This document shows positions 1-64,000 of a DNA stretch of 64,000 nt, piece after piece. The notes below the pieces were generated by a model, which was not told where the DNA came from, did not search any database, and saw only the letters and a program-made list of their open reading frames with translations. The stretch is from positions 992,001 to 1,056,000 of the forward strand of contig NZ_JAAAGB010000001.1 in assembly GCF_010586825.1 (NCBI RefSeq). Direction: 5' to 3'. Every line of letters begins with the position of its first letter. The first letter of the stretch is position 1. Source of the DNA: Draconibacterium mangrovi (GTDB taxonomy: Bacteria > Bacteroidota > Bacteroidia > Bacteroidales > Prolixibacteraceae). The translations under genes were made by a program, and so were the position numbers.

Positions 1-627
1 ACCATTTTCGGACCTTACTTTGTTGCCGGTGCTTTTGTAGCCGGTGCAGCAGCCGTGGTTATATTAATGTATGCCTACCGAGTTCGTTACCGTTTAGGCG
101 AATATTTTGAAGACCTGCATTTCGATTATATGGGAAAACTGCTGGTTTTTGTTTGTTTGGTTTACCTGTATTTCAACATCAACGAATTTTGGGTACCGGC
201 CTATAAAATGAAAACCGCCGAAGGTATTCACCTGCGCAACCTTTTTGTAGGAAGTTTTGCCCCCATGTTCTGGTGGACACAAATGACTGGATTAATATTA
301 CCGATTTTCCTGATGCTTTTCAGATTTTTCAGAAAACCGTTACCATTAACCATTATCTCCGTTTTCGTACTGATCGCATCGTGGTTAAAACGCTACATTA
401 TTGTTATTCCAACAATGGAACACCCGTTTTTGCCGGTGCAAAATGTGCCCGATTATTTCAAACATTATTCGCCAACCAGTATCGAGATCATGATTACCCT
501 TTTCTCTTTTATGGCAGCACTGCTTATTATTACTGTACTGGCCAAAATGTTCCCTGTAATCACCATTTGGGAGTACGCCGAGGAAAAAGGTATTGACAAA
601 AAAATTCTTGCTGAACCGAAAAAATAA
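1..627 (+). CDS. NrfD/PsrC-family membrane subunit, C-terminal part
   Basis: The reading frame is open from the first base, so this is the C-terminal 208 residues of a longer protein whose start lies outside the window. It has four to five hydrophobic helices and reads as an NrfD/PsrC-type quinone-binding membrane anchor of the kind found in alternative complex III and molybdoenzyme complexes. The conserved stretch with IVIPTMEHPFLPVQNVP near residue 140 is typical of the ActC/NrfD family. It is followed after 6 bases by a membrane cytochrome c and then the cbb3 genes, so it probably moves electrons from menaquinol to cytochrome c ahead of the oxidase; that coupling is inferred. The upstream catalytic or Fe-S partners are not visible. 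Confidence 0.8.
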   Translation, partial: TIFGPYFVAGAFVAGAAAVVILMYAYRVRYRLGEYFEDLHFDYMGKLLVFVCLVYLYFNINEFWVPAYKMKTAEGIHLRNLFVGSFAPMFWWTQMTGLILPIFLMLFRFFRKPLPLTIISVFVLIASWLKRYIIVIPTMEHPFLPVQNVPDYFKHYSPTSIEIMITLFSFMAALLIITVLAKMFPVITIWEYAEEKGIDKKILAEPKK

Positions 628-633
628 AAGAAC

Positions 634-1509
634 ATGAAGATCAAATTATTATTTGCAGCATTAGTTTTTCTTGCACAGCAGGGAATGGCGCAGGAATGGT
701 TGGTTCCTGAAGATCAGAAGAGTGTTCAGAATCCATCAGAATATAATCTCGACAACGTAAAAAAAGGAAAAGACCTGTATTTACAAAGCTGTAAATCGTG
801 TCACGGAGATCCGGGTAAAAACAACGCATTACCATTGGTTCCTCCCCCACCCGATTTTACCAGCGACATCATGCAAGCCAACACCGATGGCGAATTATTC
901 TATAAAATTACGCACGGCCGTGGTGGAATGCCACAGTTTGAGACCACAATTTCGGAAGACGACCGCTGGCGTTTGGTGAACTACATCCGTAACTTCAACC
1001 CCGAGAACGAACCGGTATTGGTGGAAGAACCGCCTAAAAAGGCTAAGATTTTGGCTTCGGTAAATGAAGAACAACGCCAGGTTGAAGTATTTGCCGAGTA
1101 CCAGGATAAAGACAGTAATTATGTGGTGCTGGCCGAAACGCCAATTTCAATTGGAGCTAAAAAAGCTTTCGGAACGCTACCAATAGGGCAAGTGCTTACC
1201 AACGATGAAGGACGCGCGGAGTATCACATTCCTGAAAGCCTGATCGGCGATGAACAGGGAATGGTAACGCTGGTTATTGACCTGGGCGAAGGTTTTATTA
1301 ACGAAGATGTTGTGCTCGACGCGGCAAAAGTAGGACAGCCAAAACCAACTCCAAAATTAATACAAAAGGAAGTGCTTTGGTCGACGAACGAAAATATACA
1401 AGTATGGCTGTTACTGTCTTACCTGGCAGCTGTTCTGGGAGCATGGGGAACAATTGGCTATGTGGTATTTCTGATTTTTAAAATTAGCCGAGCGGGCAAA
1501 CAGGAATAA
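634..1509 (+). CDS. Membrane-anchored monoheme cytochrome c
   Basis: A 291-residue protein with a cleavable signal peptide (about residues 1-19, ending MAQ), one heme c motif CKSCH near residue 54, and a hydrophobic helix close to the C-terminus (about 255-283) that should anchor it to the inner membrane with the heme domain in the periplasm. The GGMPQFE segment near residue 98 fits the axial methionine region of class I cytochromes c. The middle part (about 130-240) has no recognised motif and looks like a beta-rich domain. It sits between an NrfD-type subunit and ccoS, so it is a good candidate for the electron carrier between a quinol-oxidising complex and the cbb3 oxidase (inferred). Confidence 0.82.
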   Translation: MKIKLLFAALVFLAQQGMAQEWLVPEDQKSVQNPSEYNLDNVKKGKDLYLQSCKSCHGDPGKNNALPLVPPPPDFTSDIMQANTDGELFYKITHGRGGMPQFETTISEDDRWRLVNYIRNFNPENEPVLVEEPPKKAKILASVNEEQRQVEVFAEYQDKDSNYVVLAETPISIGAKKAFGTLPIGQVLTNDEGRAEYHIPESLIGDEQGMVTLVIDLGEGFINEDVVLDAAKVGQPKPTPKLIQKEVLWSTNENIQVWLLLSYLAAVLGAWGTIGYVVFLIFKISRAGKQE

Positions 1510-1701
1510 ATGAACATTTTTTATCTGCTTATAGGAGTAAGTTTACTGGTAGCGCTCATTTTTTTGGGCGCATTTATCTGGTCGGTACGTTCGGGACAAT
1601 ACGACGACAACGAAACTCCATCGATGCGGATGCTGTTTGACGACGACGATGTAGAATCGGAATCTGAAACCATTGAAGAAAAAAAGAATAATAAAAAATA
1701 A
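1510..1701 (+). CDS. ccoS: cbb3 oxidase maturation protein CcoS
   Basis: A 63-residue protein starting on the base after the upstream stop codon. It has one N-terminal transmembrane helix followed by the SGQYDD motif and an acidic, hydrophilic tail, which is the standard layout of CcoS. In the family CcoS is needed to insert heme b and copper into the catalytic subunit. Position directly before ccoNO supports the call. Here ccoI lies at the far downstream end of the locus, whereas in many proteobacteria ccoS follows ccoI. Confidence 0.92.
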   Translation: MNIFYLLIGVSLLVALIFLGAFIWSVRSGQYDDNETPSMRMLFDDDDVESESETIEEKKNNKK

Positions 1702-1712
1702 TTATCCAACTC

Positions 1713-4196
1713 ATGGAAAATCAAAAATTTAATTACGACAACAAAATAGTTAAGTTGTTTATTCTGGCTACACTGGTTTGGGGTGTTGTTGGCGTACTGG
1801 TAGGCATTCTTGCTGCGGCACAGCTGGCCTTCCCGGTATTCAACTTTGGTCTGGAATATACCACTTTCGGAAGGGTGAGGCCACTGCATACCAATGCAAT
1901 TATTTTTGCATTTGTAGGAAATGCCATTTTTGCCGGGGTGTATTACTCAATGCAGAAATTGCTTAAAACCAGAATGTTTAGCGATACCTTAAGTAAGATC
2001 CACTTTTGGGGCTGGCAACTCATTATTGTACTGGCGGCCGTTACGCTGCTGGCCGGATTTACCACTTCGAAAGAATATGCCGAACTGGAATGGCCAATTG
2101 ATATTTTGATTACCTTAATTTGGGTGGTTTTTGGATGGAACATGATCGGAACAATTGTTGTTCGCCGTGTTCAGCACATTTATGCAGCCATTTGGTGGTA
2201 CCTGGCAACTTTCCTTGGGGTGGCCATGTTGCACGTGGTAAACTCATTCGAACTTCCGGTTTCGTTGTTTAAAAGTTACTCTATTTATGCAGGTGCACAA
2301 GACGCGGTGGTGCAATGGTGGTACGGACACAACGCTGTGGCGTTTTTCCTTACAACACCGTTTTTGGGCCTAATGTATTATTACCTGCCAAAAGCTGCTA
2401 ATCGACCGATTTATTCGTACAAACTGTCGATCATTCACTTTTGGTCGCTTATATTTTTGTACATGTGGGCCGGGCCACACCACTTGTTATACCAGGCTTT
2501 ACCTGATTGGGCACAAGCTTTAGGTGTAACTTTTTCAATAATGCTAATTGCCCCAAGCTGGGGAGGTATGATAAACGGGTTGCTTACCCTGCGTGGCGCC
2601 TGGGACCGTGTTCGCGACAGCGCCGCACTAAAGTTTATGGTTGTGGCCGTAACTGCTTACGGTATGTCAACTTTCGAGGGCCCGATGATGTCGCTAAAAT
2701 CAGTAAACCAAATTACCCACTTTACCGACTGGACAATCGCTCACGTACACATTGGTGGTATGGGCTGGAACGGTGGTCTTGTATTTGGTATGCTTTACTG
2801 GCTGGTTCCAAAACTGTTTAAAACAAAATTATTCTCCGAGAAATTAGCCAATACGCACTTCTGGTTGTCAACACTGGCAATTTTGGTTTATGCCATCCCG
2901 CTTTACTGGGCAGCTGTTACTCAATGGTTGATGTGGAGAAACTTCACCGAAGATGGTTTCCTTCAGTACCCGAACTTCCTGGAAACAGTAACACAGCTGA
3001 TTCCGATGTACATAGCTCGTATTTTTGCCGGAATTCTCTTCCTTGTTGGATTCCTTATCATGGTTTACAACCTGGCAAAAACAATGGCTGCCGGAAGTTT
3101 TGTTAGCGACGAAGCTGCCGAAGCACCTGCCCTTGTACTGGCCGGAGCCCGCAACCCGATGAAAGAAACCTTACACCGATGGATGGAAAGAAAAGGAGTT
3201 CGTTTCTCTATCCTGGTATTTTTTGCACTGGCTATTGGTGGAGCTGTTGAGATTATTCCGATGATATTTATAAAATCGAACGTACCAACCATCGACTCGG
3301 TAAAACCCTATACGCCGCTTGAGCTGGAGGGCCGCGACCTGTATGTAAAAGAAGGTTGTTATGTGTGTCACTCGCAAATGGTTCGTCCCTTCCGTTGGGA
3401 AACTGATCGTTATGGCGAGTACTCAAAAATTGGCGAGTTCGTATATGACTATCCATTCCAGTGGGGATCGAAACGTACCGGCCCCGATTTGGCACGCGCC
3501 GGAGTGGTTGGCGGACCGATGTACAAAAATGCCGCATGGCACTACAACCATTTTATGGATCCGCAAAAGATGAACGAACAATCGATAATGCCGAATTATG
3601 CATGGCTGGCGGTTAAAAACACCGATCTTTCGCAAACACCGAAAAAGATCAGGGCCATGCAAACACTGGGCGTTCCTTACCCTGAAGGTTACGACGAAAA
3701 AGCTGTTGACGATTACCTGACGCAGGCGGAAGGAATAGTTGCCGACTTAAAAACTTCGGGTATTGAAACTGATGCGAAAAAACAGATCGTTGCATTAATT
3801 GCCTACATGCACAAACTGGGAAAAGATATTGCTGAGCAGCCGGAAGTAGCTCAAGTTGAACTACATTCCGAATCATTCACTGAGGCTGCCGCTCAAAAAG
3901 AGGTTAAGCTTTTAACAAGTCCTGAAGATCTGGCTGCCGGAGAGAAAATATTTAAAACAACCTGTGTCGTCTGTCATGGCCCGGAAGGAAAGGGGATTGC
4001 AACTTTCCCAAGTCTGGTTGATGACGAATGGCTTCACGGAAACTCTCCTGAGGAAGTTTTCCATTCTATTTCAGAGGGAAACGTAGCAAAAGGAATGGTG
4101 CCTTATAAAACGCAATTTTCCGAGAAACAGATCACACAGCTAACAAGTTATGTATTAACAACTTTACAAAATAAGGAAAATGAAGATCGTAAGTAA
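1713..4196 (+). CDS. ccoNO: cbb3 cytochrome c oxidase, fused CcoN-CcoO plus extra heme c domain
   Basis: An 827-residue fusion. Residues 1-460 are CcoN, the heme-copper subunit: H59 and H346 fit the low-spin heme b ligands, H206, H256 and H257 the CuB ligands, H344 the heme b3 ligand, and Y250 the cross-linked tyrosine. Spacing equals the family pattern. After a linker and a helix (about 498-520) comes CcoO with heme motif C549-x2-C552-H553. A third module (about 735-820) holds another heme motif, C751-x2-C754-H755, and resembles the heme domain of the downstream ccoP product. N-O fusion is common in Bacteroidota; the added domain brings the complex to three c hemes although CcoP here has one. 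The enzyme reduces oxygen to water at high affinity and pumps protons. Confidence 0.96.
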   Translation: MENQKFNYDNKIVKLFILATLVWGVVGVLVGILAAAQLAFPVFNFGLEYTTFGRVRPLHTNAIIFAFVGNAIFAGVYYSMQKLLKTRMFSDTLSKIHFWGWQLIIVLAAVTLLAGFTTSKEYAELEWPIDILITLIWVVFGWNMIGTIVVRRVQHIYAAIWWYLATFLGVAMLHVVNSFELPVSLFKSYSIYAGAQDAVVQWWYGHNAVAFFLTTPFLGLMYYYLPKAANRPIYSYKLSIIHFWSLIFLYMWAGPHHLLYQALPDWAQALGVTFSIMLIAPSWGGMINGLLTLRGAWDRVRDSAALKFMVVAVTAYGMSTFEGPMMSLKSVNQITHFTDWTIAHVHIGGMGWNGGLVFGMLYWLVPKLFKTKLFSEKLANTHFWLSTLAILVYAIPLYWAAVTQWLMWRNFTEDGFLQYPNFLETVTQLIPMYIARIFAGILFLVGFLIMVYNLAKTMAAGSFVSDEAAEAPALVLAGARNPMKETLHRWMERKGVRFSILVFFALAIGGAVEIIPMIFIKSNVPTIDSVKPYTPLELEGRDLYVKEGCYVCHSQMVRPFRWETDRYGEYSKIGEFVYDYPFQWGSKRTGPDLARAGVVGGPMYKNAAWHYNHFMDPQKMNEQSIMPNYAWLAVKNTDLSQTPKKIRAMQTLGVPYPEGYDEKAVDDYLTQAEGIVADLKTSGIETDAKKQIVALIAYMHKLGKDIAEQPEVAQVELHSESFTEAAAQKEVKLLTSPEDLAAGEKIFKTTCVVCHGPEGKGIATFPSLVDDEWLHGNSPEEVFHSISEGNVAKGMVPYKTQFSEKQITQLTSYVLTTLQNKENEDRK

Positions 4197-4368
4197 TCTA
4201 TTAACAAGTATCGAAGGAATCCAGATCTTTTACATCATCGGATTACTCATTTTTGTATTGTTGTTTATCGTGATCTTTATTCGCACTATGCGCATTCCAA
4301 ATCAGGAAATGGAAGATATAAAGAATTCTATTCTAGCAGATGGTGATTCTAACCATATCAATACTTAA
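4180..4368 (+). CDS. ccoQ: CcoQ-like small membrane protein
   Basis: A 62-residue protein with one transmembrane helix (about residues 17-34) and a short charged tail. It begins 17 bases inside the end of ccoNO in another frame, so translation is probably coupled. Size, single helix and position between ccoNO and ccoP match CcoQ, a small subunit that stabilises the cbb3 complex in other bacteria. Sequence similarity in this family is low, so the call rests mainly on context. Confidence 0.7.
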   Translation: MKIVSNLLTSIEGIQIFYIIGLLIFVLLFIVIFIRTMRIPNQEMEDIKNSILADGDSNHINT

Positions 4369-4379
4369 AAAATACAATT

Positions 4380-4952
4380 ATGTCAGATAAAAATAAACAA
4401 ATATTGGAGCAGGATGAGCACCTGATGGACCACGATTATGATGGCATTATGGAGTTAGATAATCCGCCGCCACGATGGATAATGATGTTATTCTATATCA
4501 CCATTGGCTGGTCGATTATATACGCAGCTTATTATTTTTGGTTGAAAGAAGGCAACCTGCAAGATGCTGAATACGCAAAAAAATCGATGCAGCACGATGA
4601 CAAATACCAGATCGCGGCAATTTCGGCTGACGACCTTGTAGCTTTCACCGATGAAGAATCGATTGCTGAAGGGAAGCAAATTTACACCGATTTGGCATGT
4701 ATGGCCTGCCATGGCATGAATGGTGAGGGAAACGCAATTGGCCCTAACCTGACTGATGATTATACGCTGCATGGATGTGATTTCGAAAGCGCTTTTAATA
4801 CCATAAAAGATGGTGTACCGGCAAAAGGAATGACCGCTTATAAAACGCAAATGAGCGACGAAAAAATCCAAAAAGTGGCCAGTTATATCATGTCGCTTAG
4901 AGGAACAAATCCGGCCAATGCCAAAGATCCGCAAGGAGAAAAATGTGAGTAA
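4380..4952 (+). CDS. ccoP: cbb3 oxidase subunit CcoP, single heme form
   Basis: A 190-residue protein. The N-terminal part (about 15-55) is the FixP_N type: a DHDYDGI motif, a proline pair before the membrane, then one or two hydrophobic segments ending YYFW. One heme c motif, C107-x2-C110-H111, lies in the periplasmic domain, with a KGM methionine near residue 146. Canonical CcoP carries two hemes; here only one is present, and the missing domain seems to be placed at the end of the CcoN-CcoO fusion. It hands electrons to CcoO/CcoN in the oxidase complex. Confidence 0.93.
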   Translation: MSDKNKQILEQDEHLMDHDYDGIMELDNPPPRWIMMLFYITIGWSIIYAAYYFWLKEGNLQDAEYAKKSMQHDDKYQIAAISADDLVAFTDEESIAEGKQIYTDLACMACHGMNGEGNAIGPNLTDDYTLHGCDFESAFNTIKDGVPAKGMTAYKTQMSDEKIQKVASYIMSLRGTNPANAKDPQGEKCE

Positions 4953-5018
4953 GATAAAATACCTTTAAAAGAATTGGGAAACATTGTTTCCCTTCTTTTT
5001 TACCTGCAAATTGAACAT

Positions 5019-6380
5019 ATGGCAAATCAAAAACTCGACTTCAGAGACTACCCCATAAACTGGAACGAGCGGGGAGGACGAAAATGGATATATGCCAAAA
5101 AGCCTTCGGGGAAATGGTTTACCCGCCGAACCATCGTTAGCTACTTTCTATTGTTGTTTTGGGTTGGTGTACCATTTATTCGGGTAAACGGCAATCCACT
5201 TATTCTGCTTGATATTGCCCACCGGAAATTTATCATTTTCGGAGCCATATTTTGGGCACAGGATACCTTTATCCTGGCACTTTTAATGCTCTCGTTTGTT
5301 CTTTTTGTGGTATTGTTTACGGTAACTTTTGGCCGGTTGTGGTGCGGCTGGACTTGTCCGCAAATCATATTTCTGGAAATGGTGTTTCGCAAAATTGAAT
5401 ACCTGATTGAAGGCGATTACCGCGAGCGCCATAAACTCGACAACAGTCCGTGGACCACAAAAAAAATCTTTAAGAAAACGCTGAAACACGGTATTTTCAT
5501 GCTTATCTCGGTTGCCATGACCAATGTTTTTCTAATGTGGTTTATTGGCAGCGACAGATGGATTAAAATGATACAGGAACCGATCAATCAAAACATTTCA
5601 GGCTTTTTGATAATGCTGCTTGTTTCGGCATTTTTCTATTGGGTGTATTCCTTTTTACGCGAACAAATTTGTATCATGCTTTGCCCATACGGACGTATGC
5701 AAGGTGTTCTACTCGATTCGAAGTCGATTGCCGTTACTTATGATTATGTGCGGGGCGAACCACGTGGCGGGCAGGGCGATGGCGATTGTACCGATTGCAA
5801 ACAGTGTATTTCGGTGTGCCCTACCGGAATCGATATTCGCAACGGTTCGCAACTTGAATGTATTAACTGCACCGCCTGTATCGACCAGTGTAACAAAATT
5901 ATGCATGTTACCGGCAAACCTCCGGGTTTAATTCGTTACGCCTCAGAAGCGCAAATAAAAGGTCAGCAAAATTCGATATGGAATGCGCGTAACCGGGCCT
6001 ATTCGGTTGTGCTACTACTTATTTTCTCGTTTTTTGTTTACACATTGTTTTCGAGACCGGTATTGGAAACGACTATTTTGCGCTCACCTGGGTTACTTTA
6101 CCAGGAGCAGGACAAAACTTTATCGAACGTTTACAACATTAAAATAGTAAATAAAACACACGACGAACTTCCGCTTGAATTGCGTGTTATTTCTCATGAT
6201 GGCAAAATTCAGATGGCCGGAAACACAATAATTTTGAAAGATCAGGATATGTATGAATCAACATTTATTCTTTTCTTGCCAAAAAGCGAAGTTACGAGTG
6301 ACAAAACCGAGGTTGAGTTTGGTGTTTTCAGCAATAATGAATTAATTGAAACCTATAAAGCCAGTTTTGTAGGGCCATAA
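5019..6380 (+). CDS. ccoG: cbb3 oxidase assembly ferredoxin-like protein CcoG
   Basis: A 453-residue membrane protein of the CcoG/RdxA/FixG family. I start it at the ATG at 5019, giving MANQKLDFRDYP; the frame is open to a TTG at 4974 but the extra 15 residues do not look like the family. Several membrane helices surround the WCGWTCPQ motif (about residue 109) and two [4Fe-4S] motifs of the CxxCxxCxxxCP type near 252-290. An immunoglobulin-like periplasmic domain forms the last 110 residues. In characterised systems CcoG reduces Cu(II) for delivery to the oxidase. It follows ccoP by 66 bases within the same run of genes. Confidence 0.95.
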   Translation: MANQKLDFRDYPINWNERGGRKWIYAKKPSGKWFTRRTIVSYFLLLFWVGVPFIRVNGNPLILLDIAHRKFIIFGAIFWAQDTFILALLMLSFVLFVVLFTVTFGRLWCGWTCPQIIFLEMVFRKIEYLIEGDYRERHKLDNSPWTTKKIFKKTLKHGIFMLISVAMTNVFLMWFIGSDRWIKMIQEPINQNISGFLIMLLVSAFFYWVYSFLREQICIMLCPYGRMQGVLLDSKSIAVTYDYVRGEPRGGQGDGDCTDCKQCISVCPTGIDIRNGSQLECINCTACIDQCNKIMHVTGKPPGLIRYASEAQIKGQQNSIWNARNRAYSVVLLLIFSFFVYTLFSRPVLETTILRSPGLLYQEQDKTLSNVYNIKIVNKTHDELPLELRVISHDGKIQMAGNTIILKDQDMYESTFILFLPKSEVTSDKTEVEFGVFSNNELIETYKASFVGP

Positions 6381-6384
6381 AAAA

Positions 6385-6413
6385 GCTGACAGTTGACAGT
6401 CGCAGTTTTTCAG
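6385..6413 (+). repeat. Short intergenic repeat, CAGT-rich family
   Basis: The gap between ccoG and ccoH holds GACAGTTGACAGTCGCAG and a further TTTTTCAGT. The same words recur at 22551-22580 and, on both strands, at 32230-32290, always between genes. It is probably one copy of a small dispersed repeat family. Confidence 0.6.
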
Positions 6414-6456
6414 TAAAAAATAAAGAAGGAAACAGGAATAATAAAAAAGGAAACAA

Positions 6457-6897
6457 ATGAAGTTTAATTGGGGAACAGGGATATTTCTTTTTCTGGCGTT
6501 GTTTTTAGCCGGATCGGCTGTTTTTATTGTATTTGCAGTGCGCCAGCCGGTAAACCTGGTGCATAAAAATTATTACGAAAAAGGTGTTGATCATACCGAA
6601 CAGATGAATGTAAATGCCCGCTCGAAACCGTTTGCACGATTGTTTGACGTGAACCTGAACAACGAAGCATTGGTTATTAACATTCAAAATGAACTGGCGA
6701 CAAAAATCGATTCCGGCAATATGCAATTGTATCGCCCGTCGGATTACACAAAAGACATCAGGCACGAAATTTTAGCGGGAAACAGTCTGATCCAGTTCCC
6801 AAAAACCGAGCTGATAACCGGCCGGTACATTCTAAAATTCACATGGTATACCAACGGTTTACGTTATGAAATCGACCGCCCGGTAAATATTCAGTAA
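6457..6897 (+). CDS. ccoH: FixH/CcoH family protein
   Basis: A 146-residue protein with one N-terminal membrane helix (about 6-30) followed by VHKNYYEKGVDH, a close match to the FixH signature in which a D/N-YYxKG segment follows the helix. The rest is a small periplasmic beta domain. CcoH helps assemble or stabilise the cbb3 oxidase. The order ccoG-ccoH is conserved in the family. The 76-base gap in front holds a dispersed repeat. Confidence 0.88.
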   Translation: MKFNWGTGIFLFLALFLAGSAVFIVFAVRQPVNLVHKNYYEKGVDHTEQMNVNARSKPFARLFDVNLNNEALVINIQNELATKIDSGNMQLYRPSDYTKDIRHEILAGNSLIQFPKTELITGRYILKFTWYTNGLRYEIDRPVNIQ

Positions 6898-6947
6898 ATT
6901 TACTACCTTTAAATCAATTACAACCTTTTGTTCAAATCAATAGCGCC

Positions 6948-7709
6948 ATGACCATTTTTATATCAGCACTTATTTTAGGATTGATGGGCAGTTTTCACTG
7001 TGCCGGAATGTGTGGACCAATTGCCATTGCTTTGCCACTACATGGCAACACTGTTCCGCAAAAAATATTCGGAGGAACCCTTTATAACCTGGGGCGCACC
7101 TTAACCTACGGAATGATGGGAGCAATTTTCGGGCTTCTCGGCCAGGGACTTCAACTCATCGGATTTCAGCAAAAAGTATCGGTGATTATGGGAGCCTTGA
7201 TGATCCTTTCGGTGCTGTTTCCCACATTGTTTAAAAACCAGTACAAGATGGATAAAAGCTGGTTTTCGGCAGTGGGTAAACTGAAAAAGAAAATCGGTGA
7301 AATGTTCTCGATCCGCTCCTTTCAAAGTCTGTTTTTTATTGGCATGCTTAATGGGTTACTTCCGTGTGGGTTAGTTTATATGGCCGTTGCCGGAGCCATT
7401 GGTACGGGCGGCGTTGCAGAAGGATCGCTGTATATGATCCTGTTTGGTTTGGGAACTATCCCCATGCTGCTGGCCATCTCGCTGGCAGGAAACGTATTGA
7501 GTTTAGCGGTACGAAAAAGAATCAACAAATTAATTCCGATACTGGTTGTTGTGGTTGGAATTCTGTTTGTATTGCGCGGATTAAGTTTGGGCATCCCCTA
7601 TTTAAGTCCGCCAAAACAAAAAATAGAGCAGAAATTTGAAAAAAGTCTGGAGAAAGAAAGTGCTGCAATGCATACTGAAACAAAAGGAGATTGTTGTAAA
7701 GTAGATTAG
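6948..7709 (+). CDS. SafE/UreH-like membrane protein of cbb3 locus
   Basis: A 253-residue protein with about six membrane helices. The first helix holds SFHCAGMCGPIAIALP and a related segment GLLPCGLVYMA appears near residue 139, the paired Cys/Pro motifs of the DsbD_2/UreH-like family, often annotated as sulfite exporter TauE/SafE. The C-terminal end has a Cys pair (GDCCKVD) that could bind metal. In many Bacteroidota this gene lies between ccoH and ccoI, which points to copper or thiol handling during oxidase maturation rather than sulfite export; that role is inferred. Confidence 0.8.
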   Translation: MTIFISALILGLMGSFHCAGMCGPIAIALPLHGNTVPQKIFGGTLYNLGRTLTYGMMGAIFGLLGQGLQLIGFQQKVSVIMGALMILSVLFPTLFKNQYKMDKSWFSAVGKLKKKIGEMFSIRSFQSLFFIGMLNGLLPCGLVYMAVAGAIGTGGVAEGSLYMILFGLGTIPMLLAISLAGNVLSLAVRKRINKLIPILVVVVGILFVLRGLSLGIPYLSPPKQKIEQKFEKSLEKESAAMHTETKGDCCKVD

Positions 7710-7729
7710 CAGATAACAGATCTTGTGAA

Positions 7730-10135
7730 ATGGGGAAAAAGGAGGAGAATAGCTGTGTACATTGTGGTGCCGATTGCGGAAGTAACCCGGTGGTGTGGAA
7801 CGAACTGAATTTTTGTTGCACCGGTTGCAAAACGGTTTACCAGCTGCTAAACGAAAACAAACTTTACAACTACTACAAACTTGAAGAAACTCCGGGAATA
7901 AAGGTGGAGACCACCACCGAATTCGGCAATAAATATGCTTTTCTTGATAACGATGAAGTAAAGGAAAAGCTGATCTCGTTTTCTGAAGGCAGCATATCGA
8001 AAGTAAAATTTTATGTGCCGGTTATCCACTGCGCCTCTTGTATTTGGTTGCTGGAGCATCTGCATAAACTGCACAAGGGAATCCGTCATTCGTTTGTAAA
8101 TTTTACCCGCAAAGAGGTAGACATAACTTTCGACGAAAAGGAAATTTCGCTGCGACAAGTGGTTGAGTTGCTGGCATCCATTCATTACATCCCCGATCTG
8201 TCGCAAAGCCTGTCGGACAAGAAAGACGACAAATCGTACAAAAAGCTTTTGTATAAAATTGGGGTTGCAGGTTTTGTTTTTATTAATGTAATGACCTACA
8301 GTTTGCCGGCTTATTTTAACGGCGAACCACTGAGCGAGAATCTACAATCGCTTTTTAGTATTCTTAGCTATATTTTGGTAATTCCGGTGGCATTTTACAG
8401 TGGCAGCGATTATTACATTTCGGCCATTAAAAACCTGATGAAAAAAAACATCAGCATCGACCTGCCCATTGCCCTGGGGATTATTGTGCTCTTCCTGGTA
8501 ACCAGCTACGAGGTAATTTTTACCGGCGGGCCGGGTTACAGCGACAGTTTATCGGGCCTCATCTTTTTTCTGCTGGTAGGGAAATGGTACCAAAGCAAAA
8601 CCTACGAAGCACTTTCGTTCGACCGGAATTACAAATCGTATTTCCCCATTGCGGTTACCAAAATCAATAAACAGATTGAAGAAAGTATTCTGATCGAAAA
8701 AATCGAGGTGGACGATGAACTGATCATCCGCAACAAAGAACTGGTTCCTGCAGATGCTGAGTTGGTTGATGGAGAAGGCCGAATCGACTATAGTTTTGTT
8801 ACCGGCGAATCGACACCTATTGTTAAAAAGCCCGGCGACTTTATTTACGCTGGCGGACGACAAATGGGTGGAATCATACGCATTAAGGTAAAAAAGGAGG
8901 TGAATCAGAGTCACCTCACCAAACTTTGGAACCAGGATAAATCGTACGAAAAACCCAGCGACTCACTAAAAACTCTATCCGACCGGATTAGCCAGTATTT
9001 TACCCTGATTGTAATTGCCATTGCTATTTTCGGCTTTACTTTTTGGGCGCTTCGGGGAGAATACCACACGGCTATTTTTGTTTTCACTGCCGTATTAATT
9101 GTCGCTTGTCCGTGTGCGCTGGCGCTTTCTATTCCGTTTACCTTTGGCAACACCATGCGCATTTTTGGTAAGCGCGGATTGTACATTAAAAACACCGATG
9201 TAATTGAAAAACTTTCGCACATTAACAGCATTGTGTTTGATAAAACAGGCACTTTAACACAGCCCAACCAAAACAAAGTGGTGTATTCAGGCACCGAACT
9301 TTCGGCATCGGAAAAAGAAGCTGTTTTTTCGCTTACGCGTCAATCGACACACCCGTTGAGTACAGCGCTTTCGCAATCGTTCAACGGTTCGGCATACCAT
9401 AATCCGGAACATTTTGTAGAAGTTGCAGGGCGGGGGATTTTTGGGAAAGTAAACGACTTGAATCTGCGAATCGGATCGGAAGAATATGTAACGAATGCAC
9501 CTACCACAACAAAGAACAAAACATCAGTTGTATATGTGGCTATCGAAGATGAACTGAAAGGCTATTTTACCATTAGCAACCAGTACCGCCCAGGTTTCAA
9601 GAATGTATTAAGCTCGTTGAAACAAGGTTTTAACCTTTTCCTTATTTCAGGTGACAACGATGCTGAAGCTGAAAACCTGTCATCATTTTTTGATCGTGAA
9701 CACATGCTTTTTGACCAGAAACCCGGCGATAAAGCAGCGTTTATAAAATCACAACAAGAGAAAGGAAATACCGTGTTGATGACCGGCGATGGATTAAACG
9801 ATGCCGGTGCGCTAATGCAAAGCGATGTGGCCTTAACCATTGCCGATAAAGTCTACCATTTTTCGCCGGCCAGCGATGCAGTTCTGGAAGCCGAACAATT
9901 TAATCAGCTGGCTAATTTTATCCGCTTCACCAAAACGTCGCTGAACATTGTAAAACTCAGCTTCATTATTTCCTTTTGTTACAACATTGTCGGAATTGCC
10001 TTTGCCCTCAGCGGAAATCTTTCGCCGGTGGTAGCTGCCATTTTAATGCCCATTTCATCGGTATCTGTAGTTGCTTTTGCAACTTTTGCAACACGCCTGG
10101 CCGGTAGAATTAAATTGCGGAAAATCCTTGCATAA
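7730..10135 (+). CDS. ccoI: Copper-translocating P1B-type ATPase CcoI
   Basis: An 801-residue P-type ATPase. The N-terminus is cysteine-rich (CVHCGADC, then CCTGCK), typical for FixI/CcoI, followed by a ferredoxin-like metal domain with HCASC near residue 102. About eight membrane helices follow, with the transport motif CPC at about 461, the phosphorylation motif DKTGT at about 504, and the hinge GDGLN near 685. CcoI exports or delivers copper for the CuB site of cbb3 oxidase. It follows the SafE-like gene by 20 bases and closes the locus. A generic CopA is less likely given the N-terminal Cys pattern and the context. Confidence 0.94.
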   Translation: MGKKEENSCVHCGADCGSNPVVWNELNFCCTGCKTVYQLLNENKLYNYYKLEETPGIKVETTTEFGNKYAFLDNDEVKEKLISFSEGSISKVKFYVPVIHCASCIWLLEHLHKLHKGIRHSFVNFTRKEVDITFDEKEISLRQVVELLASIHYIPDLSQSLSDKKDDKSYKKLLYKIGVAGFVFINVMTYSLPAYFNGEPLSENLQSLFSILSYILVIPVAFYSGSDYYISAIKNLMKKNISIDLPIALGIIVLFLVTSYEVIFTGGPGYSDSLSGLIFFLLVGKWYQSKTYEALSFDRNYKSYFPIAVTKINKQIEESILIEKIEVDDELIIRNKELVPADAELVDGEGRIDYSFVTGESTPIVKKPGDFIYAGGRQMGGIIRIKVKKEVNQSHLTKLWNQDKSYEKPSDSLKTLSDRISQYFTLIVIAIAIFGFTFWALRGEYHTAIFVFTAVLIVACPCALALSIPFTFGNTMRIFGKRGLYIKNTDVIEKLSHINSIVFDKTGTLTQPNQNKVVYSGTELSASEKEAVFSLTRQSTHPLSTALSQSFNGSAYHNPEHFVEVAGRGIFGKVNDLNLRIGSEEYVTNAPTTTKNKTSVVYVAIEDELKGYFTISNQYRPGFKNVLSSLKQGFNLFLISGDNDAEAENLSSFFDREHMLFDQKPGDKAAFIKSQQEKGNTVLMTGDGLNDAGALMQSDVALTIADKVYHFSPASDAVLEAEQFNQLANFIRFTKTSLNIVKLSFIISFCYNIVGIAFALSGNLSPVVAAILMPISSVSVVAFATFATRLAGRIKLRKILA

Positions 10136-10241
10136 GGCTAAAAAACAAGGAGCTGAGAGATAACGAGCTAAACTAAACTTCACTATTAACAATAAATTCT
10201 GCCAACTCTTTTTATTTTTATGGGGTAAAACTATAAACCGA

Positions 10242-10988
10242 ATGATTAACAACAAAAAAGTGGTAGTGGTGCTTCCGGCTTACAATGCAGCCAAAACGCT
10301 TGAAATTACCTATAAGGAAATTGATTTCGACATTGTTGATGATGTAATTCTGGTAGATGACATGAGCAACGACGACACCGTTGAAGTTGGTAAAAAACTC
10401 GGTATTAAGCACATTGTAGTTCACGAGCAAAACAAAGGCTACGGCGGAAACCAAAAATCGTGCTACAACAAAGCACTGGAAATTGGAGCTGATATTGTAA
10501 TTATGCTTCACCCCGATTATCAGTACACCCCAAAGCTTATTCCGGCAATGGCCAATTTACTTGGAAACGAATTGTATCATGTGGTTTTGGGATCAAGGAT
10601 TTTGGGAACCGGAGCACTAAAAGGCGGCATGCCCCTAATCAAATACATTGCCAACCGCGGCCTTACTTTTATTGAGAATATTCTTCTTAATGCCAAACTT
10701 TCAGAATATCATACCGGGTACCGGGCCTTTTCGCGCGAAGTACTGGAAACAATAAACTACAATGCCAACTCTGATAATTTTGTTTTCGATAACCAAATGC
10801 TGGCTCAAACCTGGTATGCAGGTTATGAAATTGCCGAAATAACGTGCCCAACAAAATATTTTGATGATGCCTCATCAATCAGCATTAAAAACAGTACGAT
10901 TTATGCCATTGGTGTTTTAAGAACCGCCTGCCAATATCGTTTGCAGAAGTGGGGTTTGCTTAAGAACAAAATTTTTAATCATAAGTAG
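10242..10988 (+). CDS. Family 2 glycosyltransferase (DPM1-like)
   Basis: A 248-residue GT-A enzyme: VVVVLPAYNAAKTL at the nucleotide-binding start, VDDMSNDDT, then MLHPDYQY in place of the usual DxD, and HTGYRAFSRE in the acceptor region. It resembles dolichyl- or polyprenyl-phosphate mannosyl/glucosyltransferases without membrane domains. It probably loads a sugar onto a polyprenyl phosphate that the membrane enzymes encoded directly downstream then use. It opens a four-gene plus-strand set; the next start is 9 bases after its stop. Confidence 0.85.
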   Translation: MINNKKVVVVLPAYNAAKTLEITYKEIDFDIVDDVILVDDMSNDDTVEVGKKLGIKHIVVHEQNKGYGGNQKSCYNKALEIGADIVIMLHPDYQYTPKLIPAMANLLGNELYHVVLGSRILGTGALKGGMPLIKYIANRGLTFIENILLNAKLSEYHTGYRAFSREVLETINYNANSDNFVFDNQMLAQTWYAGYEIAEITCPTKYFDDASSISIKNSTIYAIGVLRTACQYRLQKWGLLKNKIFNHK

Positions 10989-10997
10989 CAAGTGAGA

Positions 10998-12554
10998 ATG
11001 AAAATCTTTGATCTTGGATTTCTTGATAGTCCGTCAGAAAGCAGATTTGTAGCAACTTTATACAAGATTTTGATTGTGGTTCTGTTTGCTTTTATCCTTC
11101 AGGCTGCATTTTTAAGGAATATGCAGAACTATACTGATCATGATGACAATCCTTATAATGCAGGAGCCAAGGTAACAGCTGAAGAAGGACTACTTCCCTA
11201 CAAAGATTACCGGTTAATACACATGCCTTACTATGTTTTTACATACGCCTTAATTCTTGAGTTTACACCATCGCTTACATTAAGTGCAAGAATTATTAGC
11301 CTGGCATCGTTTTTTACTATGCTTGTACTTATTTTTTATTCTATACAAAACTCACTATATCATAAAAACCAAATATTCAGATTTGTTATTGGAGCTTCTG
11401 CTCTATTGTTTATAATGTACAATCCTTTTGTGCAATATGCCTTTGCAAGATTTACCTACGACTTCCCATTATTGCTTTCAATGCTGTCATTTTTAGTGCT
11501 TTCGTCAACCGACAGAAGCAGACGGCTTCCGCTAAAAGCAGCAATTAGTGGATTGTTGTTGGGAGTTGCAGTTGGGTTCAGAATGCATTTCATTTTTTTC
11601 ATCATCCCGTTTGCACTGAGTATTTTATTGTTTCAAAAAGAGTCAACAACAGTTAAGTTTAAACAGTTCTTATACTTTTCGCTTGGTGTTTTTGCAGGAC
11701 TGATTCCTGTGTTCATTCTAATTTCGATTGCCCCCAAAGGCTTTCTTTTCGACATCTACCAGTTTCATTTTAAAATCGATATGAAGGCTCAACCCGGAGC
11801 AGCACTTTCCTTAGGTGAAAAATTAACGGAACTTTTCGATAAGGTGCTGGAAAAATGGCAATCATCAGTTCTACTGGCAGGTCTAATTTTGGCACTGATA
11901 CTCAAAGCTTTCAACCTTGTAAAAGACAACAGGTTAAATTTCAAGATAAATGTTCTGCTCATTACTTTACCATTTCTGGTATATCTCTCCGTTGGTAAAT
12001 TACTTATTATTCAATACGTATATCCGCTATCGGTTTTTCTGATTGTTGTGATCTTTTATACTATTGGCACGCAAAAAAATTACTTTAACTATGTAGCCAT
12101 CCTGTTTTTTGTGTTATCGATAATTCCGCCGTTAAAGGTGAATTATAAAAAAGCATATGACATGAAAACAACGGAATCATGGTATGCGCTTAGCCGACAC
12201 AGAATAAGCACTTTGGTTGATGAAGCAATAAATGGTGAAGCAAAAGTGTTGACGCTATCGCCTGCAGAGATTTTAGAAAGTGATTCCATTAAAATTTATA
12301 AAGAATTTGTAAGCAGCCCTTTTATTTGGCGTACCTCACATTCGATTTCTGATGATACGAGAAAAGAGTTTAATATTATCTCGAAAAAAGAGGTGGATAA
12401 TTTTATGCAAACCAATCAACCGGATGCCATTTTAACAGGCTATTACCTTGGAGATTTAGAGTTAAAATTTGTTGAGTTTGCACAAAAAAACGGGTATAAA
12501 AAAGTAGATCTGCCTACAGAGCGTGAACTAAAACTTTATATAAAAGAGAAGTAA
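10998..12554 (+). CDS. Polytopic membrane glycosyltransferase-like protein
   Basis: A membrane protein of about 518 residues. A GTG at 10992 is in frame two codons upstream; I prefer the ATG at 10998. It has roughly ten hydrophobic helices. An Asp-rich periplasmic loop after the first helix (YTDHDDNPYNAG) and the KDYRLIHMPYY segment recall the acidic first loop of GT39/GT83-type (ArnT/PMT-like) enzymes that take sugar from a polyprenyl phosphate donor. The last 130 residues form a soluble domain. No specific substrate can be read from the sequence. Confidence 0.65.
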   Translation: MKIFDLGFLDSPSESRFVATLYKILIVVLFAFILQAAFLRNMQNYTDHDDNPYNAGAKVTAEEGLLPYKDYRLIHMPYYVFTYALILEFTPSLTLSARIISLASFFTMLVLIFYSIQNSLYHKNQIFRFVIGASALLFIMYNPFVQYAFARFTYDFPLLLSMLSFLVLSSTDRSRRLPLKAAISGLLLGVAVGFRMHFIFFIIPFALSILLFQKESTTVKFKQFLYFSLGVFAGLIPVFILISIAPKGFLFDIYQFHFKIDMKAQPGAALSLGEKLTELFDKVLEKWQSSVLLAGLILALILKAFNLVKDNRLNFKINVLLITLPFLVYLSVGKLLIIQYVYPLSVFLIVVIFYTIGTQKNYFNYVAILFFVLSIIPPLKVNYKKAYDMKTTESWYALSRHRISTLVDEAINGEAKVLTLSPAEILESDSIKIYKEFVSSPFIWRTSHSISDDTRKEFNIISKKEVDNFMQTNQPDAILTGYYLGDLELKFVEFAQKNGYKKVDLPTERELKLYIKEK

Positions 12555-12588
12555 GGTATAAACAATCTGCCAACTCAAACGAAAAAGG

Positions 12589-14172
12589 ATGAAAGTGGAA
12601 ATAAAAAATAAGAATGTACTATTTCTGTTCATTTTATTACTGGTTAGTTTACTTTACAATTACCACGAGATTATTCTAAAAGGGCCATGGTTTCCGCATA
12701 TGTGGAGGGCTACCGACTGTTTGTCGATTGCAGTTAATTATTACAAAGAAGGCTTAAACTTTTTCGAACCTGAAGTTCACTGGACTGGCCCCAATGGAAA
12801 TGGGAAAACCATATCCGAATTCCCGATTATATATTATACAGTAGCTAAACTTTGGACATTATTTGGCAAACAATATTTTATATACAGAGGGTTAAATATC
12901 TTACTTGTTTTTAGCGGATTATTTTCGCTTTATAAAATATCTTACAGAATACTTAAAGATAACTTTTGGGCCATATTTATTCCCATTTTTCTTTTTTCAT
13001 CACCGGCACTGGTATTTTATACCAACAACTTTCTTCCCAATGCTCCGGCTTTTGGGCTTTCATTAACAGGAATATGGTGCTACTTTTTATATAACGATAC
13101 CGGCAAAAAGAAATGGATCTGGATAGCGGTTGTATGTTTCACAATTGCCGGATTATTAAAAATAACTTCTTTAATCATCGTGGTTGCATTTTTATCATAT
13201 CAACTACTACAAACCATATCTGATTTTCGAGAATACGGTATCCAGATAACCAAACAGCTTGGTAAATTCGTCCCATACATACTAATTGGTGCTATTATTT
13301 TTGTTTGGGTAAAATATACCGACCACTATAATTCAACCAACAATCGAATCTTTCTGCAAGATTTATTTCCCATTTGGGATTTAAATCAGGAAGAAAGAAA
13401 TGAAATATGGAAAAGCTTGTATTTTACATTACTTCCGTCATTTTTCAATAAAAAAGCTTTGGCGGTTATTGGTATTCTCTTATTGACCAATGTTGTTTTT
13501 TGGGTAAAAAAGGGGAGCAACTACTTACTGATCATCTTTATTTCTTTTATCGGCGCTACACTTTACATCTTACTATGGTTCAAAGCTTTCGATGTTCACG
13601 ACTATTACCTTATCAATTTACTCATTCTAATCCCTCTTATTTTACTGGGATTCTTAAGTGAATTTAAAAACAGGTTTACACTGGTTTTTAAGAGTAAACT
13701 CCTGAAATTAATTGCATTTGCAGGAGTAGTGACATTAATCTACCTAACAACTATGATGAACAGGTTGAAATATGATGTAAACGATCCGATGCTAAAATAT
13801 GATATGGCCTTATCGGAAGCCGAGAAGGAATTATACGCTTATAAACAATACAAATATCGCAATACAACAGAAGCATTAGAATCAATAACTCCGTATTTGC
13901 GATCGTTAGGAATAAACAGGGAAGATCTCGTAATAAGTATTCCTGACAACAGTATTAACATCTCTCTGGTGCTAATGGATCAAAAAGGATTTACAGATTA
14001 TGGTTATGTTCCTACTAAAGGGAAACCTAAAGAACGAATAGAAGAATTCAAATCAATCGGTGCGAAATATCTGATCGTTAACGACATTGACAAAATAGAA
14101 CACCAGGAATTCAAACCCTATCTTCAAAATAAAATTGGCGAATATAAAAACGTCAGTATTTTTAAACTTTAA
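12589..14172 (+). CDS. Polytopic membrane glycosyltransferase-like protein
   Basis: A 527-residue protein with about ten membrane helices, an extracytoplasmic first loop (WRATDCLSIAVNYYKEG) and a C-terminal soluble domain of about 110 residues. It has the general build of GT39-like membrane glycosyltransferases, similar to the genes on either side, though direct sequence identity with them looks low. It starts 34 bases after the upstream gene and precedes the next by 38, so the three are likely co-transcribed. Confidence 0.6.
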   Translation: MKVEIKNKNVLFLFILLLVSLLYNYHEIILKGPWFPHMWRATDCLSIAVNYYKEGLNFFEPEVHWTGPNGNGKTISEFPIIYYTVAKLWTLFGKQYFIYRGLNILLVFSGLFSLYKISYRILKDNFWAIFIPIFLFSSPALVFYTNNFLPNAPAFGLSLTGIWCYFLYNDTGKKKWIWIAVVCFTIAGLLKITSLIIVVAFLSYQLLQTISDFREYGIQITKQLGKFVPYILIGAIIFVWVKYTDHYNSTNNRIFLQDLFPIWDLNQEERNEIWKSLYFTLLPSFFNKKALAVIGILLLTNVVFWVKKGSNYLLIIFISFIGATLYILLWFKAFDVHDYYLINLLILIPLILLGFLSEFKNRFTLVFKSKLLKLIAFAGVVTLIYLTTMMNRLKYDVNDPMLKYDMALSEAEKELYAYKQYKYRNTTEALESITPYLRSLGINREDLVISIPDNSINISLVLMDQKGFTDYGYVPTKGKPKERIEEFKSIGAKYLIVNDIDKIEHQEFKPYLQNKIGEYKNVSIFKL

Positions 14173-14210
14173 TTTAAGCCATACCTAAATTGGTTCCTAA
14201 ATAACTATCC

Positions 14211-16478
14211 ATGAAAAAAAATGGGCTAATAATATTTTTCCTTACTCTAATAGCAATACTAATACTTTTCTTAAACCTTAAACCCGTTTTTCAACACCCA
14301 AATTCTATTTTATATTCGAAAGGTGGCGATGCGCTAAAAAGCTATTTCAATTTTTCTTACTATTTAAAATACGACGATGGCATTCGTCACGATGGAATTA
14401 ACTATCCTTATGGCGACCATTTGCAATACATTAATTCGCATCCACTTTATGTGCAGTTTGTAAAGTTTATCGACAAGCATATTTACCCGCTTGCCAATCA
14501 CGGTATAGCTGTTTTAAACCTGACAATGCTGGCACTCTTTCTTCTGGCACTACCCTTTATTTTTCTTATTCTCCGGCACTACTCGCTTCCGCGATGGTAT
14601 GCCGGAATTATATCACTCATCATATTGTTTCTAAGTCCTCAATTCGATCGGATACATGGTCACTTCGAAATGGTTTATGCCGTTTTTCTGCCCATGTTCT
14701 GGTACTTCCTTATTCGTTGGCGGCAGAGCAAAAAACGAATACTTTGGTCCGCACTTCTGGTTCTTGCCGCCTTAATCGGAGGATTTACGAGCGCCTATTT
14801 TGTGGCTTTTTATACCATTTTACTCTTCGGCGTATTGATCGTCGAGTGCTGGAACCACAGAAAAAAACTCTCGGAATATTGGAAAACCGGTCTGTATTTA
14901 TTTGCAATTGCAGTAATACCCTTGATTATTGTAAAAGGTATGGTTTCGGCAACCGATTGGGTAACCGACCGACCAGATAATCCCTATGGGTTTTACATTT
15001 TCCACGCCAACTTTTTTAGCATCTTCCTGCCTCCGGGTTCGCAACTTAAAAGTATTCTGGGAAATCATATCAATATGGATTTTGAATGGGAAGGACGCGC
15101 ATATGTTGGGCTACCTGCCACTTTACTCGCTGTTTCAATGTTTATCATAGGACTTTTTAACCTGATCAGCAAAAAGAAAAGCAGCTGTAAGATTTTTAAA
15201 CCCACAAAAAAAATCGAAGTATTTTTTTACGCTTCCATCCTGATTCTTTTATTCTCAATGTGTATTCCGTTTAAATACGGATTCGATTGGTTGCTGGATG
15301 TGCTGCCTCCGGTAAAACAGTTCCGGGCTTTGGGACGTTTTACATGGATTTTTTACTATGTGTTTACGGCTTACACCGCCTGGTTTATTTATCGTGTGTT
15401 CCGTGTATTAAAAAAGAAAGGATTGCCCGCGGTTGCAACTTTATTGCTGGTTTTTGTAATTGGCTACTGGGCCATAGATGCCGGAGTAAATATAAAACGA
15501 AGCACAAGCGGATTATTGAATAAGAACGACAAATTTGAATCGATCGATAGCGAATATCAGGCACGTTTTCAGGACGCAAAAGTGGATCCTAACGAGTTTC
15601 AGGCAATTTTCTTTTTGCCCTTTGCCAGCACATGCGGCGATAAACTAATTTTTGAGCACAGCCTGAATGGTTTTTCCGAAGCCATGAAATGTTCCTATCA
15701 CACCGGATTACCACTTATTCAGAGCTTTTCGCCAAGGCTTTCTTTTTCGCAGGCACTAAGCAGTATTCAAATGCTGGCAGCTCCGGCAATTCGAAAAACC
15801 CGGCTCGACGATATGAACGATAAACCCATTTTGCTGGTCTGCACAAAAGAAAAGTTGAACGAGCGGGAAAAATGGCTGCAAAATAAAGCTGAAGTTTTTT
15901 GGGAAGATAAATATATCACGCTGTCCCATCTGCCGTTGTCCATATTTCATGACAATTACAAAGAGTGGCACGATAGAGTCAAATCGGAGATTCCAAACTT
16001 ACAGTCGTTTGGAGAAATTGCAACAGACACATCTATAAACTCAATTCTATTTAATGGTTTTGAAGACGGTTCTGCTAAAACCGTTTTTAGTGGTAATGCC
16101 TCTTTTTACAGCAGAGAAGGTCAACAAGTTTTACTCGATAAAAAGATTGGCGCTCAATTTCAGGAAGGAAAATACGAATTGTCATTCTGGCTTTATGTCG
16201 ACAGCCGAAAATACGAAATGCCCAAAGCAGAGGTGAAAGTGTTTAATACAGCGGGTAAGCAGAGGTTTTACAGACAAATGAACACCCGACACGTGTACGA
16301 CACATATCAGGGATGGATTCGTGTTTCTGAGATCATAGAACTACACCACGAAGATACCCTCCAACTGGTAATTAACGACGAATATGTTTCGGTTGACAAC
16401 CTTCTGCTAATGCCTTTAAATGCTAAAGTTCTGATAAAAACATCCAATCAGAATTTTTTCAACAACTACCCGTTATAA
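14211..16478 (+). CDS. Large polytopic membrane protein, probable glycosyltransferase
   Basis: A 755-residue protein. Residues 1-440 hold about ten membrane helices; the first loop contains KGGDALKSYFNF and later GDHLQYINSHPLY, like the acidic donor/acceptor loop of GT39-type enzymes and YfhO-like proteins. Residues 440-755 are soluble and end in a beta-rich region that may be a carbohydrate-binding-like fold. It is the last gene of the glycosyltransferase set. Family placement is tentative; an uncharacterised membrane protein is the alternative. Confidence 0.55.
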   Translation: MKKNGLIIFFLTLIAILILFLNLKPVFQHPNSILYSKGGDALKSYFNFSYYLKYDDGIRHDGINYPYGDHLQYINSHPLYVQFVKFIDKHIYPLANHGIAVLNLTMLALFLLALPFIFLILRHYSLPRWYAGIISLIILFLSPQFDRIHGHFEMVYAVFLPMFWYFLIRWRQSKKRILWSALLVLAALIGGFTSAYFVAFYTILLFGVLIVECWNHRKKLSEYWKTGLYLFAIAVIPLIIVKGMVSATDWVTDRPDNPYGFYIFHANFFSIFLPPGSQLKSILGNHINMDFEWEGRAYVGLPATLLAVSMFIIGLFNLISKKKSSCKIFKPTKKIEVFFYASILILLFSMCIPFKYGFDWLLDVLPPVKQFRALGRFTWIFYYVFTAYTAWFIYRVFRVLKKKGLPAVATLLLVFVIGYWAIDAGVNIKRSTSGLLNKNDKFESIDSEYQARFQDAKVDPNEFQAIFFLPFASTCGDKLIFEHSLNGFSEAMKCSYHTGLPLIQSFSPRLSFSQALSSIQMLAAPAIRKTRLDDMNDKPILLVCTKEKLNEREKWLQNKAEVFWEDKYITLSHLPLSIFHDNYKEWHDRVKSEIPNLQSFGEIATDTSINSILFNGFEDGSAKTVFSGNASFYSREGQQVLLDKKIGAQFQEGKYELSFWLYVDSRKYEMPKAEVKVFNTAGKQRFYRQMNTRHVYDTYQGWIRVSEIIELHHEDTLQLVINDEYVSVDNLLLMPLNAKVLIKTSNQNFFNNYPL

Positions 16479-16574
16479 AAATGTTTCTTCTCTATATATA
16501 TCCGACTAAATATCCTAAAATCGTTTGAAATTTCAGAATTATATTTCACCTTTAAAATCACAAACAGAGTTACT

Positions 16575-18791
16575 ATGGCAAAATCGCTGGTAAACACAAA
16601 TGCAAAATTTGGCACCCTGCCGGTTTTTTTAACGGCACTTTCTACCATACTCGGAGCAATATTATTTCTGCGTTTTGGCTGGGCTGTTGGGCAGGTTGGG
16701 TTTATTGGTGTTATTGGCATTATCGTTTTAGGCCATATAGTAACTATTCCCACAGCTTTTGCAGTTGCTGAAATTGCTACCAACCAACGCGTACAAGGTG
16801 GCGGTGCCTATTACATTATCAGCCGCTCGTTCGGATTGAATATTGGAGGCGCAATTGGAATTGCCCTATACCTTTCGCAGGCCATTAGCGTAGCTTTTTA
16901 TGTAATTGCTTTTGGCGAAGCATTTGAGCCGGTGATAAGATGTATCGGTGAAACTTATAACTTTTTCATCCCCGACCGAAGGTGGATTTCCATTCCAACC
17001 ATGGTGCTGCTATCAATATTAATCCTTACAAAAGGTGCAAATGTAGGAATGAAAGCACTGTACGTGGTAGTTGCCATTTTATTGACATCTATCGCCATGT
17101 TCTTTTTAGGCGATTCAACGATAAAACCCGAAGTGGTTAATTTCCACAGCAGAATTCCCAATAACCTGAATTTCTTTTTTGTTTTCACCATTATCTTCCC
17201 GGCATTTACAGGGCTTGCAGCAGGATTGGGACTTTCGGGTGATTTAAAAGATCCTAAAAAATCCATTCCACGAGGAACCTTGTGGGCAACCGTAGTTGGC
17301 ATGTTGGTATATATTGCCGTTGCCTACAAATTTGCCGTTTCGGCAACACCCGAAGATTTGGTAGCTGACCAGTTAATTATGACCAAAATTGCCATTTGGG
17401 GGCCAATAATCCCAATCGGGCTGGCAGCGGCATCCTTAAGTTCGGCATTAGGATCGATAATGGTTGCACCCCGAACCTTACAAGCCATTGGCTACGACGA
17501 TATTTTCCCACAAAGCCATATAAACCGCTGGTTTGCCAAAGGAAGGCAAAATGATAACGAACCCATTAACGGATCGTTGATAACTATTATTATTGCATTT
17601 GTTTTTGTTGTAGTTGGCGATGTTGACTTTGTAGCTCAAATTATCTCCATGTTCTTTATGGTTACCTATAGTGCCATCTGCCTCATCTCGTTATTGGAAC
17701 ATTTTGCCGCCGATCCAGCCTACCGCCCAACCTTCCGTTCAAGCTGGCATTTATCGCTTCTCGGAACACTTTCGTCGCTGTGGTTGATGTTTCAAATGAA
17801 TGCCACTTATGCAGCTGTTTCGGTGGTAATTATGGCAATAATATATTACGTTATCATGCTAAACAACGAGGAGAACCAGGGACTTAACAAATTGTTCCGT
17901 GGAGTAATCTTCCAGCTTAGCCGCCAATTGCAAATTATGCTGCAGCGTGCCGACAGCGAAAAAGATAAAAGCTGGCGACCATTTGGTGTTTGTATTTCGC
18001 ACGATACGTTTAAACGCCGCTCGGCATTCGATATTATGCGCTGGATTTCGTACAAATACGGTTTTGGAACCTACATTCATTTTATAAAAGGTTTGCTGAA
18101 CGAGAAGAATACAACCGAATCGAAGAAAATTCTCGACCGCCTGATTCAACTATCAGCCGGAAGTCAGAACCGCGTTTATCTCGACACGATAATTTCGCCA
18201 TCGTATACTTCTGCAATTGCTCAGGTGGTGCAACTTTCAGGAATATCGGGCAAAGGAAACAACCTTATTCTTTTTGAATTCTCGAGAACCGATCCGGGGA
18301 ATCTGAAAGAAATTACGGGCAACTACCAGATTGTTGAATCGGCCGGTTTCGACATTTGTATTCTGAATACATCGTACAAAAGTTTTGGTTATAAGAAGGA
18401 GATACATATCTGGATAAGCCCGGAAGACTATGTAAACGCCAATTTAATGATTTTGCTGGGCTACATTATTTTAGGCCACCCCGAGTGGAAAAAAGGAAAG
18501 ATTAAAATATTTGCGCTTTATCCCGAGCAGGATGTTGAGGAAAAACGCAATCAACTTTTGGAATTGATAAAAGCCGGACGTTTGCCAATCAGCCCGTCGA
18601 ATATATCGATGGTGACGTTTGAGTCGGGCGACCGAAAAAGCAAAATCATGAAATACTCGGCCGATGCCGACCTTACAATCATTGGTTTTACCACCGATGC
18701 ATTGAAAAATATTGAAGAATTCAGCGAAGGCTACAATGATCTGGGTAACATTCTGTTTGTGAGCTCAAACCGGGCAAAAGCAATAAACTAG
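16575..18791 (+). CDS. SLC12-like cation-chloride cotransporter / APC permease
   Basis: A 738-residue protein. Residues 1-440 have twelve membrane helices of the amino acid-polyamine-cation fold, with ILGAILFLRFGWAVGQVG at helix 1, close to the signature of Na-K-Cl and K-Cl cotransporters, and QGGGAYYIISR in the second helix region. Residues 450-738 form a cytoplasmic domain like the C-terminal regulatory part of SLC12 proteins. It probably moves Cl- with Na+ or K+, or amino acids; the sequence does not decide. It is a single gene with a 96-base AT-rich gap upstream. Confidence 0.8.
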   Translation: MAKSLVNTNAKFGTLPVFLTALSTILGAILFLRFGWAVGQVGFIGVIGIIVLGHIVTIPTAFAVAEIATNQRVQGGGAYYIISRSFGLNIGGAIGIALYLSQAISVAFYVIAFGEAFEPVIRCIGETYNFFIPDRRWISIPTMVLLSILILTKGANVGMKALYVVVAILLTSIAMFFLGDSTIKPEVVNFHSRIPNNLNFFFVFTIIFPAFTGLAAGLGLSGDLKDPKKSIPRGTLWATVVGMLVYIAVAYKFAVSATPEDLVADQLIMTKIAIWGPIIPIGLAAASLSSALGSIMVAPRTLQAIGYDDIFPQSHINRWFAKGRQNDNEPINGSLITIIIAFVFVVVGDVDFVAQIISMFFMVTYSAICLISLLEHFAADPAYRPTFRSSWHLSLLGTLSSLWLMFQMNATYAAVSVVIMAIIYYVIMLNNEENQGLNKLFRGVIFQLSRQLQIMLQRADSEKDKSWRPFGVCISHDTFKRRSAFDIMRWISYKYGFGTYIHFIKGLLNEKNTTESKKILDRLIQLSAGSQNRVYLDTIISPSYTSAIAQVVQLSGISGKGNNLILFEFSRTDPGNLKEITGNYQIVESAGFDICILNTSYKSFGYKKEIHIWISPEDYVNANLMILLGYIILGHPEWKKGKIKIFALYPEQDVEEKRNQLLELIKAGRLPISPSNISMVTFESGDRKSKIMKYSADADLTIIGFTTDALKNIEEFSEGYNDLGNILFVSSNRAKAIN

Positions 18792-18827
18792 CCGCCACCT
18801 TCGTTTTTTACACTTAGCATTTTTAGC

Positions 18828-18835
18828 TAATTTTG
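18828..18835 (+). promoter_or_regulatory. Bacteroidota -7 element before coaD
   Basis: TAATTTTG matches the TAnnTTTG consensus and lies 21 bases before the coaD ATG, giving a short leader. The -33 part is not clear. Confidence 0.55.
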
Positions 18836-18856
18836 AAGCACTTTAAACGATTCAAA

Positions 18857-19333
18857 ATGGAAAGAATAGCCATATTCCCCGGATCTTTTGATCCATTTAC
18901 AGTAGGACACGAGTCGATTGTTCGGCGTGCCATTTCAATGTTCGATAAGATCTATATCATGATCGGTTTTAACGCCAATAAGAAACCATTCTTTCCCATT
19001 GAAAAAAGGATGAAATGGATCAACCAGGTTTTTGAAAACGAACCCACCATTGAGGTTCGCTTACACGAAGGTTTGACCGTAGATTTCTGTAAAGAGGTGG
19101 GCGCAAAATACATTTTACGAGGCATACGTACCTCCTCTGATTTTGAATACGAACGTTCAATTGCTCAGATCAATAAAAAAATGCACCCCGAAATTGAGTC
19201 GGTATTTTTGCTCACCCTGCCGGAACATACACCGGTTAACGCCAGTATAATTCGCGATATTGTTTCGCATGGCGGCGATGCAAGCCTGTTCCTGCCAAAG
19301 GGACTGGATATGAGCGAGTTTAAAATTGAATAA
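18857..19333 (+). CDS. coaD: Phosphopantetheine adenylyltransferase
   Basis: A 158-residue protein of normal length. It joins 4'-phosphopantetheine and ATP to give dephospho-CoA, the fourth step of coenzyme A synthesis. PGSFDPFTVGHESIVRRA carries the nucleotidyl-transferase (T/H)xGH motif, RGIRTSSDFEYE is the central substrate region, and NASIIRDI the late conserved segment. The ATG at 18857 gives the expected N-terminus; an in-frame TTG at 18833 would overlap the promoter. The next gene starts 5 bases after the stop. Confidence 0.96.
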   Translation: MERIAIFPGSFDPFTVGHESIVRRAISMFDKIYIMIGFNANKKPFFPIEKRMKWINQVFENEPTIEVRLHEGLTVDFCKEVGAKYILRGIRTSSDFEYERSIAQINKKMHPEIESVFLLTLPEHTPVNASIIRDIVSHGGDASLFLPKGLDMSEFKIE

Positions 19334-19338
19334 CACCT

Positions 19339-20760
19339 ATGAATCATAGCATACGTTTTCTGATAATCCTCATCGCGGCACTGAGCTTTTCGTTAAATGG
19401 AATGGCAACGAGCATTCGTTGTACTAATTCGGAATACGCCAACGAACAGCTAACTTTTTATGCCTTTGCCGATCCTATTTCGAACAACAATAAAGTGGCT
19501 TTCACTTTAAAATTCAACAGCAAAGGAACCTGCGAGACTTCTGTACAAATTGATGAGCCGTTTTTTACTTTCTCCGAGTTTGGCATTTACCGCGGGATGC
19601 TTTTACTGGAGCCGGGAGTAAGCATTGATTTAAAACTCCCTCCATTAAAAAAGAAATCGTTTGCCGACCAAAAGAATCCTTACTTTCAGCCAATTGCGTT
19701 TTGGATTTATACCAATAATGGCGATATGCTCAACGACAAGATCAGCCGCTTTGAGCAGAAACTAAACGAACTTACAGACAAAGATTTTAACGCATTATAT
19801 TTTCAGCAATCCGAAGCTGCCTTTAACCGACTAAAAGCCGGTATCGACGAGGCTTTCCCTGAAAAAGGATCGGAGAGTTTTGAGCTGCATAAAACCTTGC
19901 GCTTAAAACTTATGGAAGCTGACATTTTTAGAATGAGCCCTGAAGATTATTCTGCTGTTTTCCAATCAATTTCGCCGAAATTCTGGGGACACCAGTCGTT
20001 TAAAACCTTATTCGACAAAACTTTCAACAAGCAACTTAGTTTTTCGGCAAAAGCCATTGGCGGAGCAAAAGTATCGGCTGCAGTTGCCGGTGAAAACATA
20101 AACGCCTTGCTTGATTTTATTTCGGAGAAATATAAACTCTCGGGAACAATGGCCGATTTGGTTTTATTAAAAATGTTGCACGATGGTTTTTACTCCAAAG
20201 AATTTCCGGTGAAAGCCATAAAAAATATGATTGCCAGCAAACACTTTACAGGCAACCGCGAATCAAAAATCCGTGAGGCAGCCAAAAACGTGTCTGCCAA
20301 AATCACATTTCTGGAAAAAGGAAGTAAAGCACCGACCATTTGTTTAAGCGACATTAACGGCAAAAAGCTTTGTACGAACGACAGCCAGGAGAAATTTAAA
20401 TACATTGTTTTTGCCGATGTTGAAACGGTAATTTGTCAGGAGCACTTAAAATACCTGAGCCGCCTGAACGAACTGTTTAATAAAAACCTCGATATTTTTG
20501 TGGTGCTGCGAAACACCGACAGAGCGGGAATTGACAGTTTTTTTAAAGAAAATAAGGTGCCGGCGACCGTGCTAATCGATACCGAAAACATTGCCATTGC
20601 TGAATATAAAGTTCGTTCGTTTCCTCAATGTTTTCTGCTAAACGAAAAACACCAGGTCGTATTTGATGATGCCAAAGCACCGCTAAACGGTTTCGAGCAA
20701 CAATTTGGCACCTGGCTGCGCAACGAACTTTTTATGCGTCAGCGCAATCAGGCCCGGTAA
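19339..20760 (+). CDS. Exported protein with degenerate thioredoxin-like domain
   Basis: A 473-residue protein with a signal peptide (about 1-24). The C-terminal 150 residues read as a thioredoxin/AhpC-TSA fold: an early KAPTICLSDINGKK segment, FADVETVICQEHLKYLSRL where a CxxC would be expected, then NKVPATVLIDTENIA-like cis-Pro context. Only one cysteine (VICQEH) remains at the active-site position, so classical disulfide exchange is doubtful. The N-terminal two thirds have a DUF4369-like character seen in Bacteroidota TlpA-type proteins. The gene end overlaps the convergent Nudix gene by 13 bases. Confidence 0.6.
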   Translation: MNHSIRFLIILIAALSFSLNGMATSIRCTNSEYANEQLTFYAFADPISNNNKVAFTLKFNSKGTCETSVQIDEPFFTFSEFGIYRGMLLLEPGVSIDLKLPPLKKKSFADQKNPYFQPIAFWIYTNNGDMLNDKISRFEQKLNELTDKDFNALYFQQSEAAFNRLKAGIDEAFPEKGSESFELHKTLRLKLMEADIFRMSPEDYSAVFQSISPKFWGHQSFKTLFDKTFNKQLSFSAKAIGGAKVSAAVAGENINALLDFISEKYKLSGTMADLVLLKMLHDGFYSKEFPVKAIKNMIASKHFTGNRESKIREAAKNVSAKITFLEKGSKAPTICLSDINGKKLCTNDSQEKFKYIVFADVETVICQEHLKYLSRLNELFNKNLDIFVVLRNTDRAGIDSFFKENKVPATVLIDTENIAIAEYKVRSFPQCFLLNEKHQVVFDDAKAPLNGFEQQFGTWLRNELFMRQRNQAR

Positions 20761-21374
20761 AGTTCTATCAGCGCTTTTAAGTTTTCATAGGTATTTTCGA
20801 ACACCTCGTCCAACTCATTTGGAAAAAACCAGCGCACTTCGGTAATTCCTTCTTCTTGCTGAGGAATTGGCCTTTCCGAACCTTGATAGTCCATTTCAAA
20901 CCAAAAGGTTTCTTTAAAAACCCACTGCCCCAGTGTTTGTTTGTACGGCGATTTGTAAATGTGATAGGTTGATGGCAGCGCTTTTACAATGGAATGATTT
21001 GTAATGTCACATTCTTCTTCCACTTCGCGTAAAGCAGCAGTTTCAACACTTTCACCTTTATCGATTTTTCCTTTTGGCAGATCCCACTTACCGTTTCTGA
21101 AAATAAACAGCAATTTGCCGCCTCGTTTTACAACACCGCCTGCTGCATCAACCGGCAAAAATGCCGTTCTAAAATTCTGAAACAGTTTCTCAACATCAGG
21201 ATGTTCTACAACAGTTTCCTGAAAATCGCCGTTTTCAAAATCCTGCAACCAATCCAATATCGCCTCAAAGCCTCTGTTTTCAGTCAAAATCCAGCATAGT
21301 TTACTCAATGTTATATTCACGCCCGGCACAAAACCGATCTTCTTTTCATTCAAAAAAACTTTATACTTTTGCAT
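20748..21374 (-). CDS. Nudix hydrolase
   Basis: A 208-residue protein starting with MQKYKVFLNEKK; the frame extends 24 codons further upstream but that part would run into pyrE. Residues 75-200 contain a Nudix box: GKIDKGESVETAALREVEEE, with the REVEEE metal-binding core. The family hydrolyses nucleoside diphosphates linked to other moieties; the substrate cannot be told. The N-terminal 70 residues are not part of the Nudix fold. The start codon lies only 22 bases from the divergent pyrE start. Confidence 0.88.
   Translation of the reverse strand: MQKYKVFLNEKKIGFVPGVNITLSKLCWILTENRGFEAILDWLQDFENGDFQETVVEHPDVEKLFQNFRTAFLPVDAAGGVVKRGGKLLFIFRNGKWDLPKGKIDKGESVETAALREVEEECDITNHSIVKALPSTYHIYKSPYKQTLGQWVFKETFWFEMDYQGSERPIPQQEEGITEVRWFFPNELDEVFENTYENLKALIELYRA
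21364..21371 (+). promoter_or_regulatory. Bacteroidota -7 element for pyrE, inside the Nudix gene start
   Basis: TACTTTTG matches TAnnTTTG and lies 25 bases before the pyrE ATG. It overlaps the first codons of the divergent Nudix gene, so the two transcripts share this stretch. Confidence 0.55.
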
Positions 21375-21396
21375 TGAATTAAAATTGCACATTATT

Positions 21397-22029
21397 ATGG
21401 AAGCCATACAAATTGAAGTAACTAAAAAATTACTTGAAATAAACACTATAAAGATACAACCCGATAATCCATTTACATGGGCTTCAGGTTGGAAATCTCC
21501 AATTTATTGCGACAACAGAAAAACGCTTTCTTATCCTGAAACCCGCTCTTTCATTCGCGATGCGTTTGTAAAGTTGATCCAGGAAAAATACCCGGAAGCG
21601 GAAGTAATTGCCGGGGTAGCTACCGGAGCCATTGCAATTGGTGCATTGGTAGCCGATAAATTGGGACTTCCCTTCATTTATGTTCGTTCGAAACCTAAAG
21701 GTCATGGCCTGGAAAACCTGATTGAGGGCGATCTGAAACCATTCAAAAAAGTGGTTGTGGTTGAAGATCTTGTATCTACAGGAATCAGCAGTTTGAAAGC
21801 TGCCGAGGCAGTTAACAACTTTGGTGGCGATGTTGTAGGAATGGTATCAATTTTCACCTACAATTTCCCGTTGGCAAAAGAAAACTTCGAGAAAGCGGGT
21901 ATCGAACTGACTTCATTAAGCCGTTACCAGATCCTTATTGACCTGTCGCTGGAACAAGGCGACATTACAAAAGACCAGGTGGAGTCGCTGATGGAGTGGC
22001 GCGAAGACCCTGCAAACTGGGGAAAATAA
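21397..22029 (+). CDS. pyrE: Orotate phosphoribosyltransferase
   Basis: A 210-residue enzyme converting orotate and PRPP to OMP in pyrimidine synthesis. The ATG at 21397 gives MEAIQIEVTKKLLEI. SGWKSPIYCDNRK is the orotate-binding loop, VRSKPKGHG the flexible catalytic loop, and VVVEDLVSTGIS the PRPP-binding motif. Length fits the family. A strong terminator follows 27 bases after the stop. Confidence 0.97.
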   Translation: MEAIQIEVTKKLLEINTIKIQPDNPFTWASGWKSPIYCDNRKTLSYPETRSFIRDAFVKLIQEKYPEAEVIAGVATGAIAIGALVADKLGLPFIYVRSKPKGHGLENLIEGDLKPFKKVVVVEDLVSTGISSLKAAEAVNNFGGDVVGMVSIFTYNFPLAKENFEKAGIELTSLSRYQILIDLSLEQGDITKDQVESLMEWREDPANWGK

Positions 22030-22056
22030 TCTGAAAGAAAAAGACATTAAATATTT

Positions 22057-22091
22057 CCCGCTCCTGATGGTTATTGGGGGCGGGATTTTTT
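22057..22091 (+). terminator. Intrinsic terminator after pyrE
   Basis: CCCGCTCC pairs with GGGGCGGG (one G-U pair) around an 11- to 12-base loop and is followed by ATTTTTT. It lies just before the next gene start, so that gene needs its own promoter or read-through. Confidence 0.8.
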
Positions 22092-22100
22092 ATAACTACT

Positions 22101-22550
22101 ATGGCACTCAACAAATACGTTAGCGAAGTAAAAGTTATCGAGCACAACCAGCAGGTGGTATTTAATTACCTGTCGAATTTCGAGAACCTGTCTACTTACC
22201 TTAATTCAGGACTGATAGAGAAAATAACTGAAAAGGTTCCGCAAATTAAAATTACCGATTTTGAGTCGGATCGCGATTCATGTAAATTCAACATCACCGG
22301 ACTGGGACTTGCCGAAATTAAAATTGTTAACCGCGAGCCATTTAAAACAATAAAAGTTGAAAGTTCGGGTGGTTTACCGCTGAGTTTTACTTTCTGGATT
22401 CAGTTAATGCCGGTTAATGAATACAAAACAAAAATGCGCCTTACGCTGCATGCAGAAATGAGCATGATGATTAAAATGATGGCCGGAAGCAAACTGGAGG
22501 AAGGCATTAACCAACTGGCCGACACGCTCTCGAAGTTGCCTTATCAGTAA
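22101..22550 (+). CDS. SRPBCC-fold (polyketide cyclase-like) protein
   Basis: A 149-residue protein starting at ATG 22101 (MALNKYVSEV). VIEHNQQVVFNYLSNFENL is the typical start of the START/SRPBCC helix-grip fold, and the C-terminal helix (GINQLADTLSKL) closes it. These proteins bind hydrophobic ligands; no ligand can be predicted. It lies behind the pyrE terminator, an order seen in other Bacteroidota (recollection, not checked). Confidence 0.75.
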   Translation: MALNKYVSEVKVIEHNQQVVFNYLSNFENLSTYLNSGLIEKITEKVPQIKITDFESDRDSCKFNITGLGLAEIKIVNREPFKTIKVESSGGLPLSFTFWIQLMPVNEYKTKMRLTLHAEMSMMIKMMAGSKLEEGINQLADTLSKLPYQ

Positions 22551-22830
22551 CAGTTTTCAGTCGCAGTTTTCAGTTTTCAGCAGAGAAGGAATTTCGAATG
22601 ATGATTAACGATTGTAGATTTTCGAAGGAATAGGCAGCTGGCAAATTAGTAGGCATTTTTTTTACCACAGAGTAACACAGAGATTTTCACAGAACAACAC
22701 TGAGATATTATAGTTGAATGTAACTGATTATTTTGCAAAGTAGCATTCAACAATTTTTCAATTTGGCAATTTAACAATTCTTCAATTAATCACTCTGATT
22801 CAATCTTCCTTTCAATCCCATCAATCTTTT
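22551..22830. repeat. Intergenic stretch made of short dispersed repeats
   Basis: No gene is visible in these 280 bases. They contain CAGTTTTCAGTCGCAG (22551-22580), a CACAGAGTAACACAGAG segment with a second imperfect copy (about 22672-22706), and an AT-rich stretch of CAATTTTTCAATTTGGCAA followed by similar CAATT units (about 22747-22785). These are three kinds of low-complexity intergenic repeat; similar words occur elsewhere in the window. Confidence 0.6.
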
Positions 22831-23571
22831 TTACACAACAAACTCCACCTCTTTAAACATATATTCCGTTACATTTCCGTCGGGCTCTTCCAACTGCAGT
22901 TGCCCAAAACTGCCAATGCCTGCAATTCTGGCGCTAAACTCTTTGCCGTCTTTCCGGTACGGATGCATACCCTCATTTCTGAATAAAGTTTGAAAATATT
23001 CCGCATCTACTTTTTCGAGTCTTCCCTCACGCAAAATCTCGATATAATTCTCAAGCTTCTGCAAAAAAGCTTTTAAAATATCCTCAATATCAAATTCTTT
23101 TTTCAAAAGCTGTTTCATCGATACCGGGTTGGGTGCATCCGACAGAAATTCCTCCTGATTAACGTTCACCCCCACTCCAACTATCGAAGAATCAAGCGCT
23201 ATGCCCTTCACCGTGTTTTCAATTAAAATGCCGGCAATTTTCTTTTCGCCCACATAAATATCGTTGGGCCACTTAATTTTCACATCATTTAAATGCTGTT
23301 TAAGTACGTCAGCCAAAGCCAGGCTTACAACTTTCGAGATATAAAACTGCTTGCCGGCTTCTAAAAAACCGGGGTATAATAGCACACTGAAAAGCAAATT
23401 TTTATCGCGTTCGCTTTCCCAAAAATTACCAACCTGCCCACGTCCACTTTCCTGGTAATGTGCCAAAACGACAGTGCCTTGAGCCGCCTTTTCCCGCACC
23501 AGTTGCTTGGCATAGTTGTTGGTACTATCGAGCACATTAAAAACAATGATATTTTTGTCCGTTAAAAACAT
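22831..23571 (-). CDS. birA: Biotin--[acetyl-CoA-carboxylase] ligase
   Basis: A 246-residue enzyme that activates biotin with ATP and attaches it to the carboxyl carrier protein. ESGRGQVGNFWESE is the biotinyl-5'-AMP binding loop (GRGxxG), followed by KWPNDIYV and KIAGILIE, both conserved. There is no N-terminal helix-turn-helix, so it is a catalytic-only (class I) ligase and not a repressor. It is transcribed away from rsfS, with 80 bases between the starts. Confidence 0.95.
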   Translation of the reverse strand: MFLTDKNIIVFNVLDSTNNYAKQLVREKAAQGTVVLAHYQESGRGQVGNFWESERDKNLLFSVLLYPGFLEAGKQFYISKVVSLALADVLKQHLNDVKIKWPNDIYVGEKKIAGILIENTVKGIALDSSIVGVGVNVNQEEFLSDAPNPVSMKQLLKKEFDIEDILKAFLQKLENYIEILREGRLEKVDAEYFQTLFRNEGMHPYRKDGKEFSARIAGIGSFGQLQLEEPDGNVTEYMFKEVEFVV

Positions 23572-23624
23572 ATAATTTCAAAAGTAAACCATTCTCTTAA
23601 AAAATGGTTAATGGACAAAAAGAT

Positions 23625-23632
23625 TATCTTTG
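23625..23632 (+). promoter_or_regulatory. Bacteroidota -7 element before rsfS-ftsH
   Basis: TATCTTTG matches TAnnTTTG, 19 bases before the rsfS ATG. It would drive rsfS, ftsH and the LUD gene, which are closely packed. Confidence 0.6.
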
Positions 23633-23651
23633 TAGGGTACAATAAATTTTT

Positions 23652-24020
23652 ATGAATAAAGCAGAAGAATCAAAGGTTTTAATAGAAGCAATTCTTGAAG
23701 GTATTCATCGGATAAAAGGAAAAGAGATAAAACACGTTGATCTGGAAAGTATCGGCCACACTGAATGTGGACATTTTATTATATGCCACGGAACCTCCTC
23801 AACACATGTTGATTCAATTGCACACACGGTAGAAGAAACGGTAAAAGAAATTACCGGCGAAGATGTTTGGCATCGCGACGGCTACCGAAATGCACTTTGG
23901 ATATTGTTGGATTACGGAGATGTAATGGTACATGTTTTCCAGGAAGAAGCACGCCGGTTTTATAACCTTGAAGGACTTTGGGCTGATGCAAAAATTACTA
24001 AAATTGAAGAAGAAGATTAA
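23652..24020 (+). CDS. rsfS: Ribosome silencing factor RsfS
   Basis: A 122-residue protein of the RsfS/Iojap family, which binds ribosomal protein uL14 on the large subunit and blocks subunit joining in starvation. Conserved segments are HFIICHGTSSTHVDSIA, GEDVWHRDGYRNALWILLDYGDVMVHVF and the terminal FYNLEGLWADA. It begins an operon with ftsH, whose ATG is 6 bases after this stop. Confidence 0.95.
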   Translation: MNKAEESKVLIEAILEGIHRIKGKEIKHVDLESIGHTECGHFIICHGTSSTHVDSIAHTVEETVKEITGEDVWHRDGYRNALWILLDYGDVMVHVFQEEARRFYNLEGLWADAKITKIEEED

Positions 24021-24026
24021 AAGACC

Positions 24027-26099
24027 ATGACAGATAAACAAAATAACAAAAAAGATCAGAACAATCTGAACAACCCTTTTGGGAAACTAAATCCCAAAAA
24101 CAACGGTAAACCGCCAAAATTCAATGCCTATTGGATTTACGGGATTATTGCTGTTGTTTTTCTTATTGTACAATACTACATCAGCACCAGCAAAGGCCCT
24201 GTTGACACATCGTGGCCCGAGGTAAAACAAATGTTGCAAAACGGCGATGTTAAACGTATTGTAGTAATAAATGAAAAAATTGCCCGGATATATTTGAAAG
24301 AAGACCGGTTAAAAAATTACGAATCACAGTTTGAAGGCAACTTTTCGAAACCATCAGATATTGGCCCGCATTTTAAACTAAATACCGGACCGATTGAAAA
24401 TTTCGCCGATGACCTTAAGGTTGCACAAGAAAATATGGAAGACAAAGTCTTTCCGGTGTACGAAGATGAGCAGAATTGGGCACGCGACATTATTTGGTCG
24501 ATTGGCCCGTTTGTTCTGATAATATTGCTGTGGTGGTGGATTTTCCGGAGGATGAGTCGTGGAGGTGCCGGAGGAGGTGGTGCCGGCGGTATTTTCAATG
24601 TTGGAAAGTCGCAGGCCAAAGTTTTTGATAAAGACCAGAGAGTATCGACAAACTTTAAAGATGTTGCCGGACTGGCAGAGGCCAAACAGGAAGTGGAAGA
24701 AATTGTAGAATTCCTGAAAAGCCCGGCAAAATATACCAAACTTGGTGGTAAAATTCCGAAAGGTGCACTTTTGGTTGGCCCTCCGGGAACGGGTAAAACC
24801 CTGCTTGCCAAGGCCGTAGCCGGCGAAGCAAACGTTCCGTTTTTCAGCATGTCGGGTTCCGATTTTGTGGAAATGTTTGTGGGAGTTGGAGCATCGCGTG
24901 TTCGCGACCTGTTTAAACAAGCCAAAGAAAAAGCACCGTGTATTGTGTTTATCGACGAGATTGACGCCATCGGACGTGCTCGTGGTAAAAACCCAAATAT
25001 GGGATCGAACGACGAACGCGAAAATACGCTGAACCAGCTGCTTACCGAAATGGATGGTTTTGACACCAACAGCGGGGTAATCATTTTGGCAGCTACCAAC
25101 CGTGCCGATATACTGGACCGTGCCTTAATGCGTGCCGGCCGTTTCGACCGCCAGATTCACGTTGAATTGCCCGACCTGAATGAGCGTGGTGAGATTTTCA
25201 ATGTTCATTTACGTCCCTTAAAATTAAGCGAAGAGGTAAAAGTTGATTTTCTGGCCAAACAAACACCAGGATTCTCAGGTGCCGATATCGCCAACGTTTG
25301 TAACGAAGCTGCATTAATTGCCGCTCGCAGAAACAGAGATGCTATTGTTAAACAGGATTTCCTTGATGCTGTTGACCGTATTATCGGTGGTTTGGAAAAG
25401 AAAAATAAAATCATTTCCCAAGAAGAAAAGAAAACAATTGCTTTCCACGAAGCAGGTCACGCCACCATTAGCTGGTTGCTGGAATATGCACATCCATTGG
25501 TTAAAGTAACTATTGTTCCGCGCGGGAAAGCGCTGGGAGCTGCCTGGTATTTGCCTGAAGAACGTTCGATCACCACAAAAGATCAATTGTTGGATGAAAT
25601 GGCATCGGCACTGGGCGGACGTGCAGCGGAGGAAATTACTTTTGGTAAAATTTCATCGGGAGCACAAAACGACCTGGAGAAAGTAACCAAACAGGCTTAT
25701 GCCATGGTGAGTATTTTCGGGATGAGCGAAAAAGTTGGGAACATTAGCTTTTACGACTCAACCGGCCAATCAGACTTTACATTTACCAAACCGTACAGCG
25801 AAAAAACGGCAGAACTGATTGACTCGGAAGTAAAAGTTCTGATCGACAGCCAGTACAAACGTGCAAAACAGATACTACAAGAAAATAAAGAAGGGCACGC
25901 CAAGTTAGCAAAATTGCTGCTTGAACGGGAAGTAATTTTCAGTGAAGACCTGGAAGAGATATTTGGCAAACGCCCGTGGGACAAAAAACACGCTATCTCG
26001 GAAAATGGAAACGGCGATAAACCAGTAAACGCCGAGCTGAAAGAAACGAAAGAAACAAAAACCATAGAAAATCACGAGGAGGAAACAACAACAGAATAA
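24027..26099 (+). CDS. ftsH: ATP-dependent zinc metalloprotease FtsH
   Basis: A 690-residue membrane protease that degrades misassembled membrane proteins and regulatory proteins. Two membrane helices (about 36-53 and 150-172) flank a periplasmic domain. A glycine-rich linker leads to the AAA+ module: Walker A GPPGTGKT (about 251), Walker [10 protein letters not shown] (about 310), SRH with RAGRFDRQI. The zinc site HEAGH is at about 474 with the third ligand downstream. The last 40 residues are charged and of low complexity. The stop codon is directly followed by the ATG of the LUD gene. Confidence 0.98.
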
Positions 26100-26714
26100 A
26101 TGGCATCGGCTCGCGAAGAAATACTGAACAAGCTAAAAAAAGCTATTCACCCCGAGCCGGAGATGCCAGATTTTGACGCTCCCGTTTATCACGCTATTGA
26201 AAAATCTTTAAGTCAGGCATTTAAAGAAAACCTTGAGGCGGTAAACGGGAGTGTTTATTTGTGCAAATCGGAAGAAGAGCTTATTGAGAGGCTGAAAACG
26301 GTGTTGCAGGATGTTCCAAAAACAGAAGTGGTTTGTGCTGAAAAAGAACTTCAGGAATTACTCACAAAAAACGAAATTGAACATCAAAATTACAGGGAAA
26401 GGCAACAAACAATAGAAGCAGGAATCACTTCCTGCGAGTTTTTAATTGCACACACCGGATCGGTTATGGTAAGTTCTGCATTACAGGGAGGCCGCCAGCT
26501 ATCGGTGTATCCGCCGCAACACATTGTTATTGCCCGAAAAGATCAGCTGGTTGACTATCTGCATACCGCTTACGCTAAAATCCGCGAGAAGTATCGCGAT
26601 CAGCTGCCTTCACAGATTACTTTAATTACAGGACCAAGCCGAACAGCTGATATTGAAAAAACGCTGGTTCTGGGCGCCCACGGACCGCGCGAATTGCATG
26701 TGTTTATCTACTAG
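26100..26714 (+). CDS. LUD domain protein (LutC/YkgG family)
   Basis: A 204-residue protein of the LUD superfamily. In this family LutC is part of the L-lactate utilisation complex LutABC; here no lutA or lutB is nearby, so the role is open. Recognisable segments are the central GITSCEFLIAHTGSVMVSS and the terminal LITGPSRTADIEKTLVLGAHGPRE, the strongest family signature. It starts directly at the ftsH stop codon (TAAATG), which suggests translational coupling. Confidence 0.85.
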   Translation: MASAREEILNKLKKAIHPEPEMPDFDAPVYHAIEKSLSQAFKENLEAVNGSVYLCKSEEELIERLKTVLQDVPKTEVVCAEKELQELLTKNEIEHQNYRERQQTIEAGITSCEFLIAHTGSVMVSSALQGGRQLSVYPPQHIVIARKDQLVDYLHTAYAKIREKYRDQLPSQITLITGPSRTADIEKTLVLGAHGPRELHVFIY

Positions 26715-26751
26715 CTTCACACTATTTAACTTATGGCAAACCATATTTTTT

Positions 26752-26759
26752 TAACTTTG
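26752..26759 (+). promoter_or_regulatory. Bacteroidota -7 element before cdsA, with leader hairpin
   Basis: TAACTTTG matches TAnnTTTG. The leader to the GTG start at 26845 is about 80 bases and holds a small perfect hairpin, CTGTG-CGCAAA-CACAG at 26787-26802. Confidence 0.5.
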
Positions 26760-26844
26760 CAGCATAAAACAAGCTTGGGAAATCATCTGTGCGCAAACAC
26801 AGCTGCTTACACCAGAACTAAAGACCTAATCAAAGAATTAAAAG

Positions 26845-27672
26845 GTGAGTAATTTACTAAAACGCTCTTTAACAGGAGTTATTTATATAGCCGTAATGCT
26901 GGGTGGAACGCTGCTGCACCCCATCATTTTTGCAGTGGTGTTTGCAACGTTGTTATTTATCACCCAATACGAATTTTATGCCATGGTGGAAAAAGCCGGT
27001 CATCATCCTTCGCGAATTATCGGAAGTATTTTTGGCGTTATCTTTTTCCTGATTTGTTTTGGCTTATCGAATAACTATCTGCCGCGCCAGTTTGGCTTTA
27101 GTTTTATTGCCATTGTTGTTATCCTGCTTATTGTAGAAATTTTCAGAAGCGACAAAGACACCCTAAAGAATGCAGGTTCAAGCACACTGGGGTTTGCCTA
27201 CATTGCGCTGCCGTTTAGTTTGATGAACTTTGTTGTGCACACATCAATTAACGGGCAAAATACCTTTTATCCGTGGATAATGGTTGGCGTATTTTTTATT
27301 TTGTGGATAAACGATTCGGCAGCTTACCTGGTGGGTACACAGTTTGGCAAACATAAAATGTGTAAAAATATATCACCTGCAAAATCGTGGGAAGGCCTAA
27401 TTGGAGGTGCCGTTTTTGCCATAATTATGGGGATAGTAAATGCCGTTATGTTCCAGGCTGTAAGTATGCTTAGCTGGATTGTTATTGCAGTACTTACCGT
27501 GGCTTTTGGCACATTGGGCGACTTATTCGAATCGAAGATAAAACGCGAAATCGATGTAAAGGATTCGGGTACATTTTTACCCGGACACGGTGGCTTTTTA
27601 GACCGCCTGGATAGTTTGCTTTTTGTTATCCCTGCAATTTTTATTTGGCTCATTTTTACCGGAAACGTGTAA
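26845..27672 (+). CDS. cdsA: Phosphatidate cytidylyltransferase
   Basis: A 275-residue membrane enzyme making CDP-diacylglycerol from phosphatidate and CTP. About eight helices are visible. The C-terminal signature is clear: SAAYLVGTQFGKHKM, SPAKSWEGLIGG, then GDLFESKIKREIDVKDSGTF and LPGHGGFLDRLDS. The start is a GTG (GTGAGTAATTTA); no ATG fits. The next gene, pssA, uses its product and starts 13 bases after the stop. Confidence 0.96.
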   Translation: MSNLLKRSLTGVIYIAVMLGGTLLHPIIFAVVFATLLFITQYEFYAMVEKAGHHPSRIIGSIFGVIFFLICFGLSNNYLPRQFGFSFIAIVVILLIVEIFRSDKDTLKNAGSSTLGFAYIALPFSLMNFVVHTSINGQNTFYPWIMVGVFFILWINDSAAYLVGTQFGKHKMCKNISPAKSWEGLIGGAVFAIIMGIVNAVMFQAVSMLSWIVIAVLTVAFGTLGDLFESKIKREIDVKDSGTFLPGHGGFLDRLDSLLFVIPAIFIWLIFTGNV

Positions 27673-27685
27673 AGCGTAACAACAA

Positions 27686-28432
27686 ATGAAGAACATTATT
27701 AAACAGATACCCAATTTCATTACCACCCTCAACCTTTTATCAGGAGTAATTGCTACCATATTTGCCATCGACGGGCACCTGATCTGGGCAGGAATTTTTA
27801 TTTGTGCCGCATCGGTTTTCGACTTTGCCGACGGGCTGGCTGCACGAGCGTTAAAAGCCTATTCTGAAATCGGGAAACAGCTCGATTCCTTATCCGATCT
27901 GGTTTCGTTTGGTGTGGCTCCGGGTGCTATTCTTTTTACTTTGCTCGAATTTTCGTTATTCGCGGAAAACCAACCGATACACGAGATATCTGCAGATTGG
28001 TGGCAGTGGATTATTCTTTTCTCCGCATTTTTAGTTCCGGTTTTTGGTGCTATCCGTCTGGCAAAGTTTAATGTGTTTACCAGCGACGAACCATTTTTCA
28101 GAGGTTTGCCCATTCCTTCAAACGGAATATTTTGGGCTTCTCTGGGTTTAATGCTCGAATTTCCGAAATACCACGATATTTTTCAATCGCTGTATTCCAC
28201 AAAAAACCTGGTTTTTCTGGGTATTTTCATGTCGGGGATGATGGTGATCAACATGCCCATGTTTTCGTTGAAAGTAAAAAACCTGCGTTTAAAAGATAAC
28301 TGGTACCGGTACCTTTTCCTGACGATATCAGCCATTTTATTAATCGTTTTTATCGTTTACGGGCTGGCGCTGATCATCTTGCTTTACATTATTCTGAATG
28401 TGATTTTTTACCTGTTTAAGGTGGAATTTTAA
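27686..28432 (+). CDS. pssA: CDP-diacylglycerol--serine O-phosphatidyltransferase
   Basis: A 248-residue membrane enzyme with about seven helices. The CDP-alcohol phosphotransferase motif is present: DFADGLAARALKA with the following GKQLDSLSD, giving the DG-x2-AR-x8-G-x3-D-x3-D pattern. With cdsA immediately upstream it makes phosphatidylserine, the precursor of phosphatidylethanolamine. A generic CDP-alcohol transferase is possible, but length and the LVSFGVAPG segment are typical of serine enzymes. A terminator hairpin follows. Confidence 0.9.
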   Translation: MKNIIKQIPNFITTLNLLSGVIATIFAIDGHLIWAGIFICAASVFDFADGLAARALKAYSEIGKQLDSLSDLVSFGVAPGAILFTLLEFSLFAENQPIHEISADWWQWIILFSAFLVPVFGAIRLAKFNVFTSDEPFFRGLPIPSNGIFWASLGLMLEFPKYHDIFQSLYSTKNLVFLGIFMSGMMVINMPMFSLKVKNLRLKDNWYRYLFLTISAILLIVFIVYGLALIILLYIILNVIFYLFKVEF

Positions 28433-28453
28433 AACGAGATAATATTGGTTATC

Positions 28454-28480
28454 CAACCCGTACCGGGTTGTTTGCTTTTT
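28454..28480 (+). terminator. Intrinsic terminator after pssA
   Basis: CAACCCG-TAC-CGGGTTG forms a perfect 7-pair stem with a 3-base loop, followed by TTTGCTTTTTT. It ends the cdsA-pssA transcript. Confidence 0.7.
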
Positions 28481-28504
28481 TCTTTCGAATCCCTATTATA
28501 ATCG

Positions 28505-28523
28505 AACTCCTACGGAGTTTTTA
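28505..28523. repeat. Small hairpin with TAC loop, second of a pair
   Basis: AACTCC-TAC-GGAGTT followed by TTTT. It has the same TAC loop as the hairpin at 28454-28470 and may be a second terminator or a member of a short hairpin repeat family. Confidence 0.5.
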
Positions 28524-28560
28524 AAGAGTAGTATCGTTTCACGCGAAGTAAAAAAAAGAA

Positions 28561-28618
28561 GCGCAAAGTTCGCAAAGGTGCTGAAATCTGATTTGCGTCC
28601 TTCGCGAAAACTTAGCGT
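28561..28618. repeat. Imperfect inverted repeat of the GCAAAG/CTTTGC type
   Basis: GCGCAAAGTTCGCAAAGG at 28561-28578 pairs imperfectly with CCTTCGCGAAAACTTAGCG at 28599-28617. Words of the form CGCAAAG and CTTAGCG are familiar from dispersed intergenic repeats in many bacterial genomes (recollection). The whole stretch from 28433 to 28858 has no gene: terminators, this repeat and the structured element at 28668-28753 are all I see. Confidence 0.6.
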
Positions 28619-28668
28619 TCTCTGCATGAAATTTCTATTTAATATCAGTGGGAAATTTGCAAAAGAAA

Positions 28669-28752
28669 AGCCTCTGAAAACGGAAGAAAATATTTTCCCG
28701 AGGGAAAGATTAATAATACGCCATGACAAATTGACTTCCGAAACCAGAGGCT
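28669..28752 (-). ncRNA. Candidate structured RNA, downstream of the response regulator
   Basis: Two nested inverted repeats are exact: AGCCTCTG with CAGAGGCT at the ends, and CGGAAG with CTTCCG inside them, separated by 4-base internal loops (AAAA and AAAC). Within is a smaller hairpin, TTTCC-CTCG-GGAAA on the minus strand. Read on the minus strand the outer stem is followed by TTTTCTTTTG. This could be a small RNA, a 3' UTR structure of the response regulator mRNA, or a mobile repeat. No known family was recognised. Confidence 0.35.
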
Positions 28753-28858
28753 AATATCTTTAGCAGCAAACGTTACAGAACGTTATAAACTACTTTGTTA
28801 CATACTTAACAACAAATCAGTCAAGATGTTTTTAGATTGAGGAATAATTTAAAGAATT

Positions 28859-30022
28859 CTATTTTAAAGGAGCGGCGAATTTTAATACATCGGCTTCGGT
28901 AATTTCCTTATCGCACAAAATAATAAGCCTTTCAATTACATTCCGGAACTCGCGAATATTACCGGTCCAGTTAATTTTTTGCAACTCAGTTATACCCTTT
29001 TCGGTAATTGTTTTTTCCTGCATACCGTACTCGCCACAAATTTGTTTAATAAAATGATTGGCCAGTAAAGGAATATCATCAAGCCGCTCGTTAAGTGTTG
29101 GAACATGAATCAGAATCACACTTAAACGGTGATAAAGGTCTTCGCGGAATTTATTCTGATCAATCTCGTTGGCCAGGTTTTTATTGGTAGCAGCCACTAC
29201 GCGTACATCAACTTTTATGTGTTTATCGCCTCCTACACGGCTGATAATACTTTCCTGCAGCGCACGTAACACTTTGGCTTGTGCCGAAAGGCTCATATCG
29301 CCAATCTCATCAAGGAAAAGTGTTCCGCCATTGGCCTGCTCAAATTTTCCTTTGCGCTGTTTTACTGCCGAAGTAAAAGCTCCTTTTTCGTGACCAAACA
29401 ATTCACTTTCGATCAATTCAGAGGGAATAGCTGCACAATTCACTTCAACAAATGGCCCTGACGCGCGGTTGCTATGATCGTGAATCCGGCGGGCTACCAG
29501 CTCTTTCCCCGATCCGTTGGCACCGGTAATCAGCACCCGGGCATCGGTTGGAGCAACGCGGTCGGCCATTTCAATAATTTCGGTAATGGCTTTTGACTCG
29601 CCCACGATTTCAAATTTCTTATTAACCTTTTTCTTCAGAATTTTTGTTTCGGTAACCAGGGTTGATTTATCCATGGCATTGCGAATGGTGATCAACAAAC
29701 GGTTCAGATCAAGTGGCTTTTCAATATAATCGAAGGCTCCTTTTTTTATCGAATCAACAGCGGTATCAATATTTCCGTGTCCCGATATCATTACCACCGG
29801 AGTATCGGGAGCCAAAACCACCAAGCGTTCCAAGACTTCAATGCCATCCAGTCCCGGCATTTTTATATCACAAAGTACAATATCGTACTCGGCCGAACGA
29901 ATTTTCTCAATTCCTTTAGTTCCATCTTCTGCCAGATCTACTTCATATTTCTCGTATTCAAGAATATCTTTTAGCGTATTTCTGATGCTTCTCTCGTCGT
30001 CTATTACCAGGATCTTTGACAT
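28859..30022 (-). CDS. Sigma-54-type response regulator without DNA-binding domain
   Basis: A 387-residue protein. Residues 1-120 are a receiver domain with D52 as the likely phosphorylation site (LCDIKMPG). Residues 140-380 are an AAA+ sigma-54 interaction domain: Walker A GANGSGKE, Walker B TLFLDEIGD, arginine finger region FREDLYHRL. The sigma-54 contact loop reads GAFTSA instead of GAFTGA. The protein stops right after the AAA+ lid (KFAAPLK), so the usual Fis-type helix-turn-helix is absent. It may act without binding a specific enhancer. No histidine kinase is adjacent. Confidence 0.88.
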   Translation of the reverse strand: MSKILVIDDERSIRNTLKDILEYEKYEVDLAEDGTKGIEKIRSAEYDIVLCDIKMPGLDGIEVLERLVVLAPDTPVVMISGHGNIDTAVDSIKKGAFDYIEKPLDLNRLLITIRNAMDKSTLVTETKILKKKVNKKFEIVGESKAITEIIEMADRVAPTDARVLITGANGSGKELVARRIHDHSNRASGPFVEVNCAAIPSELIESELFGHEKGAFTSAVKQRKGKFEQANGGTLFLDEIGDMSLSAQAKVLRALQESIISRVGGDKHIKVDVRVVAATNKNLANEIDQNKFREDLYHRLSVILIHVPTLNERLDDIPLLANHFIKQICGEYGMQEKTITEKGITELQKINWTGNIREFRNVIERLIILCDKEITEADVLKFAAPLK

Positions 30023-30212
30023 GTGTTTCTATTTTAATTTCGAATATAACAATTATTACAGGAGAACGCTTTACAAAAATGATTCCAATAAAATATCGTT
30101 GCGTATTTACTTATCAACCTGCTGACACTTCTCCAGTGATAGCCTTGCTTTGAGTGAGACCCTCACCAAAGTGCAGCGCATATCGGTGAGCAATTTCATT
30201 TCAGCGTAAGAC

Positions 30213-30244
30213 AAAAAAAATCCCGATGAAAAATTTCACCGGGA
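30213..30244 (-). terminator. Intrinsic terminator of the molybdoenzyme/rhodanese operon
   Basis: On the minus strand TCCCGGTGAAA-TT-TTTCATCGGGA forms an 11-pair stem with one A-C mismatch, followed by eight T residues. It lies 28 bases after the last stop codon of the operon. Confidence 0.85.
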
Positions 30245-30271
30245 CTTTTAATATATACTAATATGGTTTTT

Positions 30272-30910
30272 TTAACACCCGCCAGCAGCAACACTGGATT
30301 TTTCGCGGCGACGCACCTGCACAGGTTTGTTATCCTGATCAGCATTTAGTTCAGAACCGTCTTTTGGAGCGGCCATTTCAGCATAGTTATACCGCGGAAA
30401 TCCGCTAAAATATGCATCGTCGTCAATAGTACTGTACAAATCATCTTCATTGGCTTTGTAATACTCATAACCACCCAGTAACAGTTTGATGTTGTTAAAT
30501 CCAACCTGGCGAAAAAACATCCACGGACCATTTGCCTGTAGCTCGTTTTCGCCATACAAAACAATGGTTACACCCATATCGCGAAGTGCTTCCAAACGTT
30601 CTAAGTTATCAGGGTCGGTCAAGGTATTTGCCGACAAATTCTCGGCTCCGGGAATATGTCCCTGCCCAAAAACAAAGTTATCGCGAATATCAAACAAAAC
30701 GATACTATCGGGTTTATTGGCGATCACATCTACAAGCTCCCAGGGGTAGAAATAATCCTCACCATCAAGTAAAGCTTCGATACTTTCGTCCATGCTTTTT
30801 TCGTATTTAAACAAAGGATTTGGCATGGTTAAAAAGCCAATTGCAAGAATAACCACAAATACTGACACTGCGATTAATGTTCTCCACGGATTTAGTTCAT
30901 GTATATGCAT
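30272..30910 (-). CDS. Membrane-anchored rhodanese-fold protein with C-terminal GGC tail
   Basis: A 212-residue protein with one N-terminal hydrophobic helix (about 11-29), placing the rest outside the inner membrane. Residues 55-155 keep the rhodanese fold (VLFDIRDNFVFGQGHIPGAE), but the active-site loop reads VLYGENELQANG, with glycine where the catalytic cysteine belongs. The only cysteine in the whole protein is the last residue, in the tail VQVRRREKSSVAAGGC. The neighbouring upstream gene ends in almost the same tail. I infer a sulfur carrier or docking protein that uses the terminal thiol. It is the last gene of the operon. Confidence 0.8.
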   Translation of the reverse strand: MHIHELNPWRTLIAVSVFVVILAIGFLTMPNPLFKYEKSMDESIEALLDGEDYFYPWELVDVIANKPDSIVLFDIRDNFVFGQGHIPGAENLSANTLTDPDNLERLEALRDMGVTIVLYGENELQANGPWMFFRQVGFNNIKLLLGGYEYYKANEDDLYSTIDDDAYFSGFPRYNYAEMAAPKDGSELNADQDNKPVQVRRREKSSVAAGGC

Positions 30911-30937
30911 GTTTTTAATTTTTTCAATAGTTAGAAA

Positions 30938-31552
30938 TTAGCAACCACCAGCTGCAACGTTTGATTTTTCTCTTCGGCGTACCTGCACTTCAACATTGTC
31001 GCCTTCAGGAGTTGCTGCTTCAGCTCCTGTAAAATAAATTTGTGCTCCTTTGCGAAATGCATAAAGTTTGTGATCAACAGAAGGCGCATCGGCATCAGGT
31101 TGCGAAGGTTCAATTATGGTTTGCATCCAGCAGTTTAAGCCACCTTTCATTACGTATGTGCCATCAACACCCAAACGTTTGGTTAACACCCATGTTTGAT
31201 CGGCGCGGATATCGTCGTTGGAAATAAATACTACTTTAACTCCCGGTACTCCGAAGTATCCCATATTGCCTTCGTTTAAAAGTTCCTCAAGCGGAATATT
31301 TACCGAGCCCGGCAATGCATATTCGGCATACTCATCTGCCGGACGCACATCAATCATTAACAACGATGGATCGCCCTGGATGATCATCTTAGCCACCTGG
31401 TCGGTCGTTACATATCGTGTAGGCTGAATTATTTCCTGCAGCAGTTCCTCAGGATCAATTTGTTTTGGCTCATCATCGCTTGTTAAAAACAATGTTCCTA
31501 CCGCCAACACAAGCATTAATATGGTTAGTAAAATATAATTTCGATTCATCAC
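30938..31552 (-). CDS. Membrane-anchored rhodanese-fold protein with C-terminal GGC tail
   Basis: A 204-residue protein with an N-terminal anchor helix (about 5-24). Residues 45-145 form the rhodanese fold (LLMIDVRPADEYAEYALPGSVNIP ends its first half in two short segments; KGGLNCW closes it). The active-site loop VVFISNDDIRADQ has serine or isoleucine instead of cysteine. Its two cysteines are C141 in the GGLNCW motif and the terminal C204 of VQVRRREKSNVAAGGC. The tail matches the downstream gene at 14 of 16 positions although codons differ widely. Role inferred as periplasmic sulfur transfer next to the YeeE channel. Confidence 0.8.
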   Translation of the reverse strand: MMNRNYILLTILMLVLAVGTLFLTSDDEPKQIDPEELLQEIIQPTRYVTTDQVAKMIIQGDPSLLMIDVRPADEYAEYALPGSVNIPLEELLNEGNMGYFGVPGVKVVFISNDDIRADQTWVLTKRLGVDGTYVMKGGLNCWMQTIIEPSQPDADAPSVDHKLYAFRKGAQIYFTGAEAATPEGDNVEVQVRRREKSNVAAGGC

Positions 31553-31563
31553 ATTTCAGTCGT

Positions 31564-32166
31564 TTAGAATTTATATTGCTTCATGTTTTTACGCACGCGT
31601 TTCTCGATAAACATTGTTCCCCAGAAAGCTGCAAGTGCCACTACTGTAAATACTACAGCGAACACGGGTGCCGGAATACCTGTCAGATCGGTAAGCGTAA
31701 CGTTTCCGAGGTTTCCACTCGTAAAGAAGTTTTCGAACAATGGAAATGCCAGCGAAAAACCGAAGATTCCCACGTAAAGTCCTATTGCAAAAAATACAGC
31801 ATCGAGTTTACCAATGGCAATTCCGGTAAAACTGGTTCCCGGGCAAAAACCGCCCAGCACAAATCCAACTCCCATTATTACGCCACCAACAATCATTGGT
31901 CCTAAAAATGTTGGAAGAATAAATATTTGCGAGAGACTGATCCAGCCCACATAATCGAAATATAACAGGCCAACCATTGCTACGATTAACGCAGTAAAAA
32001 ATACGCGAAGCACAACAAAGTTATAGCCGTAAAATACACCGGCCAGGTTTCGTGAAGAAGAAAAACCCGATGCTTCGAGAATAAATCCAAATGCGACTCC
32101 GAGCAAAATTGCGATAACAAAATCCCATCCGCCGCCAATTACACCATTAGGAATTAAAGGTCCCAT
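31564..32166 (-). CDS. YeeE/YedE sulfur transporter, second half
   Basis: A 200-residue protein with five or so membrane helices of the YeeE/YedE (PF04143) family, which import thiosulfate or other sulfane sulfur through cysteine relays. GGFCPGTS (C108) matches the conserved cysteine motif of the C-terminal half of full-length YeeE. C108 is its only cysteine. The other half is encoded just upstream in transcription order (32299-32835). It ends 12 bases before a rhodanese gene, which fits a channel supplied by a persulfide carrier (inferred). Confidence 0.88.
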   Translation of the reverse strand: MGPLIPNGVIGGGWDFVIAILLGVAFGFILEASGFSSSRNLAGVFYGYNFVVLRVFFTALIVAMVGLLYFDYVGWISLSQIFILPTFLGPMIVGGVIMGVGFVLGGFCPGTSFTGIAIGKLDAVFFAIGLYVGIFGFSLAFPLFENFFTSGNLGNVTLTDLTGIPAPVFAVVFTVVALAAFWGTMFIEKRVRKNMKQYKF

Positions 32167-32221
32167 ATCTTAATTTTTTAATGTTCTATTATTTGAATGA
32201 TAATTCATCCTTTTTTGATAC

Positions 32222-32290
32222 CTGGTATTCAGTCTCAGTTCTCAGTCTCAGTTTTCAGGAATTGCTGCTAACTGCGACTGTTAAATGTCA
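32222..32290. repeat. CAGT-rich repeat forming a hairpin between the two YeeE genes
   Basis: The 132-base gap within the operon holds repeated CAGTCTCAGTT units; the copy at 32243-32253 pairs with AACTGCGACTG at 32270-32280 with one mismatch. The words match those at 6385 and 22551. A hairpin inside the operon could alter expression of downstream genes. Confidence 0.6.
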
Positions 32291-32298
32291 ACTTTCTA

Positions 32299-32835
32299 CT
32301 ATATCCAAAATTTTCTAAAAAAGTAAGCCACCAGGTACCCGGTACCAAAAATGGAAAACATTACAATTACTCCACCTAAGGCAAAAGTAGCGGTACCACT
32401 TAATGCGGCTCCACTGGTACATCCACGGCCAAACTGACTTCCCAATCCAAAAAGAGCTCCACCAATTAAGGCTAAAATGAGTCGTTTTTTATTGGAAATC
32501 TGTGGTCCTTTGTCAATTCTGAATTTCTTCATTCTTCCGAAAACAATACCGGAAAGAATTCCACCCAGTAAAAGCCCCAGCGATTCGAACACCAACCAGG
32601 TATTCATTGGCGAATGACCGTCGCTAAGAAACTGGCACATATATGCGTTAGCTTCAGTAGCTTTTGGAGCAATTGTATTTGATGTTGTTACAACTGCACT
32701 TTTAACCGCTCCGCTGGCACCCAGCCCGCGGCCCGTAATAAATACGGTTGCAAGAACCAGTAATCCGAGTAGTACACCGCCCAAATAAGGGTTGATGTAT
32801 TTCGGCTCTTGTATATTTGTTTGTTCTGAACTCAT
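32299..32835 (-). CDS. YeeE/YedE sulfur transporter, first half
   Basis: A 178-residue protein with four membrane helices of the YeeE/YedE family. GRGCTSGAALSG (C139) is the conserved cysteine motif of the N-terminal half of YeeE; a further cysteine, C67, sits in an extracytoplasmic-looking loop (AYMCQF). With C108 of the partner gene the pair has three cysteines, the number known to be functional in characterised YeeE. It starts 17 bases after the NrfD gene stop in the same operon. Confidence 0.88.
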   Translation of the reverse strand: MSSEQTNIQEPKYINPYLGGVLLGLLVLATVFITGRGLGASGAVKSAVVTTSNTIAPKATEANAYMCQFLSDGHSPMNTWLVFESLGLLLGGILSGIVFGRMKKFRIDKGPQISNKKRLILALIGGALFGLGSQFGRGCTSGAALSGTATFALGGVIVMFSIFGTGYLVAYFFRKFWI

Positions 32836-32852
32836 ATTATTATAGTTTATTT

Positions 32853-33794
32853 TTAGTAGAGATAACGTGTAATTTGTCCGGCTTCAACCATAATGAAACG
32901 GAACATAAATCCACCAAATAAGATCATTACCGGAGGCAACCATTTTGGTACGTGCATTCCCCAAATTTCGAGTGTCTCGAACAATGCAGGAAAGATTAAA
33001 CCGATGGCCACAACAAATACCCAGAAACTTACAGTAAATTCTCCGCCCAGGAATAAGTTGGCAGCTTCGATTGCTGTTTCCGAACCGGCCAAAAATCCCA
33101 TAAAAAGGTGAACGATCAGAAAGATTTCGATGAAAATAAAAACAAGGTCGATCCTGCTTAATATTTTCCGTTCGTTGGCATCTTTACTCATCCAGATAAT
33201 GGTAGCTAGCCCGGTTGAAAATCCGGAAACAAGGAACAGTGGTCCGAGGATGGATGTATTCCACAACGGACGCGCATTAAATGCTGAAAGTAATATTCCG
33301 GTATAAACACCCAGAATAATTGCATAGATCATCATAATCCACGCCAGACTAACTCTGTGTTTTATAACAAAGGCTTCAAACTTCTCCAGAAAATCAAATT
33401 TCCAGTTCCAGCCCGGTATCAGTTCTTTCATGTAACTGGCCACCCAAATAAACGATATTGGAGTAATGATCATCAATGTCCAGGCTCCCCAACCCATCGG
33501 CGATTCCAATCGGATGGTGGTGTACAATTGCCAAAAGAAAAGTTTGTGTTTTAAATCAAGAAACAGCGCAAACAAGCCCAATATCAGTGCAATTGGAGCA
33601 ATAATTGGCGCAATTTTTACTGTTGTTTTCATTTCTTTCTCTTTCCCCCTGACAACAAAATATCCGGCAAAAAACAATATGCCTGCGGCCAAACCACCTA
33701 AAAACAAATAGAGTGGAATTTGCCAGTGCCATATATTAAGGTATGGATCGATGTTCGGAATATTTCGTCCGCTTACAAATAATTCTTCTTTCAT
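32853..33794 (-). CDS. NrfD/PsrC-type membrane anchor of molybdoenzyme
   Basis: A 313-residue protein with about eight membrane helices, the size of PsrC. The early segment NIWHWQIPLYLFLGGLAAG is a recognisable PsrC/NrfD signature. It carries no heme and should exchange electrons between menaquinone and the Fe-S subunit encoded immediately upstream. The gene order A-B-C is the normal order for polysulfide/thiosulfate reductases. Confidence 0.92.
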   Translation of the reverse strand: MKEELFVSGRNIPNIDPYLNIWHWQIPLYLFLGGLAAGILFFAGYFVVRGKEKEMKTTVKIAPIIAPIALILGLFALFLDLKHKLFFWQLYTTIRLESPMGWGAWTLMIITPISFIWVASYMKELIPGWNWKFDFLEKFEAFVIKHRVSLAWIMMIYAIILGVYTGILLSAFNARPLWNTSILGPLFLVSGFSTGLATIIWMSKDANERKILSRIDLVFIFIEIFLIVHLFMGFLAGSETAIEAANLFLGGEFTVSFWVFVVAIGLIFPALFETLEIWGMHVPKWLPPVMILFGGFMFRFIMVEAGQITRYLY

Positions 33795-33813
33795 CTTCTA
33801 TCAGGTTTAAGTG

Positions 33814-34347
33814 TTAGGTAAGAAAATACAATTGTGGTTTTGTTCCGGCTTCAGGGGCCAGTACTTTCCATGAACGGTCTTTGATAGCCAGCGAAACATC
33901 GCTGTTCGGATCGTCCAAATCGCCAAAATGCAAACACTTGGTAGGACACACATCAACACAAGCCGTTTTTTGTCCTTTCTGAACGCGGTGCAAACAGAAG
34001 GTACATTTATCAACATAACCATCGGGATGCGAGTAACGTGCATCGTATGGGCACGACTGAATACATGCGCCACAACCAATACATTTATGATGAGTTACAG
34101 TTACAATTCCACCTTCTTCAATATGACTTGCCCCGGTTGGACAACACCGCACACACGGTGAATTATCGCAGTGATTACAACGCTCCGAACGAAATTCAAG
34201 ACTCAAACTTGGGTAAGTTCCGTCAACGCGTTCAACAATCCAGTCGCGACAGTATCCATGCGGTACATTATTTTCTGTTTGACAGGCCACTACACAGTCG
34301 CCACACCCAACACATTTTTTTGTGTCGATCGCCATTGCATATCTCAT
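33814..34347 (-). CDS. Four-cluster [4Fe-4S] electron transfer subunit (PsrB-like)
   Basis: A 177-residue ferredoxin-like protein with four cysteine groups: CVGCGDCVVAC, CNHCDNSPCVRCCP, CIGCGACIQSCP and CTFC with the later CVDVCP, enough for four [4Fe-4S] clusters. This is the DmsB/PsrB/PhsB type that wires the molybdenum subunit to the membrane anchor. Its ATG overlaps the stop of the catalytic subunit gene by four bases (ATGA), so the two are translationally coupled. Confidence 0.94.
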   Translation of the reverse strand: MRYAMAIDTKKCVGCGDCVVACQTENNVPHGYCRDWIVERVDGTYPSLSLEFRSERCNHCDNSPCVRCCPTGASHIEEGGIVTVTHHKCIGCGACIQSCPYDARYSHPDGYVDKCTFCLHRVQKGQKTACVDVCPTKCLHFGDLDDPNSDVSLAIKDRSWKVLAPEAGTKPQLYFLT

Positions 34348-36599
34348 GCTTTAACCTCCTTTTCTTCCAGTGCAGGATCTTCTGTTAAAAATGTTATAAA
34401 GTTTCCTCTCATTCCGGTACCACCCATAATCGGATCAACGGCAACATTTGTTATCATTTCGGTATCGGCGGCTCCTTTTCCAAAAGCCCTTGAGAGTTTT
34501 TTGTTTTTATGACCAAATCCGTGAACCATATACACCGAGTCCCAGCGAATTCGTTCAGTTATCCGCACCTTAATTGGAAATGATGTGATGGCATCGTCCT
34601 GGTTTTTCAACCATACTTCCTGTCCGTTTTTCAGTCCCCACAAGTCGGCAACTTTTGGATTTACCCAAACGCTGTTCTCACTCATCAGGTCTGATAAATT
34701 CGGGTTGTTTGACGTACGGCTGAAAGTGTGCATTGGCGCACGACCGTAAATCAAACGATAGAAATTCTGTGGTGGTTCAGGATGTTTCGTATAGTTTGGA
34801 ATCGGATCAAAACCGTGGTCGGCAAAATCAACTGAATACAGTTCAATTTTTCCGGTTGTGGTATTGAAATTATAATCTTCGCCATCACCCATATAAAGCG
34901 GGCCGGTTTTTCTCGGGTATTTTTTAACACCAATTTTCTTCATTTCTTCCAATGAAGTACCCAGCTGTTTTAACTGCCAGTCGATTACTTCTGAATAATC
35001 ATCGTAGTTAAAGTAATCGTGTAAACCTAAACGTTCGCCAATTTGTTTGGCAATCCACCAACCTGGTTTCGAATCGTATTTTGGTTCGATAGCCGGCATA
35101 CGCAATGCAATATTTGGCTCGCGGTTAGCTGCAGAACGAATTACATCGTAACGCTCGAGATAAGTTGCTTCCGGAAAAACCACATCGGCATAACCGGTAA
35201 TATCCATCGGCATGGTATCCATTACTGCAATAAACTCAACCGAATCAGCAGCTTCTTTAAATAACGGTTTATCCGGCATCGACAGTGGTAGGTTTGTGCC
35301 GGCCACCAACCATGCTTTTAGCTGGTGTTTATAATTGTATCTTGGAATAGATGCTTTTAAGGCCTCAGTAGTAATCCCCATTGTTGCCAGTGGGTACCTG
35401 TCTTCATTCCAGTCTTTCCATGTCCATTTTGGCTCAGGGAAATGTGGGTGCGGATAAGCAGGAACAGAAACGCCCTCAGGGAAATATAATCCTCCGCGTT
35501 TTCCCCAGGAACCCAACAAGGCAGTAAGAATTGCCATGGCACGTCCGCGTTGTGTATCGTCGCCGTACCAAACCACGTGGCGTCCCGGGTGAATAATTAC
35601 CGCAGGAGCTGCATCGGCCATCGCGCGTGCAGTTCTTCTGATTTCTTCCGGCTCGATGGTAGTGATACCATAAGCCCACTCCGGAGTCATATTTTTCACA
35701 TGATCTTTTAAATAATCAAGACCAAATGTATATTGCTCAACGTAATCTTTATCGTATAAACCTTCGTAAATCAGCACATGGATCCATGCCATTAACAAAG
35801 CGATATCGGTTGACGGTTTAATGGGCAACCAGTGATTTGAATGCGCTGCTGCCGTTGAAAAACGCGGATCAACCGTAATAATAGTTGCGCCGTTATCAAT
35901 GGCGTCCGACATTTCCTGCACCTGCGAATTGTGCATGTTCTCGCCCAGGTGCGAACCAATTAACACCAAACATTTGGTATCTCTGATATCGGTACATTCG
36001 GGCGAGCCAACATAGGCTCCAAATGTTGAAAAATAAGCCGACGAACGTGGACCACGACAATTGGCAAACGCAGGCTCGGCATTACTTTCCGAACCATAAG
36101 CACGTAGCAAATGGTGAAAATGACCTCCGGGAGTTCCGTGATTGAACAAACCAAAAGCTTCAGGACCGTACTTTTCTTTTACTTCCTTCATCTTATCGGC
36201 AACTTTGTTCAGCGCCTCATCCCATGTTGCTTCTCTGAAATATTGAGTACCATCCTTGCGAGTATCTCTTATCAGCGGTGTTTTTAAACGATCTTCGTCG
36301 TAAACCATACCAACGCCGCCTGTTCCTCGCGGACACAAACGACCGTTACAATGCGGGTCGTTCTTATTACCAACAACTTTTCGTATAGTTCCGTTTTTAT
36401 CGACATAAGCCCACGCAGCACATTTCCAAAAGCATACTTCGCAATAAGTTGGATACGGAGTAAGATCCTCATCACTTACCGGACCTTCGGTCTTCGATTC
36501 GAAGAGCCCGAAACCTTTTGATCCCAAAGCCTTAAAACTTATGGCAGCAGCTCCGGCACCGGCAGTTGAAATTTTGATAAAATCCCGTCTTGTCTTCAT
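34344..36599 (-). CDS. Molybdopterin oxidoreductase, Psr/Phs-like catalytic subunit
   Basis: A 751-residue member of the DMSO reductase family with a twin-arginine signal (TRRDFIK then a hydrophobic stretch), so it is exported folded. One [4Fe-4S] site is formed by CEVCFWKC and the later NGRLCPRG. A cysteine in FANCRGPRSS is at the position of the molybdenum ligand, as in polysulfide and thiosulfate reductases. Length matches PhsA/PsrA (about 750-770) and is shorter than sulfite dehydrogenase SoeA or tetrathionate reductase. Neighbours (rhodaneses, YeeE) favour a sulfur substrate, in either direction. Substrate is not proven by sequence. A mobA gene for its cofactor lies in the island. Confidence 0.88.
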   Translation of the reverse strand: MKTRRDFIKISTAGAGAAAISFKALGSKGFGLFESKTEGPVSDEDLTPYPTYCEVCFWKCAAWAYVDKNGTIRKVVGNKNDPHCNGRLCPRGTGGVGMVYDEDRLKTPLIRDTRKDGTQYFREATWDEALNKVADKMKEVKEKYGPEAFGLFNHGTPGGHFHHLLRAYGSESNAEPAFANCRGPRSSAYFSTFGAYVGSPECTDIRDTKCLVLIGSHLGENMHNSQVQEMSDAIDNGATIITVDPRFSTAAAHSNHWLPIKPSTDIALLMAWIHVLIYEGLYDKDYVEQYTFGLDYLKDHVKNMTPEWAYGITTIEPEEIRRTARAMADAAPAVIIHPGRHVVWYGDDTQRGRAMAILTALLGSWGKRGGLYFPEGVSVPAYPHPHFPEPKWTWKDWNEDRYPLATMGITTEALKASIPRYNYKHQLKAWLVAGTNLPLSMPDKPLFKEAADSVEFIAVMDTMPMDITGYADVVFPEATYLERYDVIRSAANREPNIALRMPAIEPKYDSKPGWWIAKQIGERLGLHDYFNYDDYSEVIDWQLKQLGTSLEEMKKIGVKKYPRKTGPLYMGDGEDYNFNTTTGKIELYSVDFADHGFDPIPNYTKHPEPPQNFYRLIYGRAPMHTFSRTSNNPNLSDLMSENSVWVNPKVADLWGLKNGQEVWLKNQDDAITSFPIKVRITERIRWDSVYMVHGFGHKNKKLSRAFGKGAADTEMITNVAVDPIMGGTGMRGNFITFLTEDPALEEKEVKA

Positions 36600-36820
36600 T
36601 CGTCTAAATAGTTTATTTTATTGGTAACTCATGTAACACGCTTTCTTCAAACTCAGCATGAAAAATGCTTTCTCACATGGTTATTTATCTTTCTATTTCT
36701 TTAATGTTGAACACGTTTCTCATTCTTCCAAAACTGTTTCTAAAAAGCGCCAGAGAATAAGAGTTTAGCATCTTTTTACAGTTATTCATATATACCTATC
36801 TATATTTTTAGATATGGCCG

Positions 36821-36828
36821 CAAATATA
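36821..36828 (-). promoter_or_regulatory. Candidate -7 element for the molybdoenzyme operon
   Basis: On the minus strand TATATTTG fits TAnnTTTG. It would give a leader of about 215 bases before the catalytic subunit start at 36599. The -33 element is unclear. Confidence 0.35.
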
Positions 36829-37091
36829 GAAATCATTTTGTACAATGGTTATTAATGTGCTTAATTTGAAACCATTAAAAATAAGCACGATATCCTTGAA
36901 GGAACATCTCATCCTACCAATTCCATAGCACTTGTTTACAAACATTTACCCGAATCATTAAGAGGAAATAAAAATAGCCATAAATAACAGTGCGACCTTA
37001 TCGGGAAACAGGTTTTTTAACATATAGCCCATTCTTTCGAAACGGAGTTTATTTGATCTGTTTAGCCACAAAATTTGACTTAATAGCACTA

Positions 37092-37107
37092 TGTGATTTA
37101 GGTCACT
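37092..37107 (+). promoter_or_regulatory. Crp/Fnr-type binding site candidate
   Basis: TGTGA-TTTAGG-TCACT is the Crp-type palindrome TGTGAN6TCACA with one mismatch. Its centre is about 82 bases before the Rieske start. A Crp/Fnr protein is encoded at 43266 in the same island. Confidence 0.5.
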
Positions 37108-37162
37108 TTCTTAACATTTATTAAACAGAAAAATTTCCAATTTCCTAGTTTTCTCAATTTAT

Positions 37163-37170
37163 TACATTTG
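37163..37170 (+). promoter_or_regulatory. -7 element of the Rieske-cytochrome b operon
   Basis: TACATTTG matches TAnnTTTG, only 12 bases before the ATG at 37182 and 18 before a second in-frame ATG at 37188, so the transcript would be nearly leaderless or the second ATG is used. Confidence 0.5.
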
Positions 37171-37181
37171 TCTCAAAGAAA

Positions 37182-37580
37182 ATGGGAATGAAAACCAAAA
37201 ACCGAAGAGTTTTTTTGAAAATAGTGGCGGTAGGATTTGTTTCGTTTTTTGCATTCATCTGGAATAAATTAACGCTCCAACATATTGCAACTTCCGGTGC
37301 AGAAGAAGTGTCGGTTCCGCTGAACATGAACAAGGAAGTGCAGTTTTTCGACAAATACATTATTGTAAATTCAGATCATCAAACAAAGGTTTTTTCATCG
37401 CATTGCAGCCACCTGGGATGTAAAATTGATAAAATGGAAAGCGGCAAACTGGTTTGTCCTTGTCATGGTTCGGAATACGATCTGCAAGGACAGGTTATAA
37501 AAGGACCGGCATACAAAAATCTTACGATACTCGACTCGACGGTTTCCGACGACGGAAAATCAATAACAATTAAAGGATAA
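37182..37580 (+). CDS. Rieske [2Fe-2S] protein
   Basis: A 132-residue protein. The N-terminus has a twin-arginine motif (NRRVFLK) and one hydrophobic helix, as for Rieske proteins of bc complexes. The cluster ligands are in CSHLGC and CPCHGSEYD. It is shorter than most bc1 Rieske proteins but has the complete cluster-binding fold. The next gene, a cytochrome b fusion, starts one base after the stop, so both form one complex that oxidises quinol. ATG 37188 is an alternative start, two codons later. Confidence 0.92.
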   Translation: MGMKTKNRRVFLKIVAVGFVSFFAFIWNKLTLQHIATSGAEEVSVPLNMNKEVQFFDKYIIVNSDHQTKVFSSHCSHLGCKIDKMESGKLVCPCHGSEYDLQGQVIKGPAYKNLTILDSTVSDDGKSITIKG

Positions 37581-37581
37581 A

Positions 37582-40287
37582 ATGGCAAAGAAGAATGATA
37601 AAACAACGTTTGGAACAATAGCAGTGGCTATGTTCTGGCTAGTTATTTTATCCGGCATTTTGCTTGCCGTTCCTTTTAATGTTGAATCGCCTTACCTGAG
37701 TGTAAGCACAATGATCGTAGCCAATCCGTGGGCTGCGCTTATCCGTAACTACCATTACTGGAGCTCGCAGTTCTTCCTTGTTTTCAGCCTTATTCATCTT
37801 TACGATCATTTTCATTACAAAGAAAAAATCGGCCTAAAAAAAGGAATGGCATTCCGGCTGAGCATTGGTGTTTTAATCATATTCCTGGCCATGATCACCG
37901 GCTTTTTGCTGAAAGGGGATTCCGACAGCGAGCAGGCCCGGCAAATATTACAAACACTTGCCGAGCGCGTTCCGTTAATTGGCCAGTCGCTGGCATTTTC
38001 ATTGCTGGGGCACCCGGAAAGCTACCAGCTAATTTATGTGCACCACATAGCCACATTTACCGTTTTTATTGCGGTAATAATGATTGAGCACAGCCGCAGA
38101 AAATACTGGCCCCCGGTGCTTGATTTTGTTATTTCGGCAATTGGCGTTTTGGCATTCAGCTACCTTTTCAGTGCACCCTTGCACGACAATCTGAATCCGG
38201 CAGTAAAAGGCCCGTGGTACTTTGTCGGTTTCCAGGAAATATTGCACTGGCTGAGCCACCCGGCCTGGTCGTTGTTACTTTTTTTGGTGTTGCTTGTTTT
38301 GCTTTACCTGGTTAATTCAGCCAAAGGTAAAACGATGTTTCTCAGCAAACGAAGTCTGCTTGTTTTCACCGGCTTCTACCTGGTCTTAACTATTATTGGT
38401 TTATTTTTCCGTGGAGAGCGCTGGCAATGGAAAAATCCGTGGCAGGAAAACTACCGCTACGAAGTACTGAATAATTTTAAATCGCCGAGAGTACAACTTA
38501 CTCCCGAATTTGAACTGGGTACGGCAATCGCCTCCCCGGTTATCCAGGGACGAAAAGAAAGCTGCCTGGCCTGCCACTCGGAAACGCATGGCCTTACCGA
38601 TTCGCATTCGCCTGAGGCCATTGGTTGTGTTTCCTGTCATGGCGGCAATCCGTTTGCAACCGGTAAAAATCAGTCGCATAATAATATGATCCTTATTCCG
38701 GGAAATCTGGCTACCGCGCCACAATCGTGCGGAACAACGCAGTGTCATCCGGAAATTGTTGAGCGCGTACCCACCGGTTTAATGGCTACATTAAGCGGAA
38801 TGATCAGTGTTGATCGTTTTGTATTCAACGAACAGGATAATCCCGATGAACTGGCCAATGTACATCATCTCGGGAATTCGGCTGCCGACGAGCATCTGCG
38901 TAATTTATGCGTCCGCTGCCACCTTGGAAATCCAAAAACAGAATATGGCCCGGTTAACGAAAGCAGCCGTGGAGGAGGCTGCCTGGCCTGCCACCTGAAT
39001 TACAGCCCCGAGGCAGAAATTGCACTTGCCAAGGTTAAAGACACCATTATTAATGCGCACCCGTCGATTAGTTTGGCCACTAGCAACAACCACTGTTTTG
39101 GATGCCACAGCCGCTCGGGCAGGATTTCAACCAATTACGAAGGTTGGCACGAAACAACACTTGAAGTCAAACAAATGCCTACTAACGACAATAACTATCG
39201 CCTGATCGAAGGAGAACGTGTATTTGTAAAAAAACAGCAAGACGTTCACCACGAGCTGGGAATGGAATGTATCGATTGTCATCATTCGTATGAAGTAATG
39301 GGCGACGGAACACTTTATGCCCACCAGGAAGATCAGGCGGATGTGCAATGTATTGATTGCCATTTTGACGGCGATGCAAGAACGATAAAAGCCGAAAATC
39401 TTGACAATGAATCGGCAATTATCGCGGCTTTACGACTTGGCAATATTTCAGGGAAAGAATTTTTGGTAACCGGCAAACGCAAGCACGCGCTGGTAAATAC
39501 TTTTGTTGAAAACGACACGGCGTTTCTGCAAACCAAAAACAGCAAGATTAAAATGGCTTTAACCCGTCCGGCAGAAGTTTGTACAAGAAGCAATGCCCAC
39601 TCTGACCTGGCCTGTTCAAGTTGTCACTCGTCGTGGGTGCCAACTTGTATTGGCTGCCACAACGAATACGATCCGAATGAGCCATCGTACAATATGGTAG
39701 CTAATAAAGAGCAAACCGGCGGCTGGGTTGAATTTTTTGGCGAGTATGAAGCGAAACTTCCGTCGTTGGGCATGCGAACTGAAGGCGAAAAATCAGAAGT
39801 TATACCTGTTGCTCCGGGAATGATTCTTACCATCGACAAAAGCGCTTACACCGACGACGCAGATAATTTGACTATTTTTCATCGTTTGTATGCGCCGGTT
39901 GCACCGCACACCACCACCAAAGAAGGACGGGATTGCAAAAGCTGCCACAACAGTTCGCTTGCCTTAGGTTATGGGGAAGGAAAACTGGAATACGAAATGG
40001 CAGACGGAAAGGGAAAATGGACATTTGCTCCGCTTTACCAGCGCGATGTTAACGACGGTTTGCCCGCCGATGCCTGGATCGATTTTCTGCAAACACGAAC
40101 CGGCAAAGTAGCCACACGTTCGAATGTTTCTCCGCTAAGTGTTGAACAACAACAGGCCATATTAACAGTTGGCGCCTGCCTTACCTGCCATGATGATGAC
40201 TCGAGAATAATGAAAGCTACGCTTAACGATTTTGAAGAGCAGCTACAAAAGCGAAGTTCTGCCTGTATTCTTCCCGAATGGAAATAA
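37582..40287 (+). CDS. Cytochrome b fused to a twelve-motif multiheme cytochrome c
   Basis: A 901-residue fusion. Residues 1-280 are a cytochrome b of bc/b6f type: heme ligands H58/H72 (13 between) and H155/H170 (14 between, the b6 spacing), and a quinol-site region KGPWYFVGFQEILHW in place of PEWY. After the last helix (about 257-277) comes a large extracytoplasmic domain with eleven CxxCH motifs (first cysteines near 328, 349, 443, 467, 505, 563, 590, 678, 689, 785 and 866) and one CX4CH at 383-389. It replaces the cytochrome c1 of classical complexes and may pass electrons to distant or extracellular acceptors, or to a sulfur/nitrogen enzyme (inferred). It ends convergent to the DsrE gene. 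Confidence 0.9.
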   Translation: MAKKNDKTTFGTIAVAMFWLVILSGILLAVPFNVESPYLSVSTMIVANPWAALIRNYHYWSSQFFLVFSLIHLYDHFHYKEKIGLKKGMAFRLSIGVLIIFLAMITGFLLKGDSDSEQARQILQTLAERVPLIGQSLAFSLLGHPESYQLIYVHHIATFTVFIAVIMIEHSRRKYWPPVLDFVISAIGVLAFSYLFSAPLHDNLNPAVKGPWYFVGFQEILHWLSHPAWSLLLFLVLLVLLYLVNSAKGKTMFLSKRSLLVFTGFYLVLTIIGLFFRGERWQWKNPWQENYRYEVLNNFKSPRVQLTPEFELGTAIASPVIQGRKESCLACHSETHGLTDSHSPEAIGCVSCHGGNPFATGKNQSHNNMILIPGNLATAPQSCGTTQCHPEIVERVPTGLMATLSGMISVDRFVFNEQDNPDELANVHHLGNSAADEHLRNLCVRCHLGNPKTEYGPVNESSRGGGCLACHLNYSPEAEIALAKVKDTIINAHPSISLATSNNHCFGCHSRSGRISTNYEGWHETTLEVKQMPTNDNNYRLIEGERVFVKKQQDVHHELGMECIDCHHSYEVMGDGTLYAHQEDQADVQCIDCHFDGDARTIKAENLDNESAIIAALRLGNISGKEFLVTGKRKHALVNTFVENDTAFLQTKNSKIKMALTRPAEVCTRSNAHSDLACSSCHSSWVPTCIGCHNEYDPNEPSYNMVANKEQTGGWVEFFGEYEAKLPSLGMRTEGEKSEVIPVAPGMILTIDKSAYTDDADNLTIFHRLYAPVAPHTTTKEGRDCKSCHNSSLALGYGEGKLEYEMADGKGKWTFAPLYQRDVNDGLPADAWIDFLQTRTGKVATRSNVSPLSVEQQQAILTVGACLTCHDDDSRIMKATLNDFEEQLQKRSSACILPEWK

Positions 40288-40318
40288 AAAAAGCGCCACC
40301 TGAAAACAGATGACGCTT
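40286..40318 (-). terminator. Terminator of the SQR-DsrE operon
   Basis: On the minus strand AAGCGTCATCTG-TTTT-CAGGTGGCGCTT forms twelve pairs, two of them G-U, followed by seven T. Read from the plus strand the stem is weaker (two A-C mismatches), so it mainly serves the minus-strand operon. Confidence 0.85.
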
Positions 40319-40337
40319 AACTTCCTCGTATACTAGA

Positions 40338-40841
40338 TTAAGTAAAAATAATCTGTGTTCCGTCGCCTCCCGACATAGCGTATAAGTCTCCAACTGTTAT
40401 AATAGCTTTTACATGTTCACACAAATCATCTTTAGTGAGTTTGAACATATCGGCGGCCATTTTACAGGCATAAATCTCGCCGCCGCCTGCGGTTATCATA
40501 TCCAAAAATTCGTCAACGGGTGGCACATCCAGCTCGTCCATTTGCTTTTTCATCATGGCCGAAACTCCGGCTTCAACTCCGGGAATTGCACCAAGCAAAG
40601 TTGGGAAAGCCCACCCGTTTGGCATTCGCATTCCCGGATTGCCAACTGTTGCCGTGTGCAATTTGTTCATCTGCTTTTTGGTAATGGCATCCAGTCCAAA
40701 AAATGTAAAAAACAATTTGGCCTCAATACCTTCCATGACTGCTCCATTCGCCATTATCAAACCTGCATATACATCTTCAATATTGGCTTTGGCTACAATT
40801 ATCATCACCTTTTTTAAAGGCGTTTCTTTTACTTCAGTCAT
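40338..40841 (-). CDS. DsrE/DsrF-like (DsrE2-type) sulfur carrier
   Basis: A 167-residue protein starting MTEVKETPLKK; the frame runs 18 codons further upstream into the preceding gene. IYACKMAADMF near residue 133 carries the cysteine that holds a persulfide in DsrE2/DsrE3-type proteins, and a second one follows (DDLCEHV). KKVMIIVAKANIEDVYAGL is the typical start of the fold. It receives or hands on sulfane sulfur in the cytoplasm. It is the last gene of the SQR operon, directly after the TusE/DsrC-like gene, the pair usual in sulfur relays. Confidence 0.85.
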   Translation of the reverse strand: MTEVKETPLKKVMIIVAKANIEDVYAGLIMANGAVMEGIEAKLFFTFFGLDAITKKQMNKLHTATVGNPGMRMPNGWAFPTLLGAIPGVEAGVSAMMKKQMDELDVPPVDEFLDMITAGGGEIYACKMAADMFKLTKDDLCEHVKAIITVGDLYAMSGGDGTQIIFT

Positions 40842-40860
40842 ATTCTTAAGTTTTTGGTTT

Positions 40861-41172
40861 TTAAACGCAACTTGCCGGTTTTGAAATTCCGGCATATTTC
40901 GAAGATAATTTTAGCGGACCACCGGGAAACAATTCGTACAATCCCTTAATATCAACAATACCCGATTTACCAACTTTTCGTATTGTAAGGCTGGCACCTG
41001 ATGCCTCCTGTTCACGCAAATAATCCAACACTTCGTAGTGTTTATCGGTCAGGTCAATACCATCTTCTTTTGCCATTTCTGCAGCAACTTCCTTGCTCCA
41101 GTCCGATTTGTTTACCAGGTAGCCTTCTGCGGTTACCTCAACAGTTTTTCCTGCGAAAGTTTTTTCTGCCAT
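40861..41172 (-). CDS. TusE/DsrC-like sulfur carrier with one C-terminal cysteine
   Basis: A 103-residue protein of the DsrC/TusE/RspA family. GYLVNKSDWSKEVAAEMA, the helix with LTDKHYEVLDYLREQ, and the end LYELFPGGPLKLSSKYAG then ISKPASCV define it. The penultimate cysteine (CysA) is present, on the flexible arm. The second cysteine that DsrC proper has about ten residues earlier is absent (SSKYAG), and there are no others, so it cannot form the DsrC intramolecular trisulfide and is more like TusE or another single-thiol carrier. No dsrAB is in the window. Confidence 0.9.
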   Translation of the reverse strand: MAEKTFAGKTVEVTAEGYLVNKSDWSKEVAAEMAKEDGIDLTDKHYEVLDYLREQEASGASLTIRKVGKSGIVDIKGLYELFPGGPLKLSSKYAGISKPASCV

Positions 41173-41182
41173 AATTTTATTT

Positions 41183-41863
41183 TTAATTGTTGTTTTTATT
41201 GGTTTCTGCAGCCATGTTCTTCATAAAGGTTACAAAGAATCCCAGCGCACGTTTCATCTCCGGTTGATTCATTTCGCGCATAACCTTAAAAATGGAATAC
41301 TCAGGAACATTTTCCATTTCCATACTTCCGTAAATTTTAAGGCCATTGTTCATTGCATTCATCATTTCGGGTTGTGTTGCCGAGCGCACTGTCTCCATAA
41401 TGGTTACAATGTTATCTGCCAGCTCTTTCACATCCGACGGTTTGTAATGTGCAATGATGTTATCAAAGATCTGTCCGGCCTCGGCAAAGAATTCGAAGTA
41501 TCCTTTTTGATCCAGCTCATTCAGTTTTTTGGAGAAGTCGATGATCACCTCGTTAAGAATTGGCGAGGCATCTTTAACCAGATCATTCATACTTTCGAAT
41601 AGTTCCAGAAAACGATTCATGTTATCGATGTTACGTAGAATACGCAACATTAGCCCCTTCACCTCATCAATATCAAGATGAACCATACGGTTATCCAGAT
41701 CTTCCACCGCTGTATCGTACATGTCTTTTCCGACTATCGACAGGTCAGAGATCAAATCTTCAACTTCGTTGGTTTTAAGCCGCTGCTGGTTTACGTACTC
41801 CAGCAGCAAATCAACCTTTTGGTTCAGTTCCGATATTTGTACTTGTAATGATTTCTCTTCCAT
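41183..41863 (-). CDS. DUF1641 protein
   Basis: A 226-residue, largely helical protein; the C-terminal half contains the DUF1641 signature with a pattern like NGLKIYGSM then PEYSIFKVMREMNQPEMKRALGF. Residues 1-45 look like a coiled coil. DUF1641 genes are often next to SQR-type flavoproteins or formate dehydrogenases; here it follows the SQR-like gene by 16 bases and precedes the TusE-like gene by 10. Its molecular role is unknown; a scaffold or regulator of the flavoprotein is a guess. Confidence 0.82.
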   Translation of the reverse strand: MEEKSLQVQISELNQKVDLLLEYVNQQRLKTNEVEDLISDLSIVGKDMYDTAVEDLDNRMVHLDIDEVKGLMLRILRNIDNMNRFLELFESMNDLVKDASPILNEVIIDFSKKLNELDQKGYFEFFAEAGQIFDNIIAHYKPSDVKELADNIVTIMETVRSATQPEMMNAMNNGLKIYGSMEMENVPEYSIFKVMREMNQPEMKRALGFFVTFMKNMAAETNKNNN

Positions 41864-41879
41864 AATCAGGCTCCTTTCA

Positions 41880-43115
41880 TTAATTCACCTTCTTTTTCCC
41901 GGCCATGGTCATCAGTGGTTCAACCGGAAGTTCTTTACCTTTTAGCAGTATGTGCCAGTAAATCCAGCGGAACATAACCTTACCATAGTGGTTGATTTTT
42001 GTATTTTTCAGCAAACCAAACGGCCCGATGCCCGGCAGCGGGAAAGTTCCCGGAAGTGGTTCTGTATCGTAATTAAAATCGATAAGTGCGCCTTTACCAA
42101 AACCTGTCTCGATGTAACAGTTGGCATGGCCATCAAATTTGGCGTGCAACGGACGTCCTTCAATGGCACTCATCAGGTTCTCGAATAAGATATCGGCGGC
42201 AAAGTGAGCTACCGATCCGGCTTTCGATGTTGGAATATTGGAAGCGTCTCCCAGTACAAAAATATTTTCGTGTGCCACCGACTGCAGCGTGTGTTTATCG
42301 GTTGGAACAAAATTCAGATCGTCGCCCAAACCGCTTCTTTCAATCATTTCGTCGCCCATGTTCACAGGCACTACGGTAAGCACATCAAAATCAATTTCCT
42401 TCTCGTCGTACGAAATAAGTTTCTTCTGGTCGTTGTCCACCCTTTCGATGTAGAAATCAGGAATTACTTCGATGTTCTTTTCAGCCAACAGCTCCGAAAG
42501 CATTTTGGTGGCTACCGGTTTGGTAAAAGCTCCCGGCATCGGGGTAACGTAAGCTATCTCCACCTTATCGCGCATGCCCAGTTCGGTAAAATAAGCGTCG
42601 GCCAGAAACACAAACTCCAGTGGTGCAACCGGGCATTTGTAAGGCAACTCGGTAATGGCCATTACCAGTTTTCCACCTTCCCAGCCTTTTAAGAACTTTT
42701 GCAGCGCCAAAGCTCCGTCGATGGTATAAAAATCGAATATTTCCTTGTACCACAACTTATCTTTCAAGCCCGGGGTTTCATCGGGATTGGTTTTGGTACC
42801 GGTTGCCACGATCAGGAAATCGTAATTCAATACCTGCCCACCTTCAAGATGTACTTTGTTGGCGTCACCTTCAATTCTGTCGATTGAAGAATAAATCATA
42901 TTCACTCCGGCAGGAATAAAATCAGCCTTTGGTTTTATCACATCTTCCTTCTGGTAGATACCAAAAGGAATAAATAAAAATCCGGGTTGGTAATAATGTG
43001 TTTTAAACTGATCGACAATGGTAATCGCCCACTCTTCTCTGTCGAGGGCTTTTCGTAGCTTATTCGCCATCATTGTGCCCGCAGTTCCGGCGCCAAGAAT
43101 TACTATCTTCTTCAT
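41880..43115 (-). CDS. Sulfide:quinone oxidoreductase-like flavoprotein
   Basis: A 411-residue FAD protein. IVILGAGTAGTMMANKLRK is the FAD-binding beta-alpha-beta motif, VATGTK and VLGDASNIPTSKAGSVAH the later flavin contacts. Two cysteines fit the SQR catalytic pair: KCPVAPLEF (about residue 161) and HANCYIETGFGKG (about 330). The C-terminus has an amphipathic and hydrophobic stretch (KVMFRWIYWHILL) that could attach it to the membrane. It probably oxidises sulfide or a persulfide with quinone as acceptor, giving sulfane sulfur for the carriers downstream. Flavocytochrome-like roles are possible. Confidence 0.85.
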   Translation of the reverse strand: MKKIVILGAGTAGTMMANKLRKALDREEWAITIVDQFKTHYYQPGFLFIPFGIYQKEDVIKPKADFIPAGVNMIYSSIDRIEGDANKVHLEGGQVLNYDFLIVATGTKTNPDETPGLKDKLWYKEIFDFYTIDGALALQKFLKGWEGGKLVMAITELPYKCPVAPLEFVFLADAYFTELGMRDKVEIAYVTPMPGAFTKPVATKMLSELLAEKNIEVIPDFYIERVDNDQKKLISYDEKEIDFDVLTVVPVNMGDEMIERSGLGDDLNFVPTDKHTLQSVAHENIFVLGDASNIPTSKAGSVAHFAADILFENLMSAIEGRPLHAKFDGHANCYIETGFGKGALIDFNYDTEPLPGTFPLPGIGPFGLLKNTKINHYGKVMFRWIYWHILLKGKELPVEPLMTMAGKKKVN

Positions 43116-43188
43116 TTTGAATCGTTCTATTGGTTTATCTGCGATTTAAAGTTACCAGAGCGCGAATAAGATGCTGTAAAACCTTCTA

Positions 43189-43200
43189 TGATAATTATCA
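43189..43200. promoter_or_regulatory. Fnr-type binding site between the SQR-like gene and the crp/fnr gene
   Basis: TGAT-AATT-ATCA is a perfect 12-base palindrome with the Fnr core TGATN4ATCA. It lies 74 bases upstream of the SQR-like start (minus strand) and 65 bases upstream of the regulator ATG (plus strand), so it could control both. Confidence 0.55.
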
Positions 43201-43265
43201 GAGAGTAATAAATATCATAATAAATTGGTACATTGCGGGTTAATGAAACACGAGTAAACCGGGCT

Positions 43266-43955
43266 ATGGGAAACACAACTTGTACTTGCGAATATTGTCA
43301 GTTAAAAAACATTTTTTTTGCACATGTTAAAAGTGATGAACTCACCAATATCTGCGATTTAAAAGTTGAAAGAAGTTACTCTAAAGGAGAATCGATTATA
43401 CAAGAAGGCGACCCGATTACCGAATTTGTATACATGAAAAAAGGTTTGGTTAAACTCTCAAAAGCTTCAATCGACGGCAAAGACCAAATTATCAGTTTCT
43501 CGAAACCTTTCGACTTTGTCAGCCTTTTGTCGGTATTTTCATCAACACAATACAAATATTCTGTTACAGCAATCGAACAAACTACTGTTTGTATTTTGCA
43601 ATTGGATGTGGTGCGAAAATATGCCGAAGAAAATGCACTGTTTGCGATGGATATGATGTCGAATATTAGTCAGATGACCGATAAAATTATCCTCGACAAC
43701 CTGGAGATAAAACGCAAACACCTGAAAGGACGTATTGCGCATGTGCTGCTTTATTTTTCCGACTACATATATAAAAAGGATGAGTTTGAACTTCCCATTT
43801 CGAGGCGCGAAATTGCTGAATATATTGGGATGACCACTGAGAATGTGATTCGCACTTTGTCTGAATTCCGCAAAGATGAAATCATAAAAATATTTGGAAA
43901 GAATATTCTTATTTCCGACAAAAAACGGCTGAAGAGTATTTCAGAGTTTGGATGA
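43266..43955 (+). CDS. Crp/Fnr family transcription regulator
   Basis: A 229-residue protein starting MGNTTCTCEYCQLKN; a TTG 11 codons earlier is in frame but less likely. Residues 20-130 form the cyclic-nucleotide-binding fold (GESIIQEGDPITEFVYMKKGLVKL). The C-terminal winged helix holds ISRREIAEYIGMTTENVIRT, with E and R at the positions of the Fnr/Crp base contacts. N-terminal cysteines C6, C8 and C11 and two internal ones could bind an Fe-S cluster as in Fnr, but spacing differs. It overlaps mobA by 15 bases, tail to tail. Likely regulator of the sulfur island (inferred). Confidence 0.88.
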   Translation: MGNTTCTCEYCQLKNIFFAHVKSDELTNICDLKVERSYSKGESIIQEGDPITEFVYMKKGLVKLSKASIDGKDQIISFSKPFDFVSLLSVFSSTQYKYSVTAIEQTTVCILQLDVVRKYAEENALFAMDMMSNISQMTDKIILDNLEIKRKHLKGRIAHVLLYFSDYIYKKDEFELPISRREIAEYIGMTTENVIRTLSEFRKDEIIKIFGKNILISDKKRLKSISEFG

Positions 43956-44507
43956 TTCCAAATCTTCGGGTCGGTTTAAATTGGCAAATAAACGTTTGTT
44001 TTTGTTAAGGTATTCCTGCGCATCAACCCAATTTGTATTTACACTCTTCAGCAAATTGTGCATTTTGTACTCACCATTCTCTATCAACTTTTCCATTTTT
44101 GAGATGCAACTTCTGTTGTAAAGTGCAATAAGCGGTTCGCCACCTTTTTCAGAAAACGGAACCACGGCATCAAAATCACCGGTATTTTTTAAAAGAAACT
44201 GCAAAAAAAGTGCATCAACAAAAGCGGCATCAACACTTAAAACAAGGTTCCAATCGAAATTCGACTGTTTTAACCCAGAATAGATCCCTCCAATCGGACC
44301 ACAGTCTTTCACCTCATCTTTAATAATCGGATAATTAAAACCGGCATGTAAATCACTATTCGAACTAATTAACAGTTCAGAAGAAAGTGGTTTACAAAGA
44401 GTAATTGCACGTTCGAGTAAAGTTTTTCCCCCGAGCTCCAACAAGGCTTTGTCGGTGCCCATTCGTTTACTTAAGCCGCCGGCTAGAATTATTGTGGTTA
44501 TTTGCAT
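43941..44507 (-). CDS. mobA: Molybdenum cofactor guanylyltransferase
   Basis: A 188-residue enzyme adding GMP to molybdopterin to make the MGD cofactor. IILAGGLSKRMGTDKALLEL is the GTP-binding signature (LAGGxSxRMGxDK), with SVDAAFVDALF the later Asp-containing metal-site region. DMSO reductase-family enzymes need bis-MGD, so it serves the molybdoenzyme of this island. A terminator hairpin lies upstream, separating it from tRNA-His. Confidence 0.93.
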   Translation of the reverse strand: MQITTIILAGGLSKRMGTDKALLELGGKTLLERAITLCKPLSSELLISSNSDLHAGFNYPIIKDEVKDCGPIGGIYSGLKQSNFDWNLVLSVDAAFVDALFLQFLLKNTGDFDAVVPFSEKGGEPLIALYNRSCISKMEKLIENGEYKMHNLLKSVNTNWVDAQEYLNKNKRLFANLNRPEDLESSKL

Positions 44508-44530
44508 GTTCTAAATGTACAGAAATAAAA

Positions 44531-44556
44531 AAAGCTTCAGAAAAATCTGAAGCTTT
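44531..44556. terminator. Bidirectional hairpin terminator between mobA and tRNA-His
   Basis: AAAGCTTCAG-AAAAAT-CTGAAGCTTT is a perfect ten-pair stem. On the minus strand it is followed by TTTTATTT, 6 bases beyond the end of the tRNA gene, so it ends the tRNA transcript. Confidence 0.85.
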
Positions 44557-44561
44557 TATCG

Positions 44562-44636
44562 GGTGGATGATGGGATTTGAACCCACGACCTCCGGAACCA
44601 CAATCCGGCGTTCTAACCAACTGAACTACAACCACC
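44562..44636 (-). tRNA. tRNA-His (GTG)
   Basis: On the minus strand the cloverleaf is readable: acceptor GTGGTTG with CATCCAC (one U-U mismatch at pair 5-68), D-arm with TAGTTCAGTTGG, anticodon stem CCGGA/TCCGG with loop TTGTGGT (anticodon GTG), T-arm GTGGG-TTCAAAT-CCCAT. The extra G before position 1 (G-1) and discriminator C are encoded, both marks of tRNA-His. CCA is not encoded. Confidence 0.92.
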
Positions 44637-44788
44637 ATTTTGTTTGCGGGTGCAAATATAAATATTTTATTCTTTCTACAATTCAAAATGAATTAAATTT
44701 TGAATGGTATTTTTGTTTAAGATTGTTTTCAAAACAAAAAAGATATCCTGCATTTTGCAACCACCGCAAAATATTCCTGTCATTAAAA

Positions 44789-45367
44789 TTGAAAGATGAA
44801 CAGTTGAGACAAAAAGAGCACATACATAAAAAAATTATCGAGGCCAGTAAGAAGGGAGATAACCGGGCACGATACGAGCTATATGGATTGTACTCGAAAG
44901 CCATGTTTAATATTTGTTACCGGATGATGAATAACCGGGAGGAGGCCGAAGACATGTTGCAGGAAGCATTTACACAGGCATTTACCAAACTGGAATCGTT
45001 CCGTTACGAATCGAATTTCGGGTCGTGGCTAAAACGAATAGTTGTAAACACCTGCATTAATGCCATTAACAAACGAAAAGTGGATCTTACCTATTGCGAG
45101 GAAATTTACGACTACGACAGTGAAGAGGAAAGCAACGAATACGAGCCGGAATATACAATAGCAAATATTACACAGGCAATGGAACAATTACCCGAAGGCG
45201 GACGAATGATTTTTTCACTTTATCTGCTCGAGGGGTACGATCACGGCGAAATTGCGCAAATACTGAAGATTAAAGAATCAACATCGAAAACCCAGTTTAT
45301 GCGCGCCAAACGCCGTGTTGTTGAACTATTAAAACAAACCCATGGAGATGCTATGGATAAAATATAA
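44789..45367 (+). CDS. ECF-type RNA polymerase sigma factor
   Basis: A sigma-70 family protein of about 193 residues. Region 2 is seen in YGLYSKAMFNICYRMMNNREEAEDMLQE with FRYESNFGSWLKRIVVN, region 4 in LPEGGRMIFSLYLLEGYDHGEIAQIL then SKTQFMRAKRRV. The frame is open far upstream through the tRNA gene, so the start must be downstream: no ATG fits before region 2, and I choose the TTG at 44789 (a second TTG is at 44804). It precedes a probable anti-sigma gene by 5 bases. Confidence 0.85.
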   Translation: MKDEQLRQKEHIHKKIIEASKKGDNRARYELYGLYSKAMFNICYRMMNNREEAEDMLQEAFTQAFTKLESFRYESNFGSWLKRIVVNTCINAINKRKVDLTYCEEIYDYDSEEESNEYEPEYTIANITQAMEQLPEGGRMIFSLYLLEGYDHGEIAQILKIKESTSKTQFMRAKRRVVELLKQTHGDAMDKI

Positions 45368-45372
45368 GCCAT

Positions 45373-45879
45373 ATGGAGAAGAATAGATTGGAAGAATTTA
45401 TAAAAGAAAACCGAGGGGAGTTCGATTTCAGAACACCATCGCCGGAAGTATGGGATAAAATTAACACTGCCACAAAGGAGACGAAAGTTGTTTCGCTGCG
45501 CCACTATTTTATGCGCGCTGCAGCAATAGCGGTTATTCTAATCGCTACAGGAGTGATACTTTGGCAAAATAATCTGAACAATCCTGTGCGCCTTGCAGAG
45601 AATGCAGATCCGGAACTAAAGGAACTAATCGAGGCTGAAGCATTTTACTCGTCGCAGGTGAATCAGAAACTGAAAGAAATACAAAAATGTTACTATACTT
45701 TTCCGGAACTGAAACACGAAATTGAAACCGATTTAAACGAACTGGAAGGTATGTACCAACTGCTTAAAAACGATTTGGAAGAAAATATTTCGAATAAAAG
45801 CGTAATTGAAGCAATGATTGAAAACAACCGCTACAGGCTGCAACTTTGCGACGATGTGCTGAACCAGGTTAAATGTTAG
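45373..45879 (+). CDS. Probable anti-sigma factor with one membrane helix
   Basis: A 168-residue protein: a cytoplasmic N-terminus (about 1-45) with FRTPSPEVWDKI, one membrane helix (about 49-65), and a periplasmic, mostly helical part with several charged heptads that may be a coiled coil. This layout and the position directly after an ECF sigma gene make it a likely anti-sigma factor. No zinc-binding HxxxCxxC motif is present, so it is not the ZAS type. Confidence 0.7.
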   Translation: MEKNRLEEFIKENRGEFDFRTPSPEVWDKINTATKETKVVSLRHYFMRAAAIAVILIATGVILWQNNLNNPVRLAENADPELKELIEAEAFYSSQVNQKLKEIQKCYYTFPELKHEIETDLNELEGMYQLLKNDLEENISNKSVIEAMIENNRYRLQLCDDVLNQVKC

Positions 45880-45892
45880 ACAAGGAGGAAAA

Positions 45893-46990
45893 ATGATAAA
45901 AATAAAGTGGAAATTAGTTGCCGGACTGTTTGTTTTACTTGCTCCGTTATTGGTAAATGCCCAGTTTACCGACACCAAAGAGATTCGGAAATCGTATGCC
46001 ATTACACCCGAAACACAAATTGAAATTACCAACAAATACGGGAAAATCGATTTCAAGAGCTGGGACAAGGACTCGGTAAAATTCCTCATCAACATCAGGG
46101 TTGAAGAAAAAAAACTGTCGAAGCTGGAAGAATCGATTGAAGAGATTGATTTTGACATTACCAACAGCGAACACTACCTGATAGTGCGCACGATAGTTGA
46201 AAAAAACCTGGGCACACTGGGCCGCGAGATCAAAAAGTTTAAGGAGACCTTACTAAGCTCGGATGGAAATATCCAGGTGGATTACACGGTTTGGCTGCCC
46301 GACTCGAACCGCTTGAAAGTAGACAATAAATTTGGCGACATTTATATTGGCGACTATAAGGGTGAAGCTGACATCACCCTGTCGAACGGAAACATGAAAG
46401 CTCACGATTTCCGCCACCTGAATCTTACGCTGAACTTTGCCGATGCCACCATCAACAAAATAGAAAAGGGGCGCCTTGATTGTAATTTCAGCGAGCTGTT
46501 CACCAAAGAAATGGGAACCATACACCTGCAAAGCAAATCAACCGAGTTTGAGTTCCAGGAAGTGGAAAGCCTTTCGGCGTCATCGCGCCGCGATAAATTC
46601 AGAATCCGCCAGATTGAACTTCTTGATGCACAAAGCAGTTTTACCACGTTCCGAATAAACAAGCTTGTTGACCGTGCAAAAATTCAGGCGGAATACGGAG
46701 ATATTGAAATAGAAGGAACCGAGGCTGATTTTAGTGGCGTAAATATCGAATCGCGGTCAACTGATATTAACCTGTATTTTAACAGCGAATCGGCATTCAG
46801 TTTCGATATTCAGCATACAAAAGCCGATGTGAGTTTTGACTCCGATTTTTCAATAGAAAAGGAAGACGTGTTAGATGAAAAAGAAAATGAAATAAAGATT
46901 ACCGGAAATTTTAGAGAAACACAAAATCCTTCTGAAAAGCTTTATATCAGGGCGAACTCGGGCAATATTAACCTGCGTACCACCTATTAA
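45893..46990 (+). CDS. Exported DUF4097-like beta-solenoid protein
   Basis: A 365-residue protein with a signal peptide (about 1-24, VNAQ). The body is built of short beta repeats such as YGKIDFKSWDKDS, FGDIYIGDYKGEADI, YGDIEIEGTEADFSGV and SGNINLRTTY, the DUF4097/adhesin-like right-handed beta-solenoid. The function of the family is unknown; it is repeatedly found after ECF sigma/anti-sigma pairs in Bacteroidota. The start is 13 bases after the anti-sigma stop, so it belongs to the same operon. Confidence 0.75.
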   Translation: MIKIKWKLVAGLFVLLAPLLVNAQFTDTKEIRKSYAITPETQIEITNKYGKIDFKSWDKDSVKFLINIRVEEKKLSKLEESIEEIDFDITNSEHYLIVRTIVEKNLGTLGREIKKFKETLLSSDGNIQVDYTVWLPDSNRLKVDNKFGDIYIGDYKGEADITLSNGNMKAHDFRHLNLTLNFADATINKIEKGRLDCNFSELFTKEMGTIHLQSKSTEFEFQEVESLSASSRRDKFRIRQIELLDAQSSFTTFRINKLVDRAKIQAEYGDIEIEGTEADFSGVNIESRSTDINLYFNSESAFSFDIQHTKADVSFDSDFSIEKEDVLDEKENEIKITGNFRETQNPSEKLYIRANSGNINLRTTY

Positions 46991-47093
46991 ATAAATTTTT
47001 AGCACGCATTTTGCAACCTCTCCCAAAAACACCTGTCTTTTAAAAGCAGAAAGAAAACAATTATTAACCACACGGGAATTGTTTGCCAAAGCC

Positions 47094-47150
47094 ATGAAAA
47101 CAATTAAGCAAACTTCCCACCAGAAGACTACTTGTTATGAAAACGATTAA
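47094..47150 (+). CDS. Possible 18-codon upstream peptide overlapping the next start
   Basis: ATG at 47094 opens 18 codons (MKTIKQTSHQKTTCYEND) ending TAA at 47150, 14 bases inside the head-GIN gene. Its first codons, ATGAAAACAATTAA, nearly duplicate the start of that gene. It may be a leader peptide, or just a decayed duplicate of the start site. Confidence 0.25.
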   Translation: MKTIKQTSHQKTTCYEND

Positions 47151-47853
47151 ATTATTCATTTGTGGGCTTGCTATATTCTTTAGCGCCACCAGTTGTATCG
47201 ATGAATTTACTGTTGAAGGAAATGGAATCCGCGAATCGGAAAGCCGTATTGTTACCTCTTTTGAAAAAGTAAAATCATCGGGAGATTTTGAGGTACACAT
47301 TACCGAAGCACAAAGCCACGATGTGTTAATAAGTGCCGAGGAAAACCTGTTGCAGTACATTGAAACGTATGTTTCGGGCGAAACTTTGCACATTGATGTA
47401 AAAGGAATCCGGAATTTGAAAAACCGTTTGCCCATGGAAGTATTTATCTCGACTCCAACCCTGCGAGGGATTAAACAAAGCGGATCGGGAATTATTACCA
47501 CCGATTATTTTGTGAGCAACGAAATGGATGTAGTCCTGTCCGGATCGGGAAGTATAGTTACTGCCTTTGAAGCCGAAGAAGTTGATGCTTTACTCTCAGG
47601 ATCGGGAACCATTGAATTCTCGGGCTTTGCCGACGATGCTGATTTTGTAATCAGCGGATCGGGAACGATTGATGCCCACCAGCTCGATCTGTACAATTGC
47701 ACCACTTCCACATCCGGATCGGGCGATATGTATGTTACTGTTTCGCGGCATCTTCGCTCAAATATTTCAGGAAGCGGGAATGTATTTTATTACGGGAATC
47801 CGGACATTGAAACCCACATTTCGGGCACAGGCAGTGTAATCAGCGAAAACTAA
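47137..47853 (+). CDS. Head-GIN domain lipoprotein
   Basis: A 238-residue protein with a lipoprotein signal (SATSC, about residue 20). The body is a beta-solenoid with seven GSG/GTG turns spaced by 17-22 residues (QSGSGIITT, LSGSGSIVT, LSGSGTIEF, ISGSGTIDA, TSGSGDMYV, ISGSGNVFY, ISGTGSVIS), the signature of the putative auto-transporter adhesin head GIN domain. It is likely attached to the outer membrane. It may share the transcript with the DUF4097-like gene 146 bases upstream. Confidence 0.88.
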   Translation: MKTIKLFICGLAIFFSATSCIDEFTVEGNGIRESESRIVTSFEKVKSSGDFEVHITEAQSHDVLISAEENLLQYIETYVSGETLHIDVKGIRNLKNRLPMEVFISTPTLRGIKQSGSGIITTDYFVSNEMDVVLSGSGSIVTAFEAEEVDALLSGSGTIEFSGFADDADFVISGSGTIDAHQLDLYNCTTSTSGSGDMYVTVSRHLRSNISGSGNVFYYGNPDIETHISGTGSVISEN

Positions 47854-47864
47854 AAATAACCACT

Positions 47865-48356
47865 ATGAAACGTTTCCTCATTATCTTGTTATTTTGCCTG
47901 CCACTGGCCTTGTCTGCTCAAACTTTTGATAAAGCAATCGGTATCCGCGGCGGATACTCGGCGGGTTTCGAATACCGCTTTTACACCGACGATGCCAATT
48001 CGTACAAATTCCTTTTGGCCACCCGCGACGATGGGATTCAGCTGCATGCAATGAAAGAATTTCACGAGTACGACCTGTTTAGCTTCTCCGAGCAATTATC
48101 GCTGTTTTACGGACTGGGTGTTCATTTCGGTTACGAACAATGGGACAAACACTATGTGCAAAACAATACCAGCTGGTACGAAGAACGAACAGCACTGCTG
48201 GCAGGAGTAGATGCCGTTGTTGGCGTTGAATACCTGTTCTACGAGGTACCGCTCTCCATCGGATTCGAGGTAAAACCTTATGTTGATGTGCTGGGTCGCG
48301 ATTTTTTCGACCTCGAACTATTCGATTTTGCCTTTACCATAAAATATCATTTTTAA
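47865..48356 (+). CDS. Small exported protein, probable outer-membrane beta-barrel
   Basis: A 163-residue protein with a signal peptide (about 1-18, ALSAQ). The remainder alternates polar and aromatic residues (EYRFYTDD, LSLFYGLGVHFGYEQW, FAFTIKYHF) and ends in phenylalanine, which suits an eight-stranded outer-membrane barrel. No family name is certain. It starts 11 bases after the head-GIN gene. Confidence 0.6.
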   Translation: MKRFLIILLFCLPLALSAQTFDKAIGIRGGYSAGFEYRFYTDDANSYKFLLATRDDGIQLHAMKEFHEYDLFSFSEQLSLFYGLGVHFGYEQWDKHYVQNNTSWYEERTALLAGVDAVVGVEYLFYEVPLSIGFEVKPYVDVLGRDFFDLELFDFAFTIKYHF

Positions 48357-48387
48357 GCCAAAACAACTATTTAACAAATTCAGAAAA

Positions 48388-49020
48388 ATGAAAACATTAA
48401 CACTTTTACTGGCCTTTTTAATGGCCGCCGGTTTTGCCATTGCGCAAGACGATTATCAAAACCACGAGGTAGAAACCATTTTTTCGAACCAAAGAAGTAA
48501 CGGAGGTTACGGTGCTTTTACAATTGGTTATACTCAAATTGACGGGCGCGATGCCATGGTTGCCGGAGCTCGTGGTGCTTTTATTTTCGACCACTCGTTT
48601 GCCATTGGAGTGGCCGGATACGGTTTTGTTAACGACCTGGAGTACCACAACTACCAGGCAAATCCGGAAGACCGCTTCTTTTTAGCCGGAGGTTACGGCG
48701 GTGTATTTTTCGAGCCTATTGTTGGAGGCACAAAACCTGTACATGTTTCTTTTCCAATTGTAGTGGGAATGGGAGGAATATCGCTGGTAGAACACACCAA
48801 CTGGGACCGGGATTACTACCACGATTACCAGGAATACGACACTGACCTGTTTTTTGTTTTCGAACCGGGTGTAGAGTTGGAATTCAACCTTACCCGCTTT
48901 TTCCGCATGGCAGCCTACGGAAGTTACCGCCTCACTTCCGACATTGAATTATACGATACCAATCCCGACGTACTGCGAGGTTTTAATGTGGGAATGACAT
49001 TTAAATTTGGGAAGTTTTAA
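48388..49020 (+). CDS. Exported protein, probable outer-membrane beta-barrel
   Basis: A 210-residue protein with a signal peptide (about 1-19, AIAQ). Repeated glycine/aromatic strands (GGYGAFTIGYTQIDGRDA, FFLAGGYGGVFFEP, FRMAAYGSYRLTSDI) and a terminal FNVGMTFKFGKF are typical of an outer-membrane beta-barrel. It resembles the preceding protein in style only. It ends the sigma factor cluster; a strong terminator follows at 49161. Confidence 0.65.
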   Translation: MKTLTLLLAFLMAAGFAIAQDDYQNHEVETIFSNQRSNGGYGAFTIGYTQIDGRDAMVAGARGAFIFDHSFAIGVAGYGFVNDLEYHNYQANPEDRFFLAGGYGGVFFEPIVGGTKPVHVSFPIVVGMGGISLVEHTNWDRDYYHDYQEYDTDLFFVFEPGVELEFNLTRFFRMAAYGSYRLTSDIELYDTNPDVLRGFNVGMTFKFGKF

Positions 49021-49160
49021 ATTTTCTGAGAACAGAATGAGTTCCGGTTTATTATCCAATCCTCAAATTGATTGTCGCTCCCTTTAGGGATGGGGTAAAC
49101 GAATTGATCTCAGGAATGATCATACATTTTTGGATATTGACAGGATACTCCCTAAAAACA

Positions 49161-49198
49161 AAAAGCGGCTGTCCGATAAATGTCGGGCAACCGCTTTT
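49161..49198. terminator. Bidirectional terminator
   Basis: AAAAGCGG pairs with CCGCTTTT, and inside TGTCCGA pairs with TCGGGCA. T runs occur on both sides, so it serves the envelope cluster on the plus strand and the isomerase-like gene on the minus strand. Confidence 0.85.
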
Positions 49199-49222
49199 TT
49201 ATTTCAATTGGTATAATTCCGT

Positions 49223-50137
49223 TTATTCGTAAAAATCAACATAATCCTGTGCTGCCAAATACTCAAAGCTTTTTTTACAGCTTTCAAGTGGCTCGAAATT
49301 GTAGCGCTCAACTTCCACAATACCGTATTTAGCACCTGATTTTTCGCGCTCAGCAAAAACTGAGGCAAAATCCATTTTTCCGCTTTCGCCCAGTTCTTTT
49401 TCGTCTTTTATGTGCCAAAGCTCAAAACGTCCGGGATATTTTTCGAAATAATCAACAGCGCTTTTACCACCTTCTGCAATCCAGTACAGGTCAAGCTGAA
49501 ACATCACTTTTTCAGGGTCAGTCAATTCCAGCATCCAGTCGTAAAGCGGTTTGCCTTCGTATTCAGTTGTAAACTCTTTATCGTGGTTATGGTAGCCAAA
49601 ACGAATGCCGGCGGCATTACATTTTTCGCCAACTGCGTTAAAATACTCACAGTATGCTTTAATTCCGTCGAGACTTTCGTATGCCGAACCACCCATCGAT
49701 GGCTGAACGATCCATTTTGCACCGGCTGCTTTGTGTGCGGCAATACAGGTATCCCACCAGGCCATGGTTTCGTCCCAGGTTTCTTCAGTTGGAACCGATT
49801 GACCCGTGTGTGCTCCCAAAAATTGCAGGCCATTGCTTTCGCACAGGTTTTTAAACTCTACCGGATCGATGCCATACATTTTACCATCACCATAACCCGC
49901 AGTTTCAACAAATTTGTATCCGCTTTCGCCCACTGCTTTTAAGGTTGCAGCAACATCCTCTCCCATATTGTCTTTTACCGACCAGAGTTGTAGCCCGATA
50001 AAAAGTTCCTTTTTCACTTCGGTACTCTTTTCTTCAGCTTTTTTGGGTGCAGAATTGCAAGATGTAAGTCCTTGCATAAACAACACAGCAACAGCAATTG
50101 CTGCCACTAATTTTAAACTAATTCTTCTTGAAATCAT
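49223..50137 (-). CDS. Sugar phosphate isomerase/epimerase-like lipoprotein
   Basis: A 304-residue protein with a lipoprotein signal (GLTSC, about residue 27). The mature part is a TIM barrel of the xylose isomerase-like/AP endonuclease 2 family: IGLQLWSVKDNM at the first strand, GYKFVETAGYGDG, RFGYHNHDKEF, VMFQLDLYWIAEGG and the closing LWHIKDEKE and IVEVE, which carry the usual metal-binding His, Asp and Glu. Such exported enzymes act on sugars in the periplasm; substrate unknown. Monocistronic. Confidence 0.85.
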   Translation of the reverse strand: MISRRISLKLVAAIAVAVLFMQGLTSCNSAPKKAEEKSTEVKKELFIGLQLWSVKDNMGEDVAATLKAVGESGYKFVETAGYGDGKMYGIDPVEFKNLCESNGLQFLGAHTGQSVPTEETWDETMAWWDTCIAAHKAAGAKWIVQPSMGGSAYESLDGIKAYCEYFNAVGEKCNAAGIRFGYHNHDKEFTTEYEGKPLYDWMLELTDPEKVMFQLDLYWIAEGGKSAVDYFEKYPGRFELWHIKDEKELGESGKMDFASVFAEREKSGAKYGIVEVERYNFEPLESCKKSFEYLAAQDYVDFYE

Positions 50138-50223
50138 TTTTAAATTGGTTTTAGGTATTTAATTATTATCACAAAGATGGCTTTTTTCAGCTATTATTCC
50201 CACAATCGAGTACACTTAATCGC

Positions 50224-50231
50224 TACTTTTG
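50224..50231 (+). promoter_or_regulatory. Bacteroidota -7 element before the EamA transporter gene
   Basis: TACTTTTG matches TAnnTTTG and lies 18 bases before the ATG at 50250. Confidence 0.55.
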
Positions 50232-50249
50232 CCTCTTCAAATTTACAGC

Positions 50250-51173
50250 ATGAAAAATAAAGACCTGACAGCGATACTTTCAGCCCTGGGCGCTGCTTTT
50301 TTCTGGAGTTTCTCGTTTGTATGGTTTAAAATCGCGTTTATTGCCTATAAACCAATAACAGTAGTAATATTAAGGCTGGCCATAGCCGCGCTGCTTATAA
50401 CTGTTATTGCCTGGTTCTTAAAACGCTTACAAAGACCTGAAAGAAGAGACTACAAACTGTTTTTCTTTATGTCGATGTTTGAACCCTTCCTGTACTTTTT
50501 AGGAGAAAGTTACGGATTGCAATACGTGTCGTCAACAGTGGCCGCAGTAATTGTGGCTACAATTCCATTACTTACACCCGTAGCCGCCTGGTATTTCCAC
50601 AAAGAAAAAGTAAGGTTAATGAACCTTTTAGGACTCCTCTTTTCATTTGTTGGTGTTGCTCTTGTTGTGCTAAACGGCAGTTTTAGGTTCGATGCTTCGC
50701 CATTAGGCGTTGGGCTTGAATTTATGGCCGTTTTATCAGCAATAGCTTATGCCATTATTCTTAAAAATCTGGCATCGCGCTATAACACGCTAACCATTAT
50801 TGCTCATCAGAATTTTATCGGGGTAGTATTGTTTTTACCCATCTGGCTTGTCGTTGATGTAAAAGACTTTATTCAAACTCCTTTCCATCCTCAAGCCTTC
50901 CGGGCAATTGTTTTGCTGGCCGTTTTCTCGTCAACGCTGGCCTTTGTATTTTTCACCCAAAGTGTACGACAAATCGGAGTTACGCGCACAAATACGTTTA
51001 TAAACCTTATACCAGTGTTTGTGGCCGTTTTGTCATTTTTTATTCTGAAAGATGAACTGGGACTTCAAAAAATCGTTGGTATAATTGTAGTTGTTACCGG
51101 ACTATTCCTCTCGCAGATAAAGAAAAAGGATACGAACGGACGCTTAAAAGCGGTTGAGGTGCACCGGAAATAA
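50250..51173 (+). CDS. EamA family (DMT) transporter
   Basis: A 307-residue membrane protein with ten helices in two EamA repeats, the drug/metabolite transporter build. I start it at ATG 50250 (MKNKDLTAILSAL). The first repeat has AAFFWSFSFVWFKIA, the second YAIILKNLASRYNTL and VAVLSFFILKDELGLQKIVG. The substrate is not predictable. The last residues are charged. Confidence 0.9.
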   Translation: MKNKDLTAILSALGAAFFWSFSFVWFKIAFIAYKPITVVILRLAIAALLITVIAWFLKRLQRPERRDYKLFFFMSMFEPFLYFLGESYGLQYVSSTVAAVIVATIPLLTPVAAWYFHKEKVRLMNLLGLLFSFVGVALVVLNGSFRFDASPLGVGLEFMAVLSAIAYAIILKNLASRYNTLTIIAHQNFIGVVLFLPIWLVVDVKDFIQTPFHPQAFRAIVLLAVFSSTLAFVFFTQSVRQIGVTRTNTFINLIPVFVAVLSFFILKDELGLQKIVGIIVVVTGLFLSQIKKKDTNGRLKAVEVHRK

Positions 51174-51184
51174 TTTGCGACAAA

Positions 51185-51685
51185 ATGAACATCAATTATA
51201 AAACACCGGAAGAACTAAAACTGCTTACCGACAAAAGCCGGCCGGAAACCAATGCTTTGTTGAAAAAGCTGAAAAAGAAAAAACCCAAGCGGCTTGATGA
51301 TGTGGTGCATGCGCTGCATTACGAAGCCTTTGATAATTTCGATTGCCTTGATTGCGCCAACTGCTGCAAAACAATTGGCCCGCGGCTGATCGACAAAGAC
51401 ATTGAACGACTGGCCAAACACCTGAAAATGAAAGTGGCCGATTTTATGGATCAATACATAAAAACCGACGAAGACGGCGACTTTGTTTTTAACGAACACC
51501 CCTGCCCTTTTTTGATGCCCGACAACTACTGCATGGTTTACGAAAGCCGGCCAAAAGCCTGTCGTGAATACCCACACACCGACCGAAAACGTTTTTACCA
51601 GATTCTCGATCTGTCGCACAAAAACTGCGAAACCTGCCCGGTGGTTTTGGACGTTTTTGAAGAGCTGAAGAAGGAAAATTTTTAA
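51185..51685 (+). CDS. YkgJ-type cysteine cluster protein
   Basis: A 166-residue protein of the YkgJ/CxxCxxCC family. CLDCANCC (about residue 55) with the later CPFL, YCMVYESRPKACREYP and CETCP provide the cysteines for a metal site, in this family zinc or an Fe-S cluster. The function is not established. It starts 11 bases after the EamA gene. Confidence 0.88.
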   Translation: MNINYKTPEELKLLTDKSRPETNALLKKLKKKKPKRLDDVVHALHYEAFDNFDCLDCANCCKTIGPRLIDKDIERLAKHLKMKVADFMDQYIKTDEDGDFVFNEHPCPFLMPDNYCMVYESRPKACREYPHTDRKRFYQILDLSHKNCETCPVVLDVFEELKKENF

Positions 51686-51705
51686 TAGTTACTCCGGAAA
51701 CGATG

Positions 51706-54129
51706 CTAGTTTTCGGCTTCCGGTGTAACCTCAAAATTCATTTCTCCAAAGCAAACGGTACCGGTAGTTGTAATCCCTTCCACCAAAACTTTGTAGCGGG
51801 CAATATCATCCGAGGTAAAAAATGAAATATTCGCCTCTCCGTTATAAAGTTTCACCGAAGGATTCCAGTATAGCGTAGTGCGATAATCCGGTTTTTCTGA
51901 ATTCCTGTTTTCGGCAGTATAAGTTGGAGAATAGAACTCCCGGTATTTCGAAAAACCTTTTATCTTTTGTTTGATCATCCCCTTCAAATATTTTTCGCGC
52001 ACCTCATCCGGAGCTCCGCGTTTGGTGTAAATAAAAACGGCACCTCCTGATCCTCTGGAACCCAATAAAGCCATGCCTGTTGGGTTATGCGTATTGATTA
52101 TATCAATACGGTCAATACTCAAAATAGATATTGAAGACAGACCACGCGGTAGTCCATCTAACACACCATCAACATAGTATACAATAGGACTTCCAGCAAA
52201 CATTGATAATGGCATAGGATTACTAAAAAATGTGGGCGCTTTTTCTAACAAATACTCCTCCAAATTGACAGACATAAAATCTCTATCTTTGGGTTTAATC
52301 ATTATATCAGGTTCCGAATAAATCTGCGAAAATTTTACTTCCTCCTGCTCCGGGGCATTGGCCGTAACTTCTACCACATCAATCATTATCACATCTTTTT
52401 CAGGTTCAAATTCCTTTTCGGCCATACTTGCATAATAGTTCTGTCGGTAGAGTTCGAACGGAATTTTATTTCGTTCTGAATACTGTTTGAATATATTCGG
52501 ATTAAAGGCCGCCGAAATGGTAGTCAACGGTTCAAGCGTTACCCTTGTGTTTTCACTTTCATCACTTTTTCGGGCCTGTAAGGTAATAGCTGCCGAATCG
52601 GCCAGATTGATATGCTGAAAAACGAAGCGGCCTTCTTCGTCAGTGGTTTCCCACGAGGAAAATAAACTATTGTTTTGCACCATAAGAAGGACTTCACTAT
52701 TGCCCACCCGTTTCTTATTCCACAAGTTTGTTACATAACCTTCAATAGTAAAACCTGCAGTAAGAGGATACTTAAATTCCTTTTCATCAAAGTCCTCAAT
52801 TTTATTCCAGATGTAGCTGCTCCAGCCGTGCGTTAACATCAATAAATCGAGTTTTTGTTCGGAAGAAATCTCGGGTTCATCGTTGAAATAATCGGCTGGC
52901 GATTCAATGTGACCAATAAGCTCAGCATCGAGGTACAACTGCGACAAAATGGTTTGCGATTCACCGAAAGCATTCAAACTATTTTCGTTAACAACAGCAA
53001 CGGAAAGCCTCGCGCTATCCGATAGGAATTTTTCATCGGGAATCAACTTAAAATTTACCAAACTACGATTTGAATAAACTTGATCCTGCAATGCCACCCG
53101 GATGGAATTTGTTTCGATAATGTTGTTAAAATACAAACGCTCTGAAACCGGATTTAAATCTTCGTTTAATAACACCAGGCGGTTTATTCCGGTGCCAAAT
53201 TTAGTCTTCTCAATATTTACACTAAAATCGTTTTGGTTTGGTTTTACCTTTTTATAGAAGATAACTTCTCCCCGATTCATGCAGGCCAGCGTGTATTTCT
53301 CGCGCAAATAATTTTTAGAGTTACTTAAAATACCAACATGCAAAAGATCTTCGGAATTGTTATACAGCTGAAGTTTTATGCCCTCTTTCTCCGGTTCCCA
53401 AAACCCAACTTTTAACCTTGGGAAGGCATTTAAAACCACAGTGTATTTTTCGCCGCTGTTTGGGTAAAAATCAAACTTGCCCAGCCCTTTGTAGTTGGTC
53501 TCGAAACGAGCTACAGTTTTTTTGTCTTCATTCAGCACCACTCCATTGGTGTTTATACTTTCACCATTCTTCCCCGTAATTTTTACGCCAATAACATTCG
53601 GCGTATGTTCCAGCAAGATACCACCTTCAGGGAAAAAACGAACCAGAGGTTCAACTTCCGAACTGTTATCTACTTCCGGTAAATCACCATCAATCTCAAA
53701 CGAGTTTTTGGTTCGCTCAATGGTCAGCGATTTGGAAAAATAACTATCATCGCCAAAGTTTCGGAGGTAGTTGGTGTAAGCCCGGAATACAAGATTACCG
53801 GTGAGCACCGAATCAACAATTGGAATATTCCCTTCCCCGAATCCGTTGCACACAGGAAAAATTTCAGATTTGACTACCGTTCCTGTTGAGTCAATTAAAT
53901 CAACATGCAAGTTCTGATCATTTTTAACCGGAATGTGTGTTTTCCCGTCGAGCAGATAAGCACTCAACCAAATGGTATCGCCCAGAAAGTAGATCTCACG
54001 GTCGGTTTGTACATACAGTTTTTGAAAATCAGGACGATTTTTAGCAGCATCGAAATCCGGATTACCTTGTGAGTAAAGGTTATGAGTGGAGAGTAAAAAC
54101 AGAAATAACCATGTTAAAGGAGAGCGCAT
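51706..54129 (-). CDS. Exported protein with MG2-like domains and TonB plug domain
   Basis: An 807-residue protein with a signal peptide (about 1-20). KLYVQTDREIYFLGDTIWLSAY near residue 35 is the MG2 (alpha-2-macroglobulin-like) start. A carboxypeptidase-regulatory-like domain lies about 455-540, and residues 610-710 form a TonB-receptor plug (PIVYYVDGVLDGLPR, SIDRIDIINTHNPT, GSRGSGGAVFIYTKRG). No beta-barrel follows. Proteins of this build are frequent in Bacteroidota and probably act at the outer membrane; precise role unknown. Confidence 0.78.
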   Translation of the reverse strand: MRSPLTWLFLFLLSTHNLYSQGNPDFDAAKNRPDFQKLYVQTDREIYFLGDTIWLSAYLLDGKTHIPVKNDQNLHVDLIDSTGTVVKSEIFPVCNGFGEGNIPIVDSVLTGNLVFRAYTNYLRNFGDDSYFSKSLTIERTKNSFEIDGDLPEVDNSSEVEPLVRFFPEGGILLEHTPNVIGVKITGKNGESINTNGVVLNEDKKTVARFETNYKGLGKFDFYPNSGEKYTVVLNAFPRLKVGFWEPEKEGIKLQLYNNSEDLLHVGILSNSKNYLREKYTLACMNRGEVIFYKKVKPNQNDFSVNIEKTKFGTGINRLVLLNEDLNPVSERLYFNNIIETNSIRVALQDQVYSNRSLVNFKLIPDEKFLSDSARLSVAVVNENSLNAFGESQTILSQLYLDAELIGHIESPADYFNDEPEISSEQKLDLLMLTHGWSSYIWNKIEDFDEKEFKYPLTAGFTIEGYVTNLWNKKRVGNSEVLLMVQNNSLFSSWETTDEEGRFVFQHINLADSAAITLQARKSDESENTRVTLEPLTTISAAFNPNIFKQYSERNKIPFELYRQNYYASMAEKEFEPEKDVIMIDVVEVTANAPEQEEVKFSQIYSEPDIMIKPKDRDFMSVNLEEYLLEKAPTFFSNPMPLSMFAGSPIVYYVDGVLDGLPRGLSSISILSIDRIDIINTHNPTGMALLGSRGSGGAVFIYTKRGAPDEVREKYLKGMIKQKIKGFSKYREFYSPTYTAENRNSEKPDYRTTLYWNPSVKLYNGEANISFFTSDDIARYKVLVEGITTTGTVCFGEMNFEVTPEAEN

Positions 54130-54362
54130 TGGTTTATTTTTTAGTTTCTGTTGATTCAGCTATAAATGTAGAAATAAATAACACAATGTTCAATTGCTTT
54201 TATTCATGAACAACCTTATTTCCAGTCTTTTCTTTATGTTATACACCATCTTTTTATAAATCAGTAACTAAGTCAAACTTTTCCTGAAAAGATGTGAGTC
54301 GTAGCAATCGACAGATTAAAAAGAAAATTTTTAACTTTAAGGCAAATCATAAAACCAACACC

Positions 54363-54686
54363 ATGGGATACAACGGCCTCGGAATGCAACGCTGGATTTC
54401 AACGATGAAACCCAGAAAATACCTTGGAAGACGCAGTAAACCTGATGGAGGCGGCGGTGCTCCATCAGTAGGTCCGGAAGTAAACAGCTACTACCACATA
54501 AAAAAACGCGACTTTACCTTTCTAAAAAACAAAACTTATTCCGATAGCTACAAAAAAGAACTTCAATCGAAACTGCAAGAAGAGACAAGAATCAACAATC
54601 GGAAGATTATGATGAGTGTTGCAATTGGACTGGTAATAGTATTTCTAATATTTGTATACTTTAACGACCACTTCGATTTATTTTAA
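54363..54686 (+). CDS. Small protein with C-terminal membrane helix
   Basis: A 107-residue protein starting at ATG 54363 (MGYNGLGMQRW); a GTG at 54294 is in frame but would add a basic, unconvincing segment. It has a glycine-rich stretch (KPDGGGGAPS), a basic middle, and one hydrophobic helix near the C-terminus (about 83-102). I do not recognise a family. TAACTTTA at about 54332 could be its -7 element. Confidence 0.65.
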   Translation: MGYNGLGMQRWISTMKPRKYLGRRSKPDGGGGAPSVGPEVNSYYHIKKRDFTFLKNKTYSDSYKKELQSKLQEETRINNRKIMMSVAIGLVIVFLIFVYFNDHFDLF

Positions 54687-54718
54687 AATCCCCGTTATGT
54701 ACCTAAAAATTACACCCT

Positions 54719-55570
54719 ATGAAAAAACTACTATTAAACGACGGAAACGAACTACCAATAATTGGTTTCGGAACCTATAAATCAAACGAAGAAGAAGGAG
54801 TTGATGCGGTAAAATTTGCCCTGCAAAACGGTTACCGTTTAATTGATACGGCGGCCTTTTACTTTAACGAAGAAGCCGTTGGTAAAGGCATAAAAGCCAG
54901 TGGTATTCCGCGCGAAGAGATTATTGTAACCACTAAATTATGGCGCGATTGTTTAGGATACGGATCCGCCAAAAAAGAATTCGAAAAATCGCTAAAAAAG
55001 CTCGATCTGGATTACATCGACCTTTACCTGATACACTGGCCGGCCAATGCAAAAAACTACAACAACTGGCAAAAAGCCAATGCCGACACCTGGCGTGCCA
55101 TGGAAGAACTGCAGGCCGAAGGAAAAATAAAATCGATTGGTGTAAGCAATTTCTGGCAGGAACATTTTGATGCCTTGTTTAAAACTGCCAATGTAAAACC
55201 GGCGGTAAACCAAATTGAGTTTCATCCGGGATACTGGCAGCCGGAATTAACCGCGTTTTGCAAAAATCACGATATTGTGCTTGAAGCCTGGTCGCCACTG
55301 GCGCGCGGACGTGTGTTCGATAATAAAACTTTGCAGCAAATTGCAAAAAACCATAATCAATCGATCGCAAAAGTTTGCCTGCGCTGGATCACTCAACACC
55401 ATGTGGTGGTTATTCCAAAATCAACTACCCACGAACGAATTCTTGACAATCTGAACTTATTCGATTTCGAACTTACTAAGGAAGAGATGAACCAGATCGA
55501 CAATCTCCCGGAAATTGGTTTTAGTGGCGAGTTGCCCAATATCTGGCCGGAGCGGCTTCCGGTTGATTAA
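54719..55570 (+). CDS. Aldo/keto reductase
   Basis: A 283-residue NADPH-dependent TIM-barrel enzyme. Catalytic residues are in the expected places: RLIDTAAFYFNEEAVG (Asp, Tyr), TTKLWRD (Lys) and YLIHWPA (His). VVIPKSTTHERI is the NADP-binding end segment. Length and pattern suit the AKR5-like group that reduces aldehydes and keto acids. Substrate unknown. Confidence 0.94.
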   Translation: MKKLLLNDGNELPIIGFGTYKSNEEEGVDAVKFALQNGYRLIDTAAFYFNEEAVGKGIKASGIPREEIIVTTKLWRDCLGYGSAKKEFEKSLKKLDLDYIDLYLIHWPANAKNYNNWQKANADTWRAMEELQAEGKIKSIGVSNFWQEHFDALFKTANVKPAVNQIEFHPGYWQPELTAFCKNHDIVLEAWSPLARGRVFDNKTLQQIAKNHNQSIAKVCLRWITQHHVVVIPKSTTHERILDNLNLFDFELTKEEMNQIDNLPEIGFSGELPNIWPERLPVD

Positions 55571-55653
55571 CTGCTGATGGTCTCACCCGGAGTAAGACTA
55601 TCATTACTACCCGCTCATCAGTGTGCAAATACCGAAATATCATACCCACTTCA

Positions 55654-56130
55654 ATGAAGATTAGAAGATATAAACCCGGGGAAGAAATTCAGTTGATGGA
55701 GGTTTTTGTTTCATCAGTAAGAGAAAATGCAGCAAATTATTACAGCCGGGAACAGTTACAAGCATGGGCTCCCAATTCTATTGATCGTGAAGAATGGAAA
55801 AATAAAATGCATCGAATCAATCCATTTGTAATACTTGATAATGACAAAATTCTTGGATACGCCGATTTGCAGTCCTCAGGCTATATCGATCATTTTTTTG
55901 TGCGCGGAGGATATTCAGGCAAAGGAATTGGAAAGCAGCTAATGAATTTTCTTCTCCAAAAAGCAAAAGAGAAACACATAACAGAATTAAGCTCTGATGT
56001 TAGTTTGGCAGCTCAGCCATTCTTTAAAAAATTTGGGTTCAAAACGATAAGAAGTAAAAAAGTTGAAGTCAGAGGAGTTGAGCTGGAAAATGCCTTAATG
56101 AAAAAAGATATGCTTACTAAAGGCAATTAA
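55654..56130 (+). CDS. GNAT N-acetyltransferase
   Basis: A 158-residue protein starting at ATG 55654 (MKIRRYKPGEE); an in-frame GTG at 55621 is less likely. GGYSGKGIGKQLMNFLL is the acetyl-CoA binding motif A, and AAQPFFKKFGFK motif B. This subgroup (YafP-like) acetylates small amines or toxins; the substrate is unknown. Codon use is a little more AT-rich than in its neighbours. Confidence 0.9.
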   Translation: MKIRRYKPGEEIQLMEVFVSSVRENAANYYSREQLQAWAPNSIDREEWKNKMHRINPFVILDNDKILGYADLQSSGYIDHFFVRGGYSGKGIGKQLMNFLLQKAKEKHITELSSDVSLAAQPFFKKFGFKTIRSKKVEVRGVELENALMKKDMLTKGN

Positions 56131-56234
56131 ATGTTTTGATCGTTACATTACAGCGAATATCTTTTCAATCCGCGTCATAAGTGTTCCAATACCGATAATT
56201 CCTCCAATGTGTTTCCCCTATAATAATAATTAAA

Positions 56235-56242
56235 TACCTTTG
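56235..56242 (+). promoter_or_regulatory. Bacteroidota -7 element before porQ
   Basis: TACCTTTG matches TAnnTTTG and lies 27 bases before the porQ ATG. Confidence 0.55.
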
Positions 56243-56269
56243 GCGTTTTAGAAAAAATGACGATCGCGC

Positions 56270-57283
56270 ATGAAGCGAAAAATTTACCTTTTTATATTCT
56301 TTTGTTTTTCGATGTTTGCGGGAAAGGCCCAAATTGGAGGTGAATATACCTACCAGTTTCTGGAGCTGACCAACTCTGCGCGTATCGCTGCCTTGGGAGG
56401 TACTCAAATTGCCTTAAACGATTCAAGCGATCTGAACCTTTCCTACGCCAACCCGGCCCTGCTACAAGAAAACATGGACCACCGCCTTTTGGTAAATTAC
56501 GTGAATTACCTTGCCGATGTAAATTATGGTTATGCTTCGTATGCCAAAACCTACGATGGAATTGGAAATTTTGCGGTGGGCATGCACTACATCAATTACG
56601 GGCAGTTTGATGAAGCCACAGAAGCCGGAGAACTTACCGGAATAACTTTTAAAGCGGCAGAATACGCACTTAACCTTATTTATTCGAACCGCTACAAACG
56701 GCTGAATTACGGGATCAACCTGAAACCTATTTTATCGTCGTTCGAAACCTACCAATCGTTTGGAATTGCTGCCGACCTGGGAGCAAGTTTCGCCAGCAAA
56801 GACGGTTATACAAACGTGGCTTTTGTGGTGCGCAACTTCGGTACGCAAATATCAAAGTACTATGATGGAGCCGATAGCGAACGCATTCCGCTAAATATTC
56901 AGGCAGGAATTAGCAAGCGTTTACAACACGCCCCGCTTGTTTTTTCCGCTACTTTGCAGCACCTTAACCACTGGGATTTGGCATCAAGCGATGAAGAAAA
57001 GGATTTTAACGGCGAAACCATTCACCAGCGCGAGGAGAGTTTTGCCAAACAAACCATGCGCCACCTGGTGTTGGGAGCAGAGATTCTTCCTTCCGAAAAT
57101 TTTACCCTGAGAGTGGGTTACAATTACCAGCGGCGCCAGGAGCTAAAATTCGACAACAAAGCATCAACTGTTGGGTTTTCTGCCGGGTTCGGCTTAAAAA
57201 TCAAACGTTTTCATTTTGATTATGCCATTTCCAGATTTCATTTGGCAGGCTCCTCTAACCTGTTTTCGGTTTCGGTTAACTGA
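56270..57283 (+). CDS. porQ: Type IX secretion system protein PorQ
   Basis: A 337-residue outer-membrane barrel with a signal peptide (about 1-20, GKAQ). The first mature part, GEYTYQFLELTNSARIAALGG with NDSSDLNLSYANPALL, is the PorQ/PorV-like signature. PorQ takes part in the type IX system that exports and attaches proteins carrying CTDs to the surface. Its position before cmk is often seen in Bacteroidota (recollection). Other T9SS genes are not in the window. Confidence 0.88.
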   Translation: MKRKIYLFIFFCFSMFAGKAQIGGEYTYQFLELTNSARIAALGGTQIALNDSSDLNLSYANPALLQENMDHRLLVNYVNYLADVNYGYASYAKTYDGIGNFAVGMHYINYGQFDEATEAGELTGITFKAAEYALNLIYSNRYKRLNYGINLKPILSSFETYQSFGIAADLGASFASKDGYTNVAFVVRNFGTQISKYYDGADSERIPLNIQAGISKRLQHAPLVFSATLQHLNHWDLASSDEEKDFNGETIHQREESFAKQTMRHLVLGAEILPSENFTLRVGYNYQRRQELKFDNKASTVGFSAGFGLKIKRFHFDYAISRFHLAGSSNLFSVSVN

Positions 57284-57358
57284 ATAACAACTTCTAAAAT
57301 CAGACAATTGAATCTTAATTAAAATTTCCCCATATTTGCTCCAAATTCCTAAAGAAAC

Positions 57359-58057
57359 ATGAACGACAAAAAGATTATCATCGCCATTGATGGCCATTCA
57401 TCTTGCGGCAAAAGCACTATGGCCAAGTCACTTGCTCAGCGACTTGGATACGTTTATATCGACACCGGAGCCATGTACCGTGTTGTAACCCTGGTTGCCC
57501 TGCGCAATGGATGGATTGAGAATAAGATTCCCGACACGCAAAAAATTATCGATGGATTGAAAGACATTAAAATCACTTTTAAATGGGATGAAAAAGCCGG
57601 AAAGAACACCACTTTCCTGAATGGTGAAAATGTGGAAGATGAGATCCGCCAGTTGGAAGTTTCAGAGAATGTAAGTCCTATTAGTACCATTGCCGAAGTA
57701 CGTCATGAAATGGTACGCCAGCAACGCGAAAACGGTAAAAACAAAGGTATTGTTATGGATGGGCGCGATATTGGCACCGTAGTTTTCCCTGATGCCGAAC
57801 TGAAAATATTTATGACCGCCTCGCCCAAAATCCGTGCACAACGACGCCACCTCGAACTCACTGAAAAAGGCGACAACGTAAACTTCGAGGAGATTTTAGC
57901 CAATGTTGAGGGGCGCGATAAAATTGATTCAACACGTGCCGTAAGTCCTTTAAAACAAGCCGACGATGCATTAATTCTTGATAATAGTGAGCTAACGCGC
58001 GAACAACAATTGGATTGGGCCGTTATGAAGGTAAAAGAAATTACTGAAGGAAAATGA
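57359..58057 (+). CDS. cmk: Cytidylate kinase
   Basis: A 232-residue kinase phosphorylating CMP and dCMP. The P-loop is DGHSSCGKSTMAKSLA, with the cysteine variant usual in Bacteroidota, followed by YIDTGAMYRVVT and MDGRDIGTVVFPDA with the CMP-binding residues, and KIRAQRRHLEL in the lid. The stop overlaps the start of ispH by four bases. Confidence 0.96.
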   Translation: MNDKKIIIAIDGHSSCGKSTMAKSLAQRLGYVYIDTGAMYRVVTLVALRNGWIENKIPDTQKIIDGLKDIKITFKWDEKAGKNTTFLNGENVEDEIRQLEVSENVSPISTIAEVRHEMVRQQRENGKNKGIVMDGRDIGTVVFPDAELKIFMTASPKIRAQRRHLELTEKGDNVNFEEILANVEGRDKIDSTRAVSPLKQADDALILDNSELTREQQLDWAVMKVKEITEGK

Positions 58058-58917
58058 TTGTTGAGATAGATAGAAGATCGGGATTCTGTTTTGGCGTGAT
58101 CAACGCAATCAAAGCAGCGGAGGATGAATTGAAGCAGGCGAACCAACTGTATTGTTTGGGCGATATCGTTCACAACGGAATGGAAGTGGAACGCCTCGAG
58201 AGAATGGGATTAAAATCGATCTCGAAGGAGGAATTTTTTACCCTCAGCAACTGCAAAGTTTTAATCCGCGCCCATGGCGAACCGCCGGAGACTTACGAAT
58301 ATGCCAAAGCCAATAACGTGGAACTGATTGATGCAACCTGTCCGGTTGTGCTTACTTTACAGGAGAAAGTTAAAAGCTCGTATTCCAAACATTCGCAAAT
58401 TGAAGGGCAGGTAGTTATTTACGGTAAAAAAGGGCACGCCGAAATTGAAGGCCTCAACGGGCAAACCAAACACAATGCCATCATTATTGAAAGTATTGCC
58501 GATGTAGACAAGATCGACAAAAGCCGACCGGTTTCGTTGTATTCTCAAACTACCAAGCGAATTGAGGACTTTCATGAAATTGCCCAAAAAGTAAAAGAAA
58601 CCACCGAGCCGGGCGTTCCGGTTGAAATAAAAGATACCATTTGCCGTCAGGTGTCGAACCGCGTTCCTAACCTGAAAAAATTTGCCGAACGTTTTGATAT
58701 GATCCTGTTTGTTGCCGGGCGAAAAAGCTCGAACGGCCAATACCTTTACACCATTTGTAAAGAGGTGAATGACGATTCGTATTTCATTTCAAATCTCGAC
58801 GAAATAAAACAGGATTGGTTTGATGGCGTTAAGTCGGTGGGTATCTGTGGTGCTACCTCAACACCTAACTGGCTGATGGAAGATGTGGAAAAATGGATCC
58901 ACACCAACTTCGGTTAA
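58054..58917 (+). CDS. ispH: 4-hydroxy-3-methylbut-2-enyl diphosphate reductase
   Basis: A 287-residue Fe-S enzyme of the MEP isoprenoid pathway. Cluster cysteines are in SGFCFGV (about residue 13), DATCPVV (about 96) and VGICGATSTPNWL (about 270); RAHGEPP and the SSNG segment (KSSNGQYLYTI) are also conserved. IPP and DMAPP are formed from HMBPP. It overlaps cmk by four bases (ATGA), so it is co-translated with it. Confidence 0.96.
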   Translation: MIVEIDRRSGFCFGVINAIKAAEDELKQANQLYCLGDIVHNGMEVERLERMGLKSISKEEFFTLSNCKVLIRAHGEPPETYEYAKANNVELIDATCPVVLTLQEKVKSSYSKHSQIEGQVVIYGKKGHAEIEGLNGQTKHNAIIIESIADVDKIDKSRPVSLYSQTTKRIEDFHEIAQKVKETTEPGVPVEIKDTICRQVSNRVPNLKKFAERFDMILFVAGRKSSNGQYLYTICKEVNDDSYFISNLDEIKQDWFDGVKSVGICGATSTPNWLMEDVEKWIHTNFG

Positions 58918-58968
58918 GAATTTTAAGCGCATTCCATAAAATCCCGTACTTTTAGGCAAATATTTTTT

Positions 58969-61440
58969 ATGCCTGAACTTTTTGCACAAGTAATATTACC
59001 CCTGTCGTTGCACGATAGCTTTACCTACAAGGTACCTGCATCGCTGGAAAACGAAATTGCTCCGGGGAAACGGGTAATTGTGCAGTTTGGCAAAAGGAAA
59101 TTGTATGCGGCTTTGGTCATCTCGCTTTCGGATAAAAAGCCGGATGATATGGAAATAAAGGAAGTTCAGGAAATCCTTGATGACCATCCCATAATTTTTC
59201 CGGTAAATTTTAAACTGTGGCAATGGCTCGCGCAGTATTATTGTTGCACACTGGGCGACGTGTTTCGGGCAGCGCTGCCAACCGGGTTAAAACTGGAAAG
59301 TAAATCGAAACTTTTTTTAACCGGGGTTGACGAACCGGTACAACTGAGCGCAAAGGAAGAGCTCATCATACGGCAACTACAGGAAGATGTTTCACAACTT
59401 TCGGATATCGAGCACAAACTGGGAACTGAATTTTCGTACCAGGCACTGCGCTCGCTGATGAATAAAAAAGTGGTTTATGCCGAGGAAAAGATCAGCAGCA
59501 AATACAAACCAAAAACCGAAGCATTTATTAAACTACACAGCAGCATTTCTTCCGAGAAAGTGCTTCAGGAAAAGGCCGACTCGTTGAAGCGCGCAAAAAA
59601 ACAACAGGAATTGCTTTTTCATTTTTGCACGGTTACCAATGCTTTTTCTGATGAGCAGATTAATGAAATTCCAAAAAAGGAGTTGCTGGTTGGTACTGCT
59701 TTTTCTCCTAATCTTGTAAAGGAGCTGGTAAAAAAGAAAATTCTTACTGAGCGCCAGAAACAGGTATCGAGGCTGGAGGAAGAAAAAATCGAACAGGTAA
59801 GCATTAATCTGCTGAACAAATACCAGGCAAAAGCTTACGAGGAGATTAAAACCACATTCGAAACGCAGCAGGTTACGCTGATTCACGGCATTACAGCCAG
59901 TGGCAAAACGGAGATTTACATTCATCTTATCGATGAGATGATAAAAACCGGAAGGCAGGCTTTATACCTGGTTCCGGAAATAGCACTTACCACACAAATT
60001 GTAAAACGACTGAAAAACGTTTTTGGCAACAAAGTGGGCATCTACCACTCGAAACTAAACAGCCAGGAACGTGTTGAAATATGGGAAAAAGTATTGCAGT
60101 TCAACGACAATCCGAAAGAAGGTTACCAGGTTGTTTTGGGTGCACGCTCAGCCGTGTTTTTGCCTTTCTCGAAACTGGGAATTGTTATCGTTGACGAAGA
60201 GCACGAAAATTCCTTTAAACAATTTGATCCGGCACCTCGCTACAATGCCCGAGATATGGCGGTAGTTTTGGGCTACCAGAACGATGCAAAAGTTTTGCTG
60301 GGTTCGGCAACTCCTTCGTTCGAATCGTATTACAACGCACTAAAAAACAAGTACGGACTGGTAAATCTGATGAAGCGCCACTCGGAAATGGAACTTCCCG
60401 AGATTCTGGTTGCCGACATAAAACGTGCTTATAAACGTAAACAAATGCGTTCGTTTTTAACACCCGAACTTTTCGAGATGATGGAAACTGCGCTGGAGAA
60501 AAACGAACAGATCATCCTTTTCCAAAACCGGCGGGGTTATTCACCGTACGTTGAATGTTTCTCCTGTGGCGATATTCCCAAATGCCGAAATTGCGACGTA
60601 AGTCTCACCTATCACAAGTACAAGCGGAGATTAAGTTGCCATTACTGTGGGTTTAGCTACCAGCTGCCCGACAAATGCGACAACTGTGGTTCGCCCGAAT
60701 TAAAAACACGGGGTTACGGTACCGAAAAAATTGAGGACGAGCTGAAACCTTTGTTCCGAAATGCACGAATTGCGCGTATGGATTTGGATACCACGCAGTC
60801 GAAAAATGCCTTTGCCAAAATCGTTAAAAACCTGGAGGACCGAAAAACGGATATCCTGATCGGGACTCAAATGGTGACCAAAGGACTGGATTTTGAACAT
60901 GTGAGTGTTGTGGGAATTTTAAATGCCGATAACCTGATCAACTTCCCCGATTTTAGAGCACACGAGCGTGCTTACCAGCTTATTTCGCAGGTGGCTGGCC
61001 GCGCCGGACGAAAGCACAAACAGGGGAAAGTGGTTATTCAAACTTCGCAGCCCGATCATCCGCTAATTCAACTTATTCGCGAGCAAAACTACCAGGCCAC
61101 GCTAAAAGAACAGTTTGAAGAACGCCAGCTGTTTAAATATCCGCCTTTTTACCGCCTGGTGAAAATTGTGGTGAAACACAAAAATGTTCAAAGCGTCGAC
61201 AGGGCTGCCAACCAACTGGCACAGCAACTAAAAAAACACAAACAGCTAATTGTTATGGGGCCGGAATATCCATTGATCAGCCGTATACAACTGTGGCACC
61301 ACAAAGAGATCTGGATAAAAATTGATCGAAAACTTAACCTCGATCTGGTAAAAAAAGAAATCACCGCTGCCGTAAAAGCAGTCAGGCATCTCCCATCAAA
61401 CAGCAGCTGCGTTTTTAATATCGATGTCGATCCGGCCTAA
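58969..61440 (+). CDS. priA: Primosomal replication restart helicase PriA
   Basis: An 823-residue helicase that restarts collapsed replication forks. The N-terminal 3'-DNA-binding domain is followed by the helicase core: Walker A HGITASGKTE (about 306), VDEEH (about 408). The zinc-binding insert has eight cysteines, CFSCGDIPKCRNC and CHYCGF with CDNC. The motif LGSATPSFES is motif III. Length is a little above the E. coli protein. It follows ispH by 51 bases. Confidence 0.97.
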   Translation: MPELFAQVILPLSLHDSFTYKVPASLENEIAPGKRVIVQFGKRKLYAALVISLSDKKPDDMEIKEVQEILDDHPIIFPVNFKLWQWLAQYYCCTLGDVFRAALPTGLKLESKSKLFLTGVDEPVQLSAKEELIIRQLQEDVSQLSDIEHKLGTEFSYQALRSLMNKKVVYAEEKISSKYKPKTEAFIKLHSSISSEKVLQEKADSLKRAKKQQELLFHFCTVTNAFSDEQINEIPKKELLVGTAFSPNLVKELVKKKILTERQKQVSRLEEEKIEQVSINLLNKYQAKAYEEIKTTFETQQVTLIHGITASGKTEIYIHLIDEMIKTGRQALYLVPEIALTTQIVKRLKNVFGNKVGIYHSKLNSQERVEIWEKVLQFNDNPKEGYQVVLGARSAVFLPFSKLGIVIVDEEHENSFKQFDPAPRYNARDMAVVLGYQNDAKVLLGSATPSFESYYNALKNKYGLVNLMKRHSEMELPEILVADIKRAYKRKQMRSFLTPELFEMMETALEKNEQIILFQNRRGYSPYVECFSCGDIPKCRNCDVSLTYHKYKRRLSCHYCGFSYQLPDKCDNCGSPELKTRGYGTEKIEDELKPLFRNARIARMDLDTTQSKNAFAKIVKNLEDRKTDILIGTQMVTKGLDFEHVSVVGILNADNLINFPDFRAHERAYQLISQVAGRAGRKHKQGKVVIQTSQPDHPLIQLIREQNYQATLKEQFEERQLFKYPPFYRLVKIVVKHKNVQSVDRAANQLAQQLKKHKQLIVMGPEYPLISRIQLWHHKEIWIKIDRKLNLDLVKKEITAAVKAVRHLPSNSSCVFNIDVDPA

Positions 61441-61460
61441 CGATCAGATGACCACCAGAA

Positions 61461-61485
61461 TCCAGTATCCAGTAACCAGTATCCA
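61461..61485 (+). repeat. Short CCAGTATCC direct repeat
   Basis: TCCAGTATCCAGTAACCAG and a further TATCCA form a tandem of three similar units in the gap between priA and the heptose kinase gene. It is like the CAGT-rich repeats elsewhere in the window but not identical. Confidence 0.5.
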
Positions 61486-61582
61486 TCTCACCAACAAAAC
61501 ATTTTCGATCCTTTAGCTTCCAGCGGTATCATAAAAACAGAATAAGTTTCGCTTTTTTACACTTCCTACCGTTGTTTTTTCT

Positions 61583-61590
61583 TAATTTTG
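61583..61590 (+). promoter_or_regulatory. Bacteroidota -7 element before the heptose kinase gene
   Basis: TAATTTTG matches TAnnTTTG, 18 bases before the GTG start at 61609. Confidence 0.55.
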
Positions 61591-61608
61591 TGCTCATAAC
61601 ATCGTTGT

Positions 61609-62604
61609 GTGAATAAAGCAGAAGTAGACGAAATATTCAACCGGTTTTCAAAAATACGCGCCATTGTAATTGGCGACGCTATGGTTGACACCTATCTCTG
61701 GGGAAAAGTTGACCGCTTATCTCCTGAAGCTCCGGTGCCGATTGTATCCGTTACAACACGCGAAAACCGTCTTGGCGGCGCGGCAAACGTCTCCCGAAAT
61801 ATTCAGGAACTGGGAGCTACTCCAAAACTTTTTGCGGTGGTTGGCGACGACGACAACGGTAAAGAATTCCTAAATCTTTTAGACAAACGTAAAGTCTCTT
61901 CCGAGGGGATATTTATCGATCCATCGCGAAATACAACGGTAAAAAACCGTGTAATTAGTTCCGGTAAACAAATCGTTCGAATCGACGAAGAATCAATTGA
62001 TTACATTTCGGAAGAAATGGAAAACAAATTGATCGATGCCATAAAAACAGAAATGGAAACACATCCGGTTGATGTGATCGTTTTTGTTGATTACGACAAA
62101 GGTGTGGTTACGCCAAGTTTATTTAAAACCATTAACGAACTGGCGCAGGAAAAAGGCATCCCGACCTCTGTTGATCCAAAGAAACGCAACTTTAGCAACT
62201 ATAAAAATGTATCGCTTTTTAAGCCCAACTTTAAAGAGTTTGTTGAAGGTACAAGGTTCCCGCTAAAAAAAGGCGACCTCGAAAACCTGAAAAAAGCAGC
62301 TGAAACCTTTAAAGCAGAGCACCAGTTAAAATTGATACTCATAACACTTTCAGAACTGGGAGTTTTTATCATCAATGGTGAAGAAGAACAATATTACCCG
62401 GTTGCAATTCGCGATATTGCTGATGTTTCGGGTGCCGGCGATACTGTAATAGCAGTGGCCAGTCTGGCAATGGCAGCAGGGCTCCCGCCAAAAATAATCG
62501 CACTGCTGTCGAACCTGGCAGGCGGATTAGTTTGCGAGAAAGTCGGGGTTGTTCCGGTTGATCAAACACAGCTGAAAAAAGAGATGAAATCTCAAAAAAT
62601 TTGA
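61609..62604 (+). CDS. hldE: D-glycero-beta-D-manno-heptose 7-phosphate kinase (HldE kinase domain)
   Basis: A 331-residue PfkB-family kinase corresponding to the N-terminal half of HldE. GDAMVDTYLWGKVDRLSPEAPVP starts two conserved segments (substrate site), LGGAANVSRNI is the family signature, and DVSGAGDTVIAV the catalytic PfkB motif with Asp. The cytidylyltransferase half is absent, so this is the separate kinase type (RfaE1). It makes the ADP-heptose precursor for lipopolysaccharide core. The start is GTG. Confidence 0.9.
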   Translation: MNKAEVDEIFNRFSKIRAIVIGDAMVDTYLWGKVDRLSPEAPVPIVSVTTRENRLGGAANVSRNIQELGATPKLFAVVGDDDNGKEFLNLLDKRKVSSEGIFIDPSRNTTVKNRVISSGKQIVRIDEESIDYISEEMENKLIDAIKTEMETHPVDVIVFVDYDKGVVTPSLFKTINELAQEKGIPTSVDPKKRNFSNYKNVSLFKPNFKEFVEGTRFPLKKGDLENLKKAAETFKAEHQLKLILITLSELGVFIINGEEEQYYPVAIRDIADVSGAGDTVIAVASLAMAAGLPPKIIALLSNLAGGLVCEKVGVVPVDQTQLKKEMKSQKI

Positions 62605-62631
62605 GCGCTTTTCTGTTCAAATCCAAGCGCT
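62604..62631. repeat. Inverted repeat after the heptose kinase gene
   Basis: AGCGCTT at 62604-62610 pairs with AAGCGCT at 62625-62631 around a 14-base loop. There is no T run, so terminator function is doubtful. Confidence 0.4.
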
Positions 62632-62688
62632 TACCAAATTATCCCCCGGCCTGCCCCTAAAATTTCACTTTGGTTAATGGTAAATTGT

Positions 62689-62696
62689 TAACTTTG
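62689..62696 (+). promoter_or_regulatory. Bacteroidota -7 element before parAB
   Basis: TAACTTTG matches TAnnTTTG and lies 31 bases before the parA ATG at 62728. Confidence 0.6.
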
Positions 62697-62727
62697 AAAC
62701 CGCTCAAGAATAAAAAAGACGCTATAA

Positions 62728-63528
62728 ATGGGAAAAATAATTTCGTTAGCAAACCAGAAGGGAGGAGTTGGTAAAACAACCACAACAATTAATCTGGCTG
62801 CAAGTCTGGCAGTACTTGAACAGAAGGTTCTGATTATTGACGCCGACCCGCAGGCAAATGCCACATCGGGTTTAGGATTCGACCTGAGAAATGTTCAATC
62901 GAGTATTTACGAATGTATTGTAAATGAAGTAGAAGCCGACAAAGCTATTTTAGCTACCGGTATCGATAACCTGGATATAATTCCTTCTCACATTGATTTG
63001 GTTGGTGCTGAAATTGAAATGCTAAACCTGCCGAACCGTGAGAAAGTGCTAAAATCAGCATTGGAAACGATAAAAGACAAGTACGATTTTATTTTTATCG
63101 ACTGCTCACCATCATTGGGATTAATTACGGTAAATGCCCTTACCGCGTCTGATTCTGTTATCATTCCGGTTCAGTGCGAATATTTTGCATTGGAAGGACT
63201 TGGAAAACTGCTGAATACAATTAAGATTATTCAGAACCGTTTGAACCCGGAACTGGAAATCGAAGGATTCCTGCTTACCATGTACGACGGCCGTTTAAAC
63301 CTGTCGAACCAGGTGTTGGAAGAAGTAAAACACCACTTCCAGGAAATGGTATTCGACACTGTAATTCAGCGTAACGTAAAATTAAGTGAAGCACCCAGCT
63401 ACGGAAAACCGGTGGTACTTTACGATGCAAGCTCAAAAGGAGCAATTAACCACATGAACCTGGCGCGCGAAATATTACAGCGCAATGCCATGACTAAAAT
63501 GTCGAAAGACAATGTTGTTATAAATTAA
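62728..63528 (+). CDS. parA: Chromosome partitioning ATPase ParA (Soj)
   Basis: A 266-residue Walker-type ATPase. NQKGGVGKTTTTINLAASLA is the deviant Walker A with the signature lysine, DADPQAN and FIDCSPSLG complete the nucleotide site. Length and the absence of an N-terminal DNA-binding domain mark the chromosomal Soj type. With ParB it segregates the replication origin. The start of parB follows after 16 bases. Confidence 0.96.
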   Translation: MGKIISLANQKGGVGKTTTTINLAASLAVLEQKVLIIDADPQANATSGLGFDLRNVQSSIYECIVNEVEADKAILATGIDNLDIIPSHIDLVGAEIEMLNLPNREKVLKSALETIKDKYDFIFIDCSPSLGLITVNALTASDSVIIPVQCEYFALEGLGKLLNTIKIIQNRLNPELEIEGFLLTMYDGRLNLSNQVLEEVKHHFQEMVFDTVIQRNVKLSEAPSYGKPVVLYDASSKGAINHMNLAREILQRNAMTKMSKDNVVIN

Positions 63529-63544
63529 ACATTCTTAAGTAAGT

Positions 63545-64000
63545 ATGATGGCAAAAAGGAATGCACTTGGAAGAGGATTAGGCGCATTGATCGACGATGC
63601 TGAAAAAATGCAGCAAGGCGCCGGACTGGATGAAATTGAATTAAGCAAGATTGAAGCAAATCCTTTTCAACCCCGCACAAAATTTGACGAAGAGGCACTG
63701 GCAGAGCTTTCAGCCTCGATCAAAGAAATTGGATTGATACAGCCCATTACCTTACGAAAAGTTGGTGACAACAAATACCAGATCATTGCCGGAGAACGTC
63801 GTTTCAGAGCATCGCAACTGGCAGGGTTGAATAAAATACCGGCTTATGTGCGCAAAGCCAAAGATGATGGTATGCTGGAAATGGCGCTGGTTGAAAACAT
63901 TCAGCGTGAAGACCTCGATTCCATTGAAATTGCACTAAGCTACCAACGCCTGATGGATGAGTTGGAATACACGCAGGAAGAACTGAGTGGCCGTGTAGGT
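63545..64000 (+). CDS. parB: ParB chromosome partitioning protein, N-terminal part
   Basis: The reading frame runs from ATG 63545 (MMAKRNALGRGLGALIDDA) to the edge of the window, 152 codons; the end is missing. NPFQPRTKF (box I), IAGERRFRASQLAGL (box II, CTPase motif) and ALVENIQREDLDSIE define ParB/Spo0J. It binds parS sites near the origin and loads SMC. A second ATG directly follows the first. No clear parS site was found in the window. Confidence 0.95.
   Translation, partial: MMAKRNALGRGLGALIDDAEKMQQGAGLDEIELSKIEANPFQPRTKFDEEALAELSASIKEIGLIQPITLRKVGDNKYQIIAGERRFRASQLAGLNKIPAYVRKAKDDGMLEMALVENIQREDLDSIEIALSYQRLMDELEYTQEELSGRVG

Follow-up and report, generated by a model that had tools for sequence, protein, structure and literature searches.

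Two adjacent genes of Draconibacterium mangrovi, referred to as R1 and R2, encode rhodanese-fold proteins that lack the cysteine of the catalytic loop and end in a Gly-Gly-Cys (GGC) tail. With moderate confidence we interpret them as periplasmic swinging-arm sulfur carriers, which are built on a disabled rhodanese scaffold and serve a split YeeE channel. The analysed window comprises 64,000 nucleotides (positions 992,001 to 1,056,000 of the forward strand of contig NZ_JAAAGB010000001.1, assembly GCF_010586825.1) of the 5.9 Mb genome, and coordinates refer to this window unless another locus is named.

Two rhodanese-fold proteins and their operon

R1 (30272..30910, minus strand) and R2 (30938..31552, minus strand) encode proteins of 212 and 204 amino acids, each with an N-terminal hydrophobic helix, a rhodanese-fold domain and the GGC tail. 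For R2, an ATG at position 31549 is a possible start instead of the GTG at 31552 and would give 203 amino acids. Both proteins matched the Pfam rhodanese family PF00581 (R1 53.9 bits, R2 48.3 bits; cut-off 22.2), and the 50 Foldseek matches listed for R2 in the PDB were mostly rhodanese-like domains (among them BH2092, RDL2, YgaP and MOCS3), which confirmed the fold named in a preliminary description of this DNA. The position of the catalytic cysteine was assigned from sequence alignments together with the secondary structure of the AlphaFold2 model of R2, in which a strand (residues 105–109) is followed by a loop and a helix (residues 114–125). It is occupied by Gly120 in R1 (codon 30551..30553, minus strand) and by Ser111 in R2 (codon 31220..31222, minus strand), so the catalytic loop cysteine is absent from both proteins, as described earlier. 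The only cysteine of R1 is its last residue; R2 contains a second one in the motif KGGLNCW.

The tails VQVRRREKSSVAAGGC of R1 (codons 30275..30322, minus strand) and VQVRRREKSNVAAGGC of R2 (codons 30941..30988, minus strand) are identical in 15 of 16 residues, one more than the 14 counted in the preliminary description. Nine of these 15 residues are encoded by different synonymous codons, in line with the earlier 'at least nine', and six by the same codon. The overall identity of the two proteins is just 25%. AlphaFold2 models, calculated from window and named-locus sequences only, had a mean pLDDT of 85 for each protein. In R2, an N-terminal helix precedes a rhodanese core mostly above 90, while residues 178–203 were mostly below 50 (178–189 and 196–203); the R1 tail scored about 50. 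According to these models the C-terminal tail is probably a flexible arm.

Upstream of R2 on the same strand lie two half-length YeeE (Sulf_transp) genes. YA (31564..32166, minus strand) covers positions 4–159 of the Pfam family and YB (32299..32835, minus strand) positions 175–309. Both halves exceeded the PF04143 cut-off, and each contains one motif cysteine in the window sequences (GGFCPGT in YA, GRGCTSG in YB). They are preceded by genes for a PsrC/NrfD-type membrane subunit (32853..33794), a PsrB-type iron-sulfur subunit (33814..34347) and a PsrA/PhsA-type molybdoenzyme of 751 amino acids (34344..36599), all on the minus strand. The solved chain closest to PsrA was 2vpw_A (E 3e-185), named thiosulfate reductase in that entry, and PsrA scored below the NCBIfam PhsA equivalog cut-off. 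The label PsrABC stands here for molybdoenzyme, iron-sulfur and NrfD subunits in this order and embraces Phs, Psr and their relatives.

The closest named locus belongs to an uncultured Draconibacterium (R2 91% identical), followed by Maribellus species. Among 80 named loci, which were selected by likeness to R2, the order PsrA-PsrB-PsrC-YB-YA-R2-R1 was complete in 62, and 18 were shorter yet collinear; all 18 run into a contig boundary at their start or finish. L114 also showed no R1 after its R2. Six Psr operons (L304, L306, L310, L319, L327 and L328) encode a tandem rhodanese as a third protein with the same or a similar tail.

Two further gene groups flank the operon. Divergently from PsrA, positions 37182–40287 of the plus strand encode a Rieske protein followed by a 901-amino-acid ORF that combines cytochrome b with multiheme cytochrome c domains; this pair may be an electron partner. 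Directly after R1 and in the same direction, a sigma-54 response regulator of 387 amino acids is encoded (28859–30022, minus strand). In L147, the octaheme operon is likewise followed by a 387-amino-acid protein of this domain composition (10786–11949).

Conservation of the tail and operon types

Searches with R2 gave matches in 36 of 37 genomes of the genus (E 0.001, own genome included), some of which were other rhodaneses, and in 151 of 393 genomes of the order (1e-6). At class level, 5 of 295 genomes matched (1e-6, own genome included); the weak matches L034 and L035 were short rhodaneses without a tail. An R2 profile matched 56 of 296 genomes of the phylum (1e-10), and each of the best 29 phylum loci besides our own encodes a protein ending in GGC or EGC/DGC. 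A plasmid search with R2 gave two weak matches.

For a quantitative comparison, 109 distinct Bacteroidota pairs were collected in which both genes are complete and the R2 ends differ from pair to pair. All 109 R2 proteins end in GC or GC plus one residue (GGC 104, GGCx 3, xGC 2), as do 107 of 109 R1 proteins (GGC 105, GGCx 1, xGC 1). The two other R1 genes are L041, where a tail was not found in any frame, and L063, which ends in EECPDLN. In the R1 and R2 alignments the terminal cysteine was invariant. The catalytic column, on the other hand, held a cysteine in 5 of 218 proteins (R2 of L093, L100 and L108; R1 of L062 and L063), and R1 of L042 has one a column earlier. The preliminary description had named homologues without the tail or its cysteine, or a usual catalytic cysteine elsewhere in the loop, as evidence against its proposal. 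Losses of the tail were seen in L041, L063 and a few others; 216 of the 218 paired proteins kept the ending, and the checks turned out mostly to favour the proposal. A tail arisen by chance is ruled out by this conservation of the terminal cysteine across pairs.

At the DNA level, the [A/G]GGC-stop pattern GSNGGNGGNTGYTRR occurred 5 times in the own genome and its reversed control 10 times; a count without surplus was not taken as evidence. None of the three other places of the pattern (L029–L031) lies at the end of an ORF of at least 60 amino acids ending in GGC. Selenocysteine at the tail was also considered and rejected, as the ORFs end in Cys and stop under the standard code.

Single operons display unusual arms. 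In L299 (2906–5597) and in L327, three adjacent rhodaneses all have poly-glycine tails (GGGGGGC), a striking matched change. R2 of L308 (G668, C31) carries the acidic arm EEEEEEEEGC, and the other Psr operon of G668 encodes KRKKKEVEGGC.

Armed rhodaneses, i.e. those with such a tail, were found in further operon types. Type II operons consist of an octaheme cytochrome, a cytochrome b561, usually a tandem rhodanese, then YB and a YA-rhodanese fusion, often with a single rhodanese in addition. The octaheme cytochrome belongs to the tetrathionate reductase family TIGR04315 (3 of 3 tested above cut-off), and b561 was assigned in 3 of 3. GGC-type tails were present in 20 of 22 YA-rhodanese fusions (exceptions L161 and L164), in 16 of 17 complete tandem rhodaneses (exception L164) and in 20 of 20 single rhodaneses, a set that includes the L147 Psr pair and, with L150 and L169, a genome represented by two contigs that share their tails. 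Some lineages thus make arm and channel as a single polypeptide. The loop residue of the 22 fused rhodaneses is Ser in 18, Gly in 2, Ala and Thr in 1 each and never Cys. The tandem rhodanese retains a loop-cysteine motif in its second domain in at least 13 of 18 loci.

Type III loci (L007, L170–L177 and L185) combine YeeE halves with a rhodanese ending in LDGGC or LDGGCE, and Psr genes were not found in them. Five of the ten encode an extra short tailless rhodanese, four of these without cysteine and one (L172) with a single cysteine. The divergent tandem rhodanese of this type has no tail in L007, nor in 8 of 8 others. L007 itself (5405–7618; C11:1195404–1197617 of the own genome) is the genome's second YeeE pair, with an armed rhodanese ending in DGGCE and beside it a degenerate rhodanese without any cysteine or tail. 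In a Psr variant where R2 alone was found (L178–L184), this protein ends in QGGC or VGGC in 7 of 7 cases.

In the fourth type, YeeE is about 407 amino acids long with its halves in swapped order, and the rhodaneses end in GGCGG or SGCGG. Its first rhodanese has a loop cysteine; the second has Cys in L294 and L295 and Ser in L292, L293 and L297. L292 (7280–12193) additionally encodes DsrE-like, FlpD and FAD/FeS proteins. Rhodaneses of this kind near a swapped YeeE were seen in L292, L293, L294, L295, L297 and L298, and they join a SoxY-like end to another fold.

The first proposal, a thiol relocated from the rhodanese loop to the arm, is too simple. Related tandem rhodaneses and GGCGG rhodaneses next to YeeE can carry both cysteines together, so the arm is what stays constant, and it is the loop cysteine that can be dispensed with.

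The probable partner of the arms

The search for rhodaneses ending in GGC beside YeeE genes that had been suggested earlier found them across many Bacteroidota genomes. Controls were performed from both sides. The own genome encodes 10 rhodanese proteins, and the three among them that end in GGC all adjoin YeeE halves; conversely, the four YeeE halves form two pairs, both next to an armed rhodanese. Starting from YeeE, 149 genomes of the order were searched with PF04143, of which 69 matched, and the best-scoring 30 loci (one per genome, not a random sample) were inspected. Among 17 split pairs, 14 had GGC on a neighbour or fusion and one had GGLCG (L219); one was cut (L221), and the remaining pair, L217, had no armed tail even within 15 kb. 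All five swapped YeeE genes were accompanied by a GGCGG or SGCGG rhodanese. Eight of the 30 loci contained a full-length YeeE and no ORF with a GC tail within the locus of 3–4 kb. Second YeeE loci in genomes with an armed operon (L309, L311, L318) had no GC-tailed ORF within 7–9 kb. As the eight full-length YeeE genes, L217, L309, L311 and L318 are armless, YeeE as such can do without an arm, and these loci slightly lowered our confidence in the reading of R1 and R2 as armed carriers. Starting from rhodaneses, 9 of the 29 best-scoring loci (again not random) were armed, and each of the 9 belongs to a YeeE or octaheme cluster; the other 20 had no armed tail, and one of these, L283, also adjoins YeeE.

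Either YeeE or the Psr-like enzyme had been proposed as the recipient of the sulfur. Arms occur without Psr and fused to a YeeE half, which favours YeeE and makes Psr the less favoured client. The split YeeE, not the redox enzyme, is the steadier companion of the arms. A Sud-like function, in which the arms would keep polysulfide and pass it to the active site of PsrA alone while YeeE is a separate importer, is unlikely on these grounds. Sud of Wolinella succinogenes is a periplasmic protein serving PsrABC and has a rhodanese fold with its sulfur-binding cysteine in the rhodanese loop. The R2 profile matched 1qxn, a sulfide dehydrogenase that we take to be Sud, with an E value of 1.5e-4, and 12 other rhodaneses scored better. 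An excerpt of PMC2628731 describes that Sud presents polysulfide to Psr. In addition, at least one Psr subunit was present in 72 of the 80 named loci, chosen by R2 likeness as they were, and the other 8 start at a contig end. R1 and R2 differ from Sud in the missing loop cysteine, the N-terminal helix and the GGC arm. Moreover, their relatives remain with YeeE where Psr is missing: the arms persist where an octaheme cytochrome and a cytochrome b replace Psr as well as in type III, and the fusions seen among the loci examined joined the arm to YeeE, none to Psr.

The invariant terminal cysteine and the likeness of partner tails within an operon would also fit a structural or redox tether, in which terminal cysteines link R1, R2, the tandem rhodanese or YeeE by disulfides and no sulfur is carried. 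We consider this improbable as well. Like-charged basic tails would be poor mutual partners, a rhodanese fused to YeeE has no need of a tether, and the R2-only Psr operons nevertheless keep GGC. It is very unlikely that the tail is a signal for targeting, processing, lipidation or metal binding rather than a carrier arm. Such a signal could explain why several proteins that otherwise differ share a short conserved motif at the C-terminus, but a hydrophobic segment near the tail is absent, the residues after the cysteine vary (E, S, A, G or GG), the motif resembles the SoxY substrate motif, and the armed proteins adjoin YeeE or octaheme genes in the samples examined.

The likeness of tails within an operon was analysed in 107 of the 109 pairs, after two pairs without normal tails had been dropped. 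Over the 12 residues before GGC, identity of R1 to R2 was 0.69 within a genome and 0.36 between genomes. For 72 non-redundant pairs the values were 0.63 and 0.34, and shuffled pairings of this set gave a mean of 0.34 (sd 0.014, maximum 0.40). The match fades upstream: in the 72 pairs, the next 12 residues showed 22% versus 13% identity, and there was no difference at positions −45 to −28. The R1 tail was closest to its own R2 in 44 of 72 cases and to the R2 of the nearest relative in 18, with 10 ties.

Genomes with two armed operons displayed a tail identity of 0.67 within operons (6 genomes) and 0.17 between operons (12 genomes), the latter comparison also mixing different paralogue types. 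Within-operon identity exceeded between-operon identity in 5 of the 6 genomes that allowed both measurements; the exception was G687. This test used 10 of 17 fetched genomes, to which G000 and G034 were added. It leaves out G372, G397 and G359, whose second YeeE locus lacks an armed protein, and G392, G456 and G549 with a single locus per genome in the data. G572 was also left out since its two contigs with the same tails are a probable duplicate; as two operons they would count against operon-specificity. In type II operons (n 14–15), tails matched between tandem and single rhodanese (p 0.0003) and between tandem rhodanese and fusion (p 0.014), and the match of YeeE fusion and single rhodanese was not significant (p 0.14).

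Codon identity at identical tail residues was 0.47 compared with an expected 0.44 (last 15 residues, 72 pairs), and 0.48 compared with 0.46 without GGC; in the core it was 0.41 compared with 0.42. As the tail values lie near the codon-usage expectation with a slight excess, recent gene conversion is not the rule and was rejected as a general cause, although it is likely in L064 (14 of 15 tail codons shared) and possible in L144 (10 of 12). Even though an old event with saturated codons would leave such values, it is extremely unlikely that the tail likeness is a functionally meaningless product of conversion between adjacent paralogues, given the small codon excess, the cysteine kept in all operon types and the like tails on the much longer tandem protein. 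In the simplest reading of these sequences, the matched tails would reflect selection on a common partner or task.

Known sulfur carriers and the proposed mechanism

DsrC and ThiS/MoaD are flexible C-terminal sulfur carriers and had been put forward as parallels for the tail. The DsrC domain has two arm cysteines and ThiS/MoaD use a Gly-Gly carboxylate. Unlike DsrC, R1 and R2 have PF00581 only and one tail cysteine; unlike ThiS/MoaD, they have another fold and, in 216 of 218 cases, Cys as the last or next-to-last residue. Judged from the sequences, SoxY appears to be the better parallel. According to an excerpt of PMC6067878, the cysteine in the C-terminal GGCGG of SoxY binds the sulfur substrate. 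The glycine-flanked C-terminal cysteine is common to both, and some YeeE-linked rhodaneses end exactly in GGCGG. The likeness concerns the end: R1 and R2 differ from SoxY in the rhodanese fold, the N-terminal helix, a chain that mostly stops at the cysteine and the Psr or octaheme partners. A SoxY domain was absent from the Pfam matches of R1, R2, one fusion and one GGCGG protein, which consisted of PF00581 alone or, in the fusion, PF00581 with Sulf_transp.

On the channel side, YB and YA resemble PmpA/PmpB, the split YeeE halves discussed by Li et al. 2024 (PMC11582611), being two half-length Sulf_transp proteins with one pore-motif cysteine each. The same text mentions that sox systems can include the YeeE-family protein SoxT, calls sulfur transfer from SoxY into SoxT conceivable, describes the import of sulfur as poorly understood and puts forward proteins of the DsbA or SoxS type as its presenters. 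Excerpts of two other papers propose that conserved cysteines of YeeE relay thiosulfate to YeeD, which acts on the side of the cytoplasm (PMC11073785), and that Desulfurivibrio YeeE/YedE accepts sulfur from periplasmic polysulfide or sulfurtransferases (PMC12142623). In contrast to YeeD of the YeeE/TsuA-YeeD/TsuB system, which the former excerpt places on the cytoplasmic side, the armed rhodaneses would be periplasmic according to their predicted topology. A further difference from YeeE/TsuA, PmpA/PmpB and SoxT is that the armed rhodanese can be fused to the N-terminal half of YeeE.

Taken as swinging-arm carriers for YeeE, R1 and R2 would each be anchored in the inner membrane by the N-terminal helix. 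The rhodanese domain without its reactive cysteine might dock on or beside the split channel and hold a flexible arm of about 25 residues, rich in Arg and Lys in this organism and tipped with Gly-Gly-Cys. In the window operon, the sulfane sulfur on the arm thiol would stem from reactions of polysulfide or thiosulfate at the Psr-type enzyme; in the sister operons, the octaheme cytochrome or a loop cysteine in the tandem rhodanese could be the place of loading. The loaded arm would then enter the YeeE pore with its one conserved-type cysteine per half, and the sulfur would pass to the cytoplasm. We infer the periplasmic side, the persulfide on the cysteine, the docking at the pore, the direction of import and the substrate. 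The chances are roughly even that the arm, the channel half and a quinol-linked reductase of sulfur compounds work as a single relay that carries periplasmic sulfane sulfur to the cytoplasm, and that the arms represent a large carrier class convergent with SoxY.

TusA is a usual cytoplasmic acceptor. In the own genome it occurs solely inside an 832-amino-acid ORF about 97 kb before the window, which also contains rhodanese domains; the genome's single TusA match lies at C11:894462–895043 (L155, L188). This TusA-rhodanese protein is a possible cytoplasmic acceptor.

Among the matches listed from the open PMC literature and the portions of text they provide, no description of GGC-tailed rhodaneses, of a YeeE-rhodanese fusion or of a PsrABC-YB-YA-R2-R1 operon was found. 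The components and the swinging-arm principle are known; the combination, the rhodanese scaffold and the fusion to YeeE appear to be new. With a candidate presenter fused to a channel half, periplasmic sulfur presentation to YeeE becomes testable with few constructs. The findings further suggest that the loss of the catalytic cysteine need not imply a loss of sulfur chemistry, and that many Bacteroidota have a family of carriers concealed behind the name rhodanese.
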